DNA from: Polyangiaceae bacterium
GTDB taxonomy: Bacteria; Myxococcota_A; Polyangia; Polyangiales; Polyangiaceae
Assembly: GCA_029261965.1 (NCBI GenBank)
Contig: JAJDAH010000403.1
Location: forward strand, 1-64,000
Direction: 5' to 3'
Length of the DNA stretch: 64,000 nucleotides
The position numbers were made by a program, and so were the translations under genes. Below, one piece after another: positions 1-64,000 of this stretch. Below the pieces are notes generated by a model that saw only the letters and a program-made list of their open reading frames with translations, did not search any database and had not been told where the DNA came from. The number at the start of each line of letters is the position of its first letter. Within the stretch, counting starts at the first letter, position 1.

Positions 1-146
1 CCGTCGTTTCCAGGACCTCCACCGTTGCTTCCAGCGGCTCCACCGTCATTCCCGGAAGCCCCGCTGCCACCGCCACCGCACGCTCCAGCGACAGCGATCA
101 TCAACGAAAGAACGGGTCCACCCACTAGTGTCAGTCGCGTACGCAT
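1..146 (-). CDS. N-terminal part of a glycine-rich lipoprotein
   Basis: Only the first 48 codons lie in the window; the rest runs off the left edge. The ATG at 146 is preceded by a GAGGAA ribosome-binding sequence at good spacing. Residues 1-22 form a signal peptide (MRTR start, hydrophobic core) that ends in the lipobox AGAC, so Cys-23 should be lipidated. What follows is a Gly/Ala/Ser/Asn spacer of the kind seen in many other lipoproteins here. The functional domain is outside the window, so no role can be given. A 13-codon remnant of another lipoprotein gene lies just upstream (179-220). Confidence 0.75.
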   Translation of the reverse strand, partial: MRTRLTLVGGPVLSLMIAVAGACGGGGSGASGNDGGAAGSNGGGPGND

Positions 147-178
147 CGAATTTCCTCGCTTACTTCAAGGGTGGGGCG

Positions 179-220
179 TCACGACGCTCGTGCAGTCCGT
201 GAAACCGTCGAAGGGGTCAT
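179..220 (-). pseudogene. 5' remnant of a paralogous lipoprotein gene
   Basis: Reading leftward from the ATG at 220 gives 13 codons, MTPSTVSRTARAS, then a TGA. The lipoprotein gene that starts at 60044 begins MTLSTVSRIARAA, and the DNA upstream of both starts is also alike. I read this as the leftover start of a duplicated gene whose body was replaced or lost. It could still be translated as a short leader peptide ahead of the gene at 146. Confidence 0.55.
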
Positions 221-309
221 GCTCTACCCTTGGCAGGCTCGAGCGGACCCCTCAATGGATGTGGACCACTGCGGGACGCATCGTCGGCAGAACCGGACGC
301 TCGGTCGTC
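182..309. repeat. Dispersed repeat copy A: promoter plus first codons of a lipoprotein gene
   Basis: Positions 199-309 align without gaps to 60023-60133 at about 80 percent identity (22 differences in 111 bases by eye), and the last 34 bases (276-309) are identical to 60100-60133. In both places the segment holds the first codons and the upstream region of a minus-strand lipoprotein gene. The identical block lies 56-89 bases upstream of the shared ATG, where a promoter would be expected. Confidence 0.7.
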
Positions 310-343
310 GTGTGCAGCGCACCCGCCCGAGCGGCGAAACCAA

Positions 344-1855
344 CTAACGAGTCTCTGGGGCCCCGTAGCTGATGAACCCGTCGTCCATCGACGCGTGTTG
401 CGCCCGAATCCACTCGCTCGACCGGCGCACCGTTTCGACCCGCGCTTCGTCGATCTTGCCGTCGAAGTAACCCTGACTACAGCACGGGTCCCGTCCCAGA
501 CTGAACCCGGAGGCGTCTCCATCGGTGGGGTTTTCCGTGTAGGTGACCGGCAAACCGATCAGCGCGCCGTCGACGTAGAAACGGGCTGTCCGTGTCGTGG
601 CGTCGCGGGTCAACGCGTAGTGGTGCCACGCGCCGGCCGTGGTGGGAGCGTTCGTCGTCGAGGCGACTGAGACGTTGTTTCCGGGCCCAAACTCCCAGAA
701 CGTCCCCATGGACCGGTCGTCGCGGATGACGAGAGAGTAGTGGTAATTCTCATCTCGGCCATCGGCAAAGCCGGCGAAGCCACCCAACGAGTTGCTGAAG
801 CTCCCGGCGGCGAGAGCGTCGTAGCTAGCCCAGAGTGAAAACGTGACATCGCCGAGAGCTCGTAGCGACGCGCGTTGCCCCATGTCGATGTCATCGCCCG
901 TACCGTCGAGGTCCTGGCCCCTTCCGACCTTGCCTACGGAGTCGACGGTTCCGGAGTTCGTCCCGTGGTTGGCATTCGTCGTGGAGTCCAGAACGTCGTC
1001 GTGTAGGTGCCAAACGCCGGCGTGGCTCGGATCCCAAACGCCGGAGGCGTCCTCACCACCGCCGTCGGTACAGCCGTAGTACATCCAAATCGTACCGATC
1101 GCCGGCGCCGCGGGTATCTGCGGGACCCGAACCCAGACGAACGAATCACCGCCGGGTGTCCACGACTCGATCTCGTGCGCGAGCCTGGTGGCACCGGAGC
1201 CATGAAAGCGGACGTCGCTGCCGGTGGTCTGAGCGTCCGCGTAGGCGATGCGATTGGCGTCCAGCACCACGAGCGCCGGGAAGGAGTTCAACACTTCGCC
1301 GGGCGGCGAGACGTCCAAGGTGAGTCGGATCCTCCGACGGCAGGTTTGGGCGGGCCAGCAGCCGTCGTCCTCCTCGTCCGTTTGGCCGTCGCAATCGTTG
1401 TCGGCGCCGTCACCGCAAATCGCGTCGGCCGGGCCGCTCTCGGGGCCGCCCGCGCAGGTGCAAACGTTGCCTATGCACACTCCTTCGGCGCAGTCGCTCG
1501 ACTGAGAGCAATCTTGGCCCGCTCCGCCGCTCCCCCCCGCGCCCCCGGCGCCCGCGCCGGCTCCGCCCGAGTCCGGACGAGCGCCGCCCGCACCGCCCGT
1601 GCCCGCACCGCCCGTACCCGCGCCGCCGGTGCCCGCGCCGCCGGTGCCCGCGCCGCCGGTGCCCGCGCCGCCCGTGCCCGACGCACCCGCATCCGAGTCG
1701 GTACCACCTGCGCCACCGGTACCCGGTGCTCCGCCATCATCGGGACCAAGCTCCGCGAGTGACTCCGGAAACACACTGCAAGCACTCAGGATGAGGCAAG
1801 AAGCGAGGGAACCACCGAGCCGGCGCACGCCACGAAGCGTCTCATGAGTCGGCAC
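344..1855 (-). CDS. Lipoprotein with DUF2341 and LamG-like (concanavalin A-like) domains
   Basis: Predicted secreted lipoprotein of 503 residues, possibly binding surface glycans. The GTG start at 1855 gives a signal peptide ending LSAC (Cys-26). Then come a spacer of GTGGA repeats (about 55-115), a Cys-rich stretch with a MopE-like motif CGDGADNDCDGQTDE (about 148-162), a DUF2341-type segment (about 175-275, with a typical WMYYG) and a LamG/concanavalin A-like jelly roll to the C-terminus. DUF2341 followed by LamG is a known arrangement in bacterial surface proteins; the ligand cannot be read from sequence. The next gene upstream is another lipoprotein 37 bp away on the same strand. Confidence 0.85.
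   Translation of the reverse strand: MPTHETLRGVRRLGGSLASCLILSACSVFPESLAELGPDDGGAPGTGGAGGTDSDAGASGTGGAGTGGAGTGGAGTGGAGTGGAGTGGAGGARPDSGGAGAGAGGAGGSGGAGQDCSQSSDCAEGVCIGNVCTCAGGPESGPADAICGDGADNDCDGQTDEEDDGCWPAQTCRRRIRLTLDVSPPGEVLNSFPALVVLDANRIAYADAQTTGSDVRFHGSGATRLAHEIESWTPGGDSFVWVRVPQIPAAPAIGTIWMYYGCTDGGGEDASGVWDPSHAGVWHLHDDVLDSTTNANHGTNSGTVDSVGKVGRGQDLDGTGDDIDMGQRASLRALGDVTFSLWASYDALAAGSFSNSLGGFAGFADGRDENYHYSLVIRDDRSMGTFWEFGPGNNVSVASTTNAPTTAGAWHHYALTRDATTRTARFYVDGALIGLPVTYTENPTDGDASGFSLGRDPCCSQGYFDGKIDEARVETVRRSSEWIRAQHASMDDGFISYGAPETR
1593..1680 (-). repeat. 15-bp tandem repeats coding for a GTGGA spacer
   Basis: Nearly identical 15-base units (complement of CCGGTGCCCGCGCCG and variants) encode successive Gly-Thr-Gly-Gly-Ala units of the spacer in the surrounding lipoprotein. 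The high unit identity at DNA level suggests recent expansion by slippage, so spacer length may differ between strains. Confidence 0.7.
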
Positions 1856-1892
1856 TCTTCGCCTAGGGCCGGTCGTGCAGAGTCATGAAAGC

Positions 1893-3050
1893 TCACGGTT
1901 CGCAACAGAACGTCACCGGATCTCTCTCGGCAACCGTGCCCGTCGCGGTGACTGTCGACTCTTGGCAGGACCCAGAGGAAGCGAACGACGCGAGAACGGC
2001 GTGAGTCGGGCTCACCGAGCCGCTCGTGCACGCGCCGGATGCCGCCGAATCCACGATCGTGCCGGTGCAACTACCAGTCTTCAAATCGACCCTACCCGAG
2101 CAACTCCCCGTTGCCGTCCCGCAGGTGCACGTCGAGCAACCCCGAGTGTCGTCGAATCCGCCGTAGAACACCGAGCGCTCCGTGTAGCCACCCGCCGGGC
2201 ACGCCTCGTCCCCGTTGCGATGAATGCAGAGCCTGTCGAACGACCCCGACTGAGGGACGCACACACCCGTGGCGCACGTGTTGGTCGCGCCACCGCAGGC
2301 CACCGCCGTGCTCTGCCAGGTCGGCGCCGGCGTGTCGACGGTCGGCATCGCCGTGCACATCCCCAACACCGGGTTCGGAGCGTCGAGGCGAAAAATTCCG
2401 GACGCGCTCATCGTGATGCACTCGCCCTGCGCGAGCAGGCCCGCGCTCGTGCCTCCGGCGGGACACAACGAGCCACTTTCTCGGATCCGGAACGCGCCAC
2501 AGAATACGCTCGGGGTGCTGCACTCACAGTCGCAGCTCGTCGCAGGAACGGTCAGCGTTCGGTTGAACGTCTGCTGAGTCGGGAGATCCGTCGGGCATCC
2601 CGGCAGGCTGCCGGTGGGCCCGACCTCCGCGAGCAGCACCGGGCCGGTCCAGGCGGGCGGCGGCGGCGCGACGCAATCGCACGACGTGCTACCTCCAGCG
2701 CCCGCGCTCCCCGCGGCTCCCGCCGACGCCCCGCTACCGCCAACTCCCGCGCTCCCCCCACTGGCCGACGAGCCCCCGGTTCCCCCGGACGAACTGCCCC
2801 CCGTCGAAGCCCCCCCCGCGCCGCCCGTGGACGCGCCGCCAGTAGATGCGCCCCCCGTGGACGCGCCCCCCGTGGACGCGCCGCCGGTGGACGCGCCGCC
2901 GGTTCCCCCGCTCGAGACCACACCCCCGGTGCCCCCTGTCGAAGATGTCCCCGCGGCTCCCGCGTTGCCTATTCCGCCATCGTCGCCGCCGGACGAAGAG
3001 CAGGCGAGAAGCGGCATGCCGAACAAGTAGAGGAGTACTGACGGTTTCAT
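1893..3050 (-). CDS. Cys-rich lipoprotein, paralogue of the one at 29709-30848
   Basis: 385 residues of unknown function. The ATG start gives a short signal peptide ending LLAC (Cys-17), a long spacer of STGGA repeats to about residue 115, then a Cys-rich domain that opens with CVAPPPPAWTGP and closes with CCEP. The protein at 29709-30848 has the same opening (CVRPPPAQWTGP), the same order of Cys-containing blocks and ends CCE, so the two form a paralogous family that I cannot match to a named domain. The even number and spacing of Cys suggest disulfides, which fits an exported protein. Confidence 0.8.
   Translation of the reverse strand: MKPSVLLYLFGMPLLACSSSGGDDGGIGNAGAAGTSSTGGTGGVVSSGGTGGASTGGASTGGASTGGASTGGASTGGAGGASTGGSSSGGTGGSSASGGSAGVGGSGASAGAAGSAGAGGSTSCDCVAPPPPAWTGPVLLAEVGPTGSLPGCPTDLPTQQTFNRTLTVPATSCDCECSTPSVFCGAFRIRESGSLCPAGGTSAGLLAQGECITMSASGIFRLDAPNPVLGMCTAMPTVDTPAPTWQSTAVACGGATNTCATGVCVPQSGSFDRLCIHRNGDEACPAGGYTERSVFYGGFDDTRGCSTCTCGTATGSCSGRVDLKTGSCTGTIVDSAASGACTSGSVSPTHAVLASFASSGSCQESTVTATGTVAERDPVTFCCEP
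2818..2905 (-). repeat. 15-bp tandem repeats coding for an STGGA spacer
   Basis: About six 15-base units (GTGGACGCGCCGCCG and close variants on the plus strand) encode the STGGA spacer of the surrounding lipoprotein. Wobble changes are few, which points to recent expansion. Confidence 0.7.
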
Positions 3051-3204
3051 CCGGGGAGCGTACCTCGAACGGCGAGCTCAGGTCACCGCGGCCGCCCTGC
3101 GCCTCATGTCGACGCCGGGCGGCGCCGGCCGCCGAGCCACCAACCCGCGCCGGCGCGGGTAGCTCCGGCTGAGCCACCCACCGTGGCCGCCCGCGCGGAT
3201 CAGG

Positions 3205-3412
3205 GCACGGACCAGAAACATGTTTTCTCACCGCGCGCTCGGGTAGACATCTGCGCGAGAAAAACACATCGCTTGCCCCGCGACCGCGACCGCGTGGGAG
3301 CTTGATGGGGGGCATCCGCGTAGCGGCGTCCCGTTGGAGCTTCCAACCATCGGCGCCGCGCCGTGGCTTGAAGAAGTCCGCAGGGTGGCGGCGGCTGGAG
3401 CGACGGCGGAAG
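3205..3412. repeat. Dispersed non-coding repeat, copy 1
   Basis: About 195 bp (3218-3412) match 5981-6189 at well over 90 percent by eye apart from a few small insertions or deletions, in the same orientation. The 14 bases 3205-3218 match 5875-5888, so the two parts are contiguous here but separated by 92 bp in copy 2. Small length differences (1, 3 and about 9-10 bases) break any shared reading frame, so I take it as non-coding. Both copies contain a GTTGGAGCTT-like motif at each side of the core. The rest of the 3051-3476 gap shows nothing recognisable. Confidence 0.8.
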
Positions 3413-3476
3413 GACCTCGAGCCTGCTCCCCCATAGGGAGGTGGTAGGCAGTGCTGCCTAGTCGGCGAGCGCTCGG

Positions 3477-4853
3477 CTACAGACGATCTTCGTTGATGCC
3501 ACCCTTGGATTTGGGCTTCTTCAGTTTGCGCTTTTTCTTCCGTCGCTCGCGCTCCTTCTCCTCTTTCAGCTCCGACGAGGCGTAGGTCAGGTGCAGGACG
3601 GCGCCATCTGCCCCGGAAGTGTCTTTCTCCAGAATGAGCTGAATCGCGTGGCCGTCCGGCCAGCTCCAAGAACGCTTCCATCGCGCGTGCCCCGCGCGCA
3701 CGCAGGCTTCCAACCCGTTGAGGCCACAGAACGGCGCCTCCTTCTTCTTTTCGGTGTAGGCGCCGTACTTGTTCTCCAGAACACTCGAGAGTTTGTTGAA
3801 CGTCGGGACGAGCTTCTCCTCTTGCACAGCGACCCGCAACCGTACGAGACACGCCTTGCCATCGCAGAAACGCACCGTGGCTACGGTCGGCACGCCGATC
3901 CCCTCGATGGCCCCACTACACCGACCCTGGCCACTCGACTGTGCAGACCACGTCTGCCCCGCCCTCCAACAGCTAGCCTTGATGCTCTTCGCCGGGATCC
4001 CGAGTCGGAAGCCGGCTACGGCAACAGGTACGGACGGGTCCAACGTTCCATTGCCGGCCCGTACGGCGCATAGCGTGGATCGCACGTGTTGGATTGCTTC
4101 GCTGCGCTCACGGGCGGGTCCGTCAGGCTGCTCTCTCAAATTCGCTGGCCAAACCTTTCCTGCATCAGCCCTGACAGCGAAGTTGATCCCTTGCGGAAGC
4201 GCTCCCGTCGCTTTGAAAAACTCCTGTGCAGCCGCCGTGGACGTGATGACGCCGACTGCTCTCCCTTGCTCATCAACCAGCGGGCCCCCGGAATTGCCGG
4301 GTTGGATGGGGACCGTGACCTGCATCAGACTCGCGCGTCCCGATGGCCCGCGAATCGCGCTGATCGACCCGTCCGTAAACTTGGGTTCCAAGCCGAGCCA
4401 GTCGACGACCGGAAATCCCATCGTGAAAACCCGTTGGCCGACACTCAGAGAGTCTCTGGGGGCTAGCGTCAGATACTTCGGAGTTGCGCGCTCGGTCGCA
4501 AGCAGTGCCAGGTCGTGCTTCTTGCTCGCGCTGACGATTCGCGCGGCTGCGAACTCGCTTCCCAGCATCGCAACTTCGATGTCTCTCGCTCCAGCAACGA
4601 CGTGCCGAGCGGTCAAAACAAATCCATCCTTGCTGATGGCGAAACACGTTCCGAACGCAATTTTAGGTTCAGGGGCAGGTTCACCGCGTGGGCTCGGAGG
4701 GGCCGCGCGGCGCGTGCCCGAAGAAACCTCGGTGGCAGCGGGTTCTGTGTACGCCTGCCTGGGACGCTCTGGCGGACGGGACGCATCCACGATACAGGCT
4801 GACATCATCGAGAGCACAGCCAGGCACGAGGACCTCGCGAAGAACCTCTGCAT
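3477..4853 (-). CDS. HtrA-like (S1C) trypsin-fold serine protease, predicted lipoprotein
   Basis: Envelope serine protease. Numbered from the ATG at 4853 (458 residues): signal peptide ending MSAC (Cys-20), Pro/Arg-rich spacer, then a protease domain (about 63-230) with the full triad: His-84 in TARHVV, Asp-114 in KHDLALL, Ser-188 in QPGNSGGP. No PDZ domain follows; instead there is an unassigned domain with several Cys (about 240-430) and a very basic tail rich in Lys, Arg and Glu. A GTG at 4874 is an alternative start but adds an acidic stretch in front of the signal peptide. Divergent from the lipoprotein gene at 4996. DegP/HtrA-type proteases act on misfolded envelope proteins; that role is inferred here. 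Confidence 0.87.
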   Translation of the reverse strand: MQRFFARSSCLAVLSMMSACIVDASRPPERPRQAYTEPAATEVSSGTRRAAPPSPRGEPAPEPKIAFGTCFAISKDGFVLTARHVVAGARDIEVAMLGSEFAAARIVSASKKHDLALLATERATPKYLTLAPRDSLSVGQRVFTMGFPVVDWLGLEPKFTDGSISAIRGPSGRASLMQVTVPIQPGNSGGPLVDEQGRAVGVITSTAAAQEFFKATGALPQGINFAVRADAGKVWPANLREQPDGPARERSEAIQHVRSTLCAVRAGNGTLDPSVPVAVAGFRLGIPAKSIKASCWRAGQTWSAQSSGQGRCSGAIEGIGVPTVATVRFCDGKACLVRLRVAVQEEKLVPTFNKLSSVLENKYGAYTEKKKEAPFCGLNGLEACVRAGHARWKRSWSWPDGHAIQLILEKDTSGADGAVLHLTYASSELKEEKERERRKKKRKLKKPKSKGGINEDRL

Positions 4854-4995
4854 GGGCGCAAAGTCTGGACACACCCGTTCATGTCGTCAACACCACTGAT
4901 TGCTAGCAGTGAAGCGAACTTCGACGCCGCTTGACCCGTTTGACCCGATAACCGCGCGCGCCCATCGTTTCGCAGTAACGGTGGTCCCACCGAGT

Positions 4996-5799
4996 ATGAA
5001 ACATTCCTCGACGTTGGTTGCGTTTGCGACATTGGCCGCGCTCGTCGCGTGTGAGCCCAAAGAACGCGCGCTTGGGGGACCATCGGGCGAGAGCACCGTC
5101 TCCAGCTCTGCCGCGGGCGATGCCCCGCGCGCGGCCGGCTTGCCGGGAACCTGGGCGGGGTGGATCGAGCATTGGGAGCTGCCCTCCGGGACGGACTCGA
5201 TAACGCTCGCGATCTCCGAGCGTGGTGGAACGCTGACGTTCGGCAAAGCGCGCTCCTTCGATGAGCCACCCGAGGTCGCGCCAGACGGAGGTGGCCCGAC
5301 AGGTGCTCTGCTCGAAGGATATCGATACACGGTGGTCGAGAAGAAGCGCACCGTGGATCGATACGCTTTCGGGATCGACAGCAACGAGCCGTGGCGGGCC
5401 TGGTGCGAGGCCCAGTCCCCCGTCCAGCAGCCGCGGGAGTTTCGTTTCGTGCGCAATCCCGAATGGGATGCCTGGAGAATGCGGCCTTCCAAGAAGCCCC
5501 CTCGAAAGGTGCCGCGCTTGCTAGACGCGGGGCTCGCGCCGCCGAGCTACGCCTGCGTGTTCGGCCAAGAATGGTCGACGAGCTCGTCGGGTTGCCAGGT
5601 TGCGTTCCCCGACGGGGGTGAAGGGCCGGAGGACTGCGCTCGCTTGGCGTTGTGCCATCGCACGTGTCGGTGCGACGAGGCGCGGTGCCGAGCGCCGCAA
5701 AAACGTCGCGCGGAGTTCGACCTCGCCCTCATCGACGGCCGCCTTGAAGGTAGTGCGCACGGCGTCGGTGGTGGTCGCGTACATTTTCGCCGGCGATGA
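4996..5799 (+). CDS. Lipoprotein of unknown function
   Basis: 267 residues. The ATG at 4996 begins MKHSSTLVAF and leads to a lipobox LVAC (Cys-19); an upstream in-frame start at 4900 would bury this signal. The mature part opens with a GTWAGWIEHWELPSG segment that reads like the first strands of a small beta-barrel, followed by a Cys-rich C-terminal third (CVFGQEW, CQVAF, CARLALCHRTCRCDEARC). I recognise no family. The gene is divergent from the HtrA-like protease, and the pair is bracketed by the two copies of the 200-bp repeat. Confidence 0.75.
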   Translation: MKHSSTLVAFATLAALVACEPKERALGGPSGESTVSSSAAGDAPRAAGLPGTWAGWIEHWELPSGTDSITLAISERGGTLTFGKARSFDEPPEVAPDGGGPTGALLEGYRYTVVEKKRTVDRYAFGIDSNEPWRAWCEAQSPVQQPREFRFVRNPEWDAWRMRPSKKPPRKVPRLLDAGLAPPSYACVFGQEWSTSSSGCQVAFPDGGEGPEDCARLALCHRTCRCDEARCRAPQKRRAEFDLALIDGRLEGSAHGVGGGRVHFRRR

Positions 5800-5874
5800 G
5801 GATTTCGGTAGTTGCCTGAGCGACGCGGCCGGAGCGGCGTGGACGTGGCGGTGCGAGCAGGACGGCGGACCACG

Positions 5875-6189
5875 GCACGGACCAGAAAAGGTTCCCCCCA
5901 AAATCCAACTGAGCGTTGGATTTCGACCCCCATGGACGCCCAAACCCCCCAAAATCCAACGCTCAGTTGGATTTGATGCCACATGTTTTTCACCGCGCGC
6001 TCGGGTAGACATCTGCGAGAGAAAAACAGGACATCGCTTGCCCCGCGACCGCGACTGCGATCGCGACCGCGTTGGAGCTTGATGGGGGGCATCCGCGTAG
6101 CGGCGTCCCGTTGGAGCTTCCAGCCATCGGCGCCGCGCCGTGGCCTGAAGAAGTCGGCAGGGTGTCGGCGGCTGGAGCGACGGCGGAAA
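5875..6189. repeat. Dispersed non-coding repeat, copy 2 (interrupted)
   Basis: Counterpart of 3205-3412 in the same orientation. Positions 5875-5888 and 5981-6189 match copy 1; the 92 bases between (5889-5980) have no counterpart there. Copy 2 also carries an extra CGACTGCGAT-like expansion in a run of CGACCG units near 6050-6070. It fills most of the 5800-6364 gap between two lipoprotein genes; from 6190 to 6364 I see only a probable promoter region for the gene at 6365. Confidence 0.8.
5889..5980. repeat. 92-bp insert with two mutually inverted hairpins
   Basis: Positions 5901-5923 read AAATCCAAC-TGAGC-GTTGGATTT and 5952-5974 read AAATCCAAC-GCTCA-GTTGGATTT. Each is a perfect 9-bp stem with a 5-base loop, and the two 23-mers are exact reverse complements of each other. 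The flanking C-runs are shared as well (CCCCCAAAATCCAAC at both). The structure resembles paired REP/BIME-type or MITE-like palindromes; it interrupts copy 2 of the repeat that is uninterrupted at 3205-3412. Confidence 0.8.
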
Positions 6190-6364
6190 GAGAAGCGCAG
6201 ACACGACTGCTCGTCGCGTCGCGGCCAGTGGGGTGTGGTCGCAAGACGTTAGTGGCGACCCGTAACCGCTGGCGGCCCTCACCCGAGGGGGGCCGTCGGC
6301 GGTTGCGATTGTTACTTTCGAGACAGAGCACTAGTCTGTCGAATCTAACTGGGAGCGGGTGGCG

Positions 6365-7108
6365 ATGAGGCGAATCACGGGCGCGATACTTTTTCTTTTT
6401 GGCGTCGTCGCCGCGACCGGTGCGTGTTCGAGCGACAGCGGTGACGGCTGCAGCTCCGACCAGGACTGTCCCGGTGAGGAGCTTTGTGCCGAGGGTCGGT
6501 GCTCGGGTGGGCCAAGCGGCACGGGAGGCACGAGCTCGGGTTCTGGCGGATCGCCGGGATCCGGCGGCGGCATGTCGGGGCCGCGGTGTCCGTTCACCGA
6601 GGCGGCGTGCGCGAGGGTGGGTTCCAAGGACGCTACGTTTGATTCCTCGGGGGCGCTGACCTCGGTCGATGGCAACTCGTGCAGTTTTCTTCGGAACGAA
6701 ACGGCCACCGGCTGCAGCGACTACTATCAGTGCGGCTCCTGCGAGCTCGTCGTCATCGATCTCAACGGTATCGACCTGTCCTCGCTGGCCAACAAACCCT
6801 GCTCGTTCTTTTCGAGCCGCAACGAAATCGAGCCCGCCGAATGCGCTGGCAGCGGCGGAAGCGGCGGAACATCGGGCAGTGGCGGCTCGGGTGGTGGCGT
6901 CGGGGGAAACACGGCTTGTGACAACTGCATCGCGGGTTGTCAGGGCCTGCCCAACTGCTGCACGGGGAGCGGCTGCGCTTGCGAGAGCGCCTGCATGGTG
7001 ACGGGGTGCGCGCCCGGTCGGGTTCGGTGCTGCGGTCCGGGCGGCTGTCTATGCAAAGACTGCGCGTGCCATTGCACGTTCTGCGGTGGGCCTCAGGCCG
7101 GGTGCTAG
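6365..7108 (+). CDS. Cys-rich lipoprotein of unknown function
   Basis: 247 residues from the ATG at 6365, which has GGGAG nine bases upstream; a GTG two codons earlier is less well placed. Signal peptide ending TGAC (Cys-21), then a short Cys block (CSSDQDCPGEELCAEGRC), a Gly/Ser spacer, a middle domain of about 90 residues and a second spacer. The last 62 residues hold 18 cysteines with several CC and CxC pairs, which suggests a tightly disulfide-bonded or metal-binding module. No named family recognised. The next gene on the same strand is another Cys-rich lipoprotein. Confidence 0.75.
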   Translation: MRRITGAILFLFGVVAATGACSSDSGDGCSSDQDCPGEELCAEGRCSGGPSGTGGTSSGSGGSPGSGGGMSGPRCPFTEAACARVGSKDATFDSSGALTSVDGNSCSFLRNETATGCSDYYQCGSCELVVIDLNGIDLSSLANKPCSFFSSRNEIEPAECAGSGGSGGTSGSGGSGGGVGGNTACDNCIAGCQGLPNCCTGSGCACESACMVTGCAPGRVRCCGPGGCLCKDCACHCTFCGGPQAGC

Positions 7109-7142
7109 AGAGCGGGTGCTCTAGGGAGGCGGGTGCTCTAGG
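7099..7142 (+). repeat. Stop-codon region repeated three times
   Basis: The last codons and stop of the gene at 6365-7108 (CGGGTGCTAG, 7099-7108) recur with a small insertion as CGGGTGCTCTAGG at 7113-7125 and 7130-7142. This looks like a small tandem duplication of the gene's 3' end. Confidence 0.6.
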
Positions 7143-7190
7143 AGAGAGCGCAGGGAATTTGGCAGCGCCCAACACCGTCGGCCGACTATC

Positions 7191-7775
7191 ATGGCAAGCA
7201 TCGTGACCAAGCGCCGCATCCTCCGACAGCTCATTCGGCCGTCCGCTGTACTTGCACTGATCGCAGCTGCTGGATGCAGCGACAGCGCAGACTCCGATGG
7301 AGGCAGCGGAGCGTGCATGGGCGCTTGCCCCGAAGTCGGCGCAACGTGCACCATCGACCCGCCACCCGGGTCATTGGCACCGTCGGTCGTGTGCGAGTGC
7401 GCCGCCGATCGCCGCTGGTGTTGCGACGGAAACTGCTCCGGAACAGGAACCGGCGGTTCGGGCCAGGGCGGAACTGGCGGCGGCACCGGCACCCTGAGCT
7501 GCAACGAGTTTCAGATGCAAATCAGCGAGAAGCTCGCCGCCGCGCAGGAATGCTGCCCCGAGTGCCCCGCAGTGCAATGCACCGAAACCGTGTCGGATCT
7601 TTGCTGCGCGCAGTCGGTCACGAGCAAAGGCTCCGCTGAAGCCCAAGAGGTGACCGCGCTCGTGCAACGCGCCCAACAAGCCGGGTGCAGCTGCGGCTCG
7701 CTCGCACCATGTCCCAATGCGCCGTCGAGCAATTGCATTGCTGACACGGCAATGACCTCGGGGCGCTGCGAGTAG
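7191..7775 (+). CDS. Cys-rich lipoprotein of unknown function
   Basis: 194 residues. Basic N-terminus, hydrophobic core and lipobox AAGC (Cys-29), a first Cys block (CMGACPEVGATC and CECAADRRWCCDGNC), a short GTGG spacer, then a second domain with a CCPECPAVQC motif and further Cys pairs to the C-terminus. The arrangement matches its upstream neighbour at 6365 in plan, though the sequences are not clearly alike. Spacing of 82 bp would allow cotranscription. Function unknown. Confidence 0.75.
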   Translation: MASIVTKRRILRQLIRPSAVLALIAAAGCSDSADSDGGSGACMGACPEVGATCTIDPPPGSLAPSVVCECAADRRWCCDGNCSGTGTGGSGQGGTGGGTGTLSCNEFQMQISEKLAAAQECCPECPAVQCTETVSDLCCAQSVTSKGSAEAQEVTALVQRAQQAGCSCGSLAPCPNAPSSNCIADTAMTSGRCE

Positions 7776-7794
7776 AGCGCGGGGCGCTGCGAGT
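7759..7794 (+). repeat. Stop-codon region repeated twice
   Basis: CGGGGCGCTGCGAGT at 7759-7773 (the last codons of the gene ending at 7775) is repeated exactly at 7780-7794, just after the stop. The preceding gene shows the same kind of 3' duplication with a different sequence. Confidence 0.6.
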
Positions 7795-7878
7795 CGTGCG
7801 TCGACCCGTGCTTCGACTAAACCTCGCAAGCGGCTGGACGGCGGGGGCGCACCCGGTCGTGGTAGTCTGCGGCGCATC

Positions 7879-9450
7879 TTGACAGGGAAAATCGATTCGG
7901 GGTTTGTCGCAGCGGTAGCCGTCGTCGCAGTCGCAGCGGGTTTTTTCGGTTGCTCCAGCGACGGCTCGGGTCGCACGGATGGGGCAGCGGGCGTCAGCGG
8001 TAGCGGAGGATCCGGAGGTACTGGTGGATCCGGCGGTGGGCCATCATCCGGCGGGAGCGCCGGCACGGGAGGCAGCGGTGGAGCCGGGGGCAGCGCGGGA
8101 ACAGGAGGTAGCGGCGGCGGACCTTCGACCGGAGGCAGCGCGGGCGCGGCGGGTGGCGGTGGAGCAGGCGGCGGCTCCGGAGCAGGTGGCGCCGCGGGTA
8201 GCGGGGGCTCCGGCGGCGTTTCTGGAGCAGGCGGCGCCGCGGGTAGTGGCGGTGTCGGCGGTGGGGTCACCTGCGTGGACGTTTCGGGCCACACGTGGTC
8301 GACGCCCGCACTCGTCGAGCCGCCGACGGGAACCGATGCTGACGAAGGCGCCATCGGAGTAGACGCTTCTGGTCGAGCCTTCGCGCTCCTTCAGGGAGAC
8401 GTGGGAGCGAGCATCAACATGCGGTACTCGGTCTACGCGCCGGGTACGGGGTGGGCCGCGCCAGTCCCCATTGGGAGCTCCCCCATTTCGATATCGTGGA
8501 CGCCCGCGGTCCTGAGCAATCCCGCAGGCGACGTGCTGGCAGTCTATCGCCGCAACAGTCCGACGATTCTGTTTTGGGGTCAGTTCGACACGCAAGGAAA
8601 CTCTGGCCCGGGCGGCATGACCATCACCGGAGATTCTGGAGCCCTTTTTGGAGGCTGGGGAATCAGCGACCAAGGTACGACGCTCGTCAGCTACTCGACT
8701 CTCGACGCGGGCGTGACGAAGGGCTTCGCTTCATTGGATTACGCGGCCGGCACCATTGTCATCCCCGGTCCTGCCACGACTCGTTCGGGCTCCGCGACTC
8801 TCGATCCTGACGGACGCGGGGCGGTGTTTGGAACGACCGACGGTGTGAGCGGCTCGGTTGTCCCGTACGCCCCCGGCACGGGCTTTGGCGCGTTGGAACC
8901 GATGCATGACAGCAGCGTCGAGTGGGGCCTCGTGGGGGGGACCACCCTCCAGGGCGGGAGGATGATCGGGTTCCTGACGCGCGTAGTTCCGCCCGCGACG
9001 CGTCAGCAGCTGTTCGCGACCTATCGCGACGCGGCAGGAACTTGGAGCTCCCCCGTGCGAGTCGATACCGGAGACGACAGCGGCAACCCCCAAATGCGCC
9101 TGATCGATTCCGGGACGCCGAACGTCGCGTTCATTTTCTGGCAGCAGCCCGACGGTTTCTACCTCGGTCGCTTCGACGGCTCGGCGAGCGTCACGGACGT
9201 GCTCAACGTCGGCCAAACGGCTCGCGACTGGTCGCTGGCGACCGATCGCTGCGGAAACGCCGCTCTCTCGTACGTCGAGAGCTCGACGACCATCCACGTG
9301 CGCTACTTCGTCGCTGGCACAGGCTGGACCGACACGACTTTCAGCGGCTTCACGTCGGCCGATTCGTCGGTCGATCTGGCTCCGACGGGCGAAGGGATGC
9401 TCTTGTACGTGCAGCAGTCGCAGTTCTACTTCTCTGTTCTCGGCCCCTGA
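7879..9450 (+). CDS. Lipoprotein with beta-propeller-like repeats
   Basis: 523 residues from a TTG at 7879, the only start that keeps the signal peptide (lipobox FFGC, Cys-25). A Gly/Ser/Thr/Ala spacer of about 100 residues follows. The C-terminal 390 residues contain recurring units with a YAPGTGW-type turn (YAPGTGWAAPV, YAPGTGFGALE, FVAGTGWTDTT), each followed by beta strands and Asp/Ser-rich loops, as in sialidase-like or WD-type propellers. Catalytic residues of sialidases are not evident. Probably a surface binding protein; ligand unknown. It converges on the minus-strand lipoprotein ending at 9657, and the 206 bp between show no clear terminator. Confidence 0.8.
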   Translation: MTGKIDSGFVAAVAVVAVAAGFFGCSSDGSGRTDGAAGVSGSGGSGGTGGSGGGPSSGGSAGTGGSGGAGGSAGTGGSGGGPSTGGSAGAAGGGGAGGGSGAGGAAGSGGSGGVSGAGGAAGSGGVGGGVTCVDVSGHTWSTPALVEPPTGTDADEGAIGVDASGRAFALLQGDVGASINMRYSVYAPGTGWAAPVPIGSSPISISWTPAVLSNPAGDVLAVYRRNSPTILFWGQFDTQGNSGPGGMTITGDSGALFGGWGISDQGTTLVSYSTLDAGVTKGFASLDYAAGTIVIPGPATTRSGSATLDPDGRGAVFGTTDGVSGSVVPYAPGTGFGALEPMHDSSVEWGLVGGTTLQGGRMIGFLTRVVPPATRQQLFATYRDAAGTWSSPVRVDTGDDSGNPQMRLIDSGTPNVAFIFWQQPDGFYLGRFDGSASVTDVLNVGQTARDWSLATDRCGNAALSYVESSTTIHVRYFVAGTGWTDTTFSGFTSADSSVDLAPTGEGMLLYVQQSQFYFSVLGP

Positions 9451-9656
9451 CTCATACGAGAAAGCTGATCGAGAGCGCATTCGAGCTCGAGTTCACGCCT
9501 CTGGCAAAATGGGGCTCGCCGACCGACGCATGCCGTGCCGGCACGTCGGCTCTCGACGCAACGTGTGCAGGCGGCACCAGAGATCGTCCGTGCCCCGACG
9601 GCCCCTACCCGAGTCGTATCGAATCGCACGGGGGCTCATCTTGCAGTCGAAGATCT

Positions 9657-10496
9657 TCAAGACGGGCCGCTCGCCGGCGAGGCGCAGACACCCGGTCGCC
9701 GAGCGCACTTGTCGTTCATGCAAACCCCGCAGTCGCAGTCCGAGTCCCGCTGACAATCTTTGACTTCACAGCCGCTGCCGATGCCGCTCGGGTTGCAGAC
9801 CGTGTTCGGGCCACAGTCCGCCCCGCCAGGCTCGCTGCAGCTCAGTTGGCGGCACCCGTGAGGGTCGTGAATGTTCCCGACCGTAGGCTCACAAACGTAG
9901 CCATCGATGCACGTCCACCCGTCCGTACAGGGCGTCCACTCGCACCCATTCGCGTCGGCGTCGGGTGAGGTCGGACCGCACCGCTTTTGATCGGGGCACG
10001 AGAATCCGTCGTCGCAGGGGATCGGCTCGCAGCGGCCGTCGGTGGCGCATCGCTCACCATCGGCGCATGAGGCGTCGGTGCACGCCGGGGCACACTCGTT
10101 CGCATTGAAACCGCAGTTGCACGGATCGGGGAACGGCCCGCAAATGCCCGTGGCGCAGTCGCGGTCCGACGTACAAGGCGACGCGGGCGGGATGCACCCG
10201 CCACAAACACCGCTGAAATCAGGCGGGCCGTTCGGGTAACAAAGTTCGTCGGGCGAGCACTCGGAACCGTCTCGGCAGACCGTTTCGCCGGCTGGCCACT
10301 CGGTGGCTCCGGGGCAGTAGAGATTGCTTCCGCCGGTGAGACCGCCTCCGCCTCCGGTTGCGCCACCGCCGCCGCGACCTGCGTTGCCGCCACCACTCGC
10401 CCCGGCCTGCCCCGCGCCGCCATCACGCGACGCCCCACTGCCGCCACACCCCACGAGGGCGGCGACCGCGACGCCATAAAATGCTCTGCGAATCAT
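9657..10496 (-). CDS. Cys-rich repeat lipoprotein
   Basis: 279 residues. The ATG at 10496 has a strong GGAGG at ideal spacing and gives a signal peptide ending LVGC (Cys-17); a longer frame to 10583 lacks both. After a Gly-rich spacer the protein is a chain of Cys modules of the form C(x3-6)DxxCxxGxxC with CTSDRDCATGIC, CTDASCADGERC and CQRDSDCDCGVC as clear examples. Such modules are common in myxobacterial exported proteins and are held together by disulfides. No enzyme motif is visible. It is divergent from the delta-60 repeat protein at 10768, leaving a 271-bp shared promoter region. Confidence 0.82.
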   Translation of the reverse strand: MIRRAFYGVAVAALVGCGGSGASRDGGAGQAGASGGGNAGRGGGGATGGGGGLTGGSNLYCPGATEWPAGETVCRDGSECSPDELCYPNGPPDFSGVCGGCIPPASPCTSDRDCATGICGPFPDPCNCGFNANECAPACTDASCADGERCATDGRCEPIPCDDGFSCPDQKRCGPTSPDADANGCEWTPCTDGWTCIDGYVCEPTVGNIHDPHGCRQLSCSEPGGADCGPNTVCNPSGIGSGCEVKDCQRDSDCDCGVCMNDKCARRPGVCASPASGPS

Positions 10497-10767
10497 GCGG
10501 AACCTCCGTCCGCATTCTGCACGAGCAGTGCCAGAACGATTCTCGCTGATTGAACGTTCAAACGGTGCGCCACCGTGTGCCACCGGAATCGTTACGGTGA
10601 CATTCGTGTCGTCTGGGCTGGGGGTGCGACTCCGTCACTGCAGCGCCGATGAAAAATACTCGCGCCGCCGGAATCGTGTGCCGACTCCGGCAACAGAACC
10701 GGTCTAGACCCGCACCGTCCTCGTTCCACGCATCATCCACCCGACCGCGACGTGATACTCTTCGCGC

Positions 10768-12432
10768 GTGCGAGTCGCCGCCAGCGTATGTTTTCTGGTC
10801 GCAGTAACTTCTTGCGGCGGAAGCGACTCGACGAGCTCCGGCGCTGGCGGCAATCCTGACGCTGGAGTCGATAGCGGCTCTGGTGGCGCGGGGACCGGGG
10901 GGATCGCGGGTACAGGCGGCGGCGGCGGCGTGGCTGCGAGCGGCGGCACTCCTGCAACGGGTGGCACCGCCGGAGGCGGCGGCACTGGCGCAACCGGTGG
11001 CACCGCCGGCGCAAGTGGGGCTTCGGGCTCGTCTGGTGCCGCGGGTACCGTCGGCGCAGGTGGGGCTTCGGGTTCCGCTGGCGCCGCAGGCTCCGCCGGC
11101 GCGGCGGGCTTCTCCGGCATGGGCGGTTCATCGGGTGGTGACGGCGGCACTCCCCCGGCCCCGGGCACGCTCGCCAGTGTGATGGTCGTGGCGCCTGGCT
11201 TCGCTTCGGATCTCACCATCGACTCGAGCGATCGCATCGTCATTGGTGGGTGCGCGCCACCGTTCCCAGGTTCCCCTGCGACGGTGTGGCGAATCACCCC
11301 GACTGGTCTTCTCGACTCGGGCTTCGGCACCTTCGGCATGACGACTCACAAGGGAGCCGCCGGGGGCGCAGGAGACGATTGCGTCATTCGCATCGACATC
11401 GACGATCAGGGACGCATCGTCGCCGGCGGACATGCTTCGAGTGCCAATTCGGGAGTGCTGACTCCCCAGGACTACGCGGTCTGGCGCTTCGACCAGAACG
11501 GCGCGCTCGATACGTCGTTCAACACGACGGGCTTCTTCACCGACGACCGCGCGGGCGCCGGCCATCAAGATGCGACGGGGGGCATGGCTCTCGTCACCCT
11601 CGGGGGTCAGCAACGGATCATGCTGACCGGGTGGAGCTTCTTTTCGAACACGCGCAACGACGCGGTCTCGATGGTGCTCAGCTCCGACGGTTCGCTCTAC
11701 ACCCCGTACGACGGTGATGGCGTTCGCGAAGACACGCTGGCGCCCGGCGCTGCTTGGTACAGCGTGAACCCGTTTCCCGACGGCGCTAACACCGATTTCA
11801 TCTTCTGCGGCGGTCAGGCTAGCGCTGGGTTTCGCAACATCACCTTCGCGCGGCGCCACGAGGAGGACGGCGCGCTCGACGCGACCTTCGGGGGCGCGTG
11901 CACCGTGGACGGCAGGAACATCCCGTCGAGCGTTTGCCACGGAACCAGCACGGAGCAGTCCACGTGCTTCGACTCGGCGCTCGACGCCGCCGGAAACGTC
12001 GTCGCGGTGGGCTCGTCGATTACCTTCGCGAGCACGTTCATCGACGGGTTTGTCTACCGGTTCTCGACTGCTGGAACGCCCGACACGACTTTCGGAGCGA
12101 ATCCCGGAGAATGGTGGAACCAGCACGACAGCGGGCGCGAGGATCGGCTCGACGGAATCGTCATCGACGCCCAGGGACGCATCGTCGTCGTCGGAGCGCA
12201 GCAGAACACCAGTGGCGACACGGATTTGTTGGTGATTCGCTATCTGCCTGACGGGAGCCTGGACGCGGCGTTCGGCAGCGGCGGCGTCTTCACCCACCAC
12301 GACGCGGCCGGAGGCGACGGCAACGACCGGGGAGCCAAGGTCGTGATCGATCGAGACGGGCGCTACGTCGTCGTTGGGACGAGCGCTGGCGTGAGCGGCG
12401 GCAACGTGGTCGTTTGGAAGATCAATCCGTAA
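10768..12432 (+). CDS. Delta-60 repeat lipoprotein (beta-propeller)
   Basis: 554 residues from a GTG at 10768. Signal peptide ending VTSC (Cys-16), then about 110 residues of Gly/Ala/Ser/Thr spacer. The rest contains at least five repeats of about 55 residues of the delta-60 type, with the pattern DxxGRIVxxG...DxxxxRxxxxGxLDxxFGxxG: for example DDQGRIVAGG with GALDTSFNTTG, DAQGRIVVVG with GSLDAAFGSGG. This family is expected to fold as a propeller at the cell surface and is found in myxobacteria. The 3' end overlaps the convergent kinase gene by 11 bases. Confidence 0.88.
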   Translation: MRVAASVCFLVAVTSCGGSDSTSSGAGGNPDAGVDSGSGGAGTGGIAGTGGGGGVAASGGTPATGGTAGGGGTGATGGTAGASGASGSSGAAGTVGAGGASGSAGAAGSAGAAGFSGMGGSSGGDGGTPPAPGTLASVMVVAPGFASDLTIDSSDRIVIGGCAPPFPGSPATVWRITPTGLLDSGFGTFGMTTHKGAAGGAGDDCVIRIDIDDQGRIVAGGHASSANSGVLTPQDYAVWRFDQNGALDTSFNTTGFFTDDRAGAGHQDATGGMALVTLGGQQRIMLTGWSFFSNTRNDAVSMVLSSDGSLYTPYDGDGVREDTLAPGAAWYSVNPFPDGANTDFIFCGGQASAGFRNITFARRHEEDGALDATFGGACTVDGRNIPSSVCHGTSTEQSTCFDSALDAAGNVVAVGSSITFASTFIDGFVYRFSTAGTPDTTFGANPGEWWNQHDSGREDRLDGIVIDAQGRIVVVGAQQNTSGDTDLLVIRYLPDGSLDAAFGSGGVFTHHDAAGGDGNDRGAKVVIDRDGRYVVVGTSAGVSGGNVVVWKINP

Positions 12433-15226
12433 TCGCTGCTTTGGCGCGCACCAGGTCGAGCTCGGCGCGTCGCATGTCTGCCGGATCGACCGGTTCCGCG
12501 CGCCAAATCTCGACGGCCTTCGACAAGTGCGCCGCCGCTGACGCCGCGTCCTTGTCCCGGAGCTCCGTTCGCGCGAGACACAACAATGCGTACGCGAGCT
12601 CCGGGTGCTTCGGGGCCAGCAGCTTCTCTGCGAGCTCGCTCGCCACCGTGCAGTGAGCCGCCGCGGCTTCGCCGTCGCCTCGGCCGAGCGCGACCTCGCC
12701 ACGGATCCGGTGCGTGGTGACCATGCTCGGATGGTCCTTGCGATGCGTTTTTTTTCGGATCCGGAGCGCCCGGCGCAAAGCATCGTCGGCGGTCTGGTGG
12801 TCGGACGCGTCGGCGAGCGCCAACGCCCACAGCTCGAGCGCGCGGGCCACACGCGGGTGGTCGGGGCCATGGGCCTTTTCGTAGATCTCGAGAGCGTGCT
12901 CGATCTTCCGTCGCGCTTGCTCCACGTCGCCCTGGCGCCGTAAGACGTCGCCGAGATCGAGCTGCATCATCTGGGTTTCCCAATGATCCGCCCCGTGAGT
13001 CTTGCTGCGCTCGGCGATACCGATTTCGAGATACTTCTTGGCTTCGTCGAGTTCGCCCTGCCGGGCCAGCGCTGGGCCGAGGTCGTCGAGAACGCCCGTC
13101 GAGCGCGATTCCCATTCGGCGTAGAGCTCCTTGGCGAGCGCGAGAGCGAGTCGATGATGCTCGGTGGCTTCGCGATATCGCCCGAGCCACCGTTTGACCG
13201 ATCCCAAGTTCCCGTTGATGGCGATCAAGTTTCGGTGTTTGGGGCCAAAAGCCTCGAGAGTGACCCGTCGGCACTCTTCGTACGCTTTCATCGCCAGGTC
13301 GTACTCGGCGCGTCGCTCGTAGAGGATGCCCAGGTTGTTGTGCAGGCGCGCCTTCATTTGAGGGTCGTCGCCGAAACGCGCCACGGCAGCCTCGGCCATC
13401 GGACGAAGCATCAGGCCGTCCTCGTATCGTGCTTGCAGGAAACCCACCGTGTACACGAGGTGCACCCAGGCATACGCCGCGACTTCGTCGTGGTGGGCAG
13501 CAGCGGCGACCTGGGCGGCTTCGTAGCCAGTCTCTTCTGCTTTCTCGACGTCGCCTTCGATACGCTGGCGGATCGCCAGCTGCATCAACGCGTCCGCCAG
13601 CACCGGCGGGTAGCCGATCTCGCGCGCGTCCGCGACAATCGCCGTCGTCTCGTCGAGCGCACGCTTCACGCTCGCCGAGCGGTTCGCGCGACCCCGTTCG
13701 ATCCGTTCGCGAAGCGCCATCACCTTGCGCCGTACCTCGGGATCTTCCGGGGGCGGCGCCGCCGCCATGAGCTGCTCGGCGTTGCCACACCGGTCCAAAG
13801 AAGAGAGCTTTCGTGAGGCGTTGACGACACGGGACACGTTCTTCGGATCGAGCTCATCCACCATGACCCGCGTGAGCGCGTGAAGCTCCTGCTTGCGACG
13901 GTCGAGACAGGTCATTCGCAAGTCGAGCAGCGCCGGTGATTGCTTCCCGTCGACGTGTGTCGCCTCGCACGCTTCGGTATGCATGGTCACCCAGGCTTCG
14001 GCTTGCGCATCGATCGCCGTCTTCACGCGCTCGAAGGCGTCGGCGGCGTACGGCAGCTCGGTCGCGTCGAACGCTTCGCGGACCTTCTTTTCGGTTTCCG
14101 CGTCCCATACCCCCGCGAGCTCCTTGTCCGCGCCTCGGCAAACTGTGGGGTTCGCCAATGCGCGCGTGACACCGACAGCCCCGAGAGCCGCGACGGCGGC
14201 GATGGCAACGACCGAAAGGACTCGATTTCTTGTTCTCGCCGGGTCCTTTTCGAGCTCGGCGAGCAGCTCGTTCATCGAGCCGAAGCGCGCGTCTCGACGA
14301 GTACTGAGTCCCCGAATGAGAAGAGCGCGCACCCGTTGATCCACCCTCGCTCCGTCGCCCGGAGGCCGGAGCCTTCCGGCCTCGACGTTCTCTCTGAGCT
14401 CGCCCAGAGTTGCTCCGCCAAATGGGGAAGTGCCCAGCAGCGCCTCGTAGAGGACCGCACAAAAGGCAAATTGATCCGCCCGCGCATCGACGTCGCCGCC
14501 CGCGTACTGCTCGGGCGCCATGTAGAGCGGAGTACCTAGCCCGACGTCGGTACGTGTCAGGGTCGACTGCTTCTCGTCGGGCGGACCGGAGCTGCCTTCG
14601 ACGGCCACCGCGACGGCCTCCTCCACTCCATCCATGCCCCCCTCCGCGTCCCCATTCGCCATCAGGCGCGCGAGACCGAAGTCCAGCACGCGCACCCGGC
14701 CGTCGTTGCCGACGAGCACGTTTTCCGGCTTGAAGTCGCGATGCACCAACCCTTGCTCGTGCGCGGCGGCCAGACCGCGTCCGGCGGCGATCATCGTCTC
14801 GATGACTTCCCGAGGTGCGCGCGCCTCGCTGTCGAGCCATTCGCGCAGCGTGCGGCCGTCGACGAGCTCCATCGCGATGAACAGTTGCTCGCCATGGGTG
14901 CCGACCTCGAAAACCGTGACCACGTTCGGGTGACTGAGCTTGCCGAGGGCTTGGGCTTCGCGGCGCATTCGTTCGGTTTGCTCCGCGGCCCTGGGCCCGG
15001 TGCTCGCCAAAGAGTTGAGAACCTTGAGTGCGACGCGACGGCCGAGCTCGGCGTCGAACCCCGCATAGACGATCCCCGTAGCACCGGCGCCGATGCGCTC
15101 GCGAACCTCGTAGCGACCGAGCTCGTACGGCTTTCCGAGATCGAACAGCCCGAGTCGCACTTGGGCGCGAACGCGCTCGCGTTCGACGTTGCTCGGCTTC
15201 GGATCAGACTCGTTTTCGTCGCCCAT
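12422..15226 (-). CDS. Transmembrane Ser/Thr protein kinase with TPR region
   Basis: Hanks-type kinase of 934 residues, probably a sensor. Glycine loop GAGATG (47-52), Lys-68 in VALKVL, catalytic HRDFKPEN (162-169), DFG at 182-184, APE at 237-239; about 30 extra acidic residues sit between DFG and APE. A single hydrophobic segment (about 335-357) separates the cytoplasmic kinase from an outer part with Cys and, from about 520 on, TPR-like helical repeats typical of myxobacterial kinases. All catalytic residues are present. The gene is divergent from the ECF sigma gene at 15294 with only 67 bp between, so the two may form one regulatory unit. Confidence 0.92.
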   Translation of the reverse strand: MGDENESDPKPSNVERERVRAQVRLGLFDLGKPYELGRYEVRERIGAGATGIVYAGFDAELGRRVALKVLNSLASTGPRAAEQTERMRREAQALGKLSHPNVVTVFEVGTHGEQLFIAMELVDGRTLREWLDSEARAPREVIETMIAAGRGLAAAHEQGLVHRDFKPENVLVGNDGRVRVLDFGLARLMANGDAEGGMDGVEEAVAVAVEGSSGPPDEKQSTLTRTDVGLGTPLYMAPEQYAGGDVDARADQFAFCAVLYEALLGTSPFGGATLGELRENVEAGRLRPPGDGARVDQRVRALLIRGLSTRRDARFGSMNELLAELEKDPARTRNRVLSVVAIAAVAALGAVGVTRALANPTVCRGADKELAGVWDAETEKKVREAFDATELPYAADAFERVKTAIDAQAEAWVTMHTEACEATHVDGKQSPALLDLRMTCLDRRKQELHALTRVMVDELDPKNVSRVVNASRKLSSLDRCGNAEQLMAAAPPPEDPEVRRKVMALRERIERGRANRSASVKRALDETTAIVADAREIGYPPVLADALMQLAIRQRIEGDVEKAEETGYEAAQVAAAAHHDEVAAYAWVHLVYTVGFLQARYEDGLMLRPMAEAAVARFGDDPQMKARLHNNLGILYERRAEYDLAMKAYEECRRVTLEAFGPKHRNLIAINGNLGSVKRWLGRYREATEHHRLALALAKELYAEWESRSTGVLDDLGPALARQGELDEAKKYLEIGIAERSKTHGADHWETQMMQLDLGDVLRRQGDVEQARRKIEHALEIYEKAHGPDHPRVARALELWALALADASDHQTADDALRRALRIRKKTHRKDHPSMVTTHRIRGEVALGRGDGEAAAAHCTVASELAEKLLAPKHPELAYALLCLARTELRDKDAASAAAHLSKAVEIWRAEPVDPADMRRAELDLVRAKAAITD

Positions 15227-15293
15227 CCGGGGTGTCCGAGCGTCAGCGTATCGCTGTGCGACGCGGCCGGCGAGCGTGTATGCTCACCACTGC

Positions 15294-15893
15294 GTGGAGG
15301 CCGATCTCGAGCTGCTCGATGAATGGCGAGCGGGAGACCGCAACGCGGGCGACCGCTTGTTCGAGCGTCACTTCGATAGCGTGTTTCGATTTTTCGACCG
15401 CAAGATGGACGGCGATCCCGCCGATCTCGTCCAGCGCACGTTCCTCGCCTGTGTCGAGAGCAGCGAACGATTCGAAGGCCGCTCGAGCTTCCGCACGTTT
15501 CTCTTCAGCATCGCTCGACACGAGCTCTATCGGCACTGGCGAGAGCGCAAGCGCCGAGACGACATCGACTTCGGAGTCTCTTCAGTCGCCGATCTCTGCC
15601 CGACCCCGTCGAGCCTCGTCGGCCATCACCGCGACGGGCGCCTGCTGGTCGAGGCGCTGCGCCGTATCCCGCTCGATCTTCAAGTCGCCGTCGAGCTTCA
15701 CTATTGGGAGGGATTGACCGGCCCGGAGATGGCGGAGGTGCTCGAAATCCCCGAGCCGACCATTCGTAGTCGTTTGCACCGGGCGCGCGAGACCCTCGCA
15801 AAGAAGCTCGACGAGCTCACCGCTTCGAAGGCCCTCTTGGAGTCGACCGCCACGGACTTCGAAGCGCTGATGGTGTCCCTCCGCCCGAGCTGA
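15294..15893 (+). CDS. ECF-type RNA polymerase sigma factor
   Basis: 199 residues from a GTG at 15294 (GTG at 15276 is an alternative). Region 2 is clear: an FERHFDSVFRFFDRK helix, DLVQRTFLAC for -10 recognition and FRTFLFSIARHELYRHWRERK. Region 4 is a helix-turn-helix with LTGPEMAEVLEIPEPTIRSRLHRARETL. The closing 30 residues are a short extension. No anti-sigma gene adjoins; the divergent transmembrane kinase is the obvious candidate partner, which is an inference from position. Confidence 0.9.
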   Translation: MEADLELLDEWRAGDRNAGDRLFERHFDSVFRFFDRKMDGDPADLVQRTFLACVESSERFEGRSSFRTFLFSIARHELYRHWRERKRRDDIDFGVSSVADLCPTPSSLVGHHRDGRLLVEALRRIPLDLQVAVELHYWEGLTGPEMAEVLEIPEPTIRSRLHRARETLAKKLDELTASKALLESTATDFEALMVSLRPS

Positions 15894-15906
15894 CTTGGCT
15901 CCCCCC

Positions 15907-17412
15907 TCAGGGCAAGAGCACCAAGTCCATGTCCTTCAGGCTGTCGGCGGCCGCATCGAAGGGTGAGCCCGTCACCTCGGTGAGCGCGCCGGTCGATTTG
16001 TCGATCGCGTGAACGGTAATCACCCCGGGAGTGTCGAGCGAAACGCTCACGACGAACCTGCCGGTGGGAGTGACCTGGATGCCCCAGTTTCGGGATCCGG
16101 CGGCGAAGGGCGACCCAGCGATCGGAACAGGGATGCCCGTGGAAATATCGAAGCCTTCGACCGTGTTCTGGCGAAACCCCGAGGTGTACATGAACCGCCC
16201 GCCCGGATGAAAAGCGATCCGCCGCCCTTCGGGAGGCCCGTCGAACCTGCCGTCGTTGGGAATGGGGCCCGGTGCCTGAAGTGGTGTGAGCGCGCCGGAG
16301 GTTTGATCGATCGAGAACGCCCAGATGTCCGGCTGGGCGAGCGCGTAGAGATATTCGCCCGACGGCGCGATTGCCGTGTGAATCCAGCTGACCGAGATCG
16401 TCGGGGGGTTGGGCAGCTGCGTCAGCGACCCCGCGCCAGCGTCGTAGCGAAACCCCTCGATGAACCCGTTTCGCACCGCCGCATAGACGAGGTTTCCGGA
16501 CGGATGCACCGCGGTGCTCGCAACGTCTGTCAAGCTCGTGGTTGCGGACACGCTCAGGTTGCCGGTTGCGGCGTCGATCGACAGAGCGGTGAGAAGGCTG
16601 GTGTCGAAGTCGTAGCCGAGCAGGAAGTCGTTCGCCGAGCTCACGCGGAAGAATTGGTTCCAGGCGGGCGACGTGGGCGGGGCGCCGGGCGTCGCGGTGA
16701 GCGACCCCGTCGTCTGGTCGACACGAAACCCTAGAATTCGATCCATGTTCGACACCGGGTCGAAGCTGTGCACGTAGAGCAGCTCGTTGTTGCCCGCCGC
16801 GTCCAACGTCTTCGGATCGGGGACCGGCACCTGCGGCAGCAGCGTGACCGCCCCGTTCGAGTCGAGCTCGAACGGCACGATGAAATCACCAATCTCCGGC
16901 GCGATGTACCCCACCACCCGACCCGGCACGGAGCAAGCGCAGGTCGGATCACAAGTGCCCGCGAAACAATCGGCGTCACTTTCACACTCGGCGCCGGCAG
17001 CGATCGAGCACTCGCACACGCAAGTGCTCGTGTTGCAGGCCGTGCATCCCGTGCAGTCGCCGTCGGCTTGGCACTCGTCTGCTGCCGAGCAGGCCGCACC
17101 CTGACCGCCGCCGCCGGACGTCCCGGCCGCACCACCCACACCGGTTCCCCCGGTTCCGCCGCCGGCCATTCCACCCGAACCGCCTGTTCCCCCTGAACCG
17201 CCTGTGCCTCCGGTACCTTGCCCGGCCTGGCCGCCAGTGGCTTGCCCTCCCTGACCAGTTCCGCCTTGGCCCGCGCCGCCCTGCCCACCCACGCCGCCCT
17301 GCCCACCCACGCCGCCGGTGGAATCGCTGTTGCCTCCACTGCAGGCCATCGCGACGAGCGCGGCCAAACCAACCGTACCGATTGCAGGGAAGAAGAGTGT
17401 CGTGCTTCGCAT
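15907..17412 (-). CDS. Lipoprotein with 7-bladed lactonase-type beta-propeller
   Basis: 501 residues; GGAGG lies a good distance before the ATG at 17412. Lipobox AMAC (Cys-24), a Gly/Gln-rich spacer with GGVGGQ repeats, a Cys-rich block (about 110-165) and a C-terminal propeller of the lactonase/YncE type (PF10282-like) with recurrent units such as HPSGNLVYAAVRNG, APSGEYLYALAQ, HPGGRFMYTSG and TPTGRFVVSVS, each followed by DxxTGxL. Members of this fold include 6-phosphogluconolactonase, but exported spacer-bearing versions are more likely binding proteins. Its stop lies 13 bp beyond the convergent sigma gene. Confidence 0.87.
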   Translation of the reverse strand: MRSTTLFFPAIGTVGLAALVAMACSGGNSDSTGGVGGQGGVGGQGGAGQGGTGQGGQATGGQAGQGTGGTGGSGGTGGSGGMAGGGTGGTGVGGAAGTSGGGGQGAACSAADECQADGDCTGCTACNTSTCVCECSIAAGAECESDADCFAGTCDPTCACSVPGRVVGYIAPEIGDFIVPFELDSNGAVTLLPQVPVPDPKTLDAAGNNELLYVHSFDPVSNMDRILGFRVDQTTGSLTATPGAPPTSPAWNQFFRVSSANDFLLGYDFDTSLLTALSIDAATGNLSVSATTSLTDVASTAVHPSGNLVYAAVRNGFIEGFRYDAGAGSLTQLPNPPTISVSWIHTAIAPSGEYLYALAQPDIWAFSIDQTSGALTPLQAPGPIPNDGRFDGPPEGRRIAFHPGGRFMYTSGFRQNTVEGFDISTGIPVPIAGSPFAAGSRNWGIQVTPTGRFVVSVSLDTPGVITVHAIDKSTGALTEVTGSPFDAAADSLKDMDLVLLP

Positions 17413-17662
17413 GATGGTCCTCCATCGCCGCCCCCTGGAGGGGCAGACGAACGCGGTCCCCGGTGTTTCAGGGCAATCCGCGCGATTTCGGACCCGGTAG
17501 TGCCCGCCGCTCGAAGATCGATCGGCGCAAGCTCCACTTTTTCTGGGTGGTGTTGGATTGGGCGCCGGACATCCCGAGCGGCCTTGCGGCGACCAAGTCG
17601 CTAAGACACTGCTATCATTGGTGGGCGCAGCGTGACGTCACGCCGCGGGGGAGGGTTCATCG

Positions 17663-19603
17663 ATGATCCGATGGCTGTTGATCGTGTGTGCGGTCGTTGT
17701 GTCGTTCGGTTGTGGAGGCGGCGTCAGCGTGTCGGATTGTACGCCCGGCGAGCAGGCACCTTGTAGCTGCCTTCGCGGTGGAGAAGGGTTCCAAGACTGT
17801 GCCGAGGATGGTCGCTCGTTTTCACGTTGCGATTGTGGCGGCGGCACGGGCGGCGTCGGGACGGGAGGCGCCGGAGCCGGCGGCTCGGGAACCGGTGGCT
17901 CGGGGGCGACTGCGTCAGGGCCCCAGCTGAGTTCGAGCTCGCTCGACGTCTTGCTCGTCATCGACAACTCGGCATCCATGGCGGACAAACACGAGATCCT
18001 CAGCTTGGCCGTACCGGATTTCGTCACGCGCTTGTTGCAGCCGGCAGGGGCGTTCACGCCGCTCACGGACATTCACATCGGCATCGTCACCTCGAGCCTC
18101 GGGGGGCATGGCGCGGACTCGTGCGGCCCGGCGGGCGCCGTGTTCAACTCAACCCAGAACGACGCGGGCAGGCTCGTTGCTCGCGCAGATGTCGGTGGCA
18201 CCCCGGTACCGACGTATCAGGACCTGGGTTTCCTCGCGTGGGATCCCGACCAAGCGCTCGCGCCTCCCGGCGAAGCGGACCGAACGCGTCTGGTGAGCGA
18301 CTTTGCCCAGATGGTGCGCGGCACCGGCGAGAACGGTTGCGGCTTCGAGGCGCCGCTCGAGGCGATGTACCGTTTCCTGATCCAGCCCGATCCCTACGAA
18401 CGGATAGATCGTGTGCCCTGTTTCGATGGAGACACGAGCAACGGTTGCGCCGCGAGAGCGGGCACGGATTCCGTCATCCTTCAGCAGCGAGCCGACTTTC
18501 TCCGTCCCGACTCGGCGCTGCTCGTCGTGCTCCTCGGTGACGAGAACGACTGCTCCGTCATCGACGACGGCCAGTTCTTCATCGCGCTTCAACAGACCCA
18601 GGCTTCGGGACAACTCTTCCATATGCCCCGCGCGACCGACGTTTGCGCCACGAATCCGGACGACCCGTGCTGCCACTCCTGCGGACAGGCATCGCCGTCG
18701 GGTTGCGGCCCGGCGAGCGCCTGGCCGAGCTGCAATGTCACCGGGGGCTTCTACGATGATGCCGGACGTGACGATCAGATAAACTTGCGGTGCTTCGACC
18801 AAAAGCGACGGTTCGGCATCGATTTTCTCTACCCGGTGGACCGCTACGTGACGGGACTTCTGCACACGAACGTGCCCGACCGAGCTGGCGCCCTGGTGCC
18901 GAACCCCATCTACAGCGATCTGAGTGCGACGGGCACGGCGGTCCGCAACTCGAGCATCGTTTTTCTCGCAGGAATGCTCGGGTTGCCCTGGCAACTGATC
19001 GACGACGAGAGTCAGAGCGGTCCACCGGGGGCGCCCTTGGTCTTCAAAACCGCCGAAGCTCTCGCCAGCGAAGGGCTTTGGGACGCCATCGTCGGCGCCT
19101 GCCGGGGCACGGAACAGGACGGCCGCTGCGACGTCCTTCGCTCACGCCCCACCGAGCCGCTCATGATCGAGTCCGTCGCCGAACGCGTCGGCATCCCCGT
19201 GGGCCCGACTGGCGCAGCGATCGCCCCGTCGTCTGCACCCTCGGCCCAGTCGAACCCAGCCAATGGTCACGAATGGAACGTCCCGGCGCGCGACGACCTG
19301 CAGTACGCGTGCATTTTCCCGCTGGCGGTGCCTCGGCCCCAGGGTGCCGACTGCATTTCCGACCCGACCGCGAAGCTCAAGCCCCTGTGCCAAGACCCGA
19401 ACACCGGCGCCTACGGCGACACCCAGTTCTTCGCCAAGGCCTTTCCGACGACGCGTCAGCTCGAGGTGCTCAAAGGCTTCGGCGGCAACTCTGTCGTGAC
19501 CAGCATCTGTGCACGCAACGTCACGGACCAAACGGCACCCGACTTCGGCTATCGCCCTGCAGTCAACGCAATCGTCGACACGCTCACCCGCGGGCTGGAG
19601 TAG
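17663..19603 (+). CDS. Lipoprotein with von Willebrand factor A-type domain
   Basis: 646 residues. Signal peptide ending SFGC (Cys-17), Cys block, short GTGG spacer, then a VWA-like domain starting near residue 92: the MIDAS motif is intact as DNSASM (Asp-101, Ser-103, Ser-105), which binds a divalent ion and usually mediates protein-protein contacts. Later come Cys-rich insertions (CCHSCG, CGPASAWPSC) and an acidic LLGDENDCS motif that may supply further metal ligands. Large Cys-decorated VWA lipoproteins like this are a myxobacterial speciality; partners are unknown. Divergent from the lactonase-type lipoprotein. Confidence 0.86.
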   Translation: MIRWLLIVCAVVVSFGCGGGVSVSDCTPGEQAPCSCLRGGEGFQDCAEDGRSFSRCDCGGGTGGVGTGGAGAGGSGTGGSGATASGPQLSSSSLDVLLVIDNSASMADKHEILSLAVPDFVTRLLQPAGAFTPLTDIHIGIVTSSLGGHGADSCGPAGAVFNSTQNDAGRLVARADVGGTPVPTYQDLGFLAWDPDQALAPPGEADRTRLVSDFAQMVRGTGENGCGFEAPLEAMYRFLIQPDPYERIDRVPCFDGDTSNGCAARAGTDSVILQQRADFLRPDSALLVVLLGDENDCSVIDDGQFFIALQQTQASGQLFHMPRATDVCATNPDDPCCHSCGQASPSGCGPASAWPSCNVTGGFYDDAGRDDQINLRCFDQKRRFGIDFLYPVDRYVTGLLHTNVPDRAGALVPNPIYSDLSATGTAVRNSSIVFLAGMLGLPWQLIDDESQSGPPGAPLVFKTAEALASEGLWDAIVGACRGTEQDGRCDVLRSRPTEPLMIESVAERVGIPVGPTGAAIAPSSAPSAQSNPANGHEWNVPARDDLQYACIFPLAVPRPQGADCISDPTAKLKPLCQDPNTGAYGDTQFFAKAFPTTRQLEVLKGFGGNSVVTSICARNVTDQTAPDFGYRPAVNAIVDTLTRGLE

Positions 19604-19667
19604 CGAAACACCCTACGTCGTCGTGTTTTCGCCGGCTGCACTTCGTCGGTGAGCCAGCGCCGTTCGG

Positions 19668-19705
19668 ACTGAAGACGTCCCGGCGTCAGACGTCGAACTT
19701 CTTCC
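19668..19705. repeat. 38-nt direct repeat, left copy
   Basis: Matches 21693-21730 at 34 of 38 positions in the same orientation; the last 17 bases are identical. It covers the last codons (KKFDV), the stop and 18 bases downstream of the gene at 19686-20408. The pair of repeats encloses that gene and the toxin-antitoxin genes. Confidence 0.75.
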
Positions 19706-20408
19706 TGATCGTCCGTGAAATCATCGAATGCGCCTCGTCGCGCAGCGGCGTGCCGTGTGCGCTCAGCAGATGCTTGAACGCCACCTCCTTCAGCCGAACG
19801 AAGTCTTTCGCCTCGGGTTTGCTCGACTGAAGCCAGCCCGGGCCGATGTTTGCCGGTTCGAAGAAGCCGGCCATGCGCATGCGATCGGCAGTCGAGTCGT
19901 CGAAGTACTCGTCTCGGTCGCTCCAGTTTTGCAGACTGTCGCACGAGATGAGAATGCCTCCTTCGCGTTCGACGAGAATCAGCCCCTCGGGTTGATCGGC
20001 CGTCTCGAAGACGAATAGCGAGCACCCCGAAAACGGCATGGCTCCGCCCACCCCGAGCTCTCGATCGGTTTGCAGATCCTTGTCGTGGCTCATTCCGGGC
20101 AGGGCCCAGAGCTTCGCCGAGTACCGATCGACGTAGAACGGATCGTCGTATCCATGAAACGCCCCAATCTTGACCACGTTCTCGACCTTGCCGAGCTTGT
20201 CGAGCTTCCCGAGCGCCGTCTCGTCCAGCCGCACACTGTTGACGATCGTCAGCGACCGGCCGTCGCGAACCACCGTCATGTTGCGACTGAACTGCCAGTC
20301 GGAACCCATGAATTTCGGACGAGTCGTGCCCGTGACGAAGAAGACATCCCGGAAGACCTCTTCGAGGTCGCCGTGTGGCATCGGGGGTATGAAGTCGGTC
20401 ATGCTCAT
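19686..20408 (-). CDS. DUF4336-like (metallo-beta-lactamase-fold-related) protein
   Basis: 240 residues from the ATG at 20408; another ATG follows two codons later. No signal peptide, so probably cytoplasmic. The order of motifs (an opening FFVTGTTRP strand, NMTVVRDGRSLTIVNSVRLDE, a helix, then VVKIGAFHGYDDPFYVDRYSAKLWALPG) resembles DUF4336 proteins, which have a metallo-beta-lactamase fold but often lack the full HxHxDH metal site; that motif is absent here. Later residues include FETADQPEGLILVERE and SCDSLQNWSD. The exact reaction is unknown. The gene is divergent from the toxin-antitoxin pair and its 3' end carries the left 38-nt repeat. Confidence 0.6.
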   Translation of the reverse strand: MSMTDFIPPMPHGDLEEVFRDVFFVTGTTRPKFMGSDWQFSRNMTVVRDGRSLTIVNSVRLDETALGKLDKLGKVENVVKIGAFHGYDDPFYVDRYSAKLWALPGMSHDKDLQTDRELGVGGAMPFSGCSLFVFETADQPEGLILVEREGGILISCDSLQNWSDRDEYFDDSTADRMRMAGFFEPANIGPGWLQSSKPEAKDFVRLKEVAFKHLLSAHGTPLRDEAHSMISRTIRKKFDV

Positions 20409-20619
20409 TTCTTTTCGAAGAGTAGTTTGCTCAGGATGCGCCGTCCGACGACTTCGCAGGAGCGGATTGGATCGCTTGGGTTTGGGTAGGCGCGGCTCGG
20501 AGCCCATGGGGAACTGGCTCGCGATACGCCGTGGTGCGTGCCGACCGGGAGCAATTGGGTGAACGGCAAGCACGTCTCGGCTTCCAGCTCCACCATCTAT
20601 CTAATTTAACTTGAATTTA

Positions 20620-20638
20620 ATCATAAGCAGCTTATGAT
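20620..20638. promoter_or_regulatory. Perfect palindrome before the antitoxin gene, likely operator
   Basis: ATCATAAGC-A-GCTTATGAT has two perfect 9-bp arms around one central base. It lies in a 40-bp AT-rich stretch (20601-20640) that stands out from the GC-rich surroundings and ends just before the ATG at 20646. Toxin-antitoxin operons are usually repressed through such sites, so this is a good candidate for autoregulation. The in-frame ATG at 20634 falls inside the palindrome and is the less likely start. Confidence 0.6.
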
Positions 20639-20645
20639 CATTTCG

Positions 20646-20912
20646 ATGGACGAGCAAGTCCGAGAGTACCTCGCCAGCATCGGCCGCCGAGGCGGTCGGG
20701 CGAGCCGTCGTTCGCTCGATCCCGAGGTTGCGCGGAGCATGGTCAAAGTTCGCGAAGCGCGTCGGGCGTTTCGCGAATTTCGGGCGACCTGTTTTTGGTC
20801 GTACGATCCTGACTATTCAATCACTTCGAATGACGTTGCCTGGGTCGCCGACCGTCTGATGCGATTCGGCGGAAGGAAGGGCTGGGAGCGCGGAGCGAGG
20901 TTGTGCCGCTGA
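20646..20912 (+). CDS. Putative antitoxin partner of an AbiEii-type toxin
   Basis: 88 residues from the ATG at 20646 (92 if the ATG at 20634 is used). The N-terminal part, YLASIGRRGGRASRRSLDPE then VKVREARRAFREF, is a basic stretch plus helix that could bind DNA; the C-terminal half begins TCFWSYDPD and ends in an Arg-rich helix. Short proteins of this type are commonly found directly upstream of AbiEii/AbiGii-family nucleotidyltransferases. Its stop overlaps the toxin start by 10 bases, so the two are translationally coupled. The antitoxin role is inferred from position and size. Confidence 0.7.
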   Translation: MDEQVREYLASIGRRGGRASRRSLDPEVARSMVKVREARRAFREFRATCFWSYDPDYSITSNDVAWVADRLMRFGGRKGWERGARLCR

Positions 20913-21697
20913 CCTCGCATCAAGCTGCGGTAGCGAGGCTGCTCTCCGCCAATCGCACGCTCGACAGCTACCTCGCCGGTGGAGCCGCCCTCCACGTCGA
21001 GCCGAATTCCAAACGCTACAGCGACGACCTCGACTACTTCAACGACTCGGAAGAGCGCGTGGCCTCAGCGTTTGCCGATGACCGGTCCCAGCTCGAAGCG
21101 ACCGGCTACATCGTGGAGGTCCTCATGAACCAGCCTGGATTCATTCGGGCGGTCGTCAAGAAGGGCGATACTGCAACTAAGGTCGAGTGGGCCCGGGATA
21201 CGGCTTGGCGGTTCATGCCTGCAATCAAGCACGAACTGACGGGGTACCAACTTCACCCGATTGATCTGGCGATCAACAAGGTGCTCGCCCTCGTGGGTCG
21301 GGATGAGCCCCGAGACTTTCTGGACATGATGGAGGCTCAGCGGGACATTTTGCCGTTGGGGGCGCTCTGCTGGGCAGCTGCCGGCAAAGACCCCGGGTTC
21401 ACGCCGTTCTCGCTGGTCGAGCTCTTGCGACGGCGGGGCCGGTACCGACCTGAAGACTTCGCTCCACTGATGCTTCGCGAAGCGCCGGATCTGACGAGCC
21501 TGAAGACCGAATGGCTCGCCGCACTCGAATCCGCGGACGAGTTCATCCGAAGTCGCCCCGCGGAAGAGATCGGATGTCTCTACTACTCGAGAACCGACGG
21601 CCGGTTCGTTGCAGAGTTCGACGACGGCGGAAACGTCGTTCAGCACCACGGCCGCCCGGGCGGCGTGCTCCCGCGCTTCTCGACATCGCCAGACTGA
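20903..21697 (+). CDS. AbiEii/AbiGii-family nucleotidyltransferase toxin
   Basis: 264 residues from a GTG at 20903. The fold is that of a minimal nucleotidyltransferase: LAGGAALHV near residues 25-33, then the acidic pair in RYSDDLDYFN (the DxD motif) and a downstream helix with INKVLALVGRDEPRDFLDMM, as in PF08843 proteins, which include the AbiEii toxin of type IV toxin-antitoxin systems that block phage growth by modifying tRNA or similar targets. The catalytic acids are present. The C-terminal 90 residues form an extra region ending with EFDDGGNVVQHHGRPGG. The partner gene lies immediately upstream and overlaps. Confidence 0.83.
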   Translation: MPLTSHQAAVARLLSANRTLDSYLAGGAALHVEPNSKRYSDDLDYFNDSEERVASAFADDRSQLEATGYIVEVLMNQPGFIRAVVKKGDTATKVEWARDTAWRFMPAIKHELTGYQLHPIDLAINKVLALVGRDEPRDFLDMMEAQRDILPLGALCWAAAGKDPGFTPFSLVELLRRRGRYRPEDFAPLMLREAPDLTSLKTEWLAALESADEFIRSRPAEEIGCLYYSRTDGRFVAEFDDGGNVVQHHGRPGGVLPRFSTSPD

Positions 21698-21730
21698 AGG
21701 CGTTCCGCCGTCCGACGTCGAACTTCTTCC
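21693..21730. repeat. 38-nt direct repeat, right copy
   Basis: Right counterpart of 19668-19705, starting in the last codon of the toxin gene. It still contains the coding trace KKFDV on the minus strand although no gene uses it here. The distance between copies is 2.0 kb. Confidence 0.75.
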
Positions 21731-21788
21731 GTGGGCGCGCCAGCTGGGGCGCATGGAGTTCGAGCGCAATGATGGCCCGAGGTGCCAA

Positions 21789-24446
21789 CTACGGGCAGGC
21801 GCCGAAGTCGAACGCACGCACGAAGAGCTCGCGCTGACCGAAGCGCTCATCGGTCCAGGCGGCGAGCAACCCCGTGGGAGTGATGACGACGGACGTGCCG
21901 TCCCGTTCGGTAGTAGGCAGCGTGCCGCTCACAATTGACACTGGAGCGCTGAGCGGGTCGAGAACGCTGCTCGCACCCGCCGACGCGTTGAATCGTTGCA
22001 TTTCGAACGAGTTGCCGGACATGCCGGCGGGCCTGTGTCGCCATGCGAACGTCAGGGTGCCGTCGCCGGCGACGCGCATGTGGTGTCGGGAGTCCATCCC
22101 CGTCCGCGAAACCAGAGTGAAGTTTCCGTTCGCCATGGTTCCACGATTGAAGATGAGGTCTTGCCCGGTCACCCAACTGGAGAGCCACTCGACTCCGTCG
22201 TCGTGCAGCTCCGTCTGGGACCCCCATCGGCCGGGATCGTTCAGCACGGTATGGGGGACCGTCTGGCTTCCCGTGGCGTCGAACAACGCCAGGCGATGCT
22301 CGTTGCTCTCGAAGTAGACGAGGCCCCAGCCGCCGAGGGCGTCCACGGCGAAACCGACGGAGCCGATGTTTCCAACGGCGACCTGTACCGGCGGTTCTGG
22401 GCTGGTCGCGTCCGCGCCGAGACGGTGAAACGCGGCAGCGCCGGCCCAGTAAGCGGCCGCATACCCTTGATAGGCGTCAGACCACGTCAGCTTCCCGGAC
22501 GGGCACGAGAACAGAGGATTCAGCGTCGCTACCGTCACGGGCGGTGCGTTTGGAGCCCCCGTGGGGTCCAAACGCAGAAACCTCTGCTCGCAGCCGACGA
22601 AGGGGACCGAGAATGCGTACCAGATTCCGAACTCGGATCCGGTCCACACGATCTCCTGGTGCGACCCCTGATCCGTAGGGTCGGAAAGTTGCCGGTCAAC
22701 GGCTGCCGCCCGCGTGCCGTCCGGGTTCAGCAGCGCGAAATGAAGGATGCCGTCACTTCGGTAGGTGAGACCCACGTGCGTGCCGTTGAAAGCGAGCCGC
22801 GGATGCCGGTCCTCGCCTGAGTTCGACGTCAGGCGCAATTCGGTGCCCGAGGTGGGCGGGGGGCACTCGCATTCCCCGCTCGTGCACGTCGTCGTACCTG
22901 GGCATTGTCGGTCGCAGCGACCGCAATGCGACTCGTTGCTCGAGACGTCGACGCAGTCGTTTGTCGCAGCGCACCACTCGTCGCCTCCGTTGGGGCATCG
23001 GCAGCTGCCCGCGAGGCAAACTTCGCCGCTGCGACAAACGTTGCCGCAAGCACCACAGTGCGACCGGTCGCCTTGCGTGTCGACGCAGGTGTTAGCCGTC
23101 GCACACCATTGCTCACTGAGGCTGGCGCAGCGGCAACTACCGGATAGGCAAACTTCGCCATTTTGGCAGGTGTTCCCGCACCCGCCGCAGTTTTGCGTCG
23201 TGTTCAAAGGTACGCAATCATCCATACCGCTACACCATTGCTCACTGCTGTTGGCGCACCCGCACGCACCGGCTGAACAGACCTCGCCACTGCGGCACGA
23301 GTTGCCGCACGCCCCGCAGTTGCTCACGTCGCCGAGATCGACGCACTCGCCGGGCGGGTTGCACCACCCGCGGCCAGCGCCACACGTGCACGACCCGCTC
23401 GAGCAGCTCTCCCCTTGCTTACAGGTGTTACGGCAGCCGCCACAGTGCAGCGGATCCGAATCGGTGTCGACACACTCGTTTCCGCACGCCGTGTCCGATG
23501 CAGAGTTGCAACTGCAAATGCCGCCCTGGCACACTTGCCCTCCAGGGCAGGTGGTCCTGCACCTGCCGCAGTTATCGGTGTCGGTGTTCAGGTCGACACA
23601 GACGGATCCGCAGTTCGTCGCGGCAGCGTTCGTGCAAACGCACACCCCGTCCTCGCAGGATTGGCCCGCGCCGCAGTCGTTGTTGCAGGCACCGCAGTGC
23701 GAGATGTTGGCGGCGGTGTCGACGCAATCTCCGTCGCACGCGGTAGCGCCTGCTTCGGGGCAGGTGCACTCGCCGCCTTCGCATTGCTGTTCGCCACGAC
23801 ACGGGCTGGCGCACCCGCCGCAGTTCTCGCGGTCCGACGCCGTGTCGACGCACCCTACGTCGGGGCACAGCGTTCTCGCGGATGCCGGACACTCACATGC
23901 GCTACTCGAGCAGATTTGCCCCGGCTCGCAGGCCTTGTCGCATTCTCCGCAATGTTCAGCGCTCGAGGTCAGGTCGGCGCAATCGCCGCCGCACACGGTC
24001 GCCATCTTAGGACCACAACCGCACTCGCCGGCGATGCAGGTCTCGGTTGCGCGGCAGGCGTTACCGCATTTGCCGCAGTGACCGGGATCGTTGTCCGGGA
24101 CTGTTTCCCCGGCACACATCCGACAGTCGTCCACGCTTCCGTTGCAGTCGTTGTCGAGTCCGTCTCCGCAAATCTCCGAACCTGTTCCAACGCAACCGCA
24201 GACCCACGAGGAAATCTCGCCGGGTTCCACGCACGCCCAGTTGGGACCCGTGGGACATGCGGCGTCATCCACGCAGGCGTTGGTGCACACACCATTGCCT
24301 CCCCCGATGTTCACACAGAGCTTGGAGGCGCAGTCCTCGGTGATCCCGCAAGGCTCGCCGAACTGCCGCAGCGAGTCCGAGACGCCGCTGGAGCACGCCA
24401 CGAGCAGGCTGAACGCCGCGAGCAGAAGCAGAGCGACATGTTTCAT
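21789..24446 (-). CDS. Lipoprotein with ten Stig1-like Cys repeats and a C-terminal propeller-like domain
   Basis: 885 residues from the ATG at 24446 (signal peptide ending LVAC, Cys-18). After a MopE-like motif (CGDGLDNDCNGSVDDC) come ten tandem modules of 38-43 residues with the pattern CxxxCVDxxxDxxHCGxCxxxCxxGxxCxxGxCxC, matching Stig1-like repeats (PF04885). Each module has about eight Cys, giving a long disulfide-braced rod. The last 280 residues have no Cys pattern and look like a six- or seven-bladed propeller (repeated FNGTHVGLTYR, WTGSEFGIWYAF, VDALGGWGLVYF). Probably a surface stalk presenting a binding head. The start overlaps the stop of the upstream gene as ATGA, so the two are cotranslated. 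Confidence 0.87.
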   Translation of the reverse strand: MKHVALLLLAAFSLLVACSSGVSDSLRQFGEPCGITEDCASKLCVNIGGGNGVCTNACVDDAACPTGPNWACVEPGEISSWVCGCVGTGSEICGDGLDNDCNGSVDDCRMCAGETVPDNDPGHCGKCGNACRATETCIAGECGCGPKMATVCGGDCADLTSSAEHCGECDKACEPGQICSSSACECPASARTLCPDVGCVDTASDRENCGGCASPCRGEQQCEGGECTCPEAGATACDGDCVDTAANISHCGACNNDCGAGQSCEDGVCVCTNAAATNCGSVCVDLNTDTDNCGRCRTTCPGGQVCQGGICSCNSASDTACGNECVDTDSDPLHCGGCRNTCKQGESCSSGSCTCGAGRGWCNPPGECVDLGDVSNCGACGNSCRSGEVCSAGACGCANSSEQWCSGMDDCVPLNTTQNCGGCGNTCQNGEVCLSGSCRCASLSEQWCATANTCVDTQGDRSHCGACGNVCRSGEVCLAGSCRCPNGGDEWCAATNDCVDVSSNESHCGRCDRQCPGTTTCTSGECECPPPTSGTELRLTSNSGEDRHPRLAFNGTHVGLTYRSDGILHFALLNPDGTRAAAVDRQLSDPTDQGSHQEIVWTGSEFGIWYAFSVPFVGCEQRFLRLDPTGAPNAPPVTVATLNPLFSCPSGKLTWSDAYQGYAAAYWAGAAAFHRLGADATSPEPPVQVAVGNIGSVGFAVDALGGWGLVYFESNEHRLALFDATGSQTVPHTVLNDPGRWGSQTELHDDGVEWLSSWVTGQDLIFNRGTMANGNFTLVSRTGMDSRHHMRVAGDGTLTFAWRHRPAGMSGNSFEMQRFNASAGASSVLDPLSAPVSIVSGTLPTTERDGTSVVITPTGLLAAWTDERFGQRELFVRAFDFGACP

Positions 24447-25045
24447 GGGCTCGCCAGCCGGCATCCCGGCTGCGACAGGCACGCGGCAGTCGTCAGGAGA
24501 TTGCACGGCGCTGCGACCCCGCCGCAGTCTTCTTCCCAGCTGCAGCCGTCCGGGCACGAGACCGAGGTCAAATAGCTGCTGCACGACCATGGCACTCCGC
24601 CGCAATCGTCGAACGAAAGATCCCAAGAGCAGCCATCGACGCGCTCGCACGCGAACCTCGAGAACTCCGACCTGCAGGAGCGGAATCCTTCACAGTTTCC
24701 ATCGAGGCGGCATCCCTGACCGCTCGTACACGTGGAGGGCGTGCGCAGTAGACAAGCCGTAGCAAAGCCTTCGCATCGGCTGCCGCCACCGACAGCGCCG
24801 CCAGTCCCGCCGGCCCCTCCGACTGCAGCGTCACCGGAGGCCCCACCGGTTTGCCCGCCCATTCTTCCCAACGCACCCGCGTCGAACGTCAGCATGCCGT
24901 TGGACGGCCCCTCAGGGCGATCGTTTTCTTCATCGCAGCCGGGCGCCATCACGCAGGGGACGCAGCCCAAGATGGCCGCAAGCAGGAACGCTCGGCCCCG
25001 TTCCGAGCGCCGGGATCCTGTGAACTCTGCTTGCCGCTTCGTCAT
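24443..25045 (-). CDS. Cys-rich lipoprotein coupled to the Stig1-like protein
   Basis: 200 residues from the ATG at 25045; a longer frame starts at 25144. Arg-rich N-terminus, hydrophobic core and lipobox APGC give a lipoprotein. After a Gly/Ala spacer there are about 14 Cys in units such as CTSGQGCRLDGNCEGF, CERVDGCSWDLSFDDC and CPDGCSWEEDC. Each unit has a CSW or CRL core, an internal repeat that I cannot name. The 3' end overlaps the next gene by 4 bases (ATGA), so the two proteins are probably made in fixed ratio and may act together. Confidence 0.75.
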   Translation of the reverse strand: MTKRQAEFTGSRRSERGRAFLLAAILGCVPCVMAPGCDEENDRPEGPSNGMLTFDAGALGRMGGQTGGASGDAAVGGAGGTGGAVGGGSRCEGFATACLLRTPSTCTSGQGCRLDGNCEGFRSCRSEFSRFACERVDGCSWDLSFDDCGGVPWSCSSYLTSVSCPDGCSWEEDCGGVAAPCNLLTTAACLSQPGCRLASP

Positions 25046-25510
25046 TCGAATTTTGATGGCGGTGGGGCGCCGCGCCGGACGGGTTGACGAAGTCGAGCTC
25101 GATGACACACCGACCATGCCGAGTGTATAGGTGAAGACCCCCATGCGTCACTTCCAAACGGGCGAAGCGGCGCCGAATCTCAAAGCGCGTGGCGGGTGTC
25201 ACATTGTGTCTGAACCGGCGCATGTGTTGTGAGAGGTTTTCCCGGACAAGCGCCCGAGGCCAGAAGCGCCCGCGAATCAGCCGTCGGATTGGGTGTCTCC
25301 ACACAATTCGTCATGGGATTGCGCCACAGCGCTACGCGGCGGCGTGCGCTAGTCTCACACACGTTTTGGCGTGTACTAATTCTCGACCCCGATACTCGTC
25401 GTCTGGGGCGGTTTTCCGGCCCCGGAATGCGAAGTTGGCGCTCTCATCCTTCCCAAGGAGCTACGGGAGCTGTTGCGGTCCAAGAGCCCGCGTGGCTCGA
25501 GCCCAGCCGC
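25046..25510. other. Intergenic region upstream of the Stig1-like operon
   Basis: 465 bp between the start of one minus-strand gene and the stop of the next. It must hold the promoter of the two-gene operon at 21789-25045. A GAGCC-ACGCG-GGCTC hairpin lies a few bases past the stop at 25511 on the minus strand but has no T-run, so it is a weak terminator candidate. I see no other gene here: the open frames lack ribosome-binding sites and are unlike known proteins. Confidence 0.4.
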
Positions 25511-26671
25511 TCACTCGTTCGGTTTGATGGGACCGAACTCGGGGCGGATGTCGGGGTTGTTCATGAAGTCGTAGTTGAGGAAGGCGTCCCAATGCACGTT
25601 CATGGCGTGGTCGAAGGCAAGCTCGAAGTGGCGGTGCTTGTCCCACTTGGCCTCCATCCTCGTAGCGACCTTCTTCGCGACGCGGTCGAAGAAGTTTCGG
25701 AGCCACACGGCAATCGAGTCGCCCTTGACCTTGCCGCGAATGTACTCGGGCATTCCCCACTCGGCGGCGGCGACTTCGAACCAGATGTCGTAGAGATCCT
25801 TCGTGTAGTCGAGGGCTCGTTGGGCGTCCGGGCGGCCGGCGACGTTGAGGTGGCCGGTGTTCGCGAAGTCCCAGTCTTCGCCAAGCACGTGGCGCAGGAA
25901 GTAGACGTAGCCGTACATGCTTTGAGCGCCACTGGTGTCGTGGATGGGTAGGCGCGACGCGTGGATGAAGTCGACGAAGGTGATGAACTTGTCGGGGAAG
26001 AGAATGTAGGCGTCGCCGCCGCTATGGGCGACGTCGACTGGTTGCGCGATTTTTATCTTGTGACCGTCGAAGTCGAGATAGCCGACGGGCGCCGGGATGA
26101 CTTCGGTGGGCAAGGGGGCAGGGGAGCGATACTTCACGAGCTCGCGGCGCGTGTACTCTCCGCCGACGATCACGGGTGCCTGCCCGCGCTTTTTCAGCTC
26201 GGCGTCGAGGCGGCCCATGCCGCCGACGTGGTCGAGGTGCGCATGGGAATAGACGAGGTGGGTGACCGGATGCGGCGTAATCTCCGCGATGGCGTCGACG
26301 ACGCGTTCGGCGAAGAGCGAGTCCGGAGCATCGACGAGAAGCACCGCGTTGTCGCCGACGAACATGCTCATCGTGTGCATGTTGTTGAGGATCCAGTAGC
26401 TCCGCTCGGTGACCCGCTGCACGATGACCTCGCCGAGGGTGTATTCGGGTAGATCGATCTGCTGGCCGGGTTTCAACGGGGTCGTCGTGGAGGTCGAGAC
26501 GCGCTCGACGTCATCGGGCAGCGGATTGATCGTGTCGACGGGGAGGACCGTCTGGAATTTGTGTCCCGTCGTCACGGGCTCTTCGGCGAGCCAACGGTGA
26601 GCGACCGACGTTGCAGCGACGGCGACTAGGGCGATACAGCCGTGCGTGACCACGGGGCGGAGCCACTTCAT
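25511..26671 (-). CDS. Membrane-anchored or exported MBL-fold metallo-hydrolase
   Basis: 386 residues. An N-terminal hydrophobic segment (about 9-25) without lipobox suggests an uncleaved anchor or a signal peptide. The metallo-beta-lactamase motif is complete: SHAHLDH (142-148), with His-216 in VAHSGGD and Asp-234 in TFVDF as further ligands and a late NTGH. This set fits a binuclear zinc hydrolase; the family includes lactonases, sulfatases and glyoxalase II-like enzymes, and the substrate is not evident. The C-terminal 110 residues are a helical extension rich in Trp, Phe and charged residues. It stands alone between lipoprotein genes on the same strand. Confidence 0.87.
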   Translation of the reverse strand: MKWLRPVVTHGCIALVAVAATSVAHRWLAEEPVTTGHKFQTVLPVDTINPLPDDVERVSTSTTTPLKPGQQIDLPEYTLGEVIVQRVTERSYWILNNMHTMSMFVGDNAVLLVDAPDSLFAERVVDAIAEITPHPVTHLVYSHAHLDHVGGMGRLDAELKKRGQAPVIVGGEYTRRELVKYRSPAPLPTEVIPAPVGYLDFDGHKIKIAQPVDVAHSGGDAYILFPDKFITFVDFIHASRLPIHDTSGAQSMYGYVYFLRHVLGEDWDFANTGHLNVAGRPDAQRALDYTKDLYDIWFEVAAAEWGMPEYIRGKVKGDSIAVWLRNFFDRVAKKVATRMEAKWDKHRHFELAFDHAMNVHWDAFLNYDFMNNPDIRPEFGPIKPNE

Positions 26672-26755
26672 GGTGGGATATTAACGGGACTTCCCCCCGG
26701 GCAGCCCCCCTTTGTTAACGCGCACTTGGGCTGCGTCGGACCGGAGCGGTTGCCT

Positions 26756-27466
26756 CTACAGCATGTTGATCGACGTGACGCTGATCGATCCGTTGGCGCG
26801 AATTACTTCGAACACGGCCTCGAACTCGGTACCCATTCCGTCGTCAATCGTGAACGAGAGCGAGGTGTCGTCGGGAAGATTGACCAGTCGTTCGGACGTG
26901 ATGAAGCCGTGCGACATCGCCGTGATGGTCCACGGCGCTCTCACGCGCACGGAGTTGTTGTCGGGACTGCTGCTGCGCATGAAGTTGATGACCCAGTCCG
27001 TGTCGTTGTCGCCGCAGAGTGGGTCGGTGACCATTCGCGGGTGGTAGAGTCGGCAGTCGGCGGCGTCGGTGATGTCGCACGCGTACACGTTGAATCCGGG
27101 CTCGAAGCTCGCTGGAAAACTGCAGTCGACAGGCGCTCCGGAGGTCATTCCGCCAGCTCCTGCCGTGCCCGCCATCCCGCCGGAGGAGGAGCCAGCCAAA
27201 CCGCCGGAGCCCGCCGATCCACCAGCCGACGAGCCGCCCGAGCCCGCCGAACCGCCGGTGGATACGCCACCCGAGCCCGCGGACCCGCCGGCAGACGAGC
27301 CCCCCGTGGACGAGCCCCCCGAGCCGTCGGAGCCCCCCGAGCCGCCGGAGCCAGCCGCGCCACGCGCCATTCCACCGGTTCCATCGGTTCCGTCGTCACC
27401 ACTGCTCGAGTCCGAGCACCCAACCAGCCCCAGCATCGCAGCACCAATTGACCAAGCGAGTCGCAT
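26756..27466 (-). CDS. Glycine-rich-spacer lipoprotein with a C-terminal beta domain
   Basis: 236 residues from the ATG at 27466, which has AGGAAAG upstream. Lipobox LVGC (Cys-17); the spacer (about 30-100) is built from GSGGSSAGGSA and GSGGVSTGGSA units. The remaining 135 residues contain a pair of Cys and a strand-rich region (SVRVRAPWTITAMSHGF, LSFTIDDGMGTEFEAVFEV) that reads like a beta-sandwich. Not matched to a family. Same strand as, and 93 bp downstream of, the esterase gene. Confidence 0.75.
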   Translation of the reverse strand: MRLAWSIGAAMLGLVGCSDSSSGDDGTDGTGGMARGAAGSGGSGGSDGSGGSSTGGSSAGGSAGSGGVSTGGSAGSGGSSAGGSAGSGGLAGSSSGGMAGTAGAGGMTSGAPVDCSFPASFEPGFNVYACDITDAADCRLYHPRMVTDPLCGDNDTDWVINFMRSSSPDNNSVRVRAPWTITAMSHGFITSERLVNLPDDTSLSFTIDDGMGTEFEAVFEVIRANGSISVTSINML

Positions 27467-27559
27467 CTTTCCTGTCTCCGATGGTTGAAACCGGGAGCAC
27501 CCTAGCGACCGCTTTGGGGGGAGATCCATCCCCGGAGTTGGGGTGGTGCGGGTGTGCCC

Positions 27560-28681
27560 TCAGCGGGTCGAAACGACCGCGGCGACGAGGTCGTCGCGCA
27601 TGATGACTTCCGGCCAGTCCACCGGATCGGTCCCGTGGGCTTTGCCGAGCATGAAATAGTTCTTGTGGACGAAAACTCCCGCGCAACTCGGCCACTCGGT
27701 CACTTGCGTATTGCCGAGCATGCTCAGAGCGGCAGCGCCGCAGCCGTGGGCTTGCGCCGCGGCATCTTGGTTCAGCTCGCCCGGCACGGTGAAGTCGAGC
27801 TCACCGACGGTACCGAGCACGCTGACGCGATCCGAGCACGCTGGCATCGAAGAGCCCCCGGCCATGAGCACGACGCCCGCCGCTCGACTGCTGAGCTCGG
27901 GCAGGCAAACGAACGTGCGCGCATAGATGGCACCCCACGAGTGGCCGACCATCCACATGTTGCGGATGTCGAACGCGCCGAGCTCTGCGTAGACCCAGTC
28001 GATGACCTCGTGCAGGTGCGGCGAGTCCTGACCCCCGTCCTGTCGGCCCCACTGCGAGCCGATGGCAAGCGGTGTCGCGATGACGAGATCGTTCTGGGTC
28101 GAGACGGGAGCCGCGTTGAAGTAGCCCCGAATATAGGGCTTGAGAACTTCGATGCTCATCGTGCCGTGGAGATTGAGGATGAACGTGACCGGCGTTCCCG
28201 GCGGCCGATCGCACGGATAGTCGATCAGCACCTCGCGGCCGCCGATCGAGATTGGGCTTTGAACGTTCGGGCCCCCACACGTCGCGCCGGGTATCACCAC
28301 TCCATTGCCAGGCGCACCTGCCGCTCCGCCGGCACCCGGATCGCCACCCACGCCGCCCGTGCCAGGATCACCGCCCGCGCCCGCGGCGCCTCCAGTGGAT
28401 ACACCACCAGTTCCGGCTGCGCCTCCGGTACCTGGACCGGCGCCTCCGGTGGCAGGGCTCGTCCCGCCGGTTCCACCCGTGCTCGATGCAGCGCAGGCGA
28501 CTTCGCACGTGACCTGGTCACCGGTGGCACACACACATTTTTCGAGACACCCGACGGAGGCAGCGCAAGAAGAAGCGCCACCGCTCGAGCTCCCGTCCCC
28601 GTCGGCACCTTTGCCCGAGCCGCCGCAGCTCATCAGCATGGCCGCCATCGACAGACTGGCCCAAAGCCCAAGCGTTTTCAT
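27560..28681 (-). CDS. Alpha/beta-hydrolase lipoprotein (esterase or PHB-depolymerase-like)
   Basis: 373 residues; GGAGG is well placed before the ATG at 28681. Lipobox LMSC (Cys-19), a Cys block, a GTGGA/GAGGDP spacer to about 125, then an alpha/beta-hydrolase domain: oxyanion strand LNLHGT, nucleophile elbow GHSWG (Ser-248), an acid in VGELDFT and a late His in GKAHGTDPVDW. The arrangement resembles feruloyl-esterase or polyhydroxybutyrate-depolymerase-like enzymes (LpqC group). Because it is lipid-anchored it would act outside the inner membrane on an ester-containing polymer; the substrate is inferred. Confidence 0.85.
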   Translation of the reverse strand: MKTLGLWASLSMAAMLMSCGGSGKGADGDGSSSGGASSCAASVGCLEKCVCATGDQVTCEVACAASSTGGTGGTSPATGGAGPGTGGAAGTGGVSTGGAAGAGGDPGTGGVGGDPGAGGAAGAPGNGVVIPGATCGGPNVQSPISIGGREVLIDYPCDRPPGTPVTFILNLHGTMSIEVLKPYIRGYFNAAPVSTQNDLVIATPLAIGSQWGRQDGGQDSPHLHEVIDWVYAELGAFDIRNMWMVGHSWGAIYARTFVCLPELSSRAAGVVLMAGGSSMPACSDRVSVLGTVGELDFTVPGELNQDAAAQAHGCGAAALSMLGNTQVTEWPSCAGVFVHKNYFMLGKAHGTDPVDWPEVIMRDDLVAAVVSTR

Positions 28682-28771
28682 CCGTGCCTCCAAACTCGCT
28701 CTCGCCAAGACAATCCTAACAGCGAACGGCAGTCCGCGTGCGAAGGCGAGCCCGATGGAAGGTCTCGGCAC

Positions 28772-29659
28772 TCACAGGCCGCGGATCCCGTTCATCTTGG
28801 TCGATCGAGTCTTGTCGGGCGGACCCGAGCTGCCTTGGCTCCGCTTGCCGCTGCTGACGCATGTCCCGTCCTTCGCCGTGCAGTGGTTGACCGTCTTGCA
28901 GTTGGACGACCGCTGACAATCCGCGGACGAGGCGGCGACGCACGCGCCATCCTTCGCCGAGCAACTGCCCTCGAGCTTGCAGCGCAGCGACCGTTTACAC
29001 CCCGCGCTCGTTAGCGCGGCACACTTGCCGTCCTTCACGCCGCATCTGCCATCCTTGCCGCACGCATCCGAGTTTTTGCACGCTTCCTCGTCGGCTACGC
29101 ACTTGCCCGCGGTCGCTGTGCACTGAGCCTCCTCTGTGCAAGCCGCGGATTTCGAGCAGTCCTCGCTCGATTCGGCCACGCAGCGCCCCTCCTCGGCTTT
29201 GCAGGCACCGAGCCGTGCACACGGGCTCTTGGCGTCCGGCTTCTCGTCGAAAGTTCCCGCACAATGGCGACGTGACAGGGCAACGCATTTTTCGCCCTGC
29301 GTGACGCAGAGGCCGTCCTTCTCGCAAGTCTTCGAACATTCTGCGTGCACGGTCTTCGCGGGATCCTCGCAGCTTCCTTGGTAGGCGCTGCAGTTTCCGA
29401 GCTTCTTGCAATCGGCAGAACGCTTGCAATCGCTGTCGCTCGCCGCCGTGCAGGCGTTCTGTTCTGCGCTGCACTTGCCATTGGCCGTGCACAGCTCGGA
29501 CGCCTTGCAGTCTTCGTCCGAGCCCACGATGCACAGCCCGTTTTCGTCCGCCGTACACTTCCCCAGTTTCGTGCAATCGGGTTTGCTCTTGCACCGATCC
29601 GTCCCGTCGCAGCCAATCAACACGCCGCACAAGGCCAGCGCGCACCAAAATCGATTCAT
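28772..29659 (-). CDS. Lipoprotein made of tandem Cys repeats
   Basis: 295 residues from the ATG at 29659 (GGAGC upstream); lipobox LIGC (Cys-17). Nearly the whole mature protein is about eight repeats of roughly 30-35 residues with the core C(K/R)xxxxCxxxGxCxxxxGxCxAxSxxDC, for example CKRSADCKKLGNCSAYQGSC and CKRSLRCKLEGSCSAKDGAC. It has no Gly spacer, unlike its neighbours, and is Lys-rich and Ser-rich. Six Cys per unit point to a disulfide-linked rod. I know no named family; similar Cys-repeat lipoproteins occur in Polyangiales. Confidence 0.8.
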   Translation of the reverse strand: MNRFWCALALCGVLIGCDGTDRCKSKPDCTKLGKCTADENGLCIVGSDEDCKASELCTANGKCSAEQNACTAASDSDCKRSADCKKLGNCSAYQGSCEDPAKTVHAECSKTCEKDGLCVTQGEKCVALSRRHCAGTFDEKPDAKSPCARLGACKAEEGRCVAESSEDCSKSAACTEEAQCTATAGKCVADEEACKNSDACGKDGRCGVKDGKCAALTSAGCKRSLRCKLEGSCSAKDGACVAASSADCQRSSNCKTVNHCTAKDGTCVSSGKRSQGSSGPPDKTRSTKMNGIRGL

Positions 29660-29708
29660 GATGGCGGGCTCCAGCGCATCTGAGACAGACCCCACTCCGC
29701 GAAGATGA

Positions 29709-30848
29709 CTACTCGCAGCACACGGTGAGCGAGCCGCTGGGAACAGCGGAGCCGATGGAGGCGCCACCCGTGGGATCACACTGGCCTGGATCCGAGACGG
29801 CCGGGACGATGTCAAAGCTATTTCTATTCAACGAAAGGCTGACACAAGTCGGATCGTACGAGCGAGTGCTGGCGTTGTCTTGGCATGCGGAGTCGGTGTA
29901 GCCCTTGACATCCGCCGAGCAGACTTGGCCATTCGCGGGCGCACAGCCACACGGTTCGCACCTGCGGTCGTCATCGACCTGGGCATGGAGGTCGAAGCGG
30001 CGAGAGTAGTTTGCCGGGCAAGAATCGCCGGGCGCGGTCGGCTTGTACACGCAGATCTGCGAGCCGTAAGGAGCCTCGGGCTGCGCAATGCACAGGTCGG
30101 TCCCGGCACAACCGCCTTGGGTCGGGGCGTCGCAGACTGCCACTCGTTCCGTGAACGTCCACGGGTCGACCTGTGTCATGCCGGTCGTCTGCTCCGCGCA
30201 CGAGCCAGGAACGGACAGGATAGGGGGCGGCACGATGCTGTTGTCCGAACTCAGCGGCAACGTGTAGCAGCCGGCTGACGGCGCGCCGGTCGACTGCCCG
30301 CCCAGCGAGCAGCTGTTGTCCGAATATGCGCTTGGAGTGACGCTGGTATCGACAGCGCAGCTTCCGCCGTTGGCGCTGCCACACGTACAAGTGGGGCAGG
30401 AGGCTGGATCCGACGAGAAGGTCCCCGAGTATCCGTCGGTTCCCGCGGTGCACGACGGAGGTGAGTCGGTGAATGCCCCGGCAAACCAATACGCGGGCCC
30501 CGTCCACTGCGCTGGGGGCGGGCGGACGCATTGGTGAGTGGCCGATGGACACCCCCCGGAGCCGGCCGCTCCGCCGGTGCCTTGGCCGCCACTTCCGCCC
30601 GAACCACCCGTGCCGCCCGAACCACCCGTGCCGCCCGTGCCTGCTGCACCGCCCGAGCCCGCTGCGCCGCCCGAACCCCCGGCGCCGCTTCCCCCGGTGC
30701 CGCTCCCCCCGTCGAGCGAGCTACCGGAGTCCGTACCAGCCTCATCAATGGGGACGCCAATCCCGGCGACGGAGCTACTGCAACCCGCCACGCCGGAGGC
30801 CATGATCGCGACGGACACCAGGGCTACTGCAAGTGAAATCAATTTCAT
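29709..30848 (-). CDS. Cys-rich lipoprotein, paralogue of the one at 1893-3050
   Basis: 379 residues from the ATG at 30848; signal peptide ending VAGC (Cys-23), GTGGSG spacer, then a Cys-rich domain opening CVRPPPAQWTGP and ending CCE. It shares this plan and many Cys positions with the protein at 1893-3050, including a CTCG block after about 60 residues of the domain and a repeated HxxCxxCGC-like segment later (CEPCGCAPANGQVC). The two are far apart (27 kb), so the duplication is old. Function unknown. Confidence 0.8.
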   Translation of the reverse strand: MKLISLAVALVSVAIMASGVAGCSSSVAGIGVPIDEAGTDSGSSLDGGSGTGGSGAGGSGGAAGSGGAAGTGGTGGSGGTGGSGGSGGQGTGGAAGSGGCPSATHQCVRPPPAQWTGPAYWFAGAFTDSPPSCTAGTDGYSGTFSSDPASCPTCTCGSANGGSCAVDTSVTPSAYSDNSCSLGGQSTGAPSAGCYTLPLSSDNSIVPPPILSVPGSCAEQTTGMTQVDPWTFTERVAVCDAPTQGGCAGTDLCIAQPEAPYGSQICVYKPTAPGDSCPANYSRRFDLHAQVDDDRRCEPCGCAPANGQVCSADVKGYTDSACQDNASTRSYDPTCVSLSLNRNSFDIVPAVSDPGQCDPTGGASIGSAVPSGSLTVCCE

Positions 30849-30935
30849 TGCGACGAACGGTCTCCGATGTCGCACTCTAGCACGGACGAACGGGCACCGA
30901 TTTTCGACGACCCAGCCAAAACCGTCGGACACCCG

Positions 30936-32066
30936 TCAATGCGGTGGAGCCGAGCACGTGTCCTCGACGGGATCCGAACCAGGCGCGCAGAACGGAGCGA
31001 TGGTCGATGGAGGCAAGAGCGGGCCCACGATGACCGGGGCGGCTTCGAACGACAGCCCGAGAGAAGTGCCATCGCACTCCGGACCGTCAGAATCGACCCG
31101 CATGTCGGCGACCTGGCAAACGAACTTCTTGATGAGCGCGTAGTTCTGGTCGGTAGTGCAAACGCCGACTCCGGAACTGAAGAACGCGGCCTGCGGCACG
31201 AGTCCGAGAATCGCGTCGGCGGATGCCACGGCCGCAAGCGTGCCGTTGGAGCCGCCCCACCTTCGGGTGACTTGGTCTCGGAGCAGGTCGACCGCCAGGA
31301 CGAAGCTTCGGACCTCGAAGTAGATGTTCGCGAGCGGCATCGGAGTCTCGCCGAAGCGCGCGACGAGACGGAACTTGCTGACGTAAGCGTTCGTGTCTCG
31401 CAGAACAGCGTCCGGCGGCTCACCCGTCGCAGAAAAGTCGCCAGTGACTCTGTCCGCACGGACGGGCCACTCGTCCGTGCCGTCGAACAGGGGATCGAAG
31501 CCGCTCATGCCCTCGGGATTGGCGGCGAGAGGCACGTACCAATCGACGTCGACCTGATCATCGTCGGCGAGACCGCTGTAGCCTCGCACGCGCATGATTC
31601 CGATGGGCGCATCGAGGCCCTGCTCGAGGCGAGTATTGAGCAGCTCACTGCTGATGAGGTGCAAGCCGAAGAGCTTCTCTTGAGAAGCCAGCAACAAGCC
31701 GACACCGTTATCTTCACCCCGCTGCCCGTCGAGAGGATTCCCGTCGGTCCACGCTGGCGGTAGGCATCGAGGTGGGTCCCCGTCTCCGGCCGTGCAGGTC
31801 GAGTCGAGATCGAAGCCTTTGCTCGTCGGATCGCGTACACCCATTTTGTTCGCCCCATCCCCGAAGTCCACACGATGGATGACGAGCGTGAGCTCGACGT
31901 CACCACCCGCGTTCGAAATGTCGGGCGCTTCGGTGGGCGCTGCGGACTCACAAGTGGACTCCACCTCGCGCGACGGCCTCGCTTCGTCGAAGTCGGCGCC
32001 GATGAGCTGCTCGCATCCCCCGAGCACCAGGACGAGCACCACCCCGAGCACCACCCCGAGCCTCAT
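30936..32066 (-). CDS. Lipoprotein of unknown function without Gly spacer
   Basis: 376 residues; a Val/Leu-rich signal peptide ends LGGC (Cys-18). The mature protein is acidic and lacks the low-complexity spacer usual here. It contains LTLVIHRVDFGDG near residue 60, a WYVPLAANPEGMSGFDP segment, a GFSATGE-like turn and a C-terminal Cys pair. I recognise no domain; the alternation of strands and short loops suggests an all-beta fold. It is the most upstream gene of the minus-strand lipoprotein series that starts at 32066. Confidence 0.72.
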   Translation of the reverse strand: MRLGVVLGVVLVLVLGGCEQLIGADFDEARPSREVESTCESAAPTEAPDISNAGGDVELTLVIHRVDFGDGANKMGVRDPTSKGFDLDSTCTAGDGDPPRCLPPAWTDGNPLDGQRGEDNGVGLLLASQEKLFGLHLISSELLNTRLEQGLDAPIGIMRVRGYSGLADDDQVDVDWYVPLAANPEGMSGFDPLFDGTDEWPVRADRVTGDFSATGEPPDAVLRDTNAYVSKFRLVARFGETPMPLANIYFEVRSFVLAVDLLRDQVTRRWGGSNGTLAAVASADAILGLVPQAAFFSSGVGVCTTDQNYALIKKFVCQVADMRVDSDGPECDGTSLGLSFEAAPVIVGPLLPPSTIAPFCAPGSDPVEDTCSAPPH

Positions 32067-32355
32067 GACGCGATTGGAGCACGGCTGGCGCCGAGAATCG
32101 ATCGAGGCTCAGGGGTTCCCGAGTCCGAGGCAGTTTGCCCCGAAGGGTAACTACGCCCCAGGTCCATCGGATCCGCCGCACGAAGCATCACCTTGCTGAA
32201 GCGAGAGATACCGCGAGCGTTCGGCACAGCGATAAACGATCCGTTGGGTGACAACACGCTGCGGCGTCTGGCCGGAGAACACCTCGCGCCTCGTCACCAG
32301 CACTCCACTGAACGAGTCTTGCAGCTCTGTCTGGAGTAGTGGCGTTCGTGGCTCT

Positions 32356-32724
32356 CTAGAGTTTGTGTGGGTTCCTGTTCGGGCAAGTCTTGTCGCTGCA
32401 GCGATCGGGGATCGTCTTGGTCCCGGTGACCATCAGTGAGCCGCACATCTTGCACTTTCTCCCTGTGGGTTTCGTCTCGGTCTTGAACTTGCACATCGGC
32501 TTGACGTCCGCGTTGCAACGCCACTCTGGCCCGAAGCGCCCCTTCTTGGGGACGAGCACGCCGTTCTTGCACAAAGGGCACTTGACCTTCGTGGGCTTGA
32601 AGTAGTCCTTGCCGTAGGTCTCGTCGTACTTCTTCTTGATTTCGGCCATGCGCGCGGGCGTCGCTCCCTTTTTCGCGACCTTCTTGAACGCCGTCTTCTT
32701 CTTCGGGATTTTCTTCTTTGCCAT
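32356..32724 (-). CDS. Lys-rich protein with topoisomerase-type C4 zinc ribbons
   Basis: 122 residues from the ATG at 32724. The first 55 residues are very basic (MAKKKIPKKK, then AFKKVAKKG). Then come two C4 zinc-ribbon units: CPLC ... CNADVKPMC (first) and CKMC ... CSDKTCPN (second), as in the zf-C4_Topoisom family (PF01396) found at the C-terminus of topoisomerase I. The gene has no topoisomerase body, so it may be a free-standing nucleic-acid-binding protein. It is the last of a minus-strand series, 94 bp downstream of the HipA-like gene. Confidence 0.8.
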   Translation of the reverse strand: MAKKKIPKKKTAFKKVAKKGATPARMAEIKKKYDETYGKDYFKPTKVKCPLCKNGVLVPKKGRFGPEWRCNADVKPMCKFKTETKPTGRKCKMCGSLMVTGTKTIPDRCSDKTCPNRNPHKL

Positions 32725-32818
32725 GTTGAAAGCTCCCAGCTCTTGGCGTCGGCGGATTCTTGGTCGCCGCGTCGGCGGGCAATATCGCACGAACTGAACG
32801 CGCAGATCGATACTCGGG

Positions 32819-33511
32819 CTAGCTGGCGAACGCCTCGATGCGGTGGGCGAGCCCCATCACGAGACGTTCGAAGGACAGATCGATCGCTGCGAGCCATTCT
32901 CGCGGTACCACGTCGAGCAAGCGGCGCAGCTGCGCTTCGTCGATTGGCGGTGGAAGCGCCCGCGACCGCTCGGAGCCGCGAAGGAAGTGGTTGGGCGCGA
33001 GTTCGAACGCCGGGGAAGTGTCGTCCAGGTAGTCGGCGAAACGACAGCTTCCGTGATCGATGAGCCAATAGTCACCGAGCGCGTCTCGAATCAGATTGTC
33101 GCTGAGGGTGGTGCGGTCGAAGTTCGCGAAGAGAACGTCGACGGTGAACATCGCCGATAGAACGTTGGCAGGAAGAGAGGGTGGCTCGGCGAGCCTCACG
33201 TTTTCGGCGTCCGGGATCCACCGAACGGCGAGATTCCACCCGACGCTGCCATCCAAGACGTCCCAGAATTCGTCCGTCCCGACGCGGGGCGTTCTCGCGT
33301 CGAGCCACACCGGACGCACTTCGGGCACGGGGTAGCCCCAGTGCCCGGCGAGTCGGCCGACGACGAACTCTGCGACTAGCGCGAACGGCCCGGGACCTGC
33401 AGCACGGAACTTGATGACATAACGCTCGCCGTCGCTCGCGGCGGCCACCCAAGTTTCGGTACTGCCCCGACCGGCTCGATGCAGCAGTCGCTCCGCGCAC
33501 AGGGTCGCCAC
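32819..33511 (-). CDS. HipA-like kinase-domain protein
   Basis: 230 residues from a GTG at 33511. It follows the HipA-like kinase pattern (HipA_2 type): YVIKF holding the ATP-binding Lys near residue 34, an AEFVVGRLAGHWGYPVPEV segment, the catalytic FANFDRTT loop near 132-139 and LIDHGSC with the metal-binding Asp. HipA itself phosphorylates glutamyl-tRNA synthetase; for the solitary HipA_2 members the substrate is not known. No HipB-like antitoxin gene adjoins. Its neighbours are a radical SAM protein upstream (79 bp) and a zinc-ribbon protein downstream. Confidence 0.75.
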   Translation of the reverse strand: MATLCAERLLHRAGRGSTETWVAAASDGERYVIKFRAAGPGPFALVAEFVVGRLAGHWGYPVPEVRPVWLDARTPRVGTDEFWDVLDGSVGWNLAVRWIPDAENVRLAEPPSLPANVLSAMFTVDVLFANFDRTTLSDNLIRDALGDYWLIDHGSCRFADYLDDTSPAFELAPNHFLRGSERSRALPPPIDEAQLRRLLDVVPREWLAAIDLSFERLVMGLAHRIEAFAS

Positions 33512-33590
33512 GCGCTACCCCACTAGCACACCCGCCGGTTTCTGAAAGCGCCGGGCAAATGAGCCGGCGCCGGCGTGCCATCGATCGTGG

Positions 33591-35588
33591 CTAGGCACGC
33601 ATCAGCGGTGTGAGCTCCGGGACGAGGTCGAGCAAGTTTTCGCCGCGACTCTCGTCGAGCGCGCGCGTCGTTCTTGCGAACTTGCCTTGAAGCTCTTCGG
33701 CATCGTCGACGTCCGGTTGTTCCAGCACGCTGATGATTGAATCAATGCTCGTGTACAGAGCTGGGTCGCTCCCGCCGTCGGTCGCGAAGAACTGTTCTCG
33801 TGCACTCGCAAGCCGTTCGATGGCGAGCTGTCTGAGTGCGCGGGGCAGAATGCGGACGTTGAGATGGTCCGGGTGTTGAAGTGGGCTCATGATAATGGTG
33901 CGGACGTGCTTGAAGTTTTTCTTGTCGACGTATTCCATGAGCTCGTTGAGCCGCAGGACGTTGTAGACTTGAACGACGCACCCGATCCGGATGGACGATA
34001 TTCCGTACTCGTCGAATTGGTCGTCGAAGTGGGTCAGGTTCGCGTCGATCTCGCTCCAGACCGATGGGTTGCGAATGTAGTCGTTGATGCGACCAAAACC
34101 GTCGATGCTGCACGTAAGAGTGACGCCCTTGAAATGCGGCCACAGGTCTCGAATCTCGCCGGGCACGTTCGTGACGTTCGTATTGTAGTAGAGAACGATG
34201 TGGTGCGACTCTCCTGCGGCGATCATGCGCTGCAGTAGCTGGAGCATCTGTGGGATGAGCATGGGCTCGCCTCCACTGAAGTGCACGACTTGCGTGTTGT
34301 GCAGGCTGTCCAACAGGGGCTTCCACGCCGCCTCGTCGCGATACCACTGGTAGTCCTTCCCCGAGAATGACTCCCGCGAAAGCTTGCCCCCTTCCAGTAG
34401 GTGAGTTTCGTTGAGCCACCGCGTGCTCGACCAAGGCCCGCAGCTTCGGCATCTGAGGTTGCACGTATTGCCGAGCGAGTAGTGCACCTGAGAGAGGACA
34501 GGCGGAGACGTGCCGTCCGCCTCGGTGCGCGCGACGAGTTCGCGTAGCTCGTTCTGGTCGCACTGCCCCAGTTTTTCGAAGCGATACCCCCCACCTAGTT
34601 TTTCGGCGGACTCGCAGTCTGCGCAGATCTTTGGCCACTCGCCCCGCATCATCTGTGACTTTACGTCGCGCACGAACTTCGAATTGACGACGTCGTCGTG
34701 GGTATGGCCGTTCAGAACGTGCAACCGTCTTCCATCATCACCCACCACGTCGGCGTCGCGCGCGTAGCAGCACACGTTGTACGTCCCGTTTTCCTTGACG
34801 TACTGCTGCATCCAGGGGGCAGGGCATACTGTCGTCTCGGTTCGTGTCTGTGCGAAGCCCGTCCAGGAGGAGCACACCAGTAGCTCGACGGCTGCCAGCC
34901 CGGCGTCCCGGTCACCCGAAGCGTCGCCGAACGCGTCCGAGGCGAGCACGTCCACGAAAGCAGCGCGTGACGGATATTCCGTCAACGCGATGTCGTCCCA
35001 ACCCGAGTCCGAACCGTGGGCCATCCACCGTGGCTCGGCTCCCAGTCGGGCGACTGTCGGCCCCAAGGCTTCATCGAACCTCGCCAGGGCCTTGCGCCCC
35101 GAGGCGTCCCCATCGTCGAGCGTCTGGAAGGTTTGGAAGGTGCACAGCACCGGTCGCGCCGCGCTCTCCGCTAGTGCAAACTCCCGGAGCCGTTCGGCGG
35201 TGGGTCCGAGCCCTTTCCTACTGAACCTAGCTGCGAGAGCTGTGTAGTCTCGCTGGCGAGCCCAGCTCGCCGCGGTGGGAACGCCGGGCTCGTGGTGCTG
35301 TCGAAACCACGCCTGGATCCCGCGGCGCGCATCAGGGGGCCACTGGACGCATTTGTCGACCTGCCACGTCGCGACGGTGTCGTAACGGCATAGGTCGTCG
35401 GCTGCGTAGGTCCCAACGATTAGAAGATCGTCGATGGGATCGCGAGCACGTCCGATGAGGACCTGCTCCACTCGCCCAGCCCACGTCACGACGTGGCCTC
35501 GATCGGCAAGCCGGCGGATCAGTCCGGCTTCGTCACGCTCGTCCGTCCATCGCACCCGGAGTACTGCGGCGTCGAAGGCGGTTGCCAT
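33591..35588 (-). CDS. Twitch-domain radical SAM protein with N-terminal dimeric barrel domains
   Basis: 665 residues. Residues 1-100 and 146-245 look like two ferredoxin-like (dimeric alpha-beta barrel) domains of the DUF1330 kind, with YDTVATW and WDDIALTEYPSRAAF as anchors. From 255 the protein has the N-terminal twitch motif CPAPW (255-259), CC at 273-274 and CADC at 322-325, all ligands for an auxiliary FeS cluster, then the radical SAM motif CNLRCRSC (376-383) and HFSGGEPML. This order defines the N-twitch radical SAM group, whose substrates are unknown. No small precursor-peptide gene was found next to it. It may be cotranscribed with the HipA-like gene. Confidence 0.85.
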   Translation of the reverse strand: MATAFDAAVLRVRWTDERDEAGLIRRLADRGHVVTWAGRVEQVLIGRARDPIDDLLIVGTYAADDLCRYDTVATWQVDKCVQWPPDARRGIQAWFRQHHEPGVPTAASWARQRDYTALAARFSRKGLGPTAERLREFALAESAARPVLCTFQTFQTLDDGDASGRKALARFDEALGPTVARLGAEPRWMAHGSDSGWDDIALTEYPSRAAFVDVLASDAFGDASGDRDAGLAAVELLVCSSWTGFAQTRTETTVCPAPWMQQYVKENGTYNVCCYARDADVVGDDGRRLHVLNGHTHDDVVNSKFVRDVKSQMMRGEWPKICADCESAEKLGGGYRFEKLGQCDQNELRELVARTEADGTSPPVLSQVHYSLGNTCNLRCRSCGPWSSTRWLNETHLLEGGKLSRESFSGKDYQWYRDEAAWKPLLDSLHNTQVVHFSGGEPMLIPQMLQLLQRMIAAGESHHIVLYYNTNVTNVPGEIRDLWPHFKGVTLTCSIDGFGRINDYIRNPSVWSEIDANLTHFDDQFDEYGISSIRIGCVVQVYNVLRLNELMEYVDKKNFKHVRTIIMSPLQHPDHLNVRILPRALRQLAIERLASAREQFFATDGGSDPALYTSIDSIISVLEQPDVDDAEELQGKFARTTRALDESRGENLLDLVPELTPLMRA

Positions 35589-35627
35589 TCCTCGGCATGC
35601 TACTCGATTTGCGGGCTCCGGTATTCA

Positions 35628-36896
35628 CTACCCACGTGTAGGCGACGTACCGAGTCGCCTTTCCAAGAGTCGTTTCACAGCGAGGGTCGGCGCTGATTCG
35701 TACGCCAGCTCGCGATGCCGCGCGGCATCGTCGGTGTTGCCGCAACGACGATGCAGATCCGCCAGTACGGCAGCCCAAAGGTACGATCCGGCGAGCCAAG
35801 TCGGCGGCTTGGATCCCTCGAGCACGCGGAGCCCCGCTTCGGGTCCTTTCCACTCTGCAACCGCGACCGCGCGGTTCAGCTCGTGTATCGCAGAAGGGGC
35901 GACTCGCTCGAGAAGCGCGTAGCAGTCCACCACACGGTCCCATCGCGTCTGCTCGAAAGAGGGCGCGAGGCAGTGCTCCGCTGCGATGCCCGCTTCAGCG
36001 TGGTAGCGCGAGAAAACAGCTCCCTCTGCGGATCTCGCCAGCCAACGGAGGCCGGCCTGGATCCCCGCCTGGTCCCAAAGCTCGCGATCTTGCTCTTCGA
36101 GCAGAAGGAGCCCACCCGACGCATCCTGGCGCGAGGTCATCCGTGCCGCGTGCAGATGCATCAACGCCAGCAGCGCGAACGTTTCGGGGTCGTCGCCCAC
36201 CTGGTGCCCGGCCAGTAGCGTCGTGAGGCGCATCGCTTCGTCGCAGAGCTCCTGTCGAATGGCTTGCTCCGCGTGAGAAGAGAGGTACCCCTCGGTGAAG
36301 AGCAGATAGAGCACTCGGTTCACCGCCGGTCGGCGAACGGTGTACTGCTCCCCGGGGAGCTCCCCCGTGAGCTCCCCGGGTGCGCCCCGCCGCTCGCGAA
36401 ACCGCGCGCGGGCGCGCCCGAGGCGTTTGTAGACGTTGGCTTCCGTCGTGAAGAGCCGAAGCGCGATCTCCCGAACGCCGAAGCCGCAAAGAGTTTTCAG
36501 CGCCATCGCCAGCTGCGACTCGATGGGCACCGCCTCGTCGCAACAGACAAAGAGCATGCGAAGCAAGTCGTCCGGCACCTCCCCTCCGAGGAAAATCTCC
36601 GGGCCGTCCCTCGGCGTACCGATGTCTTCCTCCGCACTTCGTTCGAGAATTCGCTGACGGCCCGTGCGCTGACGCAGCTCTCCCATGAGGTCGTTGTGTG
36701 CCACCTGGTACAGCCAGGCAGACGGGTTGTCGGGGACCCCGCGCATGGTCCAAGCATCGAGAGCGGTCATCAACGCGGACTGAACGGCGTCCTCGACACT
36801 CTCGAGATATTGCACTCCCACTCGCCGCGACAACGTCGCGACGAGCTTTCCGTACTCGTGCCGGAAGAAGTGCTCGACCAGCTTGGGCGTGGTCAG
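35628..36896 (-). CDS. ECF42-type RNA polymerase sigma factor with C-terminal TPR-like extension
   Basis: 422 residues if read from a CTG at 36896 whose CTGA overlaps the stop of the DGPF gene; the first ATG-, GTG- or TTG-type start (TTG at 36833) would remove part of region 2. The upstream codons read TTPKLVEHFFRHEYGKLVATLSRR, which is the expected start of such factors, so the true start is probably the CTG. Region 2 continues with ESVEDAVQSALMTALDAW, region 4 has FGVREIALRLFTTEANVYKRLGRAR, and about 200 residues of helical repeats (DUF6596-like) follow, as in ECF42 factors that have no separate anti-sigma factor. Confidence 0.88.
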   Translation of the reverse strand: MTTPKLVEHFFRHEYGKLVATLSRRVGVQYLESVEDAVQSALMTALDAWTMRGVPDNPSAWLYQVAHNDLMGELRQRTGRQRILERSAEEDIGTPRDGPEIFLGGEVPDDLLRMLFVCCDEAVPIESQLAMALKTLCGFGVREIALRLFTTEANVYKRLGRARARFRERRGAPGELTGELPGEQYTVRRPAVNRVLYLLFTEGYLSSHAEQAIRQELCDEAMRLTTLLAGHQVGDDPETFALLALMHLHAARMTSRQDASGGLLLLEEQDRELWDQAGIQAGLRWLARSAEGAVFSRYHAEAGIAAEHCLAPSFEQTRWDRVVDCYALLERVAPSAIHELNRAVAVAEWKGPEAGLRVLEGSKPPTWLAGSYLWAAVLADLHRRCGNTDDAARHRELAYESAPTLAVKRLLERRLGTSPTRG

Positions 36897-37234
36897 GAGG
36901 TGTGGATCTCCCGAATCTCGACGCTCGACCCTGGCATCCCGACTCCGGGGGATTCACGAACGACCTCCATCGCCTTGTCCATGCTTTCAGCCTCGATGAT
37001 CATGAACCCTCCGATCACTTCCTTGGCCTCCACGAACGGACCATCGGTTGCGCCCTCGGACGAAACGATTTTCCCGTCGCTTTTGAGCTTGCCTCCCATG
37101 TCGAGGATGTTCGCCTGGAACTTGTCTTTCCAGGCGTTGAACTTGGCAAACATCTCCTGCATTTGGCCGGGGGACGGTTTTTCGCAGTCACCGGTCTCGC
37201 TTCGCTGGATGCATAGGTACTTCTTATTGGCCAT
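36893..37234 (-). CDS. DGPF/YCII-domain protein, partner of the ECF42 sigma factor
   Basis: 113 residues from the ATG at 37234, with a perfect GGAGGAG just upstream. The hallmark DGPFVEAKEVIGGFMI (about 70-85) places it in the YCII-related DGPF family, which is almost always encoded beside ECF42 sigma factors. The role of DGPF proteins is not established; they may be targets or cofactors of the sigma factor. The stop overlaps the start of the sigma gene (CTGA). Confidence 0.88.
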   Translation of the reverse strand: MANKKYLCIQRSETGDCEKPSPGQMQEMFAKFNAWKDKFQANILDMGGKLKSDGKIVSSEGATDGPFVEAKEVIGGFMIIEAESMDKAMEVVRESPGVGMPGSSVEIREIHTS

Positions 37235-37355
37235 GATTCTCCTCCATTGCGTCACGTCGGAACTACCGACCGATAGCCCATGACGCGCGAGCACTCTCGT
37301 TTTGGACACCCCGCGGCGATTTTTTCGAAAGTACCATCTGCCGGAGGGACGTGCG

Positions 37356-38090
37356 CTACCAGTTCACGCCCACGGTCGTCCCGAATCGGTGATTGTGGTC
37401 GACGTCCGGAATGAAGAAGAAGTGGATCGGGACATTGAAGCTCCCGACCTCCGGGGTCCAGCCCACGGCACCGATCATGTGCACGGGTTTTTCCTTCTCG
37501 GCGGTCAAGTTCATGCCGACGCCGACCTGGAGCGAGTTGTTGAGCTCGAACCCGACCAGCGCGTTGGCGCTCGGTAGAAATCGGCTTTGCTCGAGCCCGG
37601 AGACCGTGGCGTTGGCCACCAGAATGACGTTCAGCATGTCGTGGCCGACGATGCGCCCCATGAGCTCGTAGCCGATCAAGAACTGGTGAGGCGTCTTGAG
37701 GTCGTGGCGTTCCTCGAGGCTGCAGTTGGGGCACTCCGCATCCGGCGTGTCCGTCGGGAGATCCGAGTTCATCAGGTGGAGGTAGCCGATACGGAAACCG
37801 TGGACGAAGCGCTTCGTGGGCTCGCGCTTGTCTGTTTCGGAGTCTTCATCGGCCTGGATTTCGTCCTGTGTCGGGTCGTCCGCCGCGATGACACGGGGTG
37901 GCGATCGGGAATCATCGAACGCCGACGGCCGCGGATCAGTGGCGCCATAGGCGTAGGCGTCGTCGCCGGGTGCGACTCCGGTCGACGCAATTTCGTTGCC
38001 CTCGGTTTGAGCGAGCGCCTGGTGTGCCAAGGAGGTGACAGCGACCGCGCAAACCGCACCGGACAAACTTCGACGTGTTCTGTTTTTCAC
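37356..38090 (-). CDS. Predicted outer-membrane beta-barrel protein
   Basis: 244 residues from a GTG at 38090 with GGGAG upstream; an earlier in-frame start at 38138 spoils the signal peptide. The basic N-terminus VKNRTRRSL and a hydrophobic core ending near HQALA-Q suggest Sec export and signal-peptidase I cleavage. An acidic linker (about 30-95) is followed by alternating hydrophobic strands (VHGFRIGYLHL, FLIGYELMGRIV, ALVGFELNNSLQVGVGMNL) and a final strand ending FGTTVGVNW, with a terminal aromatic residue as usual for Bam-inserted barrels. Confidence 0.72.
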   Translation of the reverse strand: MKNRTRRSLSGAVCAVAVTSLAHQALAQTEGNEIASTGVAPGDDAYAYGATDPRPSAFDDSRSPPRVIAADDPTQDEIQADEDSETDKREPTKRFVHGFRIGYLHLMNSDLPTDTPDAECPNCSLEERHDLKTPHQFLIGYELMGRIVGHDMLNVILVANATVSGLEQSRFLPSANALVGFELNNSLQVGVGMNLTAEKEKPVHMIGAVGWTPEVGSFNVPIHFFFIPDVDHNHRFGTTVGVNW

Positions 38091-38451
38091 AGAGGCTCCC
38101 TTCGTGTCCGCCAACGCGAGAGACGCTGGCGTAACCAAGTGAGAGCAACACCCGTGCCGAGCGGCAGATCAGCTCGACGAGCGCATGCGAAAGGAGCGGA
38201 AAGGCCACGCCACATGCGTGTGTCGCGCTTTTGCGACAGCGCGACGAACCCACTGTGGCGACCGAGCACCAGCCGCGACACGAGATGGGGCGGACAGCCC
38301 ACAACAGCCCACGGCGGAAATTCATGTCCACCCAAATCCGCATCGCCGGGCGAGATCCATCAGCGCCGGCGATCCTCACCGGCGATTTCAATGCCGCAGT
38401 CGGACCACCGCCGATCGGATCACTGCCCAGACAGTGCCGTAAGCCCGCCCG
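38091..38451. other. Intergenic region with two alternative hairpins
   Basis: 361 bp between two minus-strand genes, upstream of the outer-membrane protein gene. TGTCGC (38221-38226) pairs with GCGACA (38233-38238), while the overlapping GTCGCGC (38222-38228) pairs with GCGCGAC (38239-38245); the two stems exclude each other. They lie about 130 bases before the gene start and could be in its leader. I see no open frame here that looks like a gene. Confidence 0.35.
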
Positions 38452-39162
38452 TCAGCTCCACCGATTCAACTGCCACGGGCTGTTCTTGTTCTCCGGGTCT
38501 TGCAGCACGCCGAGCGCGTGGACCAAGTCGTCGTCGTCGTCGTCATCGCTCCAGAAGTTGAACCCGGCCCGGTAGTTCTGGCCGAGTTCGGCCCAAGATC
38601 CGAGAGACTGACGGAGCTGACCCGCGTAGCCGAGAATGCGCTGCCACGCTTCCTCTTCCTGCAGGTACCCGACCGCGGCCCCCCAACGGCAGAGGGAAAT
38701 CGCGCGGGCGAGATCCCAAGCGAGTATCGACCGGTGCTCCTTCCAGAAGTCGAGCATCCCGGTGGCGTTCTTTCGAAACTCCACCATGGCTTCAGCGGTG
38801 ATGTTCTGCGCATCGGGCTCGCCCTGCAGGAGCTCGGAGGCATCCCGCTGAAACTCTCCCTTCGTCTCGAACAGCTGGCGAATTCGTTCGTACTCGGCAC
38901 GGTGCCCTGCCGACTCCAGGAACTGCAGCGTACCCAGCAAATCCTCGCGATTCTCGATCCCCCAGGCGGCGCCGAGCACCGCTTGGATCTGGGGCTGAGA
39001 CACGTCATCCGGCGGCCCCCCGTGCAACCACTCGTGCTCGTCGGAATTGATGTGGGCCAACGGAGCCGCGCAAGCGAGCGCCCACTTCTGCTCCGGCGTC
39101 GCTGCCGGATTGGGCACATATTCGGGAATGCTGCTGAAGAGAGACTTGATGAATTTGAGCAT
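38452..39162 (-). CDS. DUF1266-domain protein
   Basis: 236 residues from the ATG at 39162. No signal peptide. The C-terminal half fits DUF1266 (PF06889): an ILAWDLARAISLCRWGAAVGYLQEEEAW segment followed by a LRQSLGSWAELGQNYRAGFNFW block, then an acidic DDDDDDD run. The function of the family is unknown; members often cluster with secretion or envelope-stress genes. It is divergent from the toroid-GGDEF protein, with 171 bp between the starts. Confidence 0.8.
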   Translation of the reverse strand: MLKFIKSLFSSIPEYVPNPAATPEQKWALACAAPLAHINSDEHEWLHGGPPDDVSQPQIQAVLGAAWGIENREDLLGTLQFLESAGHRAEYERIRQLFETKGEFQRDASELLQGEPDAQNITAEAMVEFRKNATGMLDFWKEHRSILAWDLARAISLCRWGAAVGYLQEEEAWQRILGYAGQLRQSLGSWAELGQNYRAGFNFWSDDDDDDDLVHALGVLQDPENKNSPWQLNRWS

Positions 39163-39333
39163 GGCTAGCGGTCCTACGGCACCCGATCGACTTTCTTCCC
39201 TCCGAATTCGACGCACCTGGTCCGCAATCGGCACTCCCACGTGGGAGCTCACCGATGGTATGCCCGGCGCTGCAGCTACTCCCGAAGCGTCCCTTCACTT
39301 TACGCCGCCTCGTCGAACACGCATCATCACCGC

Positions 39334-40821
39334 GTGAGCGAGGCTCGAGGACGTGCTCGGCGTGCGCTGCTCGGGCTCGTCGACTCGGTTTCGCTCAGCG
39401 AGCCCTTCGCTTCGAGCATTGCTCTGTTCGCGGATGAGCAGCGGGAATCCCTCGCTTCACGCTTGCTCGAACACTGGGGCACTCGCTCACCCGGCAGCCC
39501 GGTTGGCCCCGATCGTTATCGCTGGGAGCTGACGCATGCGCGGGCAACCGGGATCCCGGAATACGCCGGGGATCCGGCCACGTGGACCGCATGGAAGCCA
39601 GCGGAGCAGACATTTCTTACCCAAGACCCATTCGCGTTCGAGGAGAGGCTCTCCGTCCCCATCGTGTCGACCGAGACCGCCGAGCTCCTGGCGCTTCTCG
39701 CCGACAGCGAGCGTCTCGCAGGGCCCGCGGCGGAAATGCTGCACGAGGCGGCGCCCGTCTTGAGACGAGACTTTGCGAGCTACATCCAGGCGCGCCACTC
39801 GTGGACCGACACGTTCGGGTTGTGGTGCGTAGTTCGCCATCCGCGCACGCTCGCGATGCTTCATCCCATGGCCTTTGCGATTGGCGAGTGCTACGCCGCG
39901 ACCGCCCGTCGAACGGACGGCACGGTCTTGGGCTCACGCTTTCCGTTTCACGACAAGCCGTTGGTGTCGGCTTCCGCTCAATTGGCGAGTGGACTCCTGG
40001 CGCTCGGCGCCGATGTCGATCTCGTCGTTGCGCTTTTCAATCATGTCGAGAGCAGTCGCGGCCCCGATGGCGCGTGGGGGGATGCGGACGGCCCCTCAGA
40101 CGTCATGACCACGCTCGTTGCGGCGGACTTGCTCGCACACGCCGATCCGGCTTTCGACCCCGCTCCGACGGTGAAGTGGCTCATCCAACGTCAGTGCGCC
40201 GATGGATTTTGGAAAGCGCTCGGTCCCGAAGCTCCATGGTCGACCCGCGAGGTGCTCGGCTTACTCGAAGCCGCAGCGAAGCCATTTGCGAGCCGATTCC
40301 GGTGGCCTCACGTGCAGGCGGCGAACTTGGACCACAAGACGCTCCTCCCCTCGTACGCGTACTTCAGCGAGGTCGCGTCGCTGTTTCGCGAGCTCCCGGG
40401 TCTCAGCGCAGCAAGCACCGAACTCGGCTTCATCGACCTTGCGGGCTTTCGCGACTTCAACAATCAGTTCGGCCAGGACCAGGGCGACGCGGTGCTAGCC
40501 TGCTTCGCTCGCGAGCTCGCTCGCGTCGACGGCGTCCGCGCGATCCGCGACGGTGGCGACGAGTTCTTGGTCGTCGGGGCGCCCACGGGCTCGGGTCTGG
40601 TCCCGGCTCTCGACGCATTCCGAAAGTCATGGCCGAAGCGCTTTGAAGCAGAATTCGGTGAAGGCGTGACCCCGGTGGCTCCGCGCGTGCTGGTGACCGA
40701 AGTCGCCGGGCGCCAGCTGGTTCGCGCCCGTGAGGAGCTTGGCCGAGCCGTCGCGCCCTTGAAGAAGAGGGAGCCCGCGCCTTCGCCCGAAGGGGTGTTG
40801 AGTCGGGTGAAGCTCGGTTGA
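39334..40821 (+). CDS. Fusion of a terpene-cyclase/prenyltransferase-like toroid with a GGDEF domain
   Basis: 495 residues from a GTG at 39334. The first 350 residues are mostly helical, and two repeats near 239-267 and 286-315 carry the motif of alpha/alpha-toroid enzymes (SRGPDGAWGD and QRQCADGFWK, each followed by a helix), as in squalene-hopene cyclases and prenyltransferases. Catalytic DxDD or zinc-binding residues are not evident. From about 364 a GGDEF domain follows: GFIDLAGFRDFNNQFG with conserved Asp and Asn, QDQGDAVL, then GGDEF itself at about 407-411, so it could make c-di-GMP. The usual inhibitory RxxD at the expected spacing is missing. No signal or membrane segment is visible, so the protein should be cytoplasmic. 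Confidence 0.75.
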   Translation: MSEARGRARRALLGLVDSVSLSEPFASSIALFADEQRESLASRLLEHWGTRSPGSPVGPDRYRWELTHARATGIPEYAGDPATWTAWKPAEQTFLTQDPFAFEERLSVPIVSTETAELLALLADSERLAGPAAEMLHEAAPVLRRDFASYIQARHSWTDTFGLWCVVRHPRTLAMLHPMAFAIGECYAATARRTDGTVLGSRFPFHDKPLVSASAQLASGLLALGADVDLVVALFNHVESSRGPDGAWGDADGPSDVMTTLVAADLLAHADPAFDPAPTVKWLIQRQCADGFWKALGPEAPWSTREVLGLLEAAAKPFASRFRWPHVQAANLDHKTLLPSYAYFSEVASLFRELPGLSAASTELGFIDLAGFRDFNNQFGQDQGDAVLACFARELARVDGVRAIRDGGDEFLVVGAPTGSGLVPALDAFRKSWPKRFEAEFGEGVTPVAPRVLVTEVAGRQLVRAREELGRAVAPLKKREPAPSPEGVLSRVKLG

Positions 40822-40976
40822 GCCAGCAGTCGACCCGGTCGCCGCACTTGTGGGGCCACACGCCCCGGCACAGCGTCATCAGTGCGCAGCTCGTTCGGGC
40901 GGAAGCCCGAACACACCCCAGAATTCGTGCCCGCTCAGGAAATCCGCGCGCCGGGCACTCACGAGTCGATGGTCAG

Positions 40977-41972
40977 GTGGCGGCTTTGCGTTCTCGGATC
41001 CACGCTGTTTTTGCCGTCGCGGCCGGCGCCGCGATTCTGGTTGCCTCTGGGGAGGTTGCGGGTGCGACGGAGGATTGTCCGCGTGTCGTGGGGATCCGGG
41101 CGCCCAAGGCCGAGCGCGACGCCTTCCGAAAGATCCTTTCGACCGGAGCGTTGGCGGGCACCGACGGTGAGCCGTGTCTCGGTGCACACGTAGATCTTGT
41201 GCGAAGCGGCGACGGTTGGAGAGTGACGTTGCTCGTGGAAGGTCGCGAAACGACGCGCGAGGTGGACTCGCTCGCGGCGGCCGCGACCTGGGTCGAGAGC
41301 TGGCTTTTTCCAGTGCTCGAGCGGACTCGGCAGGGCGTGACCGTCCCGGCGCCGGCGCCGGCCTCCGCCAAGGAGCCCGCGCCGACCGCCGAGCAAGCCG
41401 AGGCGCCGCAGTCCCGAGTGATCGTGGCAGGACCGGAGGGTCAGGTGGCGCTTTTGGGCGGCATGGGCTTCGGTGAAGACGGATCGGCGTGGTCAGGACC
41501 AGAGCTCGGCGCGCGCCTCCATTTCACACGAACCGTATGGCTTGGCGCTGCGCTCGGCGCGGGCTGGGACACGCGCCTGTCTGGTCCGGCCCGGAATCAG
41601 GGCAACGTCGATCGGCACGGTGTTCGCGCTTCGGTCCGCGGCGGAGGACGAGGTTCGATTGGGCGGCGCGGCGATGCGGCGTTCGGTTTGGGCGTGGGCG
41701 TGGTGACGGGCCGCTCCAGTCGCAGTAGCGGCGCGGGAATGAACCAGAGCACAGAGCAAGGCGGCTTCTTCGGCGAGCTCCACCTCGATCTGTCGATGTC
41801 GATCGCAACAAACGTTTCCCTCATCGGTGGTGTTGCTGCTCGGGGGCATTTCCTCTCTTCCGGAAATCAGAACGATGGCGATGCCGAGCAACCACCTCCG
41901 CCCGATGCGTTGCCCCGGTTCGTCGCCGAAGGCCGAATCGGCGTCGGTTGGGACTTCGGAGGGGCTCGATGA
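40977..41972 (+). CDS. Predicted outer-membrane beta-barrel protein
   Basis: 331 residues from a GTG at 40977, chosen because it opens directly with a signal peptide (VAALRSRIHAVFAVAAGAAILVA). The first 110 mature residues form a small domain with a Cys pair (CPRVVG and GEPCLG); an Ala/Pro linker follows, and the last 170 residues are alternating strands ending in GRIGVGWDFGGAR, fitting a beta-barrel. Its stop overlaps the start of the sigma gene (ATGA), so the barrel, the sigma factor and the FecR-like protein are one operon, reminiscent of FecA-FecIR signalling in reverse order. Confidence 0.72.
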   Translation: MAALRSRIHAVFAVAAGAAILVASGEVAGATEDCPRVVGIRAPKAERDAFRKILSTGALAGTDGEPCLGAHVDLVRSGDGWRVTLLVEGRETTREVDSLAAAATWVESWLFPVLERTRQGVTVPAPAPASAKEPAPTAEQAEAPQSRVIVAGPEGQVALLGGMGFGEDGSAWSGPELGARLHFTRTVWLGAALGAGWDTRLSGPARNQGNVDRHGVRASVRGGGRGSIGRRGDAAFGLGVGVVTGRSSRSSGAGMNQSTEQGGFFGELHLDLSMSIATNVSLIGGVAARGHFLSSGNQNDGDAEQPPPPDALPRFVAEGRIGVGWDFGGAR

Positions 41973-42562
41973 CCGGCCGCGTCGTGAGGATCCGCAAGCC
42001 AGCCGAGTCGACGCCGAAGTGGAGCGACGAAGCCGTTGCCCATGCCGTATCCAGCGGTGATCCCGCAGCCGTGGCGGAGATGTTCGATCGCTTCCACGGT
42101 CCGGTTTCGCGCTACCTGTCTCGGATCGTCGGATCCGGACCGGATGTCGACGACTTGCTGCAGAACACATTCATGCAGGTCGCCCGCGGCCAGACGCGCT
42201 TCGAAGGTCGTTCGACCGTGTTGACTTGGCTTTTGGGGATCGCAACCAACGTTGCCCGGCACCATGTCAGGTCGAAGGTTCGGCAAGATCGATTGCTCCA
42301 AGCCGTGGCTCAGGAGTCCGCGCCGGCGCTGGAACCCGACCCGGGAGCCGCCGCCGAGGCGCGCCAAGTATTGCGGCGGGCGCAACGGGTGTTGGACGGA
42401 CTTCCCGACGAGCAGAGGTTCGCCTTCGTCCTGTGCGAGCTCGAGGGGCTCCGCGCTCGCGACGCGGCACGGATCCTCGAGACGTCGGAGACTTCCGTGT
42501 GGAAAAAGGTGTCGGACGCTCGCAAGGCTCTGAGGCTGGGCCTCGAACGGGGAAAGCCATGA
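41969..42562 (+). CDS. ECF-type RNA polymerase sigma factor
   Basis: 197 residues from the ATG at 41969, which overlaps the upstream stop. Region 2: MFDRFHGPVSRYLSRIVGS, DVDDLLQNTFMQV and STVLTWLLGIATNVARHHVRSK; region 4: LPDEQRFAFVLCELEGLRARDAARILETSETSVWKKVSDARKAL-type helix-turn-helix. The following gene encodes the probable anti-sigma factor, also overlapping by ATGA, so production of both is linked. Confidence 0.92.
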   Translation: MTGRVVRIRKPAESTPKWSDEAVAHAVSSGDPAAVAEMFDRFHGPVSRYLSRIVGSGPDVDDLLQNTFMQVARGQTRFEGRSTVLTWLLGIATNVARHHVRSKVRQDRLLQAVAQESAPALEPDPGAAAEARQVLRRAQRVLDGLPDEQRFAFVLCELEGLRARDAARILETSETSVWKKVSDARKALRLGLERGKP

Positions 42563-43773
42563 GTCAGCAGTGCACGCAGCGTGCTCGCCTGGTCGACTGG
42601 TCGTTGGAGGGTGCTCGGGCGCCGCTCGACCAAAAGCTCGAGCGGCACGCCGCAAAGTGCGAACCGTGCGGGGCGTTCCTGCAGGATGTCGTGCTTGTTC
42701 GTGAGGCGCTCGCGGATCTACCTGTGCGCGACGTGGCGAGTGAGCGCCTCGATGCGATCCGTTTCGAGCTCGCGGCCGCCGCCCGCCAGCGTACGTCGCA
42801 GACGCCAAGCGTTCGGCCGCCGCCCGCGTCGAAGGAATCGACCCGGACAGCTCTCGATGTCCCGCGGGGTGCATTGCTTGCCGCTGGTGCCGCGATAACG
42901 CTTTTGATTCTCGCAATCTGGCAGCTGGCGCCTGGGTCGCACGAATCGGTCGATGCGGGCCAAGGCGAGAGCGCCATGTCCCGATCCGCTGCGACCACGC
43001 ACCTCGCCGAAGGCGCGGTTGGTGGCGTGACGAGCGCCGGACCGGACGAAATCTTCGGTTTGCTTCGGGGTCGAGCGACTTTCGAAGTCCGACCCCTCGG
43101 GTTCGGCGAACGTTTTCGGGTCGTCGTCGGTGACGATACCGTCGAGGTTCGCGGCACACGCTTCGAAGTCACTGCCGCCGGCGGGCGACTAATGGAGGTG
43201 AGCGTGGCGGAGGGTCATGTCATGGTGACACTCGCGGACCGAAGTGCGGTGGAGCTGCGGGGTGGACAAGCGTGGAAGCGCTCGCTCCCGGAAGTCGAGA
43301 CGCGGACCGAGCCGACGCCCGTGGCCGGTGAGCCGCAATCGCCGCCGGCGCGCCAGTTGGCAACCGGGCAAACATTCTCGGCACCAGCGCGCCCCGTTGG
43401 CCCGCGTGCGCCAGAACCGCGTGTTGCCGCCGCAGCATCGGGCTCCAGCGAGCGCACGGCTGCGAAGGACGCCCGCGTCTCGGGGAAGAACGGGGACACG
43501 AGGTTTACCGCCGCGTGGAGCATGCTCCGGGCGGGCCGCGCGGCCGAAGCCGCCGCCTTGCTCGATGAGTTGAGCGAGGATCCTCGGCTGGATCCTGCTC
43601 GAAAAGCGGATGTGCTCTTTTGGGCGGCGAAGGCTCACGCGCGGGCTGGAAACGCCGCCGCGGCCGCATCCCGGGCGCGACAGGTCGTCACGGAGAGTCC
43701 AGATTCATGGCATGCCCGCGATGCGCGGTCGCTTCTCGAGTCGAAAGAAGCCCAATCGGGGCAGACTCCGTGA
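42559..43773 (+). CDS. FecR-domain anti-sigma-like membrane protein with TPR tail
   Basis: 404 residues from the ATG at 42559. The cytoplasmic N-terminus has a zinc-finger-like LERHAAKCEPCGAF segment of the kind that holds sigma factors; one membrane helix follows (LLAAGAAITLLILAIWQL, about 115-135). Outside is a FecR-type beta domain (RATFEVRPLGFGERFRV then VEVRGTRFEV and VSVAEGHVMV), a Pro/Ala linker and a C-terminal TPR-like pair (ARKADVLFWAAKAHARAGN). This architecture fits a transmembrane anti-sigma factor reading an envelope signal; the overlap with the sigma gene supports it. The ligand is unknown. Confidence 0.85.
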   Translation: MSQQCTQRARLVDWSLEGARAPLDQKLERHAAKCEPCGAFLQDVVLVREALADLPVRDVASERLDAIRFELAAAARQRTSQTPSVRPPPASKESTRTALDVPRGALLAAGAAITLLILAIWQLAPGSHESVDAGQGESAMSRSAATTHLAEGAVGGVTSAGPDEIFGLLRGRATFEVRPLGFGERFRVVVGDDTVEVRGTRFEVTAAGGRLMEVSVAEGHVMVTLADRSAVELRGGQAWKRSLPEVETRTEPTPVAGEPQSPPARQLATGQTFSAPARPVGPRAPEPRVAAAASGSSERTAAKDARVSGKNGDTRFTAAWSMLRAGRAAEAAALLDELSEDPRLDPARKADVLFWAAKAHARAGNAAAAASRARQVVTESPDSWHARDARSLLESKEAQSGQTP

Positions 43774-43872
43774 TGCCGCGGCGTTTTTGCGCAGGAATTC
43801 GGAGTGGCGGGCACTCATGATCAGTCCCCATTGTCGACGCCAGGCCGCGAGCACTGGCCAGAAAGAAGTTCC

Positions 43873-44514
43873 ATGATTCGTAAGACTCACACCGCCGCCG
43901 CATTGGTCGTTCTTTCCTTCGCCGTTGCCGGCTGCGCCGAGGGCGAGCGCCGTGCGGCTTCGCTCGAGCCTGGTGAGCGCGTCGTCGTGCACCTCTCGCT
44001 CACGGAAGAGGGAGATCTCGAAGCCACGTCCGTCGACGTCGAAAGCGACCAGGGCGACGTGGAGTGTCATCAAGAGGGCGAGCACGAAGGAGAGAACGAG
44101 GGTTGTGGCGTTCCGGGCGCAGGCGCCGGAGACGAAGGCCAAGACATGCTGGTCGCGCCACTATCTGCCGTCGCGAGCGATCCCATCGATGTCTTCGGCA
44201 TCACGGTCAACGTGGACCACGCCGATGTCTCTGCGACGTCCGGCACCTATTGGCTCGTAGGGAGCTATCGCGGCGCCAATAGCTTCGATGCGTCGGTTCT
44301 CAAGACGTCAGCCAATCCCCACCTGAGAATCGTCGGGCAGGTCGACCGGTTGCGGTCAGCCGCCGGTATGCTCGAGCTCTCGATTTTCGACCGAGACATC
44401 CAAGTCGACCCCACCATGCGGCTCAACCAGGTCGAATCTCTCGACGAGGCCGCCGAAGCCGACATCAACTGCGAGCAGGAAGGCGAGCACGAGGGCAATA
44501 ACCAGGGCTGCTAG
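43873..44514 (+). CDS. Lipoprotein with two CxQEGEHEGxNxGC motifs
   Basis: 213 residues from the ATG at 43873; signal peptide ending VAGC (Cys-21). Near residues 65-78 it carries CHQEGEHEGENEGC and, at its very end (200-213), CEQEGEHEGNNQGC. Each motif pairs two Cys with His and several Glu and could bind a metal ion or form a disulfide-closed acidic loop. The part between is beta-rich (ITVNVDHADVSATSGTYWLVG, LELSIFDRDIQV). No family recognised. It lies 99 bp after the sigma/FecR operon on the same strand and may be a target of that sigma factor. Confidence 0.72.
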   Translation: MIRKTHTAAALVVLSFAVAGCAEGERRAASLEPGERVVVHLSLTEEGDLEATSVDVESDQGDVECHQEGEHEGENEGCGVPGAGAGDEGQDMLVAPLSAVASDPIDVFGITVNVDHADVSATSGTYWLVGSYRGANSFDASVLKTSANPHLRIVGQVDRLRSAAGMLELSIFDRDIQVDPTMRLNQVESLDEAAEADINCEQEGEHEGNNQGC

Positions 44515-44556
44515 CTGCAGCCCTACCTAGCCCCGCGTCGACCCAAGTGATGCGGC

Positions 44557-45462
44557 TCACCGTTCGAGGGCAACGTCGACCTCGGGCGACGCACCTCCGA
44601 CCAAAAACAAGACGTCTCCCGTCTGTTCGGTGTTCGCCGGCGTGAGCTTGATGCTGATGTCGGTGACGTCGTCGGGAAACGAGCCGAGCGCCTCGGCGGG
44701 AATGGTGACGCTCGTGCTCGATGCGGTGATGCACGCGAGCAAGTAATCGCCCACGGAGCTAGTGCCGCTGACGGTGACGGCGACACTGCTCGCATCGCTT
44801 CCGGAAAAACCGATCGTGAGCGGGGCGCTTCGGCTCACCGACGTGAGCGCGTCGATGTCGCTCGAGACTGCCGCGGTAGGTACCGTCACTGGACCCGCGA
44901 CGATATTGGTGCTGGCGATGGCGACCGAGTCGCCGGGCGTCCAAGCGTCGGTGGCGTTGTCGAAGAAGTAGTAGCCGTTGGGAGTCATGGTGAGCTCGAC
45001 CGCGGGGTCGCCGGTGCCTCCGGTGATGGTGACGGTGCCCGCGTCTTGCCCGACAGTGCGACCCGGCAGCGTGCCGAAGCCGATGCAGTCGCCGGCGGCG
45101 TAAGGAACGTAAACCTCTTCCGGAGCCCAAACCACGCCGAGACCGATGTCGTCGCTGGGCGTGGCTAGCGGGTCCTCGTCGTTCTGGATGCCCATGAAAC
45201 TCGGGCCCCAGGGCGCTGCTACCGGAAGCCCAGCGGCAACACCGAACGGCGATCCGCTTCCGGCGGTTCCACCCGCGCCCGCATTTCCACTGCCGCCGCC
45301 AGCGGTCCCGCCCATACCGGCGCCAGCCGCCCCGCTCGAACCGCCGGAGCTCTGGCCAGCGGAACCTGCAGCACCGTCGTGGGCCGCGTTGCCATCACTG
45401 CACCCGCCAGCAGCCAGCAACAGGCCAATCATCGGAGCAAAATTGAAAGATCGATTTCTCAT
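44557..45462 (-). CDS. Glycine-rich-spacer lipoprotein of unknown function
   Basis: 301 residues; signal peptide ending AGGC (Cys-21), then a GAAGAGMGGTAGGG spacer to about residue 70. The remaining 230 residues are Thr/Ser/Val-rich with recurring strand motifs (VTITGGTGDPAVEL, PLTIGFSGSD, SVAVTVSGTSS, TSVTIPAEALGSFPDDVTDISIKL), which suggests two tandem Ig-like or beta-sandwich domains. A single Cys pair is visible (GDCIGFG, LACITAS). No catalytic pattern. Convergent with the gene ending at 44514. Confidence 0.75.
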   Translation of the reverse strand: MRNRSFNFAPMIGLLLAAGGCSDGNAAHDGAAGSAGQSSGGSSGAAGAGMGGTAGGGSGNAGAGGTAGSGSPFGVAAGLPVAAPWGPSFMGIQNDEDPLATPSDDIGLGVVWAPEEVYVPYAAGDCIGFGTLPGRTVGQDAGTVTITGGTGDPAVELTMTPNGYYFFDNATDAWTPGDSVAIASTNIVAGPVTVPTAAVSSDIDALTSVSRSAPLTIGFSGSDASSVAVTVSGTSSVGDYLLACITASSTSVTIPAEALGSFPDDVTDISIKLTPANTEQTGDVLFLVGGASPEVDVALER

Positions 45463-45604
45463 GGTCCGGGCCTAGAGCAACCGCCGTGCCACGGCGGTTT
45501 TCCGGCGCCGAGGCCTTGGCTGCGTGCGCGATCGTGGCGGTTTCACCACACCCGGAGGGCTTCCCGCGCACGCCGCACTCCCCAAGTTCAACACTGCGTT
45601 CGAC

Positions 45605-46480
45605 TCAGGGGAGCTGCTCGGGCGCCGAAGTATCCGCCGCGTCGGCTGGGGTTCTGACCTCGCGAAACAGGTGAGCGGCAGCCAAGACTCTCCTCGCGTG
45701 CTGGTCGTCCACCAGGAATGCCTCGAACGGCTCGGTCTTCTTGTTGCGCACGAGGGACAAGGGAGATTGCTTCTGGTTGCCGGTGAAGACGTCGATGTGG
45801 GTGTCCTTGATCGCCCCACCTCGATCGCTCGCAAAGAAGAACCCATCGTGAACGCGCTGGTCCCCGCTCGGCAGAACAAAAGCTTCTCCGATCGCCTCGG
45901 GGACGAACAGCACCGAACCGTACGGTATCCGAGCGGAGTCCACGGCTATCGTCCGAAACGGCACGAGTATTCCGCGGGCGGAGTCACCATACGGCCCATC
46001 GGCCACGCGGAATCGCGTGCGGCTGATTGCTTTGAACGCCGGGAACACCTCGACGCAGTCGACCTCCACCTCGTCAGTGACTCCGGCGTAGTTGAAAAGA
46101 CCCACGTCGACCACGCGTACCGTCCCTTGGAGCGCAGCGTTGCACCAATCGTAGGTCGAGAGCTTCGGGCCGAGGGGGGTGCCGTCTGCATCGCGCAAAT
46201 CATGCCCATCGGCCACCGAGTGCACCTCGGGCACGAAGTAGTTGGTCGCCCAGAGCGAGAGCGGATCGGACGTTTCGAGCGGCGGCGCGAAATCGAACCG
46301 CAGCGCCAGTTCCAACGCGGGTCGTGGCGATGCGACTTGCGGGATGTGCGGCGGCGGTGCGAGTCGGATGCCAGGCGACACCTCCCCAGGCGGCCGGGCC
46401 GCGACCGTTGGCGGTTTCGCAGCGGTGCACGCAAACAAGGGCACGGCGAAGATGGACCAGCGACGTTTCACGATGCGCAT
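45605..46480 (-). CDS. Lipoprotein with 3D domain (RlpA/MltA-like double-psi barrel)
   Basis: 291 residues from the ATG at 46480; lipobox-like LFAC (Cys-18). The C-terminal half matches the 3D domain (PF06725): RTIAVDSARIPYGSVLFVPEA then DGFFFASDRGGAIKDTHIDVFTG, with the three Asp residues that give the domain its name. 3D domains occur in MltA-type lytic transglycosylases and in cell-wall-associated proteins, so a role in peptidoglycan cutting or binding is likely. The gene is divergent from a TetR regulator, which may control it. Confidence 0.82.
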   Translation of the reverse strand: MRIVKRRWSIFAVPLFACTAAKPPTVAARPPGEVSPGIRLAPPPHIPQVASPRPALELALRFDFAPPLETSDPLSLWATNYFVPEVHSVADGHDLRDADGTPLGPKLSTYDWCNAALQGTVRVVDVGLFNYAGVTDEVEVDCVEVFPAFKAISRTRFRVADGPYGDSARGILVPFRTIAVDSARIPYGSVLFVPEAIGEAFVLPSGDQRVHDGFFFASDRGGAIKDTHIDVFTGNQKQSPLSLVRNKKTEPFEAFLVDDQHARRVLAAAHLFREVRTPADAADTSAPEQLP

Positions 46481-46507
46481 CTCAGTCTTCGAGAAGTGCT
46501 GGGATGC
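46477..46507. promoter_or_regulatory. Imperfect inverted repeat between the 3D lipoprotein and the TetR gene
   Basis: GCATCTCAG (46477-46485) and CTGGGATGC (46499-46507) are inverted copies with one mismatch, 13 bases apart, and overlap the start of the minus-strand gene. The position would suit a TetR operator that represses the divergent gene. This is weak evidence, since arms of nine bases with a mismatch can occur by chance. Confidence 0.25.
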
Positions 46508-46659
46508 GGGCAAGCATCAGCGGCCATCAACGCTCGGAGCGCCACGAGCATTTCCAAGAAATACCACGAGACGAGCTCGCCACGGTCGGCCGACGACGCG
46601 CTGCGTTTCCGGCACGTCTGGCGGACGGACCAAGCGGTGTGCGAAGGTTGCGGCTCGCG

Positions 46660-47307
46660 ATGGCAAACGTCCCCGGCCGGTCGAACAAGGAGCGCGTCCG
46701 AAGTCGGAAGGCGCCGTCGCAGGATCGCTCGCGGGACACCGTGGCCGTGATCCGAACCGCGGCAAAGCAGATCTTGGAGGAAAAGGGCTTCGACGGCCTC
46801 ACGACGAATCTCATCGCGGAGGTCGCGGGCGTGAGCATCGGGTCGCTCTACCAATACTTTCCGAGCAAAGAAGCGATCGTCGGAGCGGTCATCGAGCAGC
46901 GGGCGAACGAGACCATTCGGGCGCTCTGGGAGTTCGCTCAGAACCTCCCGGACAACAGCTTCGAGGGGGCTATCACTGCCGTCACCCGTTGGTACGTCGA
47001 GCGCTATCGCACTGACCGCGCTCTGTATCGTGCGATCTTGCCCGAAATCGAACGACTCGAGCGCACGGAGTTCGTTCGAGAGCGCACGGCGAAGATCGGA
47101 GAAATGATCGCCCTCGGGATCGGTGGGTTCGGAGACGAGATCGCCCCATCCGATCCGGAGCTCGCCGGGTTTCTGATTGCGGCCGCGGCCGAAGGGGTGC
47201 TCGCGCGCGCCGTTTTGGCCGGCGACGACGTGCTCGACCGCCCGGAGCTCGCCGACGAGCTCGCAGCGATGGTGATCGGCTACCTGACGAGACGGCGCAC
47301 GGGCTGA
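46660..47307 (+). CDS. TetR/AcrR-family transcriptional regulator
   Basis: 215 residues from the ATG at 46660. The N-terminal helix-turn-helix is typical: AAKQILEEKGFDGLTTNLIAEVAGVSIGSLYQYFPSKEAIVGAV (about 29-75). The ligand domain of about 130 residues includes VTRWYVERYRTDRALYRAILPEIERLE and the conserved LAGFLIAAAAEGVLARAV helix. Such regulators normally repress a neighbouring gene and let go on binding a small molecule; the divergent 3D lipoprotein gene is the nearest candidate. Confidence 0.92.
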   Translation: MANVPGRSNKERVRSRKAPSQDRSRDTVAVIRTAAKQILEEKGFDGLTTNLIAEVAGVSIGSLYQYFPSKEAIVGAVIEQRANETIRALWEFAQNLPDNSFEGAITAVTRWYVERYRTDRALYRAILPEIERLERTEFVRERTAKIGEMIALGIGGFGDEIAPSDPELAGFLIAAAAEGVLARAVLAGDDVLDRPELADELAAMVIGYLTRRRTG

Positions 47308-47421
47308 AAAAAACGCGAGCCTCGGTGTGCTGACGCTTGCGCCGAGCGCATGGATGCCGGGCTTTTCGCCTGCGACGAATGCGAGTCGGCGACCGACGTT
47401 GCTGCTGACAAGATCGTGGCC

Positions 47422-48966
47422 ATGCGAACTCTTCTCTTACGATGTTGGGTGTCGGCGGCATTGCTCTGCTCGGCTTGCGGCGAAGACGCGACGGGCTCTT
47501 CGGCCGGCGGTGCAGGGGCGGCGATGGGCGGCGGTGCAGGGCAGGGCACGTCGGCTAGCGGTGGTTCGGCGGGGACTTCTTCGAGCGGTGGCGCGGCCGG
47601 CACCAGCTCGAGCGGTGGCGCGGCCGGCACCGGCGCCGGCGGCGGTACGGCGGGTAGCGGTGCAGCCGCCGGGGGAGATGGTGGCGTCGCCCCCGAGACG
47701 AGCATCATCTCCGGACCATCGAGCCCGACCATCGACTCGCATGCGGCGTTCGAGCTCGCCGCTGACCGGCCCGCGACGTTCGAGTGCGATGTCGATGGCG
47801 CCGGTTGGCGCGACTGCGCGTCGACTGCGTTTTTCACGGATTTTGCGCCAGGCAGCCACATGGTGGAGGTCCGTGCGCGGGATGCACAATCCGGCGTAGT
47901 CGATCCGACGCCGGCCGGTCACACGTGGGTCGTCTCGAGCATTTTCGCCGATCCCCACCTGGGGCTCACCCCCGGGTCGCCGACGCCGCAGCCGGATCCC
48001 GACGGCGGCAGCTTCCGGATCAAGTGCGAGGTCAGCCACTACGCTTACGACGATCCGATTGTTTTCCCCGACGAGCCGGGACGCGCGCACTTGCACATGT
48101 TCCTCGGGAACGTAGACGTCGTCGCCAGCTCCACCGGAGAGTCGCTCTTGTCGAGCGGAGAAACGACATGCGCGGGCAACCCCTTGAACCGATCTTCGTA
48201 CTGGATCCCCTCGCTGTTGCGTCCGCTCTACGAGGCGGGTGGCGCTCGCATGCTCGATTCGGATGGGAATCCGGCCTACTCGATCGTCGAGCCGCTCTCG
48301 GGTCCCGAAGCCACCGACGTGTACTACAAGTCCGGCACCGACGATCTCGGTGCCATCCAACCGATGCCGCTCGGTCTTCGAATGATCGCCGGCGACGGGG
48401 GCGCCGCGGCGCCTCAGACGAACCAGATCGTCCGCTGGTCTTGCGAGTCCACAGTCATCGCGAGCGCAGACGATTTTCTTCCGCACGTGCCGGCCTGCGC
48501 ACCGGGAGATCTCGTGAGGCTGACGATCACGTTCCCGAATTGTTGGAATGGCGTCGACCTCGATATGCCGGACCACAAGAGCCACATGGACTACCCGACC
48601 TGGGATCCGGCTCGGGGCATCCATTGCGGTGCGAGTCACCCGGTGACGCTCACCGCTGTGAGCTACAACTTCGCCTGGCGCGTGACCGCGGGCAATGTCG
48701 GCCCAAGCGGCGACTCGAGCGACTGGCGCCTTGCTTCCGACAAGTACACGGAGTCGTCGACGACGCCCGGCGGGCTCTCGGCGCACGGGGATTGGTTCAT
48801 GGCTTGGCACCCCGAAGTGATGCAGGCATGGATCGACGAGTGCATCCGCGCTGGCCGCCATTGCGCCGGCGGCGACCTCGGCAACGGCTGGAACATGAAC
48901 GGCCACCAACCGGGACCGCCGCGACCCCTGCCCGCCGTCAAGAATCGAGGGCTGGGTCCGGGCTGA
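47422..48966 (+). CDS. DUF1996-domain lipoprotein
   Basis: 514 residues from the ATG at 47422. Lipobox CSAC (Cys-19) and a GTSSSGGAA spacer to about 90, then a small Ig-like repeat (about 95-175, with FECDVDGAGWRDC) and the DUF1996 domain (PF09362) spanning the rest. Diagnostic parts are GRAHLHMFLGN, FPNCWNGVDLDMPDHKSHM, HCGASHPV and AHGDWFMAWHPEVMQAWIDEC. DUF1996 proteins are widespread in fungi and actinobacteria, exported and thought to be carbohydrate-related, but no reaction is known. The many conserved His and Asp suggest a metal site. Confidence 0.88.
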   Translation: MRTLLLRCWVSAALLCSACGEDATGSSAGGAGAAMGGGAGQGTSASGGSAGTSSSGGAAGTSSSGGAAGTGAGGGTAGSGAAAGGDGGVAPETSIISGPSSPTIDSHAAFELAADRPATFECDVDGAGWRDCASTAFFTDFAPGSHMVEVRARDAQSGVVDPTPAGHTWVVSSIFADPHLGLTPGSPTPQPDPDGGSFRIKCEVSHYAYDDPIVFPDEPGRAHLHMFLGNVDVVASSTGESLLSSGETTCAGNPLNRSSYWIPSLLRPLYEAGGARMLDSDGNPAYSIVEPLSGPEATDVYYKSGTDDLGAIQPMPLGLRMIAGDGGAAAPQTNQIVRWSCESTVIASADDFLPHVPACAPGDLVRLTITFPNCWNGVDLDMPDHKSHMDYPTWDPARGIHCGASHPVTLTAVSYNFAWRVTAGNVGPSGDSSDWRLASDKYTESSTTPGGLSAHGDWFMAWHPEVMQAWIDECIRAGRHCAGGDLGNGWNMNGHQPGPPRPLPAVKNRGLGPG

Positions 48967-49063
48967 GCGCTGCGACTCGTGCGAGGCCGGCGATTTCCTT
49001 ACGCGACTTCACCGAACGCCGGCCCTTGCCGCCTTCAGCGATCGCAGGCACCGTCCGGGCGCC

Positions 49064-49462
49064 GTGAATGTGCGAGGCCAGAGCGGCCAACGAGCCCTAG
49101 CGTGCGGAATAGGGGCCGTGGCGGCGGCGCTGCTCGCTTGTGGCTCCGGGGGCTCGGGCGGCGCCAAGTGCGTCAGTGCGCTCGAGCTCAGCGGCCAGCG
49201 ATTCACGTCACTCGGTACCCATAGCGAGCAGGCCAAAGCCAAAGAGAGCTCGGTGGAGGGCGCTTGCATCGCCTATTGCCAGTTCGGTGACCCCGCGGTC
49301 CAAGCAGCGCACGACAAGTGGCGCCAGGCGAACCCCGCATCCAAGGCCAGACGCGAATCAGTGATCACCATTCACATCAGCAGCGAGGTGAAAGCGTGCC
49401 AAGCGCGCTGCGGCGCGGCCGTGAAAGCCGGCTCGGCGAAAGTGAAGACCGAATGCCTGTGA
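49064..49462 (+). CDS. Small Cys-rich lipoprotein, first of a pair
   Basis: 132 residues from a GTG at 49064; signal peptide ending LLAC (Cys-26). The mature part has four Cys in two groups (EGACIAYC and KACQARC, plus flanking ones) that recur in the next gene as EACRAWC and AGCASRC. The two are probably paralogues, forming a small helical domain with two disulfides. Function unknown. The stop overlaps the next gene. Confidence 0.7.
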   Translation: MNVRGQSGQRALACGIGAVAAALLACGSGGSGGAKCVSALELSGQRFTSLGTHSEQAKAKESSVEGACIAYCQFGDPAVQAAHDKWRQANPASKARRESVITIHISSEVKACQARCGAAVKAGSAKVKTECL

Positions 49463-49782
49463 TCCGGAGCGGATCCGCCGCGGGCGGAGGACGGTCGACG
49501 AGCATCGTCGTCATGGCCCCGTTGCTCGTTGCCCTTCTTGCTTGCGGTGGCGGCAAGGCAAGCGGCGGTTCGAGCTGTGATGCCGAGCTCCAACACAAAG
49601 GCGGTACCGCCACGGGCAAGGGCGCCGACAAGTTTCAAGCCCAGCACGAAGCTTGCCGCGCCTGGTGCAAAGCCAACGACCCAGAGTCGGCAACCTCGTC
49701 GCACATGCAAGCTGGCTGCGCGAGCCGGTGTGGCGGAGACGTCATGTTCGGCGTGAGCACTGCGAGCGTCGCCTGCAAGTAG
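49453..49782 (+). CDS. Small Cys-rich lipoprotein, second of a pair
   Basis: 109 residues from the ATG at 49453 (GTG at 49459 is an alternative that overlaps the upstream stop as GTGA). Signal peptide ending LLAC (Cys-31). It shares the Cys pattern of the upstream gene (HEACRAWC and AGCASRCG) and is presumably its paralogue; the 10-base overlap couples their translation. Function unknown. Confidence 0.7.
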   Translation: MPVIRSGSAAGGGRSTSIVVMAPLLVALLACGGGKASGGSSCDAELQHKGGTATGKGADKFQAQHEACRAWCKANDPESATSSHMQAGCASRCGGDVMFGVSTASVACK

Positions 49783-49803
49783 TCTTGAATTCCGTTTGGA
49801 ACG

Positions 49804-50298
49804 TCAGGCCTCGCTCTCCTGAAGCGGAACCACCAAAACTGGCACCGGAGAGCGGCGAAAAAGAGTCGAAGCGACTGAGCCACGCAGCAGGTGCGCGAGG
49901 ATCCCTTCTTCCGTCGTACCGATGACGATCATGTCAGCGCCGATGCGTGTTGCCTCGGCGAGAATGGTGTCGGTAGCGATTCCGCTGACGACCGTGACCC
50001 CCGAAACGCACCGCTGTGCAGCCTCGTCGACTTCGAGGCGCTCTCGGATCTGACGTGTCGCGTCCCATACGAGCTCTTGTTGAGCAGATGGGTCGATGGC
50101 GGCGGACCACTGAACCGGAGGCTCGACGACGTGCAGAATGTGCGCGCGCGCGCCCAGTTGTCTGGCAAGCGTGAGTGCGTAGTCGCATGTAGCCGCGGTT
50201 TCGGGTCGCAGATCCGTCGCGTAGAGAATGGTGGTCGTGGCCGCACTTCTCGAGCAACCACTGTCGCCACCCAGTTGCGGCGCGTTCTGGTCGAACAT
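49804..50298 (-). CDS. Universal stress protein (UspA family)
   Basis: 164 residues. A Rossmann-like Usp domain starts at TILYATDLRPETAATCDYALTLARQL and ends with the ATP-binding motif GTTEEGILAHLLRGSVAS (G-2x-G-9x-G-S/T), so nucleotide binding is likely. The His in HILHVVEP and the C-terminal PVPVLVVP strand are typical. Usp proteins accumulate under starvation or oxidative stress. It converges on the small lipoprotein pair, and the hemerythrin-like gene follows upstream on the same strand. Confidence 0.92.
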   Translation of the reverse strand: MFDQNAPQLGGDSGCSRSAATTTILYATDLRPETAATCDYALTLARQLGARAHILHVVEPPVQWSAAIDPSAQQELVWDATRQIRERLEVDEAAQRCVSGVTVVSGIATDTILAEATRIGADMIVIGTTEEGILAHLLRGSVASTLFRRSPVPVLVVPLQESEA

Positions 50299-50469
50299 CT
50301 GTAGTTTGAGTGCGCGTTCGGCACGCGGGCGGCTCAGGTTTCGTCGTCCAGTGAAAATCGGAGACGAAGCATCAGCTCAGCAGAGCATTCGCCCACCGCG
50401 CGAGCTCGGAGGACGCGCTTCATGTGCGTGTCGTATGAGGTTGCGCGCACGTGCTGCGCGTTTAGCGCC

Positions 50470-50928
50470 TCAGTCGCTCCCGCCGATGTCGAGCAGCATC
50501 GCCTGCTGGAGGAACGAATCTTCGTCACGTTCGTGTCTTTTCAGCATGTCGAGAACGTGGAGCAGCCGGTCCTTGACCCAGTGAACTTCGTGGGCTTCGT
50601 ATCCAGTCAGAAGGTCGTCGATCGCACCGAGCATCTGGCTGTGCTCCGCTTCGAGCGCGGCGATGCGCGAGGTCAGCTCGGGTCGCGTCTCGCGAAGGTC
50701 GCCGAAGTAGCCGCCTTTCTCCTCAAAGGCGAAGTGGACGGCGAGACCATCGCGGAAGTCTTCGATCTCGCCACGCAGCAGGACAGAGAGACTCGAGGGA
50801 CGAATACCGCCCGGTGGCGCCCACGCAATCAGCCGCAAGCGGTCGACCACTTGACGAAGCCGACGATGCTGTCGAAGCACTTCGGACTGATCCGAGGGAC
50901 GTTGTCGTTCGATCCTTTCGGCCAGCAT
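50470..50928 (-). CDS. Hemerythrin-like HHE-domain protein
   Basis: 152 residues. Four helices with the HHE metal ligands: His in [10 protein letters not shown] near residue 21, HFAFEE (about 65-70), EHSQML (about 94-99) and RHERDEDSF near the end. This is the diiron arrangement that binds or senses oxygen, nitric oxide or iron. Cytoplasmic; no signal peptide. It sits between the universal stress protein and an ABC exporter operon, which fits a stress-response neighbourhood. Confidence 0.85.
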
Positions 50929-51156
50929 GGCGTGCCTCCCCGTGTGGCGCTTGCGTGTGTGTCAGCGCTCCCTCGGGGCGTGCATTGCGCGTGCCACGGG
51001 TGGCACTCGTTAGGCACGCACACGACCGTGCACCTGCTGGCAACGTCGGCAACGTCGGTGTGGGGGACTCACAGCCTGCCACGAAAAATGTGCGCGACGA
51101 CCACCCTGCGAGCTCTGTGCGATGGACGACAGCGTGTCAGCGAGGGACGATGCGTC

Positions 51157-51897
51157 ATGGCCACCGACGCGCCCATCGCCAGCGGGGCCGCCAGACATCC
51201 CGTCCTCGTCGGGCGGTCGATCACCAAGGTCTATCGGATGGGGGACGTGGACGTTCACGCGCTCCGCGGCGTGGACGTCACCCTGTACTCGGGGGAGCTG
51301 CTCGTGCTCCTCGGGGCGTCCGGAAGCGGCAAGTCGACGCTGTTGAACATTCTCGGTGGCTTGGACACGCCGAGCAAGGGTGAGGTTTTTTATCGGAACC
51401 AAGAGCTGACGAGCGCCCGATCCTACGAGCTCACTCGCTATCGACGTGAGCACGTGGGGTTCGTTTTTCAGTTCTACAATCTCATCCCGAGCCTCACGGC
51501 GCGGGAGAATGTCGCCCTCGTGACCGAAATTTCCGCTGATCCGCTCGAGCCTGGCGAAGCGCTCGAGCTCGTCGGTTTGGGCGAGCGCGTCGACCACTTT
51601 CCGGCCCAGCTGTCGGGGGGCGAGCAGCAACGCGTCGCCATCGCTCGTGCGATCGCCAAGCAGCCGGAGGTCCTCTTGTGCGACGAGCCGACCGGGGCGC
51701 TCGACTACCGAACGGGGATACGTGTGCTCGAGGTGCTCGAGCACATCAACCGAGATCTTGGAACCACGACCGCCGTCATCACTCACAACGCTCCGATCGC
51801 TGCGATGGCCGATCGAGTGATCACGCTGCAGGACGGCCGAACGGCGGAGGTGGTCGAGAACGCCACGAAGGTCGAGGCCAAGGACATTCGATGGTGA
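51157..51897 (+). CDS. ABC transporter ATP-binding protein (MacB/LolD type)
   Basis: 246 residues from the ATG at 51157; a longer frame begins at 50422 but lacks any start signal. Walker [10 protein letters not shown] (about 49-57), Q-loop [12 protein letters not shown], signature [14 protein letters not shown], Walker [13 protein letters not shown] and the H-loop AVITHN are all present, so it is active in principle. The MacB/LolD/FtsE group powers FtsX-type permeases. The next gene starts before this one ends (ATGGTGA, 7-base overlap) and encodes exactly such a permease. Confidence 0.92.
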
Positions 51898-54257
51898 GCG
51901 CGCTCGACCGCAAGCTGCTCCGCGATCTAGCGCGACTCAAGGGTCAGCTCGTCACCATCGCGATGGTGGTCGCCGTTGGGGTCGGCTGCTTCGTCACGCT
52001 GACCGGCAACTACGAGTCTCTTCAGGAGGCGCGGACTGCTTTCTACGAGCGGTATCGCTTCGCCGACGTTTTTGCGCATCTCGAACGAGCACCGGTGTCG
52101 GTGGTTCGCGAGATCGAGGCCATCGACGGCGTCGCTCGAGCAGAGTCCCGAGTCGTCGAAAGCGCGATGGTGCCGATGGAGACGATGAGTGTGCCGGCAC
52201 AAGCGCAGCTCATCTCCGTGCCAGACGACGACGTGCCGAAGCTCAACGCGCTCCACCTAAGAGACGGTCGCTGGGTCGAGCCGGGGCGACCCGACGAGGC
52301 GCTGCTACTCGAAGCGTTCGCGGTGGCTCACGGTCTGAAACCAGGGGACGAGCTGCCCGCGGTCATCAACGGAACGCTGCGGCGCTTGCGAATCGTCGGT
52401 ATTGCCATGGCGCCGGAATACGTCATGACGATCGCGCCGGGCGATCTCGCGCCGGACGCGCGACGGTTGGCCATCGTTTGGATGAGCCGAGACGCCCTCG
52501 AGGCGGCGTTCAAAATGAAAGGCGCGTTCAACGACGTGTCGCTTCAGCTACAAGCGGGAACCGACGTTCGGGACGTCGTTCGCCGGCTCGACGAGGTGCT
52601 CGTTCGCTACGGCGGAACCGGAGCGGTGGGCAGGGACAAGCAGCCGTCCAACTTCATGCTCGAAGGCGAGCTCGTGCAGCTCGAAGCGATGTCGACGATG
52701 CTGCCCATCATCTTCCTCGCCGTGGCGGCCTTGCTGCTGCATCTAGTATTGTCGCGGCTGGTTCACCTGCAGCGCTCGGAGGTCGCAGCGCTCAAAGCAC
52801 TCGGCTATCACGATCTCGAAGTCGGTCTGCACTTTCTCAAGCTGGTCCTGGTGATAAGCGGGCTCGGAGCTGGTCTCGGCTTGGCGCTCGGCGCCTGGCT
52901 CGGGTTCGCAATGACCGAGCTCTACAGCCAGTACTTCAAGTTCCCGAGCTTGGCGTTCGAGCTCGATTGGCGAATGGCCGCGCTAGCGGTCGGAGTCAGC
53001 CTCGCGGCGGCGATGACGGGAGCGTTTTCCGCGGTCCGAGGAGTCGTGCGTCTCCCTCCCGCCGAAGCGATGCGACCTGCAGCGCCGGCGAAGTATCGAC
53101 GGAGTCTCGTCGATCGATTGGGGCTCGGGGCCGTCTTCGGACCGGGGGCAAATATGGTGCTGCGCGAGCTCGAACGCCGCCCGCTCCGCGCTCTGATGTC
53201 GTCAGCCGCGCTCGCCGCATCGGTAGGATTGATGGTGATCGGCGGGTGGTACAGCGACGCCATTGGCGACATGATCGAGACGCAGTTCGAGCGCTCGATG
53301 CAGGAGGACACCGCGGTGATGTTCGCGCGGCCGCTGCCCGAGCGAGCGGTGCGCGATCTCGAGCACCTGCCCGGAGTGCTCGGCGCTGAAGGCTTGCGCT
53401 CGGTGCCCGTCCGCTTTCGGGCCGGTCAACGTCATCGAGATGGATCCATCAACGGGTATCACGACGACACTCAGATGCGGTCACTACGAAATCGTCTCGG
53501 CGACGTGGTCCCGCTGCCCCCGCACGGCGTCGTGCTCACCGACATGCTCGCCGAAACTCTTGGCATCGAGGTCGGCGACCAGGTCGAGGTCGACTTGCAC
53601 GAGGGCGCGCGAGGCACACGGCGAGTGACAGTTGCCGGACTGGTCGACGAGTCCTTCGGCCTTCAGGGCCACATGCGAATGAGGGCACTGCGCGAGTGGC
53701 TTGGAGAAGGGCCCGTAGTCTCCATGGCTGTCCTCAGGACCGATCCGACCTTTCGCGACGAGATCAACGCGCGCCTCAAGAACATCCCGAACGTGCTCGG
53801 CGTCGTCGAGCGGCGAGATCTGCTGGCGCGGTTCCACGAGCAGAGCGGCAGCATGATGATCACGATGGCGATCATCATCATGCTGTTCGCTGCGACGATC
53901 ACGGTGGGTGTCGTCTACAACAACGCGCGGGTGGCGCTTTCCATGCGTAGCCGAGACCTGGCCAGTCTGCGTGTGCTCGGTTTTCATCGGAGCGAGATCT
54001 CCGCGATCTTGCTGGGCGAGCAAGCGATACAGGTCCTGCTCGCGCTACCTTTGGGTCTCTACTTGGGCAAGCTCATGGTGATTGGGCTGGCTTCGATGGT
54101 GGATCCGGAGACCTATCGGCTGCCAATCGTGCTCACGCCGAGGAGTTACGCCCTCGCCGCCGTCGTCGCGATCGCTGCGGCGTCGGTGAGCGCGCTGCTC
54201 GTCCGCCGAAAACTCGACAAGCTCGACCTCATCAGTGTGCTGAAGACGAGGGAATGA
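51891..54257 (+). CDS. FtsX-like ABC permease
   Basis: 788 residues from the ATG at 51891. An N-terminal helix ([18 protein letters not shown], about 21-38), a large periplasmic domain, three helices around 275-400, and then a second half with the same plan: another large extracytoplasmic domain between about 450 and 650 and three terminal helices ([19 protein letters not shown] onward). This duplicated FtsX arrangement is typical of MacB-like exporters of lipoproteins, antibiotics or peptides. Upstream and downstream overlaps (7 and 4 bases) tie it to its ATPase and membrane-fusion protein. Confidence 0.9.
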
Positions 54258-55501
54258 TGCCTGAATCCGACGGGAAACCTCCGACACCGTCGCTGCGACG
54301 CCCGCGCAGCCGCCGTCGAATGATCGCGCGTTGGGCCAAACGTGGCCTCTTGGTTTTGCTCGTCGCCGCCGTGGGTGCGCTGTTGGTCGTCGCGTGGTTG
54401 CCCAAGCCCATCGCCGTCGACATCGTCGACGTCGAGCGCGGCAGCATGAGCGTCACCGTGAACGAGGATGGTCGCGCGCGAGTTCGCGATCGGTACATCG
54501 TATCTGCGCCCCTCGGTGGACGGGTGGCCCGCATCGAGCTCCACGCCGGCGATCCCGTGAAACGAGGCACCATCCTCGCCCGCATCGCTCCGGTCGACTC
54601 TCCTCTGCTCGACGTGCGGGGTCGGAAAACAGCCCAAGCGCAGGTGGCCGCAGCCGGCGCTGCCAAAGGCCAAACCAACGCGCAGATCGTGAGAGCAAAA
54701 GCCACGCTGTCTTTCGCGACGGCGGAGGCCGAGCGTACGAAGAAGCTCTACGAGAACCAGGTCGTCGCCGCCCAAGCGCTGGAGCAGGCGCTTCTGCAGA
54801 AGAAGACCGCGGCCGCCGAGCTCGAATCTTTGCGTTTCGCGTCGCGCGTCGCCGATCACGAGCTTCAGATGGCCCGCGCCACGTTGTCTCGTTCCGGGGG
54901 CGGGGGAGAACAGCTCGACGTGCCCTCTCCCGTCGATGGTGTCGTCTTGAAGGTGATCCAGGAAAGCGAAGGGGTCATGCAGCCCGGCGCCGCGCTTCTC
55001 GAGCTCGGCGATCCCGCCGCTCTCGAAATTGTCGTCGACGTCTTGACGAGTGACGCCGTGACGATCGAGCCTGGAGCGAGGGTGACCATCGACTCGTGGG
55101 GCGGGCCGCCGCTGCCAGCTCGAGTCCGCATGCTCGAGCCGTCGGCCTTCACGCGGCTGAGCGCTCTCGGCGTGGAGGAGCAACGCGTGAACGTCGTCGT
55201 GGATCTCGATGGCAAGCACGACGACTGGGCCGCCCTCGGTGATGGTTATCGGGTGGAAGCCAAGATCGTGGTTTGGGAGGGCACGGATGCGGTCACGGTT
55301 CCGGCGAGCTCGGTCTTTCGCCACGAAAAGAGCTGGGCAGTGTACCGCGTCGTCGAAGGCAGGGCGGTGTTGACTGTTCTAGAGATCGGCCACCGAAACT
55401 CCCGACGAGTCGAGGTCACCGCCGGAATCATCCCGCCGGCCTCGGTGATTCGGCACCCGACGGACCGCGTCTCCGACGGGGTGGTCGTTGCTCCGCGTTG
55501 A
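54254..55501 (+). CDS. HlyD-type periplasmic adaptor (membrane fusion protein)
   Basis: 415 residues. One N-terminal membrane helix (about 31-48, GLLVLLVAAVGALLVVAWL), a biotinyl-lipoyl-like pair (YIVSAPLGGRVARIELHAGDPVKRGTILARI and LDVPSPVDGVVLKVIQESEGVMQPGAALLEL), an alpha-helical hairpin of about 90 residues rich in Ala, Gln and Lys, and a beta-barrel end (VEAKIVVWEGTDAVTVPASSVFRHEKSWAVYRV). This is the adaptor that links an inner-membrane ABC pump to an outer-membrane channel. Start overlaps the permease stop (ATGA). No outer-membrane factor gene follows. Confidence 0.9.
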   Translation: MMPESDGKPPTPSLRRPRSRRRMIARWAKRGLLVLLVAAVGALLVVAWLPKPIAVDIVDVERGSMSVTVNEDGRARVRDRYIVSAPLGGRVARIELHAGDPVKRGTILARIAPVDSPLLDVRGRKTAQAQVAAAGAAKGQTNAQIVRAKATLSFATAEAERTKKLYENQVVAAQALEQALLQKKTAAAELESLRFASRVADHELQMARATLSRSGGGGEQLDVPSPVDGVVLKVIQESEGVMQPGAALLELGDPAALEIVVDVLTSDAVTIEPGARVTIDSWGGPPLPARVRMLEPSAFTRLSALGVEEQRVNVVVDLDGKHDDWAALGDGYRVEAKIVVWEGTDAVTVPASSVFRHEKSWAVYRVVEGRAVLTVLEIGHRNSRRVEVTAGIIPPASVIRHPTDRVSDGVVVAPR

Positions 55502-55934
55502 CGCTCTCGCTCCGCGCGAACCCTCTCGCGCTGAAAGGGAGGGCGAAACGCCTCTCGGAGGGTACATGAGAAGCGCTCCGCCCTCGCTGCAACCTCGAGA
55601 CTGCGCCATCGACGCCAGCGACGTGAGGGTTGCTTTCCGACACCCCTGTCGGTGGCACAACCGCGCGAGGCGATCAGCACGCTGTCTTGCCGGGTCCCGA
55701 CGAAGACGTCCGTAGTCGGTCCCCCGAAGAGAGCTCCTACTCAGGATGCTAAGCGAGCTCCGGGCCACCCCCCGACGGGACATGCCGTCACCAGGAAGGC
55801 CAGGACGATGGGGAGGGGGATGAGCTGTTTCGAATCACGTGATCGCTCCTCTCGTGGAAAAGACGGCGCGACCCGAGAAACGTGAGGGTCGGAGGGTGTT
55901 TTTTCTCCGACGAGTCAGTTTCTCGAGGATTTCG
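55502..55934. other. Convergent intergenic region
   Basis: 433 bp between the ends of the exporter operon and the phosphatase gene. A 7-bp stem GTCGGAG/CTCCGAC (55888-55894 and 55905-55911) lies about 24 bases past the stop of the minus-strand gene, with a T-run in its loop and not after it, so it is a doubtful terminator. A short palindrome ATCACGTGAT is at 55834-55843. No gene is evident. Confidence 0.35.
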
Positions 55935-57452
55935 CTACTTTTGCAGGTCACGCATGAACATGACCTGGCCGTTCTTGTCGATGAACTCGAAGTGCAGATT
56001 GACTCCGTCGAACTCGAAGTAGGCGAACGCTTCGACGGTCTCGTCGTAGAAGAGCTGCTTGTCCGCCGGGCCGTCTTGAGCCCGCACGACCCCGCCACTG
56101 CTGCGCAACTTCGCGCCGGCACCGCTGATGACGAAGTGTGTCGTCGGGCAGTTGGGGTCGCGCCCGGCGTCGATCCACTCGACGTTGTGGTCGTGGCCGG
56201 TGAGGTAGAAATCCGCGCCGCAATAGATGGCCTCAGCCGCGCTGTAGTACCCAGTGACCAAGTTGACGAGCCAATTGTCCTTGTTGTGATCGCCCGAGGT
56301 GAAACGCGGATGGTGGCCGAAAACGATTTTCCACGTCGCGGTGGATGCGGCCACGCGCGCGGTCATGTCGTTGATTTGGGCCTGGGAACCGTCCTGAGTA
56401 TCCATCGAGAAGATGTGCACGTCTCCGAACGATACGTCGTACCAGAAATCGTGCATCACCCATTTGTCACTAGCCCGCGTGCCCGGTCCCGACCCGACGG
56501 GCAGGGTGGAGTAGTCGATCTGCGCCTGGGCCACGCCCGAACTCGTGAGCCCGTAGTCGTGATTGCCTAGAGTGGCGTAAAACTTGAGTCCGTTGAGGTT
56601 CGGCCGGTCGTAGGCTTGTTCGAACTTCGGACCCCATTGCGGATCATCGGTGCTCTGCACACCGTTGTTGTAGAAGTTGTCGCCGTTCATGATCACGGCG
56701 GTGCATCCGCCGACGGCGGCGCATTTGGCGTCCATCTGGTCGGCGATCAGATTTTGGTCCGTGTTGCCTTCGCCGGTGTCGCCGATCGCGATGAGCTTGA
56801 TGACGTTGCCGCCGGGTGTGCCGCCCGTTCCGGCCATCCCACCGGTACCCGCACTTCCTGCCGCTCCGGCCATGCCGCCGCCTGCCGTTCCGGCCGAGCC
56901 GCCGCTTCCTGCCGCCCCAGCCATGCCGCTGCTTCCCGCCGTTCCGCCCATGCCGCCGGTTCCGGCGGTTCCCGCCACGCCGCCGCTTCCCGCCGCGCCA
57001 CCGGTGCCGGGACTTCCACCCGCTCCGCCGTTGCCCGCCGCTCCAGCGCTACCGCCTGTGGCAATGCCTCCACCCGTTCCCGGAGTGCCGCCGTTTCCAG
57101 AAGCCCCGGCGAATCCCGCCGCGCCGCCCGCGCCAGCCGCCCCGCCTCCGGCGCTGCCACCCGCGCCCGCGCCACCCGTCCCGCTGCCGCCGGCGCCCGA
57201 GTTGCCACCTGCGCCCGAGGTGCCGCCGGTGCCTCCGCCGACGCCGCCCGTTGCGGCACTGCCGCCCGCAGCAGCACTGCCGCCAGTTGCAGCACTGCCG
57301 CCCGCACCCGTCATGCCGCCTGTGGGGCTGCCGTCGAGCATGCCCCCGCCGGAGCCGCCCGCGCCCGCCGTCGTGCCGTCGGTACCCGACGAACACGCGA
57401 GTACCAGGGCGAGCGGCAGGACAGCGGCAGAAAGCAGCTTGGCAGTTCTCAT
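55935..57452 (-). CDS. Purple-acid-phosphatase-like metallophosphoesterase lipoprotein
   Basis: 505 residues from the ATG at 57452. Lipobox VLAC (Cys-20), the longest Gly/Ala/Ser/Thr spacer of the window (about 25-225), then a metallophosphoesterase domain with all metal motifs: AIGDTGEG, MNGDNFYNNG, LGNHDYG, FGHHPRF and TGHDHNVE. The GDNFY signature and the spacing fit tartrate-resistant or purple acid phosphatases, which hydrolyse phosphomonoesters outside the cell. An acidic or metal-limited phosphate supply role is plausible but inferred. Convergent with the exporter operon. Confidence 0.88.
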   Translation of the reverse strand: MRTAKLLSAAVLPLALVLACSSGTDGTTAGAGGSGGGMLDGSPTGGMTGAGGSAATGGSAAAGGSAATGGVGGGTGGTSGAGGNSGAGGSGTGGAGAGGSAGGGAAGAGGAAGFAGASGNGGTPGTGGGIATGGSAGAAGNGGAGGSPGTGGAAGSGGVAGTAGTGGMGGTAGSSGMAGAAGSGGSAGTAGGGMAGAAGSAGTGGMAGTGGTPGGNVIKLIAIGDTGEGNTDQNLIADQMDAKCAAVGGCTAVIMNGDNFYNNGVQSTDDPQWGPKFEQAYDRPNLNGLKFYATLGNHDYGLTSSGVAQAQIDYSTLPVGSGPGTRASDKWVMHDFWYDVSFGDVHIFSMDTQDGSQAQINDMTARVAASTATWKIVFGHHPRFTSGDHNKDNWLVNLVTGYYSAAEAIYCGADFYLTGHDHNVEWIDAGRDPNCPTTHFVISGAGAKLRSSGGVVRAQDGPADKQLFYDETVEAFAYFEFDGVNLHFEFIDKNGQVMFMRDLQK

Positions 57453-57784
57453 ATGGAGCCTCGGACCAGAGGTAGCACTATACACCGAGCATGGGCGCTG
57501 GAGCGCGATGTCTTGGAAGTCGCGCTATTCGACGTCGCAGCATCCGTCGCGGCACACCGCTTCGTGCATGGTGAGTGGATCCGGACCATCACGCCTCGGG
57601 TGAGGCGATGTTGGCGCAGAGCCGCGGACGCGCCTCGAAGTGACTCGCGCGGGACGGAGCCGCGCAGGAGCGTGTGCGCACAAGTGCGCGTGCGGTGCGC
57701 ACGCTCTTTGCTCGCCCCCCTTTCGCTTTTTCGCGGCCTGCACCGCAGTCATGAGTCTGGCGCGGAACTTGATTGGGACCTGGC
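57453..57784. other. Divergent intergenic region upstream of the AraC-type gene
   Basis: 332 bp between the starts of the phosphatase lipoprotein (minus) and the AraC regulator (plus), so it holds both promoters. Two GTGCGCAC palindromes lie near its right end, and a C-run and T-run follow at 57715-57728. No gene is evident. Confidence 0.4.
57674..57702. promoter_or_regulatory. Two GTGCGCAC palindromes 21 bp apart, possible operator
   Basis: GTGCGCAC occurs at 57674-57681 and again at 57695-57702, exactly 21 bases from the first and thus on the same face of the helix; a half-site GTGCGC lies between at 57684-57689. The cluster is about 83 bp before the AraC-type gene start, a usual place for a regulator's own binding sites. 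Confidence 0.35.
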
Positions 57785-58690
57785 ATGACACCCAGCGAAA
57801 ACGTCCCGAGTCGTTCCCTTTTCATCGCCAGCCTGCGTAGTCGGTGGGCACTTCGGGGCCGACCGAGCGAGGGCGGAGCGTTTTACGTCGTGCTGTGCGG
57901 GGGTTGCTCCGTGGAGCTGGAGCGGGGAGCTCCTTTGGCGCTCGGACGTGGCGATGTCTTGTTCGTGCCGACCGGCAAACGCCACGTCCTCTACGACGAA
58001 GCTGACGTCGTCGCGCAAGAGCTTGCGTTCGGCGCCACCTTTGGATCGGCGGCAGCGAGTTTCGAGATGGGGACCGGCGCGATCGCCACTCGGCTGCTCG
58101 CCGGCAGCCTTGCGGCTTTCGGTGGAGGGGCATCGGCGCCTCTCGCGATCTTCAGTCCGCGGCCCACGCTCGCGACTTGGCTCGATTTCAATCTGAGCTA
58201 TCTCGCCGACGAGCCCTTCGACGACCCTACTCTCGTCGAGCAGTTCGTCACGCCTCTCGTCGAGCTCTTCTTGGCCCGCGTGCTCGCCGCTGCACCGCGT
58301 CCGAAGTTGCGTGGGCCTCGTTCCGCTCACGACCAACACGTCTCTCGCGCGCTGGGACTCATCCAACGGGAGCCACACAAACCCTGGACCGCGAGCACAT
58401 TGGCGAGATGCGTAGGGCTGTCGCGCACGCAGCTCTTCGAGCGCTTCTCTCGAGCGGTCGGCGAGCCTCCTTGGCAATACCTCAGGAGATGGAGAATGCA
58501 GGTTTCGGCCGAGCTCTTGAAGGATTCGAGAACGAGCGTCGATCAGGTTGCCGAGAGAGTCGGCTACCGTTCGGCGGAGTCGTTCTGCCGCGCGTTCCGT
58601 CGAGCAACGGGGGTGAGCCCCGCCGACTTCCGCCGTGGCAGCATCTACGCCGCCGACTTCGAGCGAGCTAGCTTTCCTACTGTTGCATGA
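57785..58690 (+). CDS. AraC-family transcriptional regulator with cupin-like sensor domain
   Basis: 301 residues from the ATG at 57785; a TTG four codons earlier is less likely. The N-terminal part has an AraC-type cupin (FYVVLCGGCSVELERGAPLALGRGDVLFVPTGKRHVL, about 33-70), the C-terminal 100 residues a double helix-turn-helix: ASTLARCVGLSRTQLFERFSRAVGEPPWQYLRRWRM and VDQVAERVGYRSAESFCRAFRRATGVSPADFRR. The arrangement is of the cupin_6 group that regulates short-chain dehydrogenases or efflux genes. It overlaps the convergent lipoprotein gene by 14 bases at its 3' end. Confidence 0.92.
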   Translation: MTPSENVPSRSLFIASLRSRWALRGRPSEGGAFYVVLCGGCSVELERGAPLALGRGDVLFVPTGKRHVLYDEADVVAQELAFGATFGSAAASFEMGTGAIATRLLAGSLAAFGGGASAPLAIFSPRPTLATWLDFNLSYLADEPFDDPTLVEQFVTPLVELFLARVLAAAPRPKLRGPRSAHDQHVSRALGLIQREPHKPWTASTLARCVGLSRTQLFERFSRAVGEPPWQYLRRWRMQVSAELLKDSRTSVDQVAERVGYRSAESFCRAFRRATGVSPADFRRGSIYAADFERASFPTVA

Positions 58691-60044
58691 ACGACTTGAA
58701 GGTCCACGCCGTGCCGTCGTAGCGGAACACTCCTATGTAGGTCGCACCCATCGGGTCCGTCGCCGTCACGGTGATGTCGGCGGCCTCTGGAAAACCCGGT
58801 GGGTTCGTGCTGACGACGTTCCACCCGTTGCTCTCGACGATGAACCGAGCGTCGTTGTCGAGACGGTGCGTGAAGATGAGGTTCTCGAACCCGGTTGTCG
58901 GTCCGCCACACTCCCGGAGGCTCGAGACTATGCACTGGGTGGCCGTCACGCAGATACTCACGGCCTCGTGTCCGACGAATCCGAGGAACTCCTCCTCGAT
59001 CGTCACCGGCATGTCGCTGCAGTTGGCGGCAATGATCGCCGCGTCGCTCATCGCCCCGCCGTCCATCGGTGTCCCCGCGTCGCCCGTGCCGGAGTCCATC
59101 GAGGGACCGGAGTCGTTACCCGGGCCCCCGGAGTCCATCATCGGTCCTCCGGAATCGCTCGGTCCTCCGGAATCGCTGGGTCCCCCCGAATCACTGGGTC
59201 CCCCCGAATCGCCGGGGCCCGCGTCACCGGCGACCGGCTGACAGCCGCCCACGCACCGAAGATCCACCTGATAGAACGATCCGAGGGCGCCGAGGCTCAA
59301 GCCGCCGCCGTTCTGAAGCGGATCGAACGCGAACGAGAACGCGCCGTTGTTGATCGCAAACGTTCCCTGACCGCTCGTCGCGCCGAACCACGTGCCCGAG
59401 GTCGCCGCGGGGTTCGCCGTGCCGGTGATCGTGACCGGCGAGACCATGACGTCCCACGCGCTCCAGGTCGGTGAAACTTGTCGTGTTCGCGTTCCGGGTG
59501 AAACTGTCACGTTCGCGATGGGCACCAGCGGCGGGTTGCTCGTCGGAAGCGCCACGAAAGCGGTGAAGTGATCGACGAGACCGATCACTTCACCGTCCAC
59601 CTCGATCGAGCTCTCGAGCTCGACGAAGTCTGCGGCGCCGTCTTCGCGGATCGCGATTCCGGCACGCTCACCACTCGGCGCGGCGCTGCTCAGATCCAGA
59701 ACGAGGTGTGCCGGTCGGGCGAAGCTCAGGCCATCGGGACCGAAATCGAAAGCGTCCGAAAGCGCGTTGCCCGGTGCTTCGTCGGCGACCGTTGTCACCG
59801 TGATTTCGGTTGCCACGGCGAGGGCGCCTGGCGGCACGAGCAGCCGGGCTCGGCCGTCGGCGCTTTCGACCGTGCCGCCGTCCGGTCCGATGCTCGTCCG
59901 CACCGTTTGTCCGGTCGGCATGGGCTCGGGCTCGGGCTCTTCTTTCGAACTCCCGCATCCGGCACTCCCCCCAAGAGCGATGACCGAGGCTGCACCAGCC
60001 ACCATCGCCGCGCGCGCAATTCGTGAAACAGTCGAAAGAGTCAT
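58677..60044 (-). CDS. Lipoprotein with ZU5-like domain and GGPSDS repeat spacer
   Basis: 455 residues from the ATG at 60044; signal peptide ending SAGC (Cys-30). After an EPEPEP spacer comes a ZU5-like unit (IGPDGGTVESADGRARLLVPPGAL), common in bacterial surface proteins. Then a beta domain, a linker of GGPSDS units and a C-terminal domain of about 120 residues with four Cys. No enzyme motif. Its 5' region is shared with 182-309, where a truncated copy of the start remains. Confidence 0.8.
   Translation of the reverse strand: MTLSTVSRIARAAMVAGAASVIALGGSAGCGSSKEEPEPEPMPTGQTVRTSIGPDGGTVESADGRARLLVPPGALAVATEITVTTVADEAPGNALSDAFDFGPDGLSFARPAHLVLDLSSAAPSGERAGIAIREDGAADFVELESSIEVDGEVIGLVDHFTAFVALPTSNPPLVPIANVTVSPGTRTRQVSPTWSAWDVMVSPVTITGTANPAATSGTWFGATSGQGTFAINNGAFSFAFDPLQNGGGLSLGALGSFYQVDLRCVGGCQPVAGDAGPGDSGGPSDSGGPSDSGGPSDSGGPMMDSGGPGNDSGPSMDSGTGDAGTPMDGGAMSDAAIIAANCSDMPVTIEEEFLGFVGHEAVSICVTATQCIVSSLRECGGPTTGFENLIFTHRLDNDARFIVESNGWNVVSTNPPGFPEAADITVTATDPMGATYIGVFRYDGTAWTFKSFMQQ
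59141..59212 (-). repeat. 18-bp tandem repeats coding for a GGPSDS spacer
   Basis: Four 18-base units, TCGGTCCTCCGGAATCGC twice and TGGGTCCCCCCGAATCAC/GC twice, encode repeated Gly-Gly-Pro-Ser-Asp-Ser units of the surrounding lipoprotein. Each pair is nearly identical within itself, as after two doublings. The motif differs from the GTGGA-type spacers elsewhere in the window. Confidence 0.75.
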
Positions 60045-60133
60045 GCTCTACACTTGACCGAGGCGAACGGACCTCTCAACCGATCGACGCGACTTCCGAA
60101 CGCATCGTCGGCAGAACCGGACGCTCGGTCGTC
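60006..60133. repeat. Dispersed repeat copy B: promoter plus first codons of a lipoprotein gene
   Basis: Intact counterpart of 182-309 (see there). Here the repeat holds the start of a complete gene at 60044 and the first 89 bases upstream; the 34-base identical block is at 60100-60133. The rest of the gap to 60235 is the shared promoter region with the divergent FHA-AAA gene. Confidence 0.7.
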
Positions 60134-60235
60134 TGGGGCGCCTGGACCGCTGGGCGAGCCCGCCCAGCGTGAACGTCGCCGCATACGCGGAGTGCTAACA
60201 TCGGCGTCGGACCCGATACGGGAATTGACCGTTCC

Positions 60236-61687
<1,452 letters not shown>

Positions 61688-61704
61688 CCGTCGTCCATCA
61701 CCCG

Positions 61705-64000
61705 TCAGTGGACGGCAGCTTGGGCGGCTTCGTCGGCTTTCTGCGTCTGCCCGAGCTTGCGCCAGTTCTCGGCAGCACGGTCGGCTGCCCTTTTTGCGAG
61801 GGCGACCTCTCCGGCCATCGCTGCGGCGCGCGCACCGTCCGTCAGGGCACGCGCCGCAGAGTCGATGACCGCTCCGGTCTGATCGGCCAGCACCTCGTGT
61901 CGCTCGAGAACTTCGCCCGCGGTCTCGAATCGCCCCGCTCTCGCCAAACAGCGAAACAACGTGGCCAGCACTATCGCCTCGATGCCCGGTCGGTTCGACG
62001 ATTCGAGCTCTTGGGTGGCGCGGCGCAGAACTCGTTCAGCTTCGTCGAACCTCCCCTGGTCGACGAGCGCGGCGCCGAGCGCCGCGCCACCCCGGTACCC
62101 CTGCGCCGGCGCGACTTCTTCGAAGGTTTCGAGCGCCGAACGGGCCCACTCCTCCGCCTTTGTGGGGTCACCTCGTGCCGCGGCCAGGAGCGAGAGGTTG
62201 GCGTGGGTATGAGCCAGCCCGACGCGCGAGCCGTGCTTTTCCGCCTCGGCTAGCGCCTCGAGCGAGAGGGCTTCGGCGCCGTCTAGGTCGTCGACGGCGA
62301 GTCGGAGAAGCGCGAGCCCCCAGAGAGGGTGAACCAAGTTGAGGCCGAACAGGTGTCCCCGCCTCGCCGCGTCGAGGGCTTGCCGAAACAGCCCTTCGGC
62401 AAGATCGAGATCTCCTCGAAACGCCATTGCCCAACCGAGCGGATAGGTGCAGCGCGCGACCAGATCGGGATCTGTCCCGTCGTGCGAGTTGAGCGCACCC
62501 TGCAGATACATGAGGCCTTGGACGACTTCGCCATGCCGAAGAGCGATGTCGCCGAGCTCGGCCATCGCGTGGGGGCGCTCCATCTTCCAATCGTACTTCT
62601 CGGCCGCGTCGAGGCAGGCTTGGGTGGTTTTGCGAGCAGCGTCGAGGTCGCCCTCACGACGCAAGATCCACGACTGTGCCGCCAGGTTGCGTCCCCAGGC
62701 TTCGTCGTGGTCGCCGATGCCTGCGTTTCGAAGAGCGCGGGCGTGCAGCTCGGTCAGCTCGCGGCCGCCGCGGTAGTCGCCACGTTCGACTCGCTGCCTG
62801 AGGCCCCAGACGATCGGTTCGACGGCCTCGCCAAACGCCTCGGCCAGTAGCAGGTGACGCCCGATGCGTTCGGAGACGTCACCTCGCTTCGTGTCGTAAC
62901 GGCCCCTCAGCATCTGGGCGATCGCGCGATGCCCGGTGACCGTCTCGCCGCGCTCGCGGGTCGCGCGCACGAGGCTTTCGCGCAACATGCCGTGAGCGAA
63001 GGCCCATCCAGTGCGTGTGGGGTAGAGCAGCCGGTGGCGGACGGCGGGCTCGATGTCGCCGCTGTCGAATTGGATGCCCCGTCCGTGGCAAGCGTCCCGC
63101 CACTCGGCGGCGTCGACCGACTGGCCCATGAGCGCCGCGAGCTCGATCGCTCGCGCCCCGTTCGAGCCAGCGGGCATCACCCGTTGCGTCCGCGCAGCCC
63201 AAAGGGTGTGCAGATCGTCGGGTAGCTCGGCAGTGGCTCCCTCGCAGAGCGCGAACCCGCGCTCGCCGGGCACCAAAATGCCACGATCGACCCAGTCACC
63301 GACTAGCTGCACCGCAAAAAGCGGATTGCCCGCAGTGCGGTCCTTCACTTTACGCGCCAGCTCGCCCTCGAGACCCAGCAGATTCTCCACGAGCTCGGTG
63401 TGCTCGGCGTCGCCGAGCGGATCGAGCCGGAGCTCCGTGACGGTTTGGGCCTCCGACAGGTGGTCGATGCGTTCGCTCATGCCCGCGTCGTCGGCGAGCG
63501 CTTCCTCTTGGACGGTGGCGAGGATGAGGGCGCGGAGCTCGGGCCGTTCGGCGACAACCAGCTCGACGAACGACAGAGACTCGCTTCCCCAGTGCAAATC
63601 GTCGAGCCACACCAAGAGCGGGCGCCGCTCGGCGAGCTTCGCGAGCGCCGCGGCGATTACGCGCAATGGCTCGTCAGCGTCTTCGAAGCGAATGCGAGCC
63701 GTGTCGTCGCTCGTCGGCTGCAGCGACGGCGACAGGATTTCTCCGACCGCTCGGACGAGATAGTCGCTGCGCGCTCCGAGCAGCTGCGCGCATCGGCCGA
63801 GCGCTTCCGAATGCGTGAGTCCGACGCACCGGAGGTGCTCGGCAAGCATACGCGACAAACCCTCGGTGAGCCCGCGAGTCTCCGCGTGCGTGGCCCGCAG
63901 CACGACGGCGGCGCCGAGCTCGTCGGCCCGTTCGGAGCACCATTCGGCGAACCGACTCTTGCCTACCCCAGAGGGTCCCCGGGCGACGACTACCCGAAGC
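61705..64000 (-). CDS. C-terminal part of a STAND-type P-loop ATPase with TPR tail
   Basis: At least 764 residues, open to the right edge, so the start is outside. The visible N-terminal part begins a few codons before a Walker A motif GPSGVGKS (about 63976-63953), continues with WLDDLHWGSESL (Walker B-type, typical of AAA_16 domains in LuxR, cyclase and kinase-linked STAND proteins) and ATVQEEAL, then about 350 residues of TPR-like helical repeats (GDIALRHGEVVQGLMYLQ, ARNLAAQSW and similar). Myxobacterial proteins of this kind often carry a Ser/Thr kinase domain in front; that part is not seen. A regulatory role is likely. Confidence 0.82.
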   Translation of the reverse strand, partial: LRVVVARGPSGVGKSRFAEWCSERADELGAAVVLRATHAETRGLTEGLSRMLAEHLRCVGLTHSEALGRCAQLLGARSDYLVRAVGEILSPSLQPTSDDTARIRFEDADEPLRVIAAALAKLAERRPLLVWLDDLHWGSESLSFVELVVAERPELRALILATVQEEALADDAGMSERIDHLSEAQTVTELRLDPLGDAEHTELVENLLGLEGELARKVKDRTAGNPLFAVQLVGDWVDRGILVPGERGFALCEGATAELPDDLHTLWAARTQRVMPAGSNGARAIELAALMGQSVDAAEWRDACHGRGIQFDSGDIEPAVRHRLLYPTRTGWAFAHGMLRESLVRATRERGETVTGHRAIAQMLRGRYDTKRGDVSERIGRHLLLAEAFGEAVEPIVWGLRQRVERGDYRGGRELTELHARALRNAGIGDHDEAWGRNLAAQSWILRREGDLDAARKTTQACLDAAEKYDWKMERPHAMAELGDIALRHGEVVQGLMYLQGALNSHDGTDPDLVARCTYPLGWAMAFRGDLDLAEGLFRQALDAARRGHLFGLNLVHPLWGLALLRLAVDDLDGAEALSLEALAEAEKHGSRVGLAHTHANLSLLAAARGDPTKAEEWARSALETFEEVAPAQGYRGGAALGAALVDQGRFDEAERVLRRATQELESSNRPGIEAIVLATLFRCLARAGRFETAGEVLERHEVLADQTGAVIDSAARALTDGARAAAMAGEVALAKRAADRAAENWRKLGQTQKADEAAQAAVH

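What the first reader, a model, noticed from the sequence alone, without database searches (positions are those of the whole stretch)
39334..40821. Terpene-cyclase-like toroid fused to a GGDEF domain
The sequence shows two toroid-type repeats (SRGPDGAWGD and QRQCADGFWK) in a helical N-terminal part and, in the same reading frame, a GGDEF domain with the full GGDEF signature and its upstream Asp/Asn positions. I know GGDEF domains fused to sensors and transporters, but not to an alpha/alpha-toroid; the toroid might bind an isoprenoid or other lipid and control c-di-GMP synthesis. The inhibitory RxxD site seems to be missing. Neighbouring DUF1266 gene is divergent and could belong to the same pathway.
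Basis: partly seen in the sequence, partly recalled or inferred. Interest (0 to 1): 0.85.

Follow-up and report, generated by a model that had tools for sequence, protein, structure and literature searches.

The report
Terpene-cyclase-like toroid fused to GGDEF domain
A bacterial gene joins a ring-shaped domain, like those of enzymes that handle squalene and other isoprenoids, to a domain of the type that makes the signal molecule cyclic di-GMP; the same fusion occurs in distant bacteria, so it is a real protein family and a candidate for a signal maker controlled by a fat-like or other small molecule.

Summary
Window 39334-40821 (+) encodes one 495-residue protein. AlphaFold2 gives a single confident model (pLDDT 96.1, pTM 0.93). 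Residues 1-326 form an alpha/alpha toroid: the best solved matches are single-domain squalene-hopene cyclases (Z 16.6, 261 residues), and profile searches also reach squalene-hopene cyclases. Residues 328-495 form a complete GGDEF fold (PleD, Z 18). At least 25 relatives, 39-55% identical, occur in Myxococcota, Chloroflexota and an Eremiobacterota-labelled genome. No toroid copy without GGDEF was found among those read.

Metal- and guanine-binding GGDEF residues are invariant in 26/26; the RxxD inhibitory site is absent in 26/26. The toroid lacks the class II cyclase acid motif (DxDD). The C-terminal half of the GGDEF domain is divergent and its usual phosphate-binding motif is unrecognisable, so cyclase activity is likely but unproven.

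Best reading: a soluble diguanylate cyclase whose non-catalytic toroid senses a ligand or partner. Isoprenoid as the ligand is untested; co-occurrence with squalene-hopene cyclase genes gives no support (3 of 9 carriers, 60 of 184 genomes overall). The DUF1266 neighbour is not conserved. No description of this fusion was found in the papers searched.

The parts
39334..40821 (+). toroid-GGDEF fusion gene, 495 aa (GTG start; a longer in-frame start at 39241 is possible)
39334..40311 (+). N-terminal alpha/alpha toroid, residues 1-326, about 12 helices
   Evidence: model m7e6c7c5ca70d pLDDT 96.1, pTM 0.94; 8paj_B Z 16.6, 8pak_B Z 16.5; profile hit to squalene-hopene cyclases
40057..40113 (+). first QW-like repeat and conserved acids, residues 242-260 (RGPDGAWGDADGPSDVMTT); D250 and D256 invariant; reads D-V-M-T, not D-x-D-D (register with the cyclase acid motif not proven)
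40186..40248 (+). second QW-like repeat, residues 285-305 (QRQCADGFWKALGPEAPWSTR); G291, P298 and W302 invariant, E299 nearly so
40288..40341 (+). short, mostly loop linker, residues 319-336, with no long stalk helix; R321, P325 and D333 invariant
   Evidence: DSSP of the model
40315..40818 (+). GGDEF domain, residues 328-495
   Evidence: PF00990; PleD Z 18, about 160 residues, rmsd 2.6-2.7
40435..40488 (+). metal/guanine segment, residues 368-385 (DLAGFRDFNNQFGQDQGD); D368, N376, D385 invariant in 26/26
40546..40566 (+). RDGGDEF signature, residues 405-411, invariant in 26/26

Best explanation
The protein is a soluble diguanylate cyclase with a new type of N-terminal sensor. SHOWN by sequence and predicted structure: residues 1-326 fold as an alpha/alpha toroid most like single-domain squalene-hopene cyclases, and residues 328-495 fold as a whole GGDEF domain; the pair is conserved as a unit across phyla. 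The GGDEF part keeps the metal- and guanine-binding residues and lacks the RxxD product-inhibition site. INFERRED: the toroid has lost the class II cyclase acid and works as a non-catalytic pocket for a ligand (isoprenoid, other lipid or another small molecule) or a partner. Binding changes how the GGDEF domains pair or how open the active site is, and so sets c-di-GMP output. Because the linker is a short loop and not the usual helical stalk, the signal probably passes through direct packing of toroid on GGDEF. Without the I-site, output would be set by the toroid and not by product feedback.
For: Confident whole-protein model and toroid-only model. Structure matches to squalene-hopene cyclase and PleD. 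Profile hits to squalene-hopene cyclases. 25 relatives with both domains; no toroid copy read without GGDEF. Invariant D368, N376, D385, RDGGDEF, K477 in 26/26 against a mean column identity of about 50%. No DxDD acid motif at a conserved position in any row. The GGDEF part is a discrete clade: members score 228 bits or more, the best other GGDEF 55 bits. All 13 host genomes checked hold 10 to 33 GGDEF and 2 to 12 EAL matches, so c-di-GMP turnover genes exist there.
Against: No assay. The C-terminal half of the GGDEF domain is unusual: the AD-x-ALY-x-AK-x-x-GRN phosphate-binding helix and the SIG strand are not recognisable, and the H of GHxxGD is Q or M. Pfam matches only residues 330-414. 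The fold does not single out isoprenoid binders: sugar epimerases reach Z 16.0 and TEP1 15.8. Squalene-hopene cyclase genes are not enriched in fusion-bearing genomes (3/9 against 60/184). PilZ receptors were not found in any of the 8 Chloroflexota genomes tested.
Confidence: 0.5

Rival explanations
1. The GGDEF domain is no longer a cyclase. It binds GTP or c-di-GMP and controls the toroid, which is the output (binding a lipid or a partner).
For: Divergent C-terminal half with loss of the canonical AD-x-ALY-x-AK-x-x-GRN motif; Pfam covers only the first half.
Against: All metal- and guanine-site residues and the full GGDEF motif are invariant in 26/26, whereas degenerate GGDEF effectors usually lose the motif (general knowledge). 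The RxxD site, the usual c-di-GMP binding site of such effectors, is absent.
Confidence: 0.2
2. The toroid is a protein-protein interaction or dimerisation scaffold without a small-molecule ligand, placing an always-active GGDEF domain at a partner.
For: Fold matches include TEP1, complement and alpha-2-macroglobulin domains, which work by protein contacts. The linker is short.
Against: Profile hits go to squalene-hopene cyclases and not to those domains. Conserved aromatic, acidic and basic residues (W64, W87, D159, D250, D256, E299, W302) suggest a pocket, though their placement was not seen.
Confidence: 0.18
3. The toroid is itself an enzyme, a cyclase or transferase with a non-standard catalytic acid, and the protein is bifunctional.
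For: Closest solved structures are squalene-hopene cyclases; several acids are invariant (D159, D250, D256).
Against: No DxDD at a conserved position in any of 25 toroids; no conserved Cys/His set like the zinc site of protein prenyltransferases; no terpenoid genes conserved beside it.
Confidence: 0.1

Closest known systems
Single-domain squalene-hopene cyclases of Archangium gephyra (8PAJ) and Cystobacter fuscus (8PAK); also the type II terpene cyclase MstE (6SBB)
   Same: alpha/alpha toroid of about 330-350 residues with QW-like repeats; Z 16.6 and 16.5 over 261-262 residues, rmsd 3.9-4.0, 16-17% identity
   Different: the window toroid lacks the DxDD acid motif and is fused to GGDEF
Diguanylate cyclases such as PleD and the Thermotoga maritima GGDEF protein (4URS)
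   Same: GGDEF fold, metal and guanine residues, D-x-x-T start motif
   Different: no helical stalk or known sensor before it, no RxxD I-site, C-terminal half divergent
Toroid superfamily of class II terpene cyclases, protein prenyltransferase beta subunits and thioester-containing domains
   Same: fold and repeat pattern
   Different: no catalytic motif of any of these was found

Membership tests
GGDEF domain (PF00990) | Pfam gathering score | tested here: met
   30.5 bits against 23.8; 26 of 26 members match at E<=1
GGDEF domain (PF00990) | complete GGDEF fold | tested here: met
   PleD 9g86_A Z 18.3, 158 residues, rmsd 2.7
Active diguanylate cyclase | metal and guanine residues and the GG[DE]EF motif | tested here: met
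   D368, N376, D385, RDGGDEF in 26/26
Active diguanylate cyclase | phosphate-binding K and R of the C-terminal helix | tested here: inconclusive
   canonical motif unrecognisable; invariant R466 and K477 may stand in
Active diguanylate cyclase | makes c-di-GMP from GTP | not testable with these tools
   needs an assay
RxxD I-site diguanylate cyclases | RxxD just before GGDEF | tested here: not met
   absent in 26/26
Alpha/alpha toroid of the terpene cyclase/prenyltransferase type | toroid fold | tested here: met
   Z 16.6 to 8paj_B over 261 residues, rmsd 4.0; profile hit to squalene-hopene cyclases
Class II terpene cyclase | DxDD acid motif | tested here: not met
   absent in the window toroid; no conserved occurrence in 25 toroids, only incidental strings in L047 and L048
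Prenyltransferase Pfam family PF00432 | Pfam match | tested here: not met
   window protein no hit at E<=10; 3 of 26 members, best E=0.031

The most novel reading that the evidence does not exclude
A terpene-cyclase fold that lost its chemistry became a sensor of an isoprenoid or other lipid and directly gates c-di-GMP synthesis: a lipid-sensing domain for c-di-GMP signalling, with a stalk-free way of passing the signal.
Probability: 0.28. Interest if true: 0.8.

Novelty: new variant of a known kind. Interest (0 to 1): 0.6.

Why it matters
A 2022 census of c-di-GMP sensing states that lipids may be sensed but that a sensor domain for them has yet to be identified in these systems (PMC8846402). 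This family is a concrete candidate with a solved-structure template on each side, small enough to express, and found in three or more phyla. It would also show a terpene-cyclase toroid reused as a signalling domain.

Tried and rejected
A link to DUF1266: no conserved neighbour. A link to hopanoid or triterpene synthesis: no enrichment. A conserved operon across the family: only within subclades. One Chloroflexota clade has F420 genes (CofC, CofE) and a luciferase-like gene upstream and a Pyr_redox_2 gene 54-85 bases downstream; two myxobacterial relatives share an alpha/beta-hydrolase-type gene just upstream. Stand-alone toroids: none found; the two weak hits (L040, L041) read as unrelated frames. 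A first genome scan with the single protein found nothing. Literature searches for GGDEF with terpene cyclase, prenyltransferase, toroid or hopanoid gave nothing relevant.

Full report
OBSERVATION. The frame 39334-40821 (+) encodes 495 residues. Pfam reports GGDEF over residues 330-414, E=3.8e-7 and above its cut-off; the N-terminal part has no Pfam family of its own.

FAMILY. A protein search in 59 related genomes found four full-length relatives, and the whole order gave 9 carriers in 184 genomes, the window's own included. An alignment-based scan of 84,980 species genomes gave 26 loci that belong to the family, besides three generic GGDEF hits. They come from Myxococcota (several Polyangiaceae and a Sandaracinus), Chloroflexota (Limnocylindrales-type genomes) and an Eremiobacterota-labelled genome with one close relative. 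Identity to the window protein is 39-55%. Some Chloroflexota genomes carry a second, diverged copy, also fused. In 177 genomes of one Chloroflexota class, 16 carry the toroid, and every copy I read continues into GGDEF. In the tree the Chloroflexota rows form one side of a branch at 90/86 support, and the window protein sits among the myxobacterial ones without a firm position. The distribution is patchy, which fits loss or transfer; I did not separate the two.

STRUCTURE. With 26 sequences AlphaFold2 gave mean pLDDT 96.1 and pTM 0.93 for the whole protein and, with 25 sequences, 96.1 and 0.94 for residues 1-326 alone. The GGDEF part aligns with PleD over about 160 residues at Z 18. The toroid's best solved matches are single-domain squalene-hopene cyclases from Archangium gephyra and Cystobacter fuscus (Z 16.6 and 16.5). 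Sugar epimerases and TEP1 follow at Z 16.0-15.8, so the fold alone does not fix the ligand class; Foldseek E-values for the toroid alone are modest (best 3.7e-3). Sequence profiles favour the cyclase type: hits at 1.6e-5 and 1.2e-4 go to squalene-hopene cyclases, resting mainly on the QW-like repeats. The linker, residues 319-336, is short and mostly loop in the model, unlike the helical stalk before most GGDEF domains (general knowledge).

CATALYTIC FEATURES. In 26 of 26 sequences D368, N376, D385 and RDGGDEF are invariant; by alignment to solved cyclases and to ordinary GGDEF domains these are the metal and guanine residues (roles from general knowledge of PleD). The RxxD inhibitory site is absent in every row. 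The C-terminal half differs from 16 ordinary GGDEF domains of related genomes (two of them identical): the SIG strand and the AD-x-ALY-x-AK-x-x-GRN helix are not recognisable, while R451, R466 and K477 are invariant. In profile searches the family's GGDEF domain is sharply set apart (members 228 bits or more, best outsider 55 bits). The toroid has no DxDD at a conserved position.

CONTEXT. All 13 carrier genomes checked have many GGDEF and EAL domains. PilZ is present in the myxobacterial and Eremiobacterota-labelled genomes and was not found in the eight Chloroflexota genomes. No neighbour is conserved family-wide. Squalene-hopene cyclase genes (PF13243) occur in 3 of 9 carriers and 60 of 184 genomes in the order, so no association with triterpene synthesis is seen.

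CONCLUSION. The fusion is real and conserved, and the toroid is most likely a non-catalytic sensor or docking domain on a probable diguanylate cyclase. The step from toroid to lipid sensing is inference. A census of c-di-GMP sensors (PMC8846402) says that no lipid sensor domain had been identified, which makes this family worth testing.

Noticed in passing
L050, L051, L053, L057, L059, L066: In one Chloroflexota clade the fusion gene lies near F420 biosynthesis genes (CofC, CofE), a luciferase-like monooxygenase, a Pyr_redox_2 gene 54-85 bases downstream (L053, L059), an ABC transporter and OsmC.
   Followed up: partly
L043:9001-9825 and L045:8898-9722: An alpha/beta-hydrolase-type gene ends 7-9 bases before the fusion gene in these two myxobacterial relatives, which suggests one operon there.
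   Followed up: partly
L094-L098 (G500, G501, G502, G505): A second, diverged toroid-GGDEF copy in the same genomes; one copy (L095) reads REGGDEF in place of RDGGDEF.
   Followed up: partly
window 35628-37309 (-) and 41948-42562 (+): A sigma-70-type factor with DUF6596 next to a YCII-domain gene, and a second ECF-type sigma factor gene downstream of the fusion.
   Followed up: no
window 38452-39252 (-): DUF1266 gene, divergent from the fusion gene; no homologue found near any relative.
   Followed up: yes
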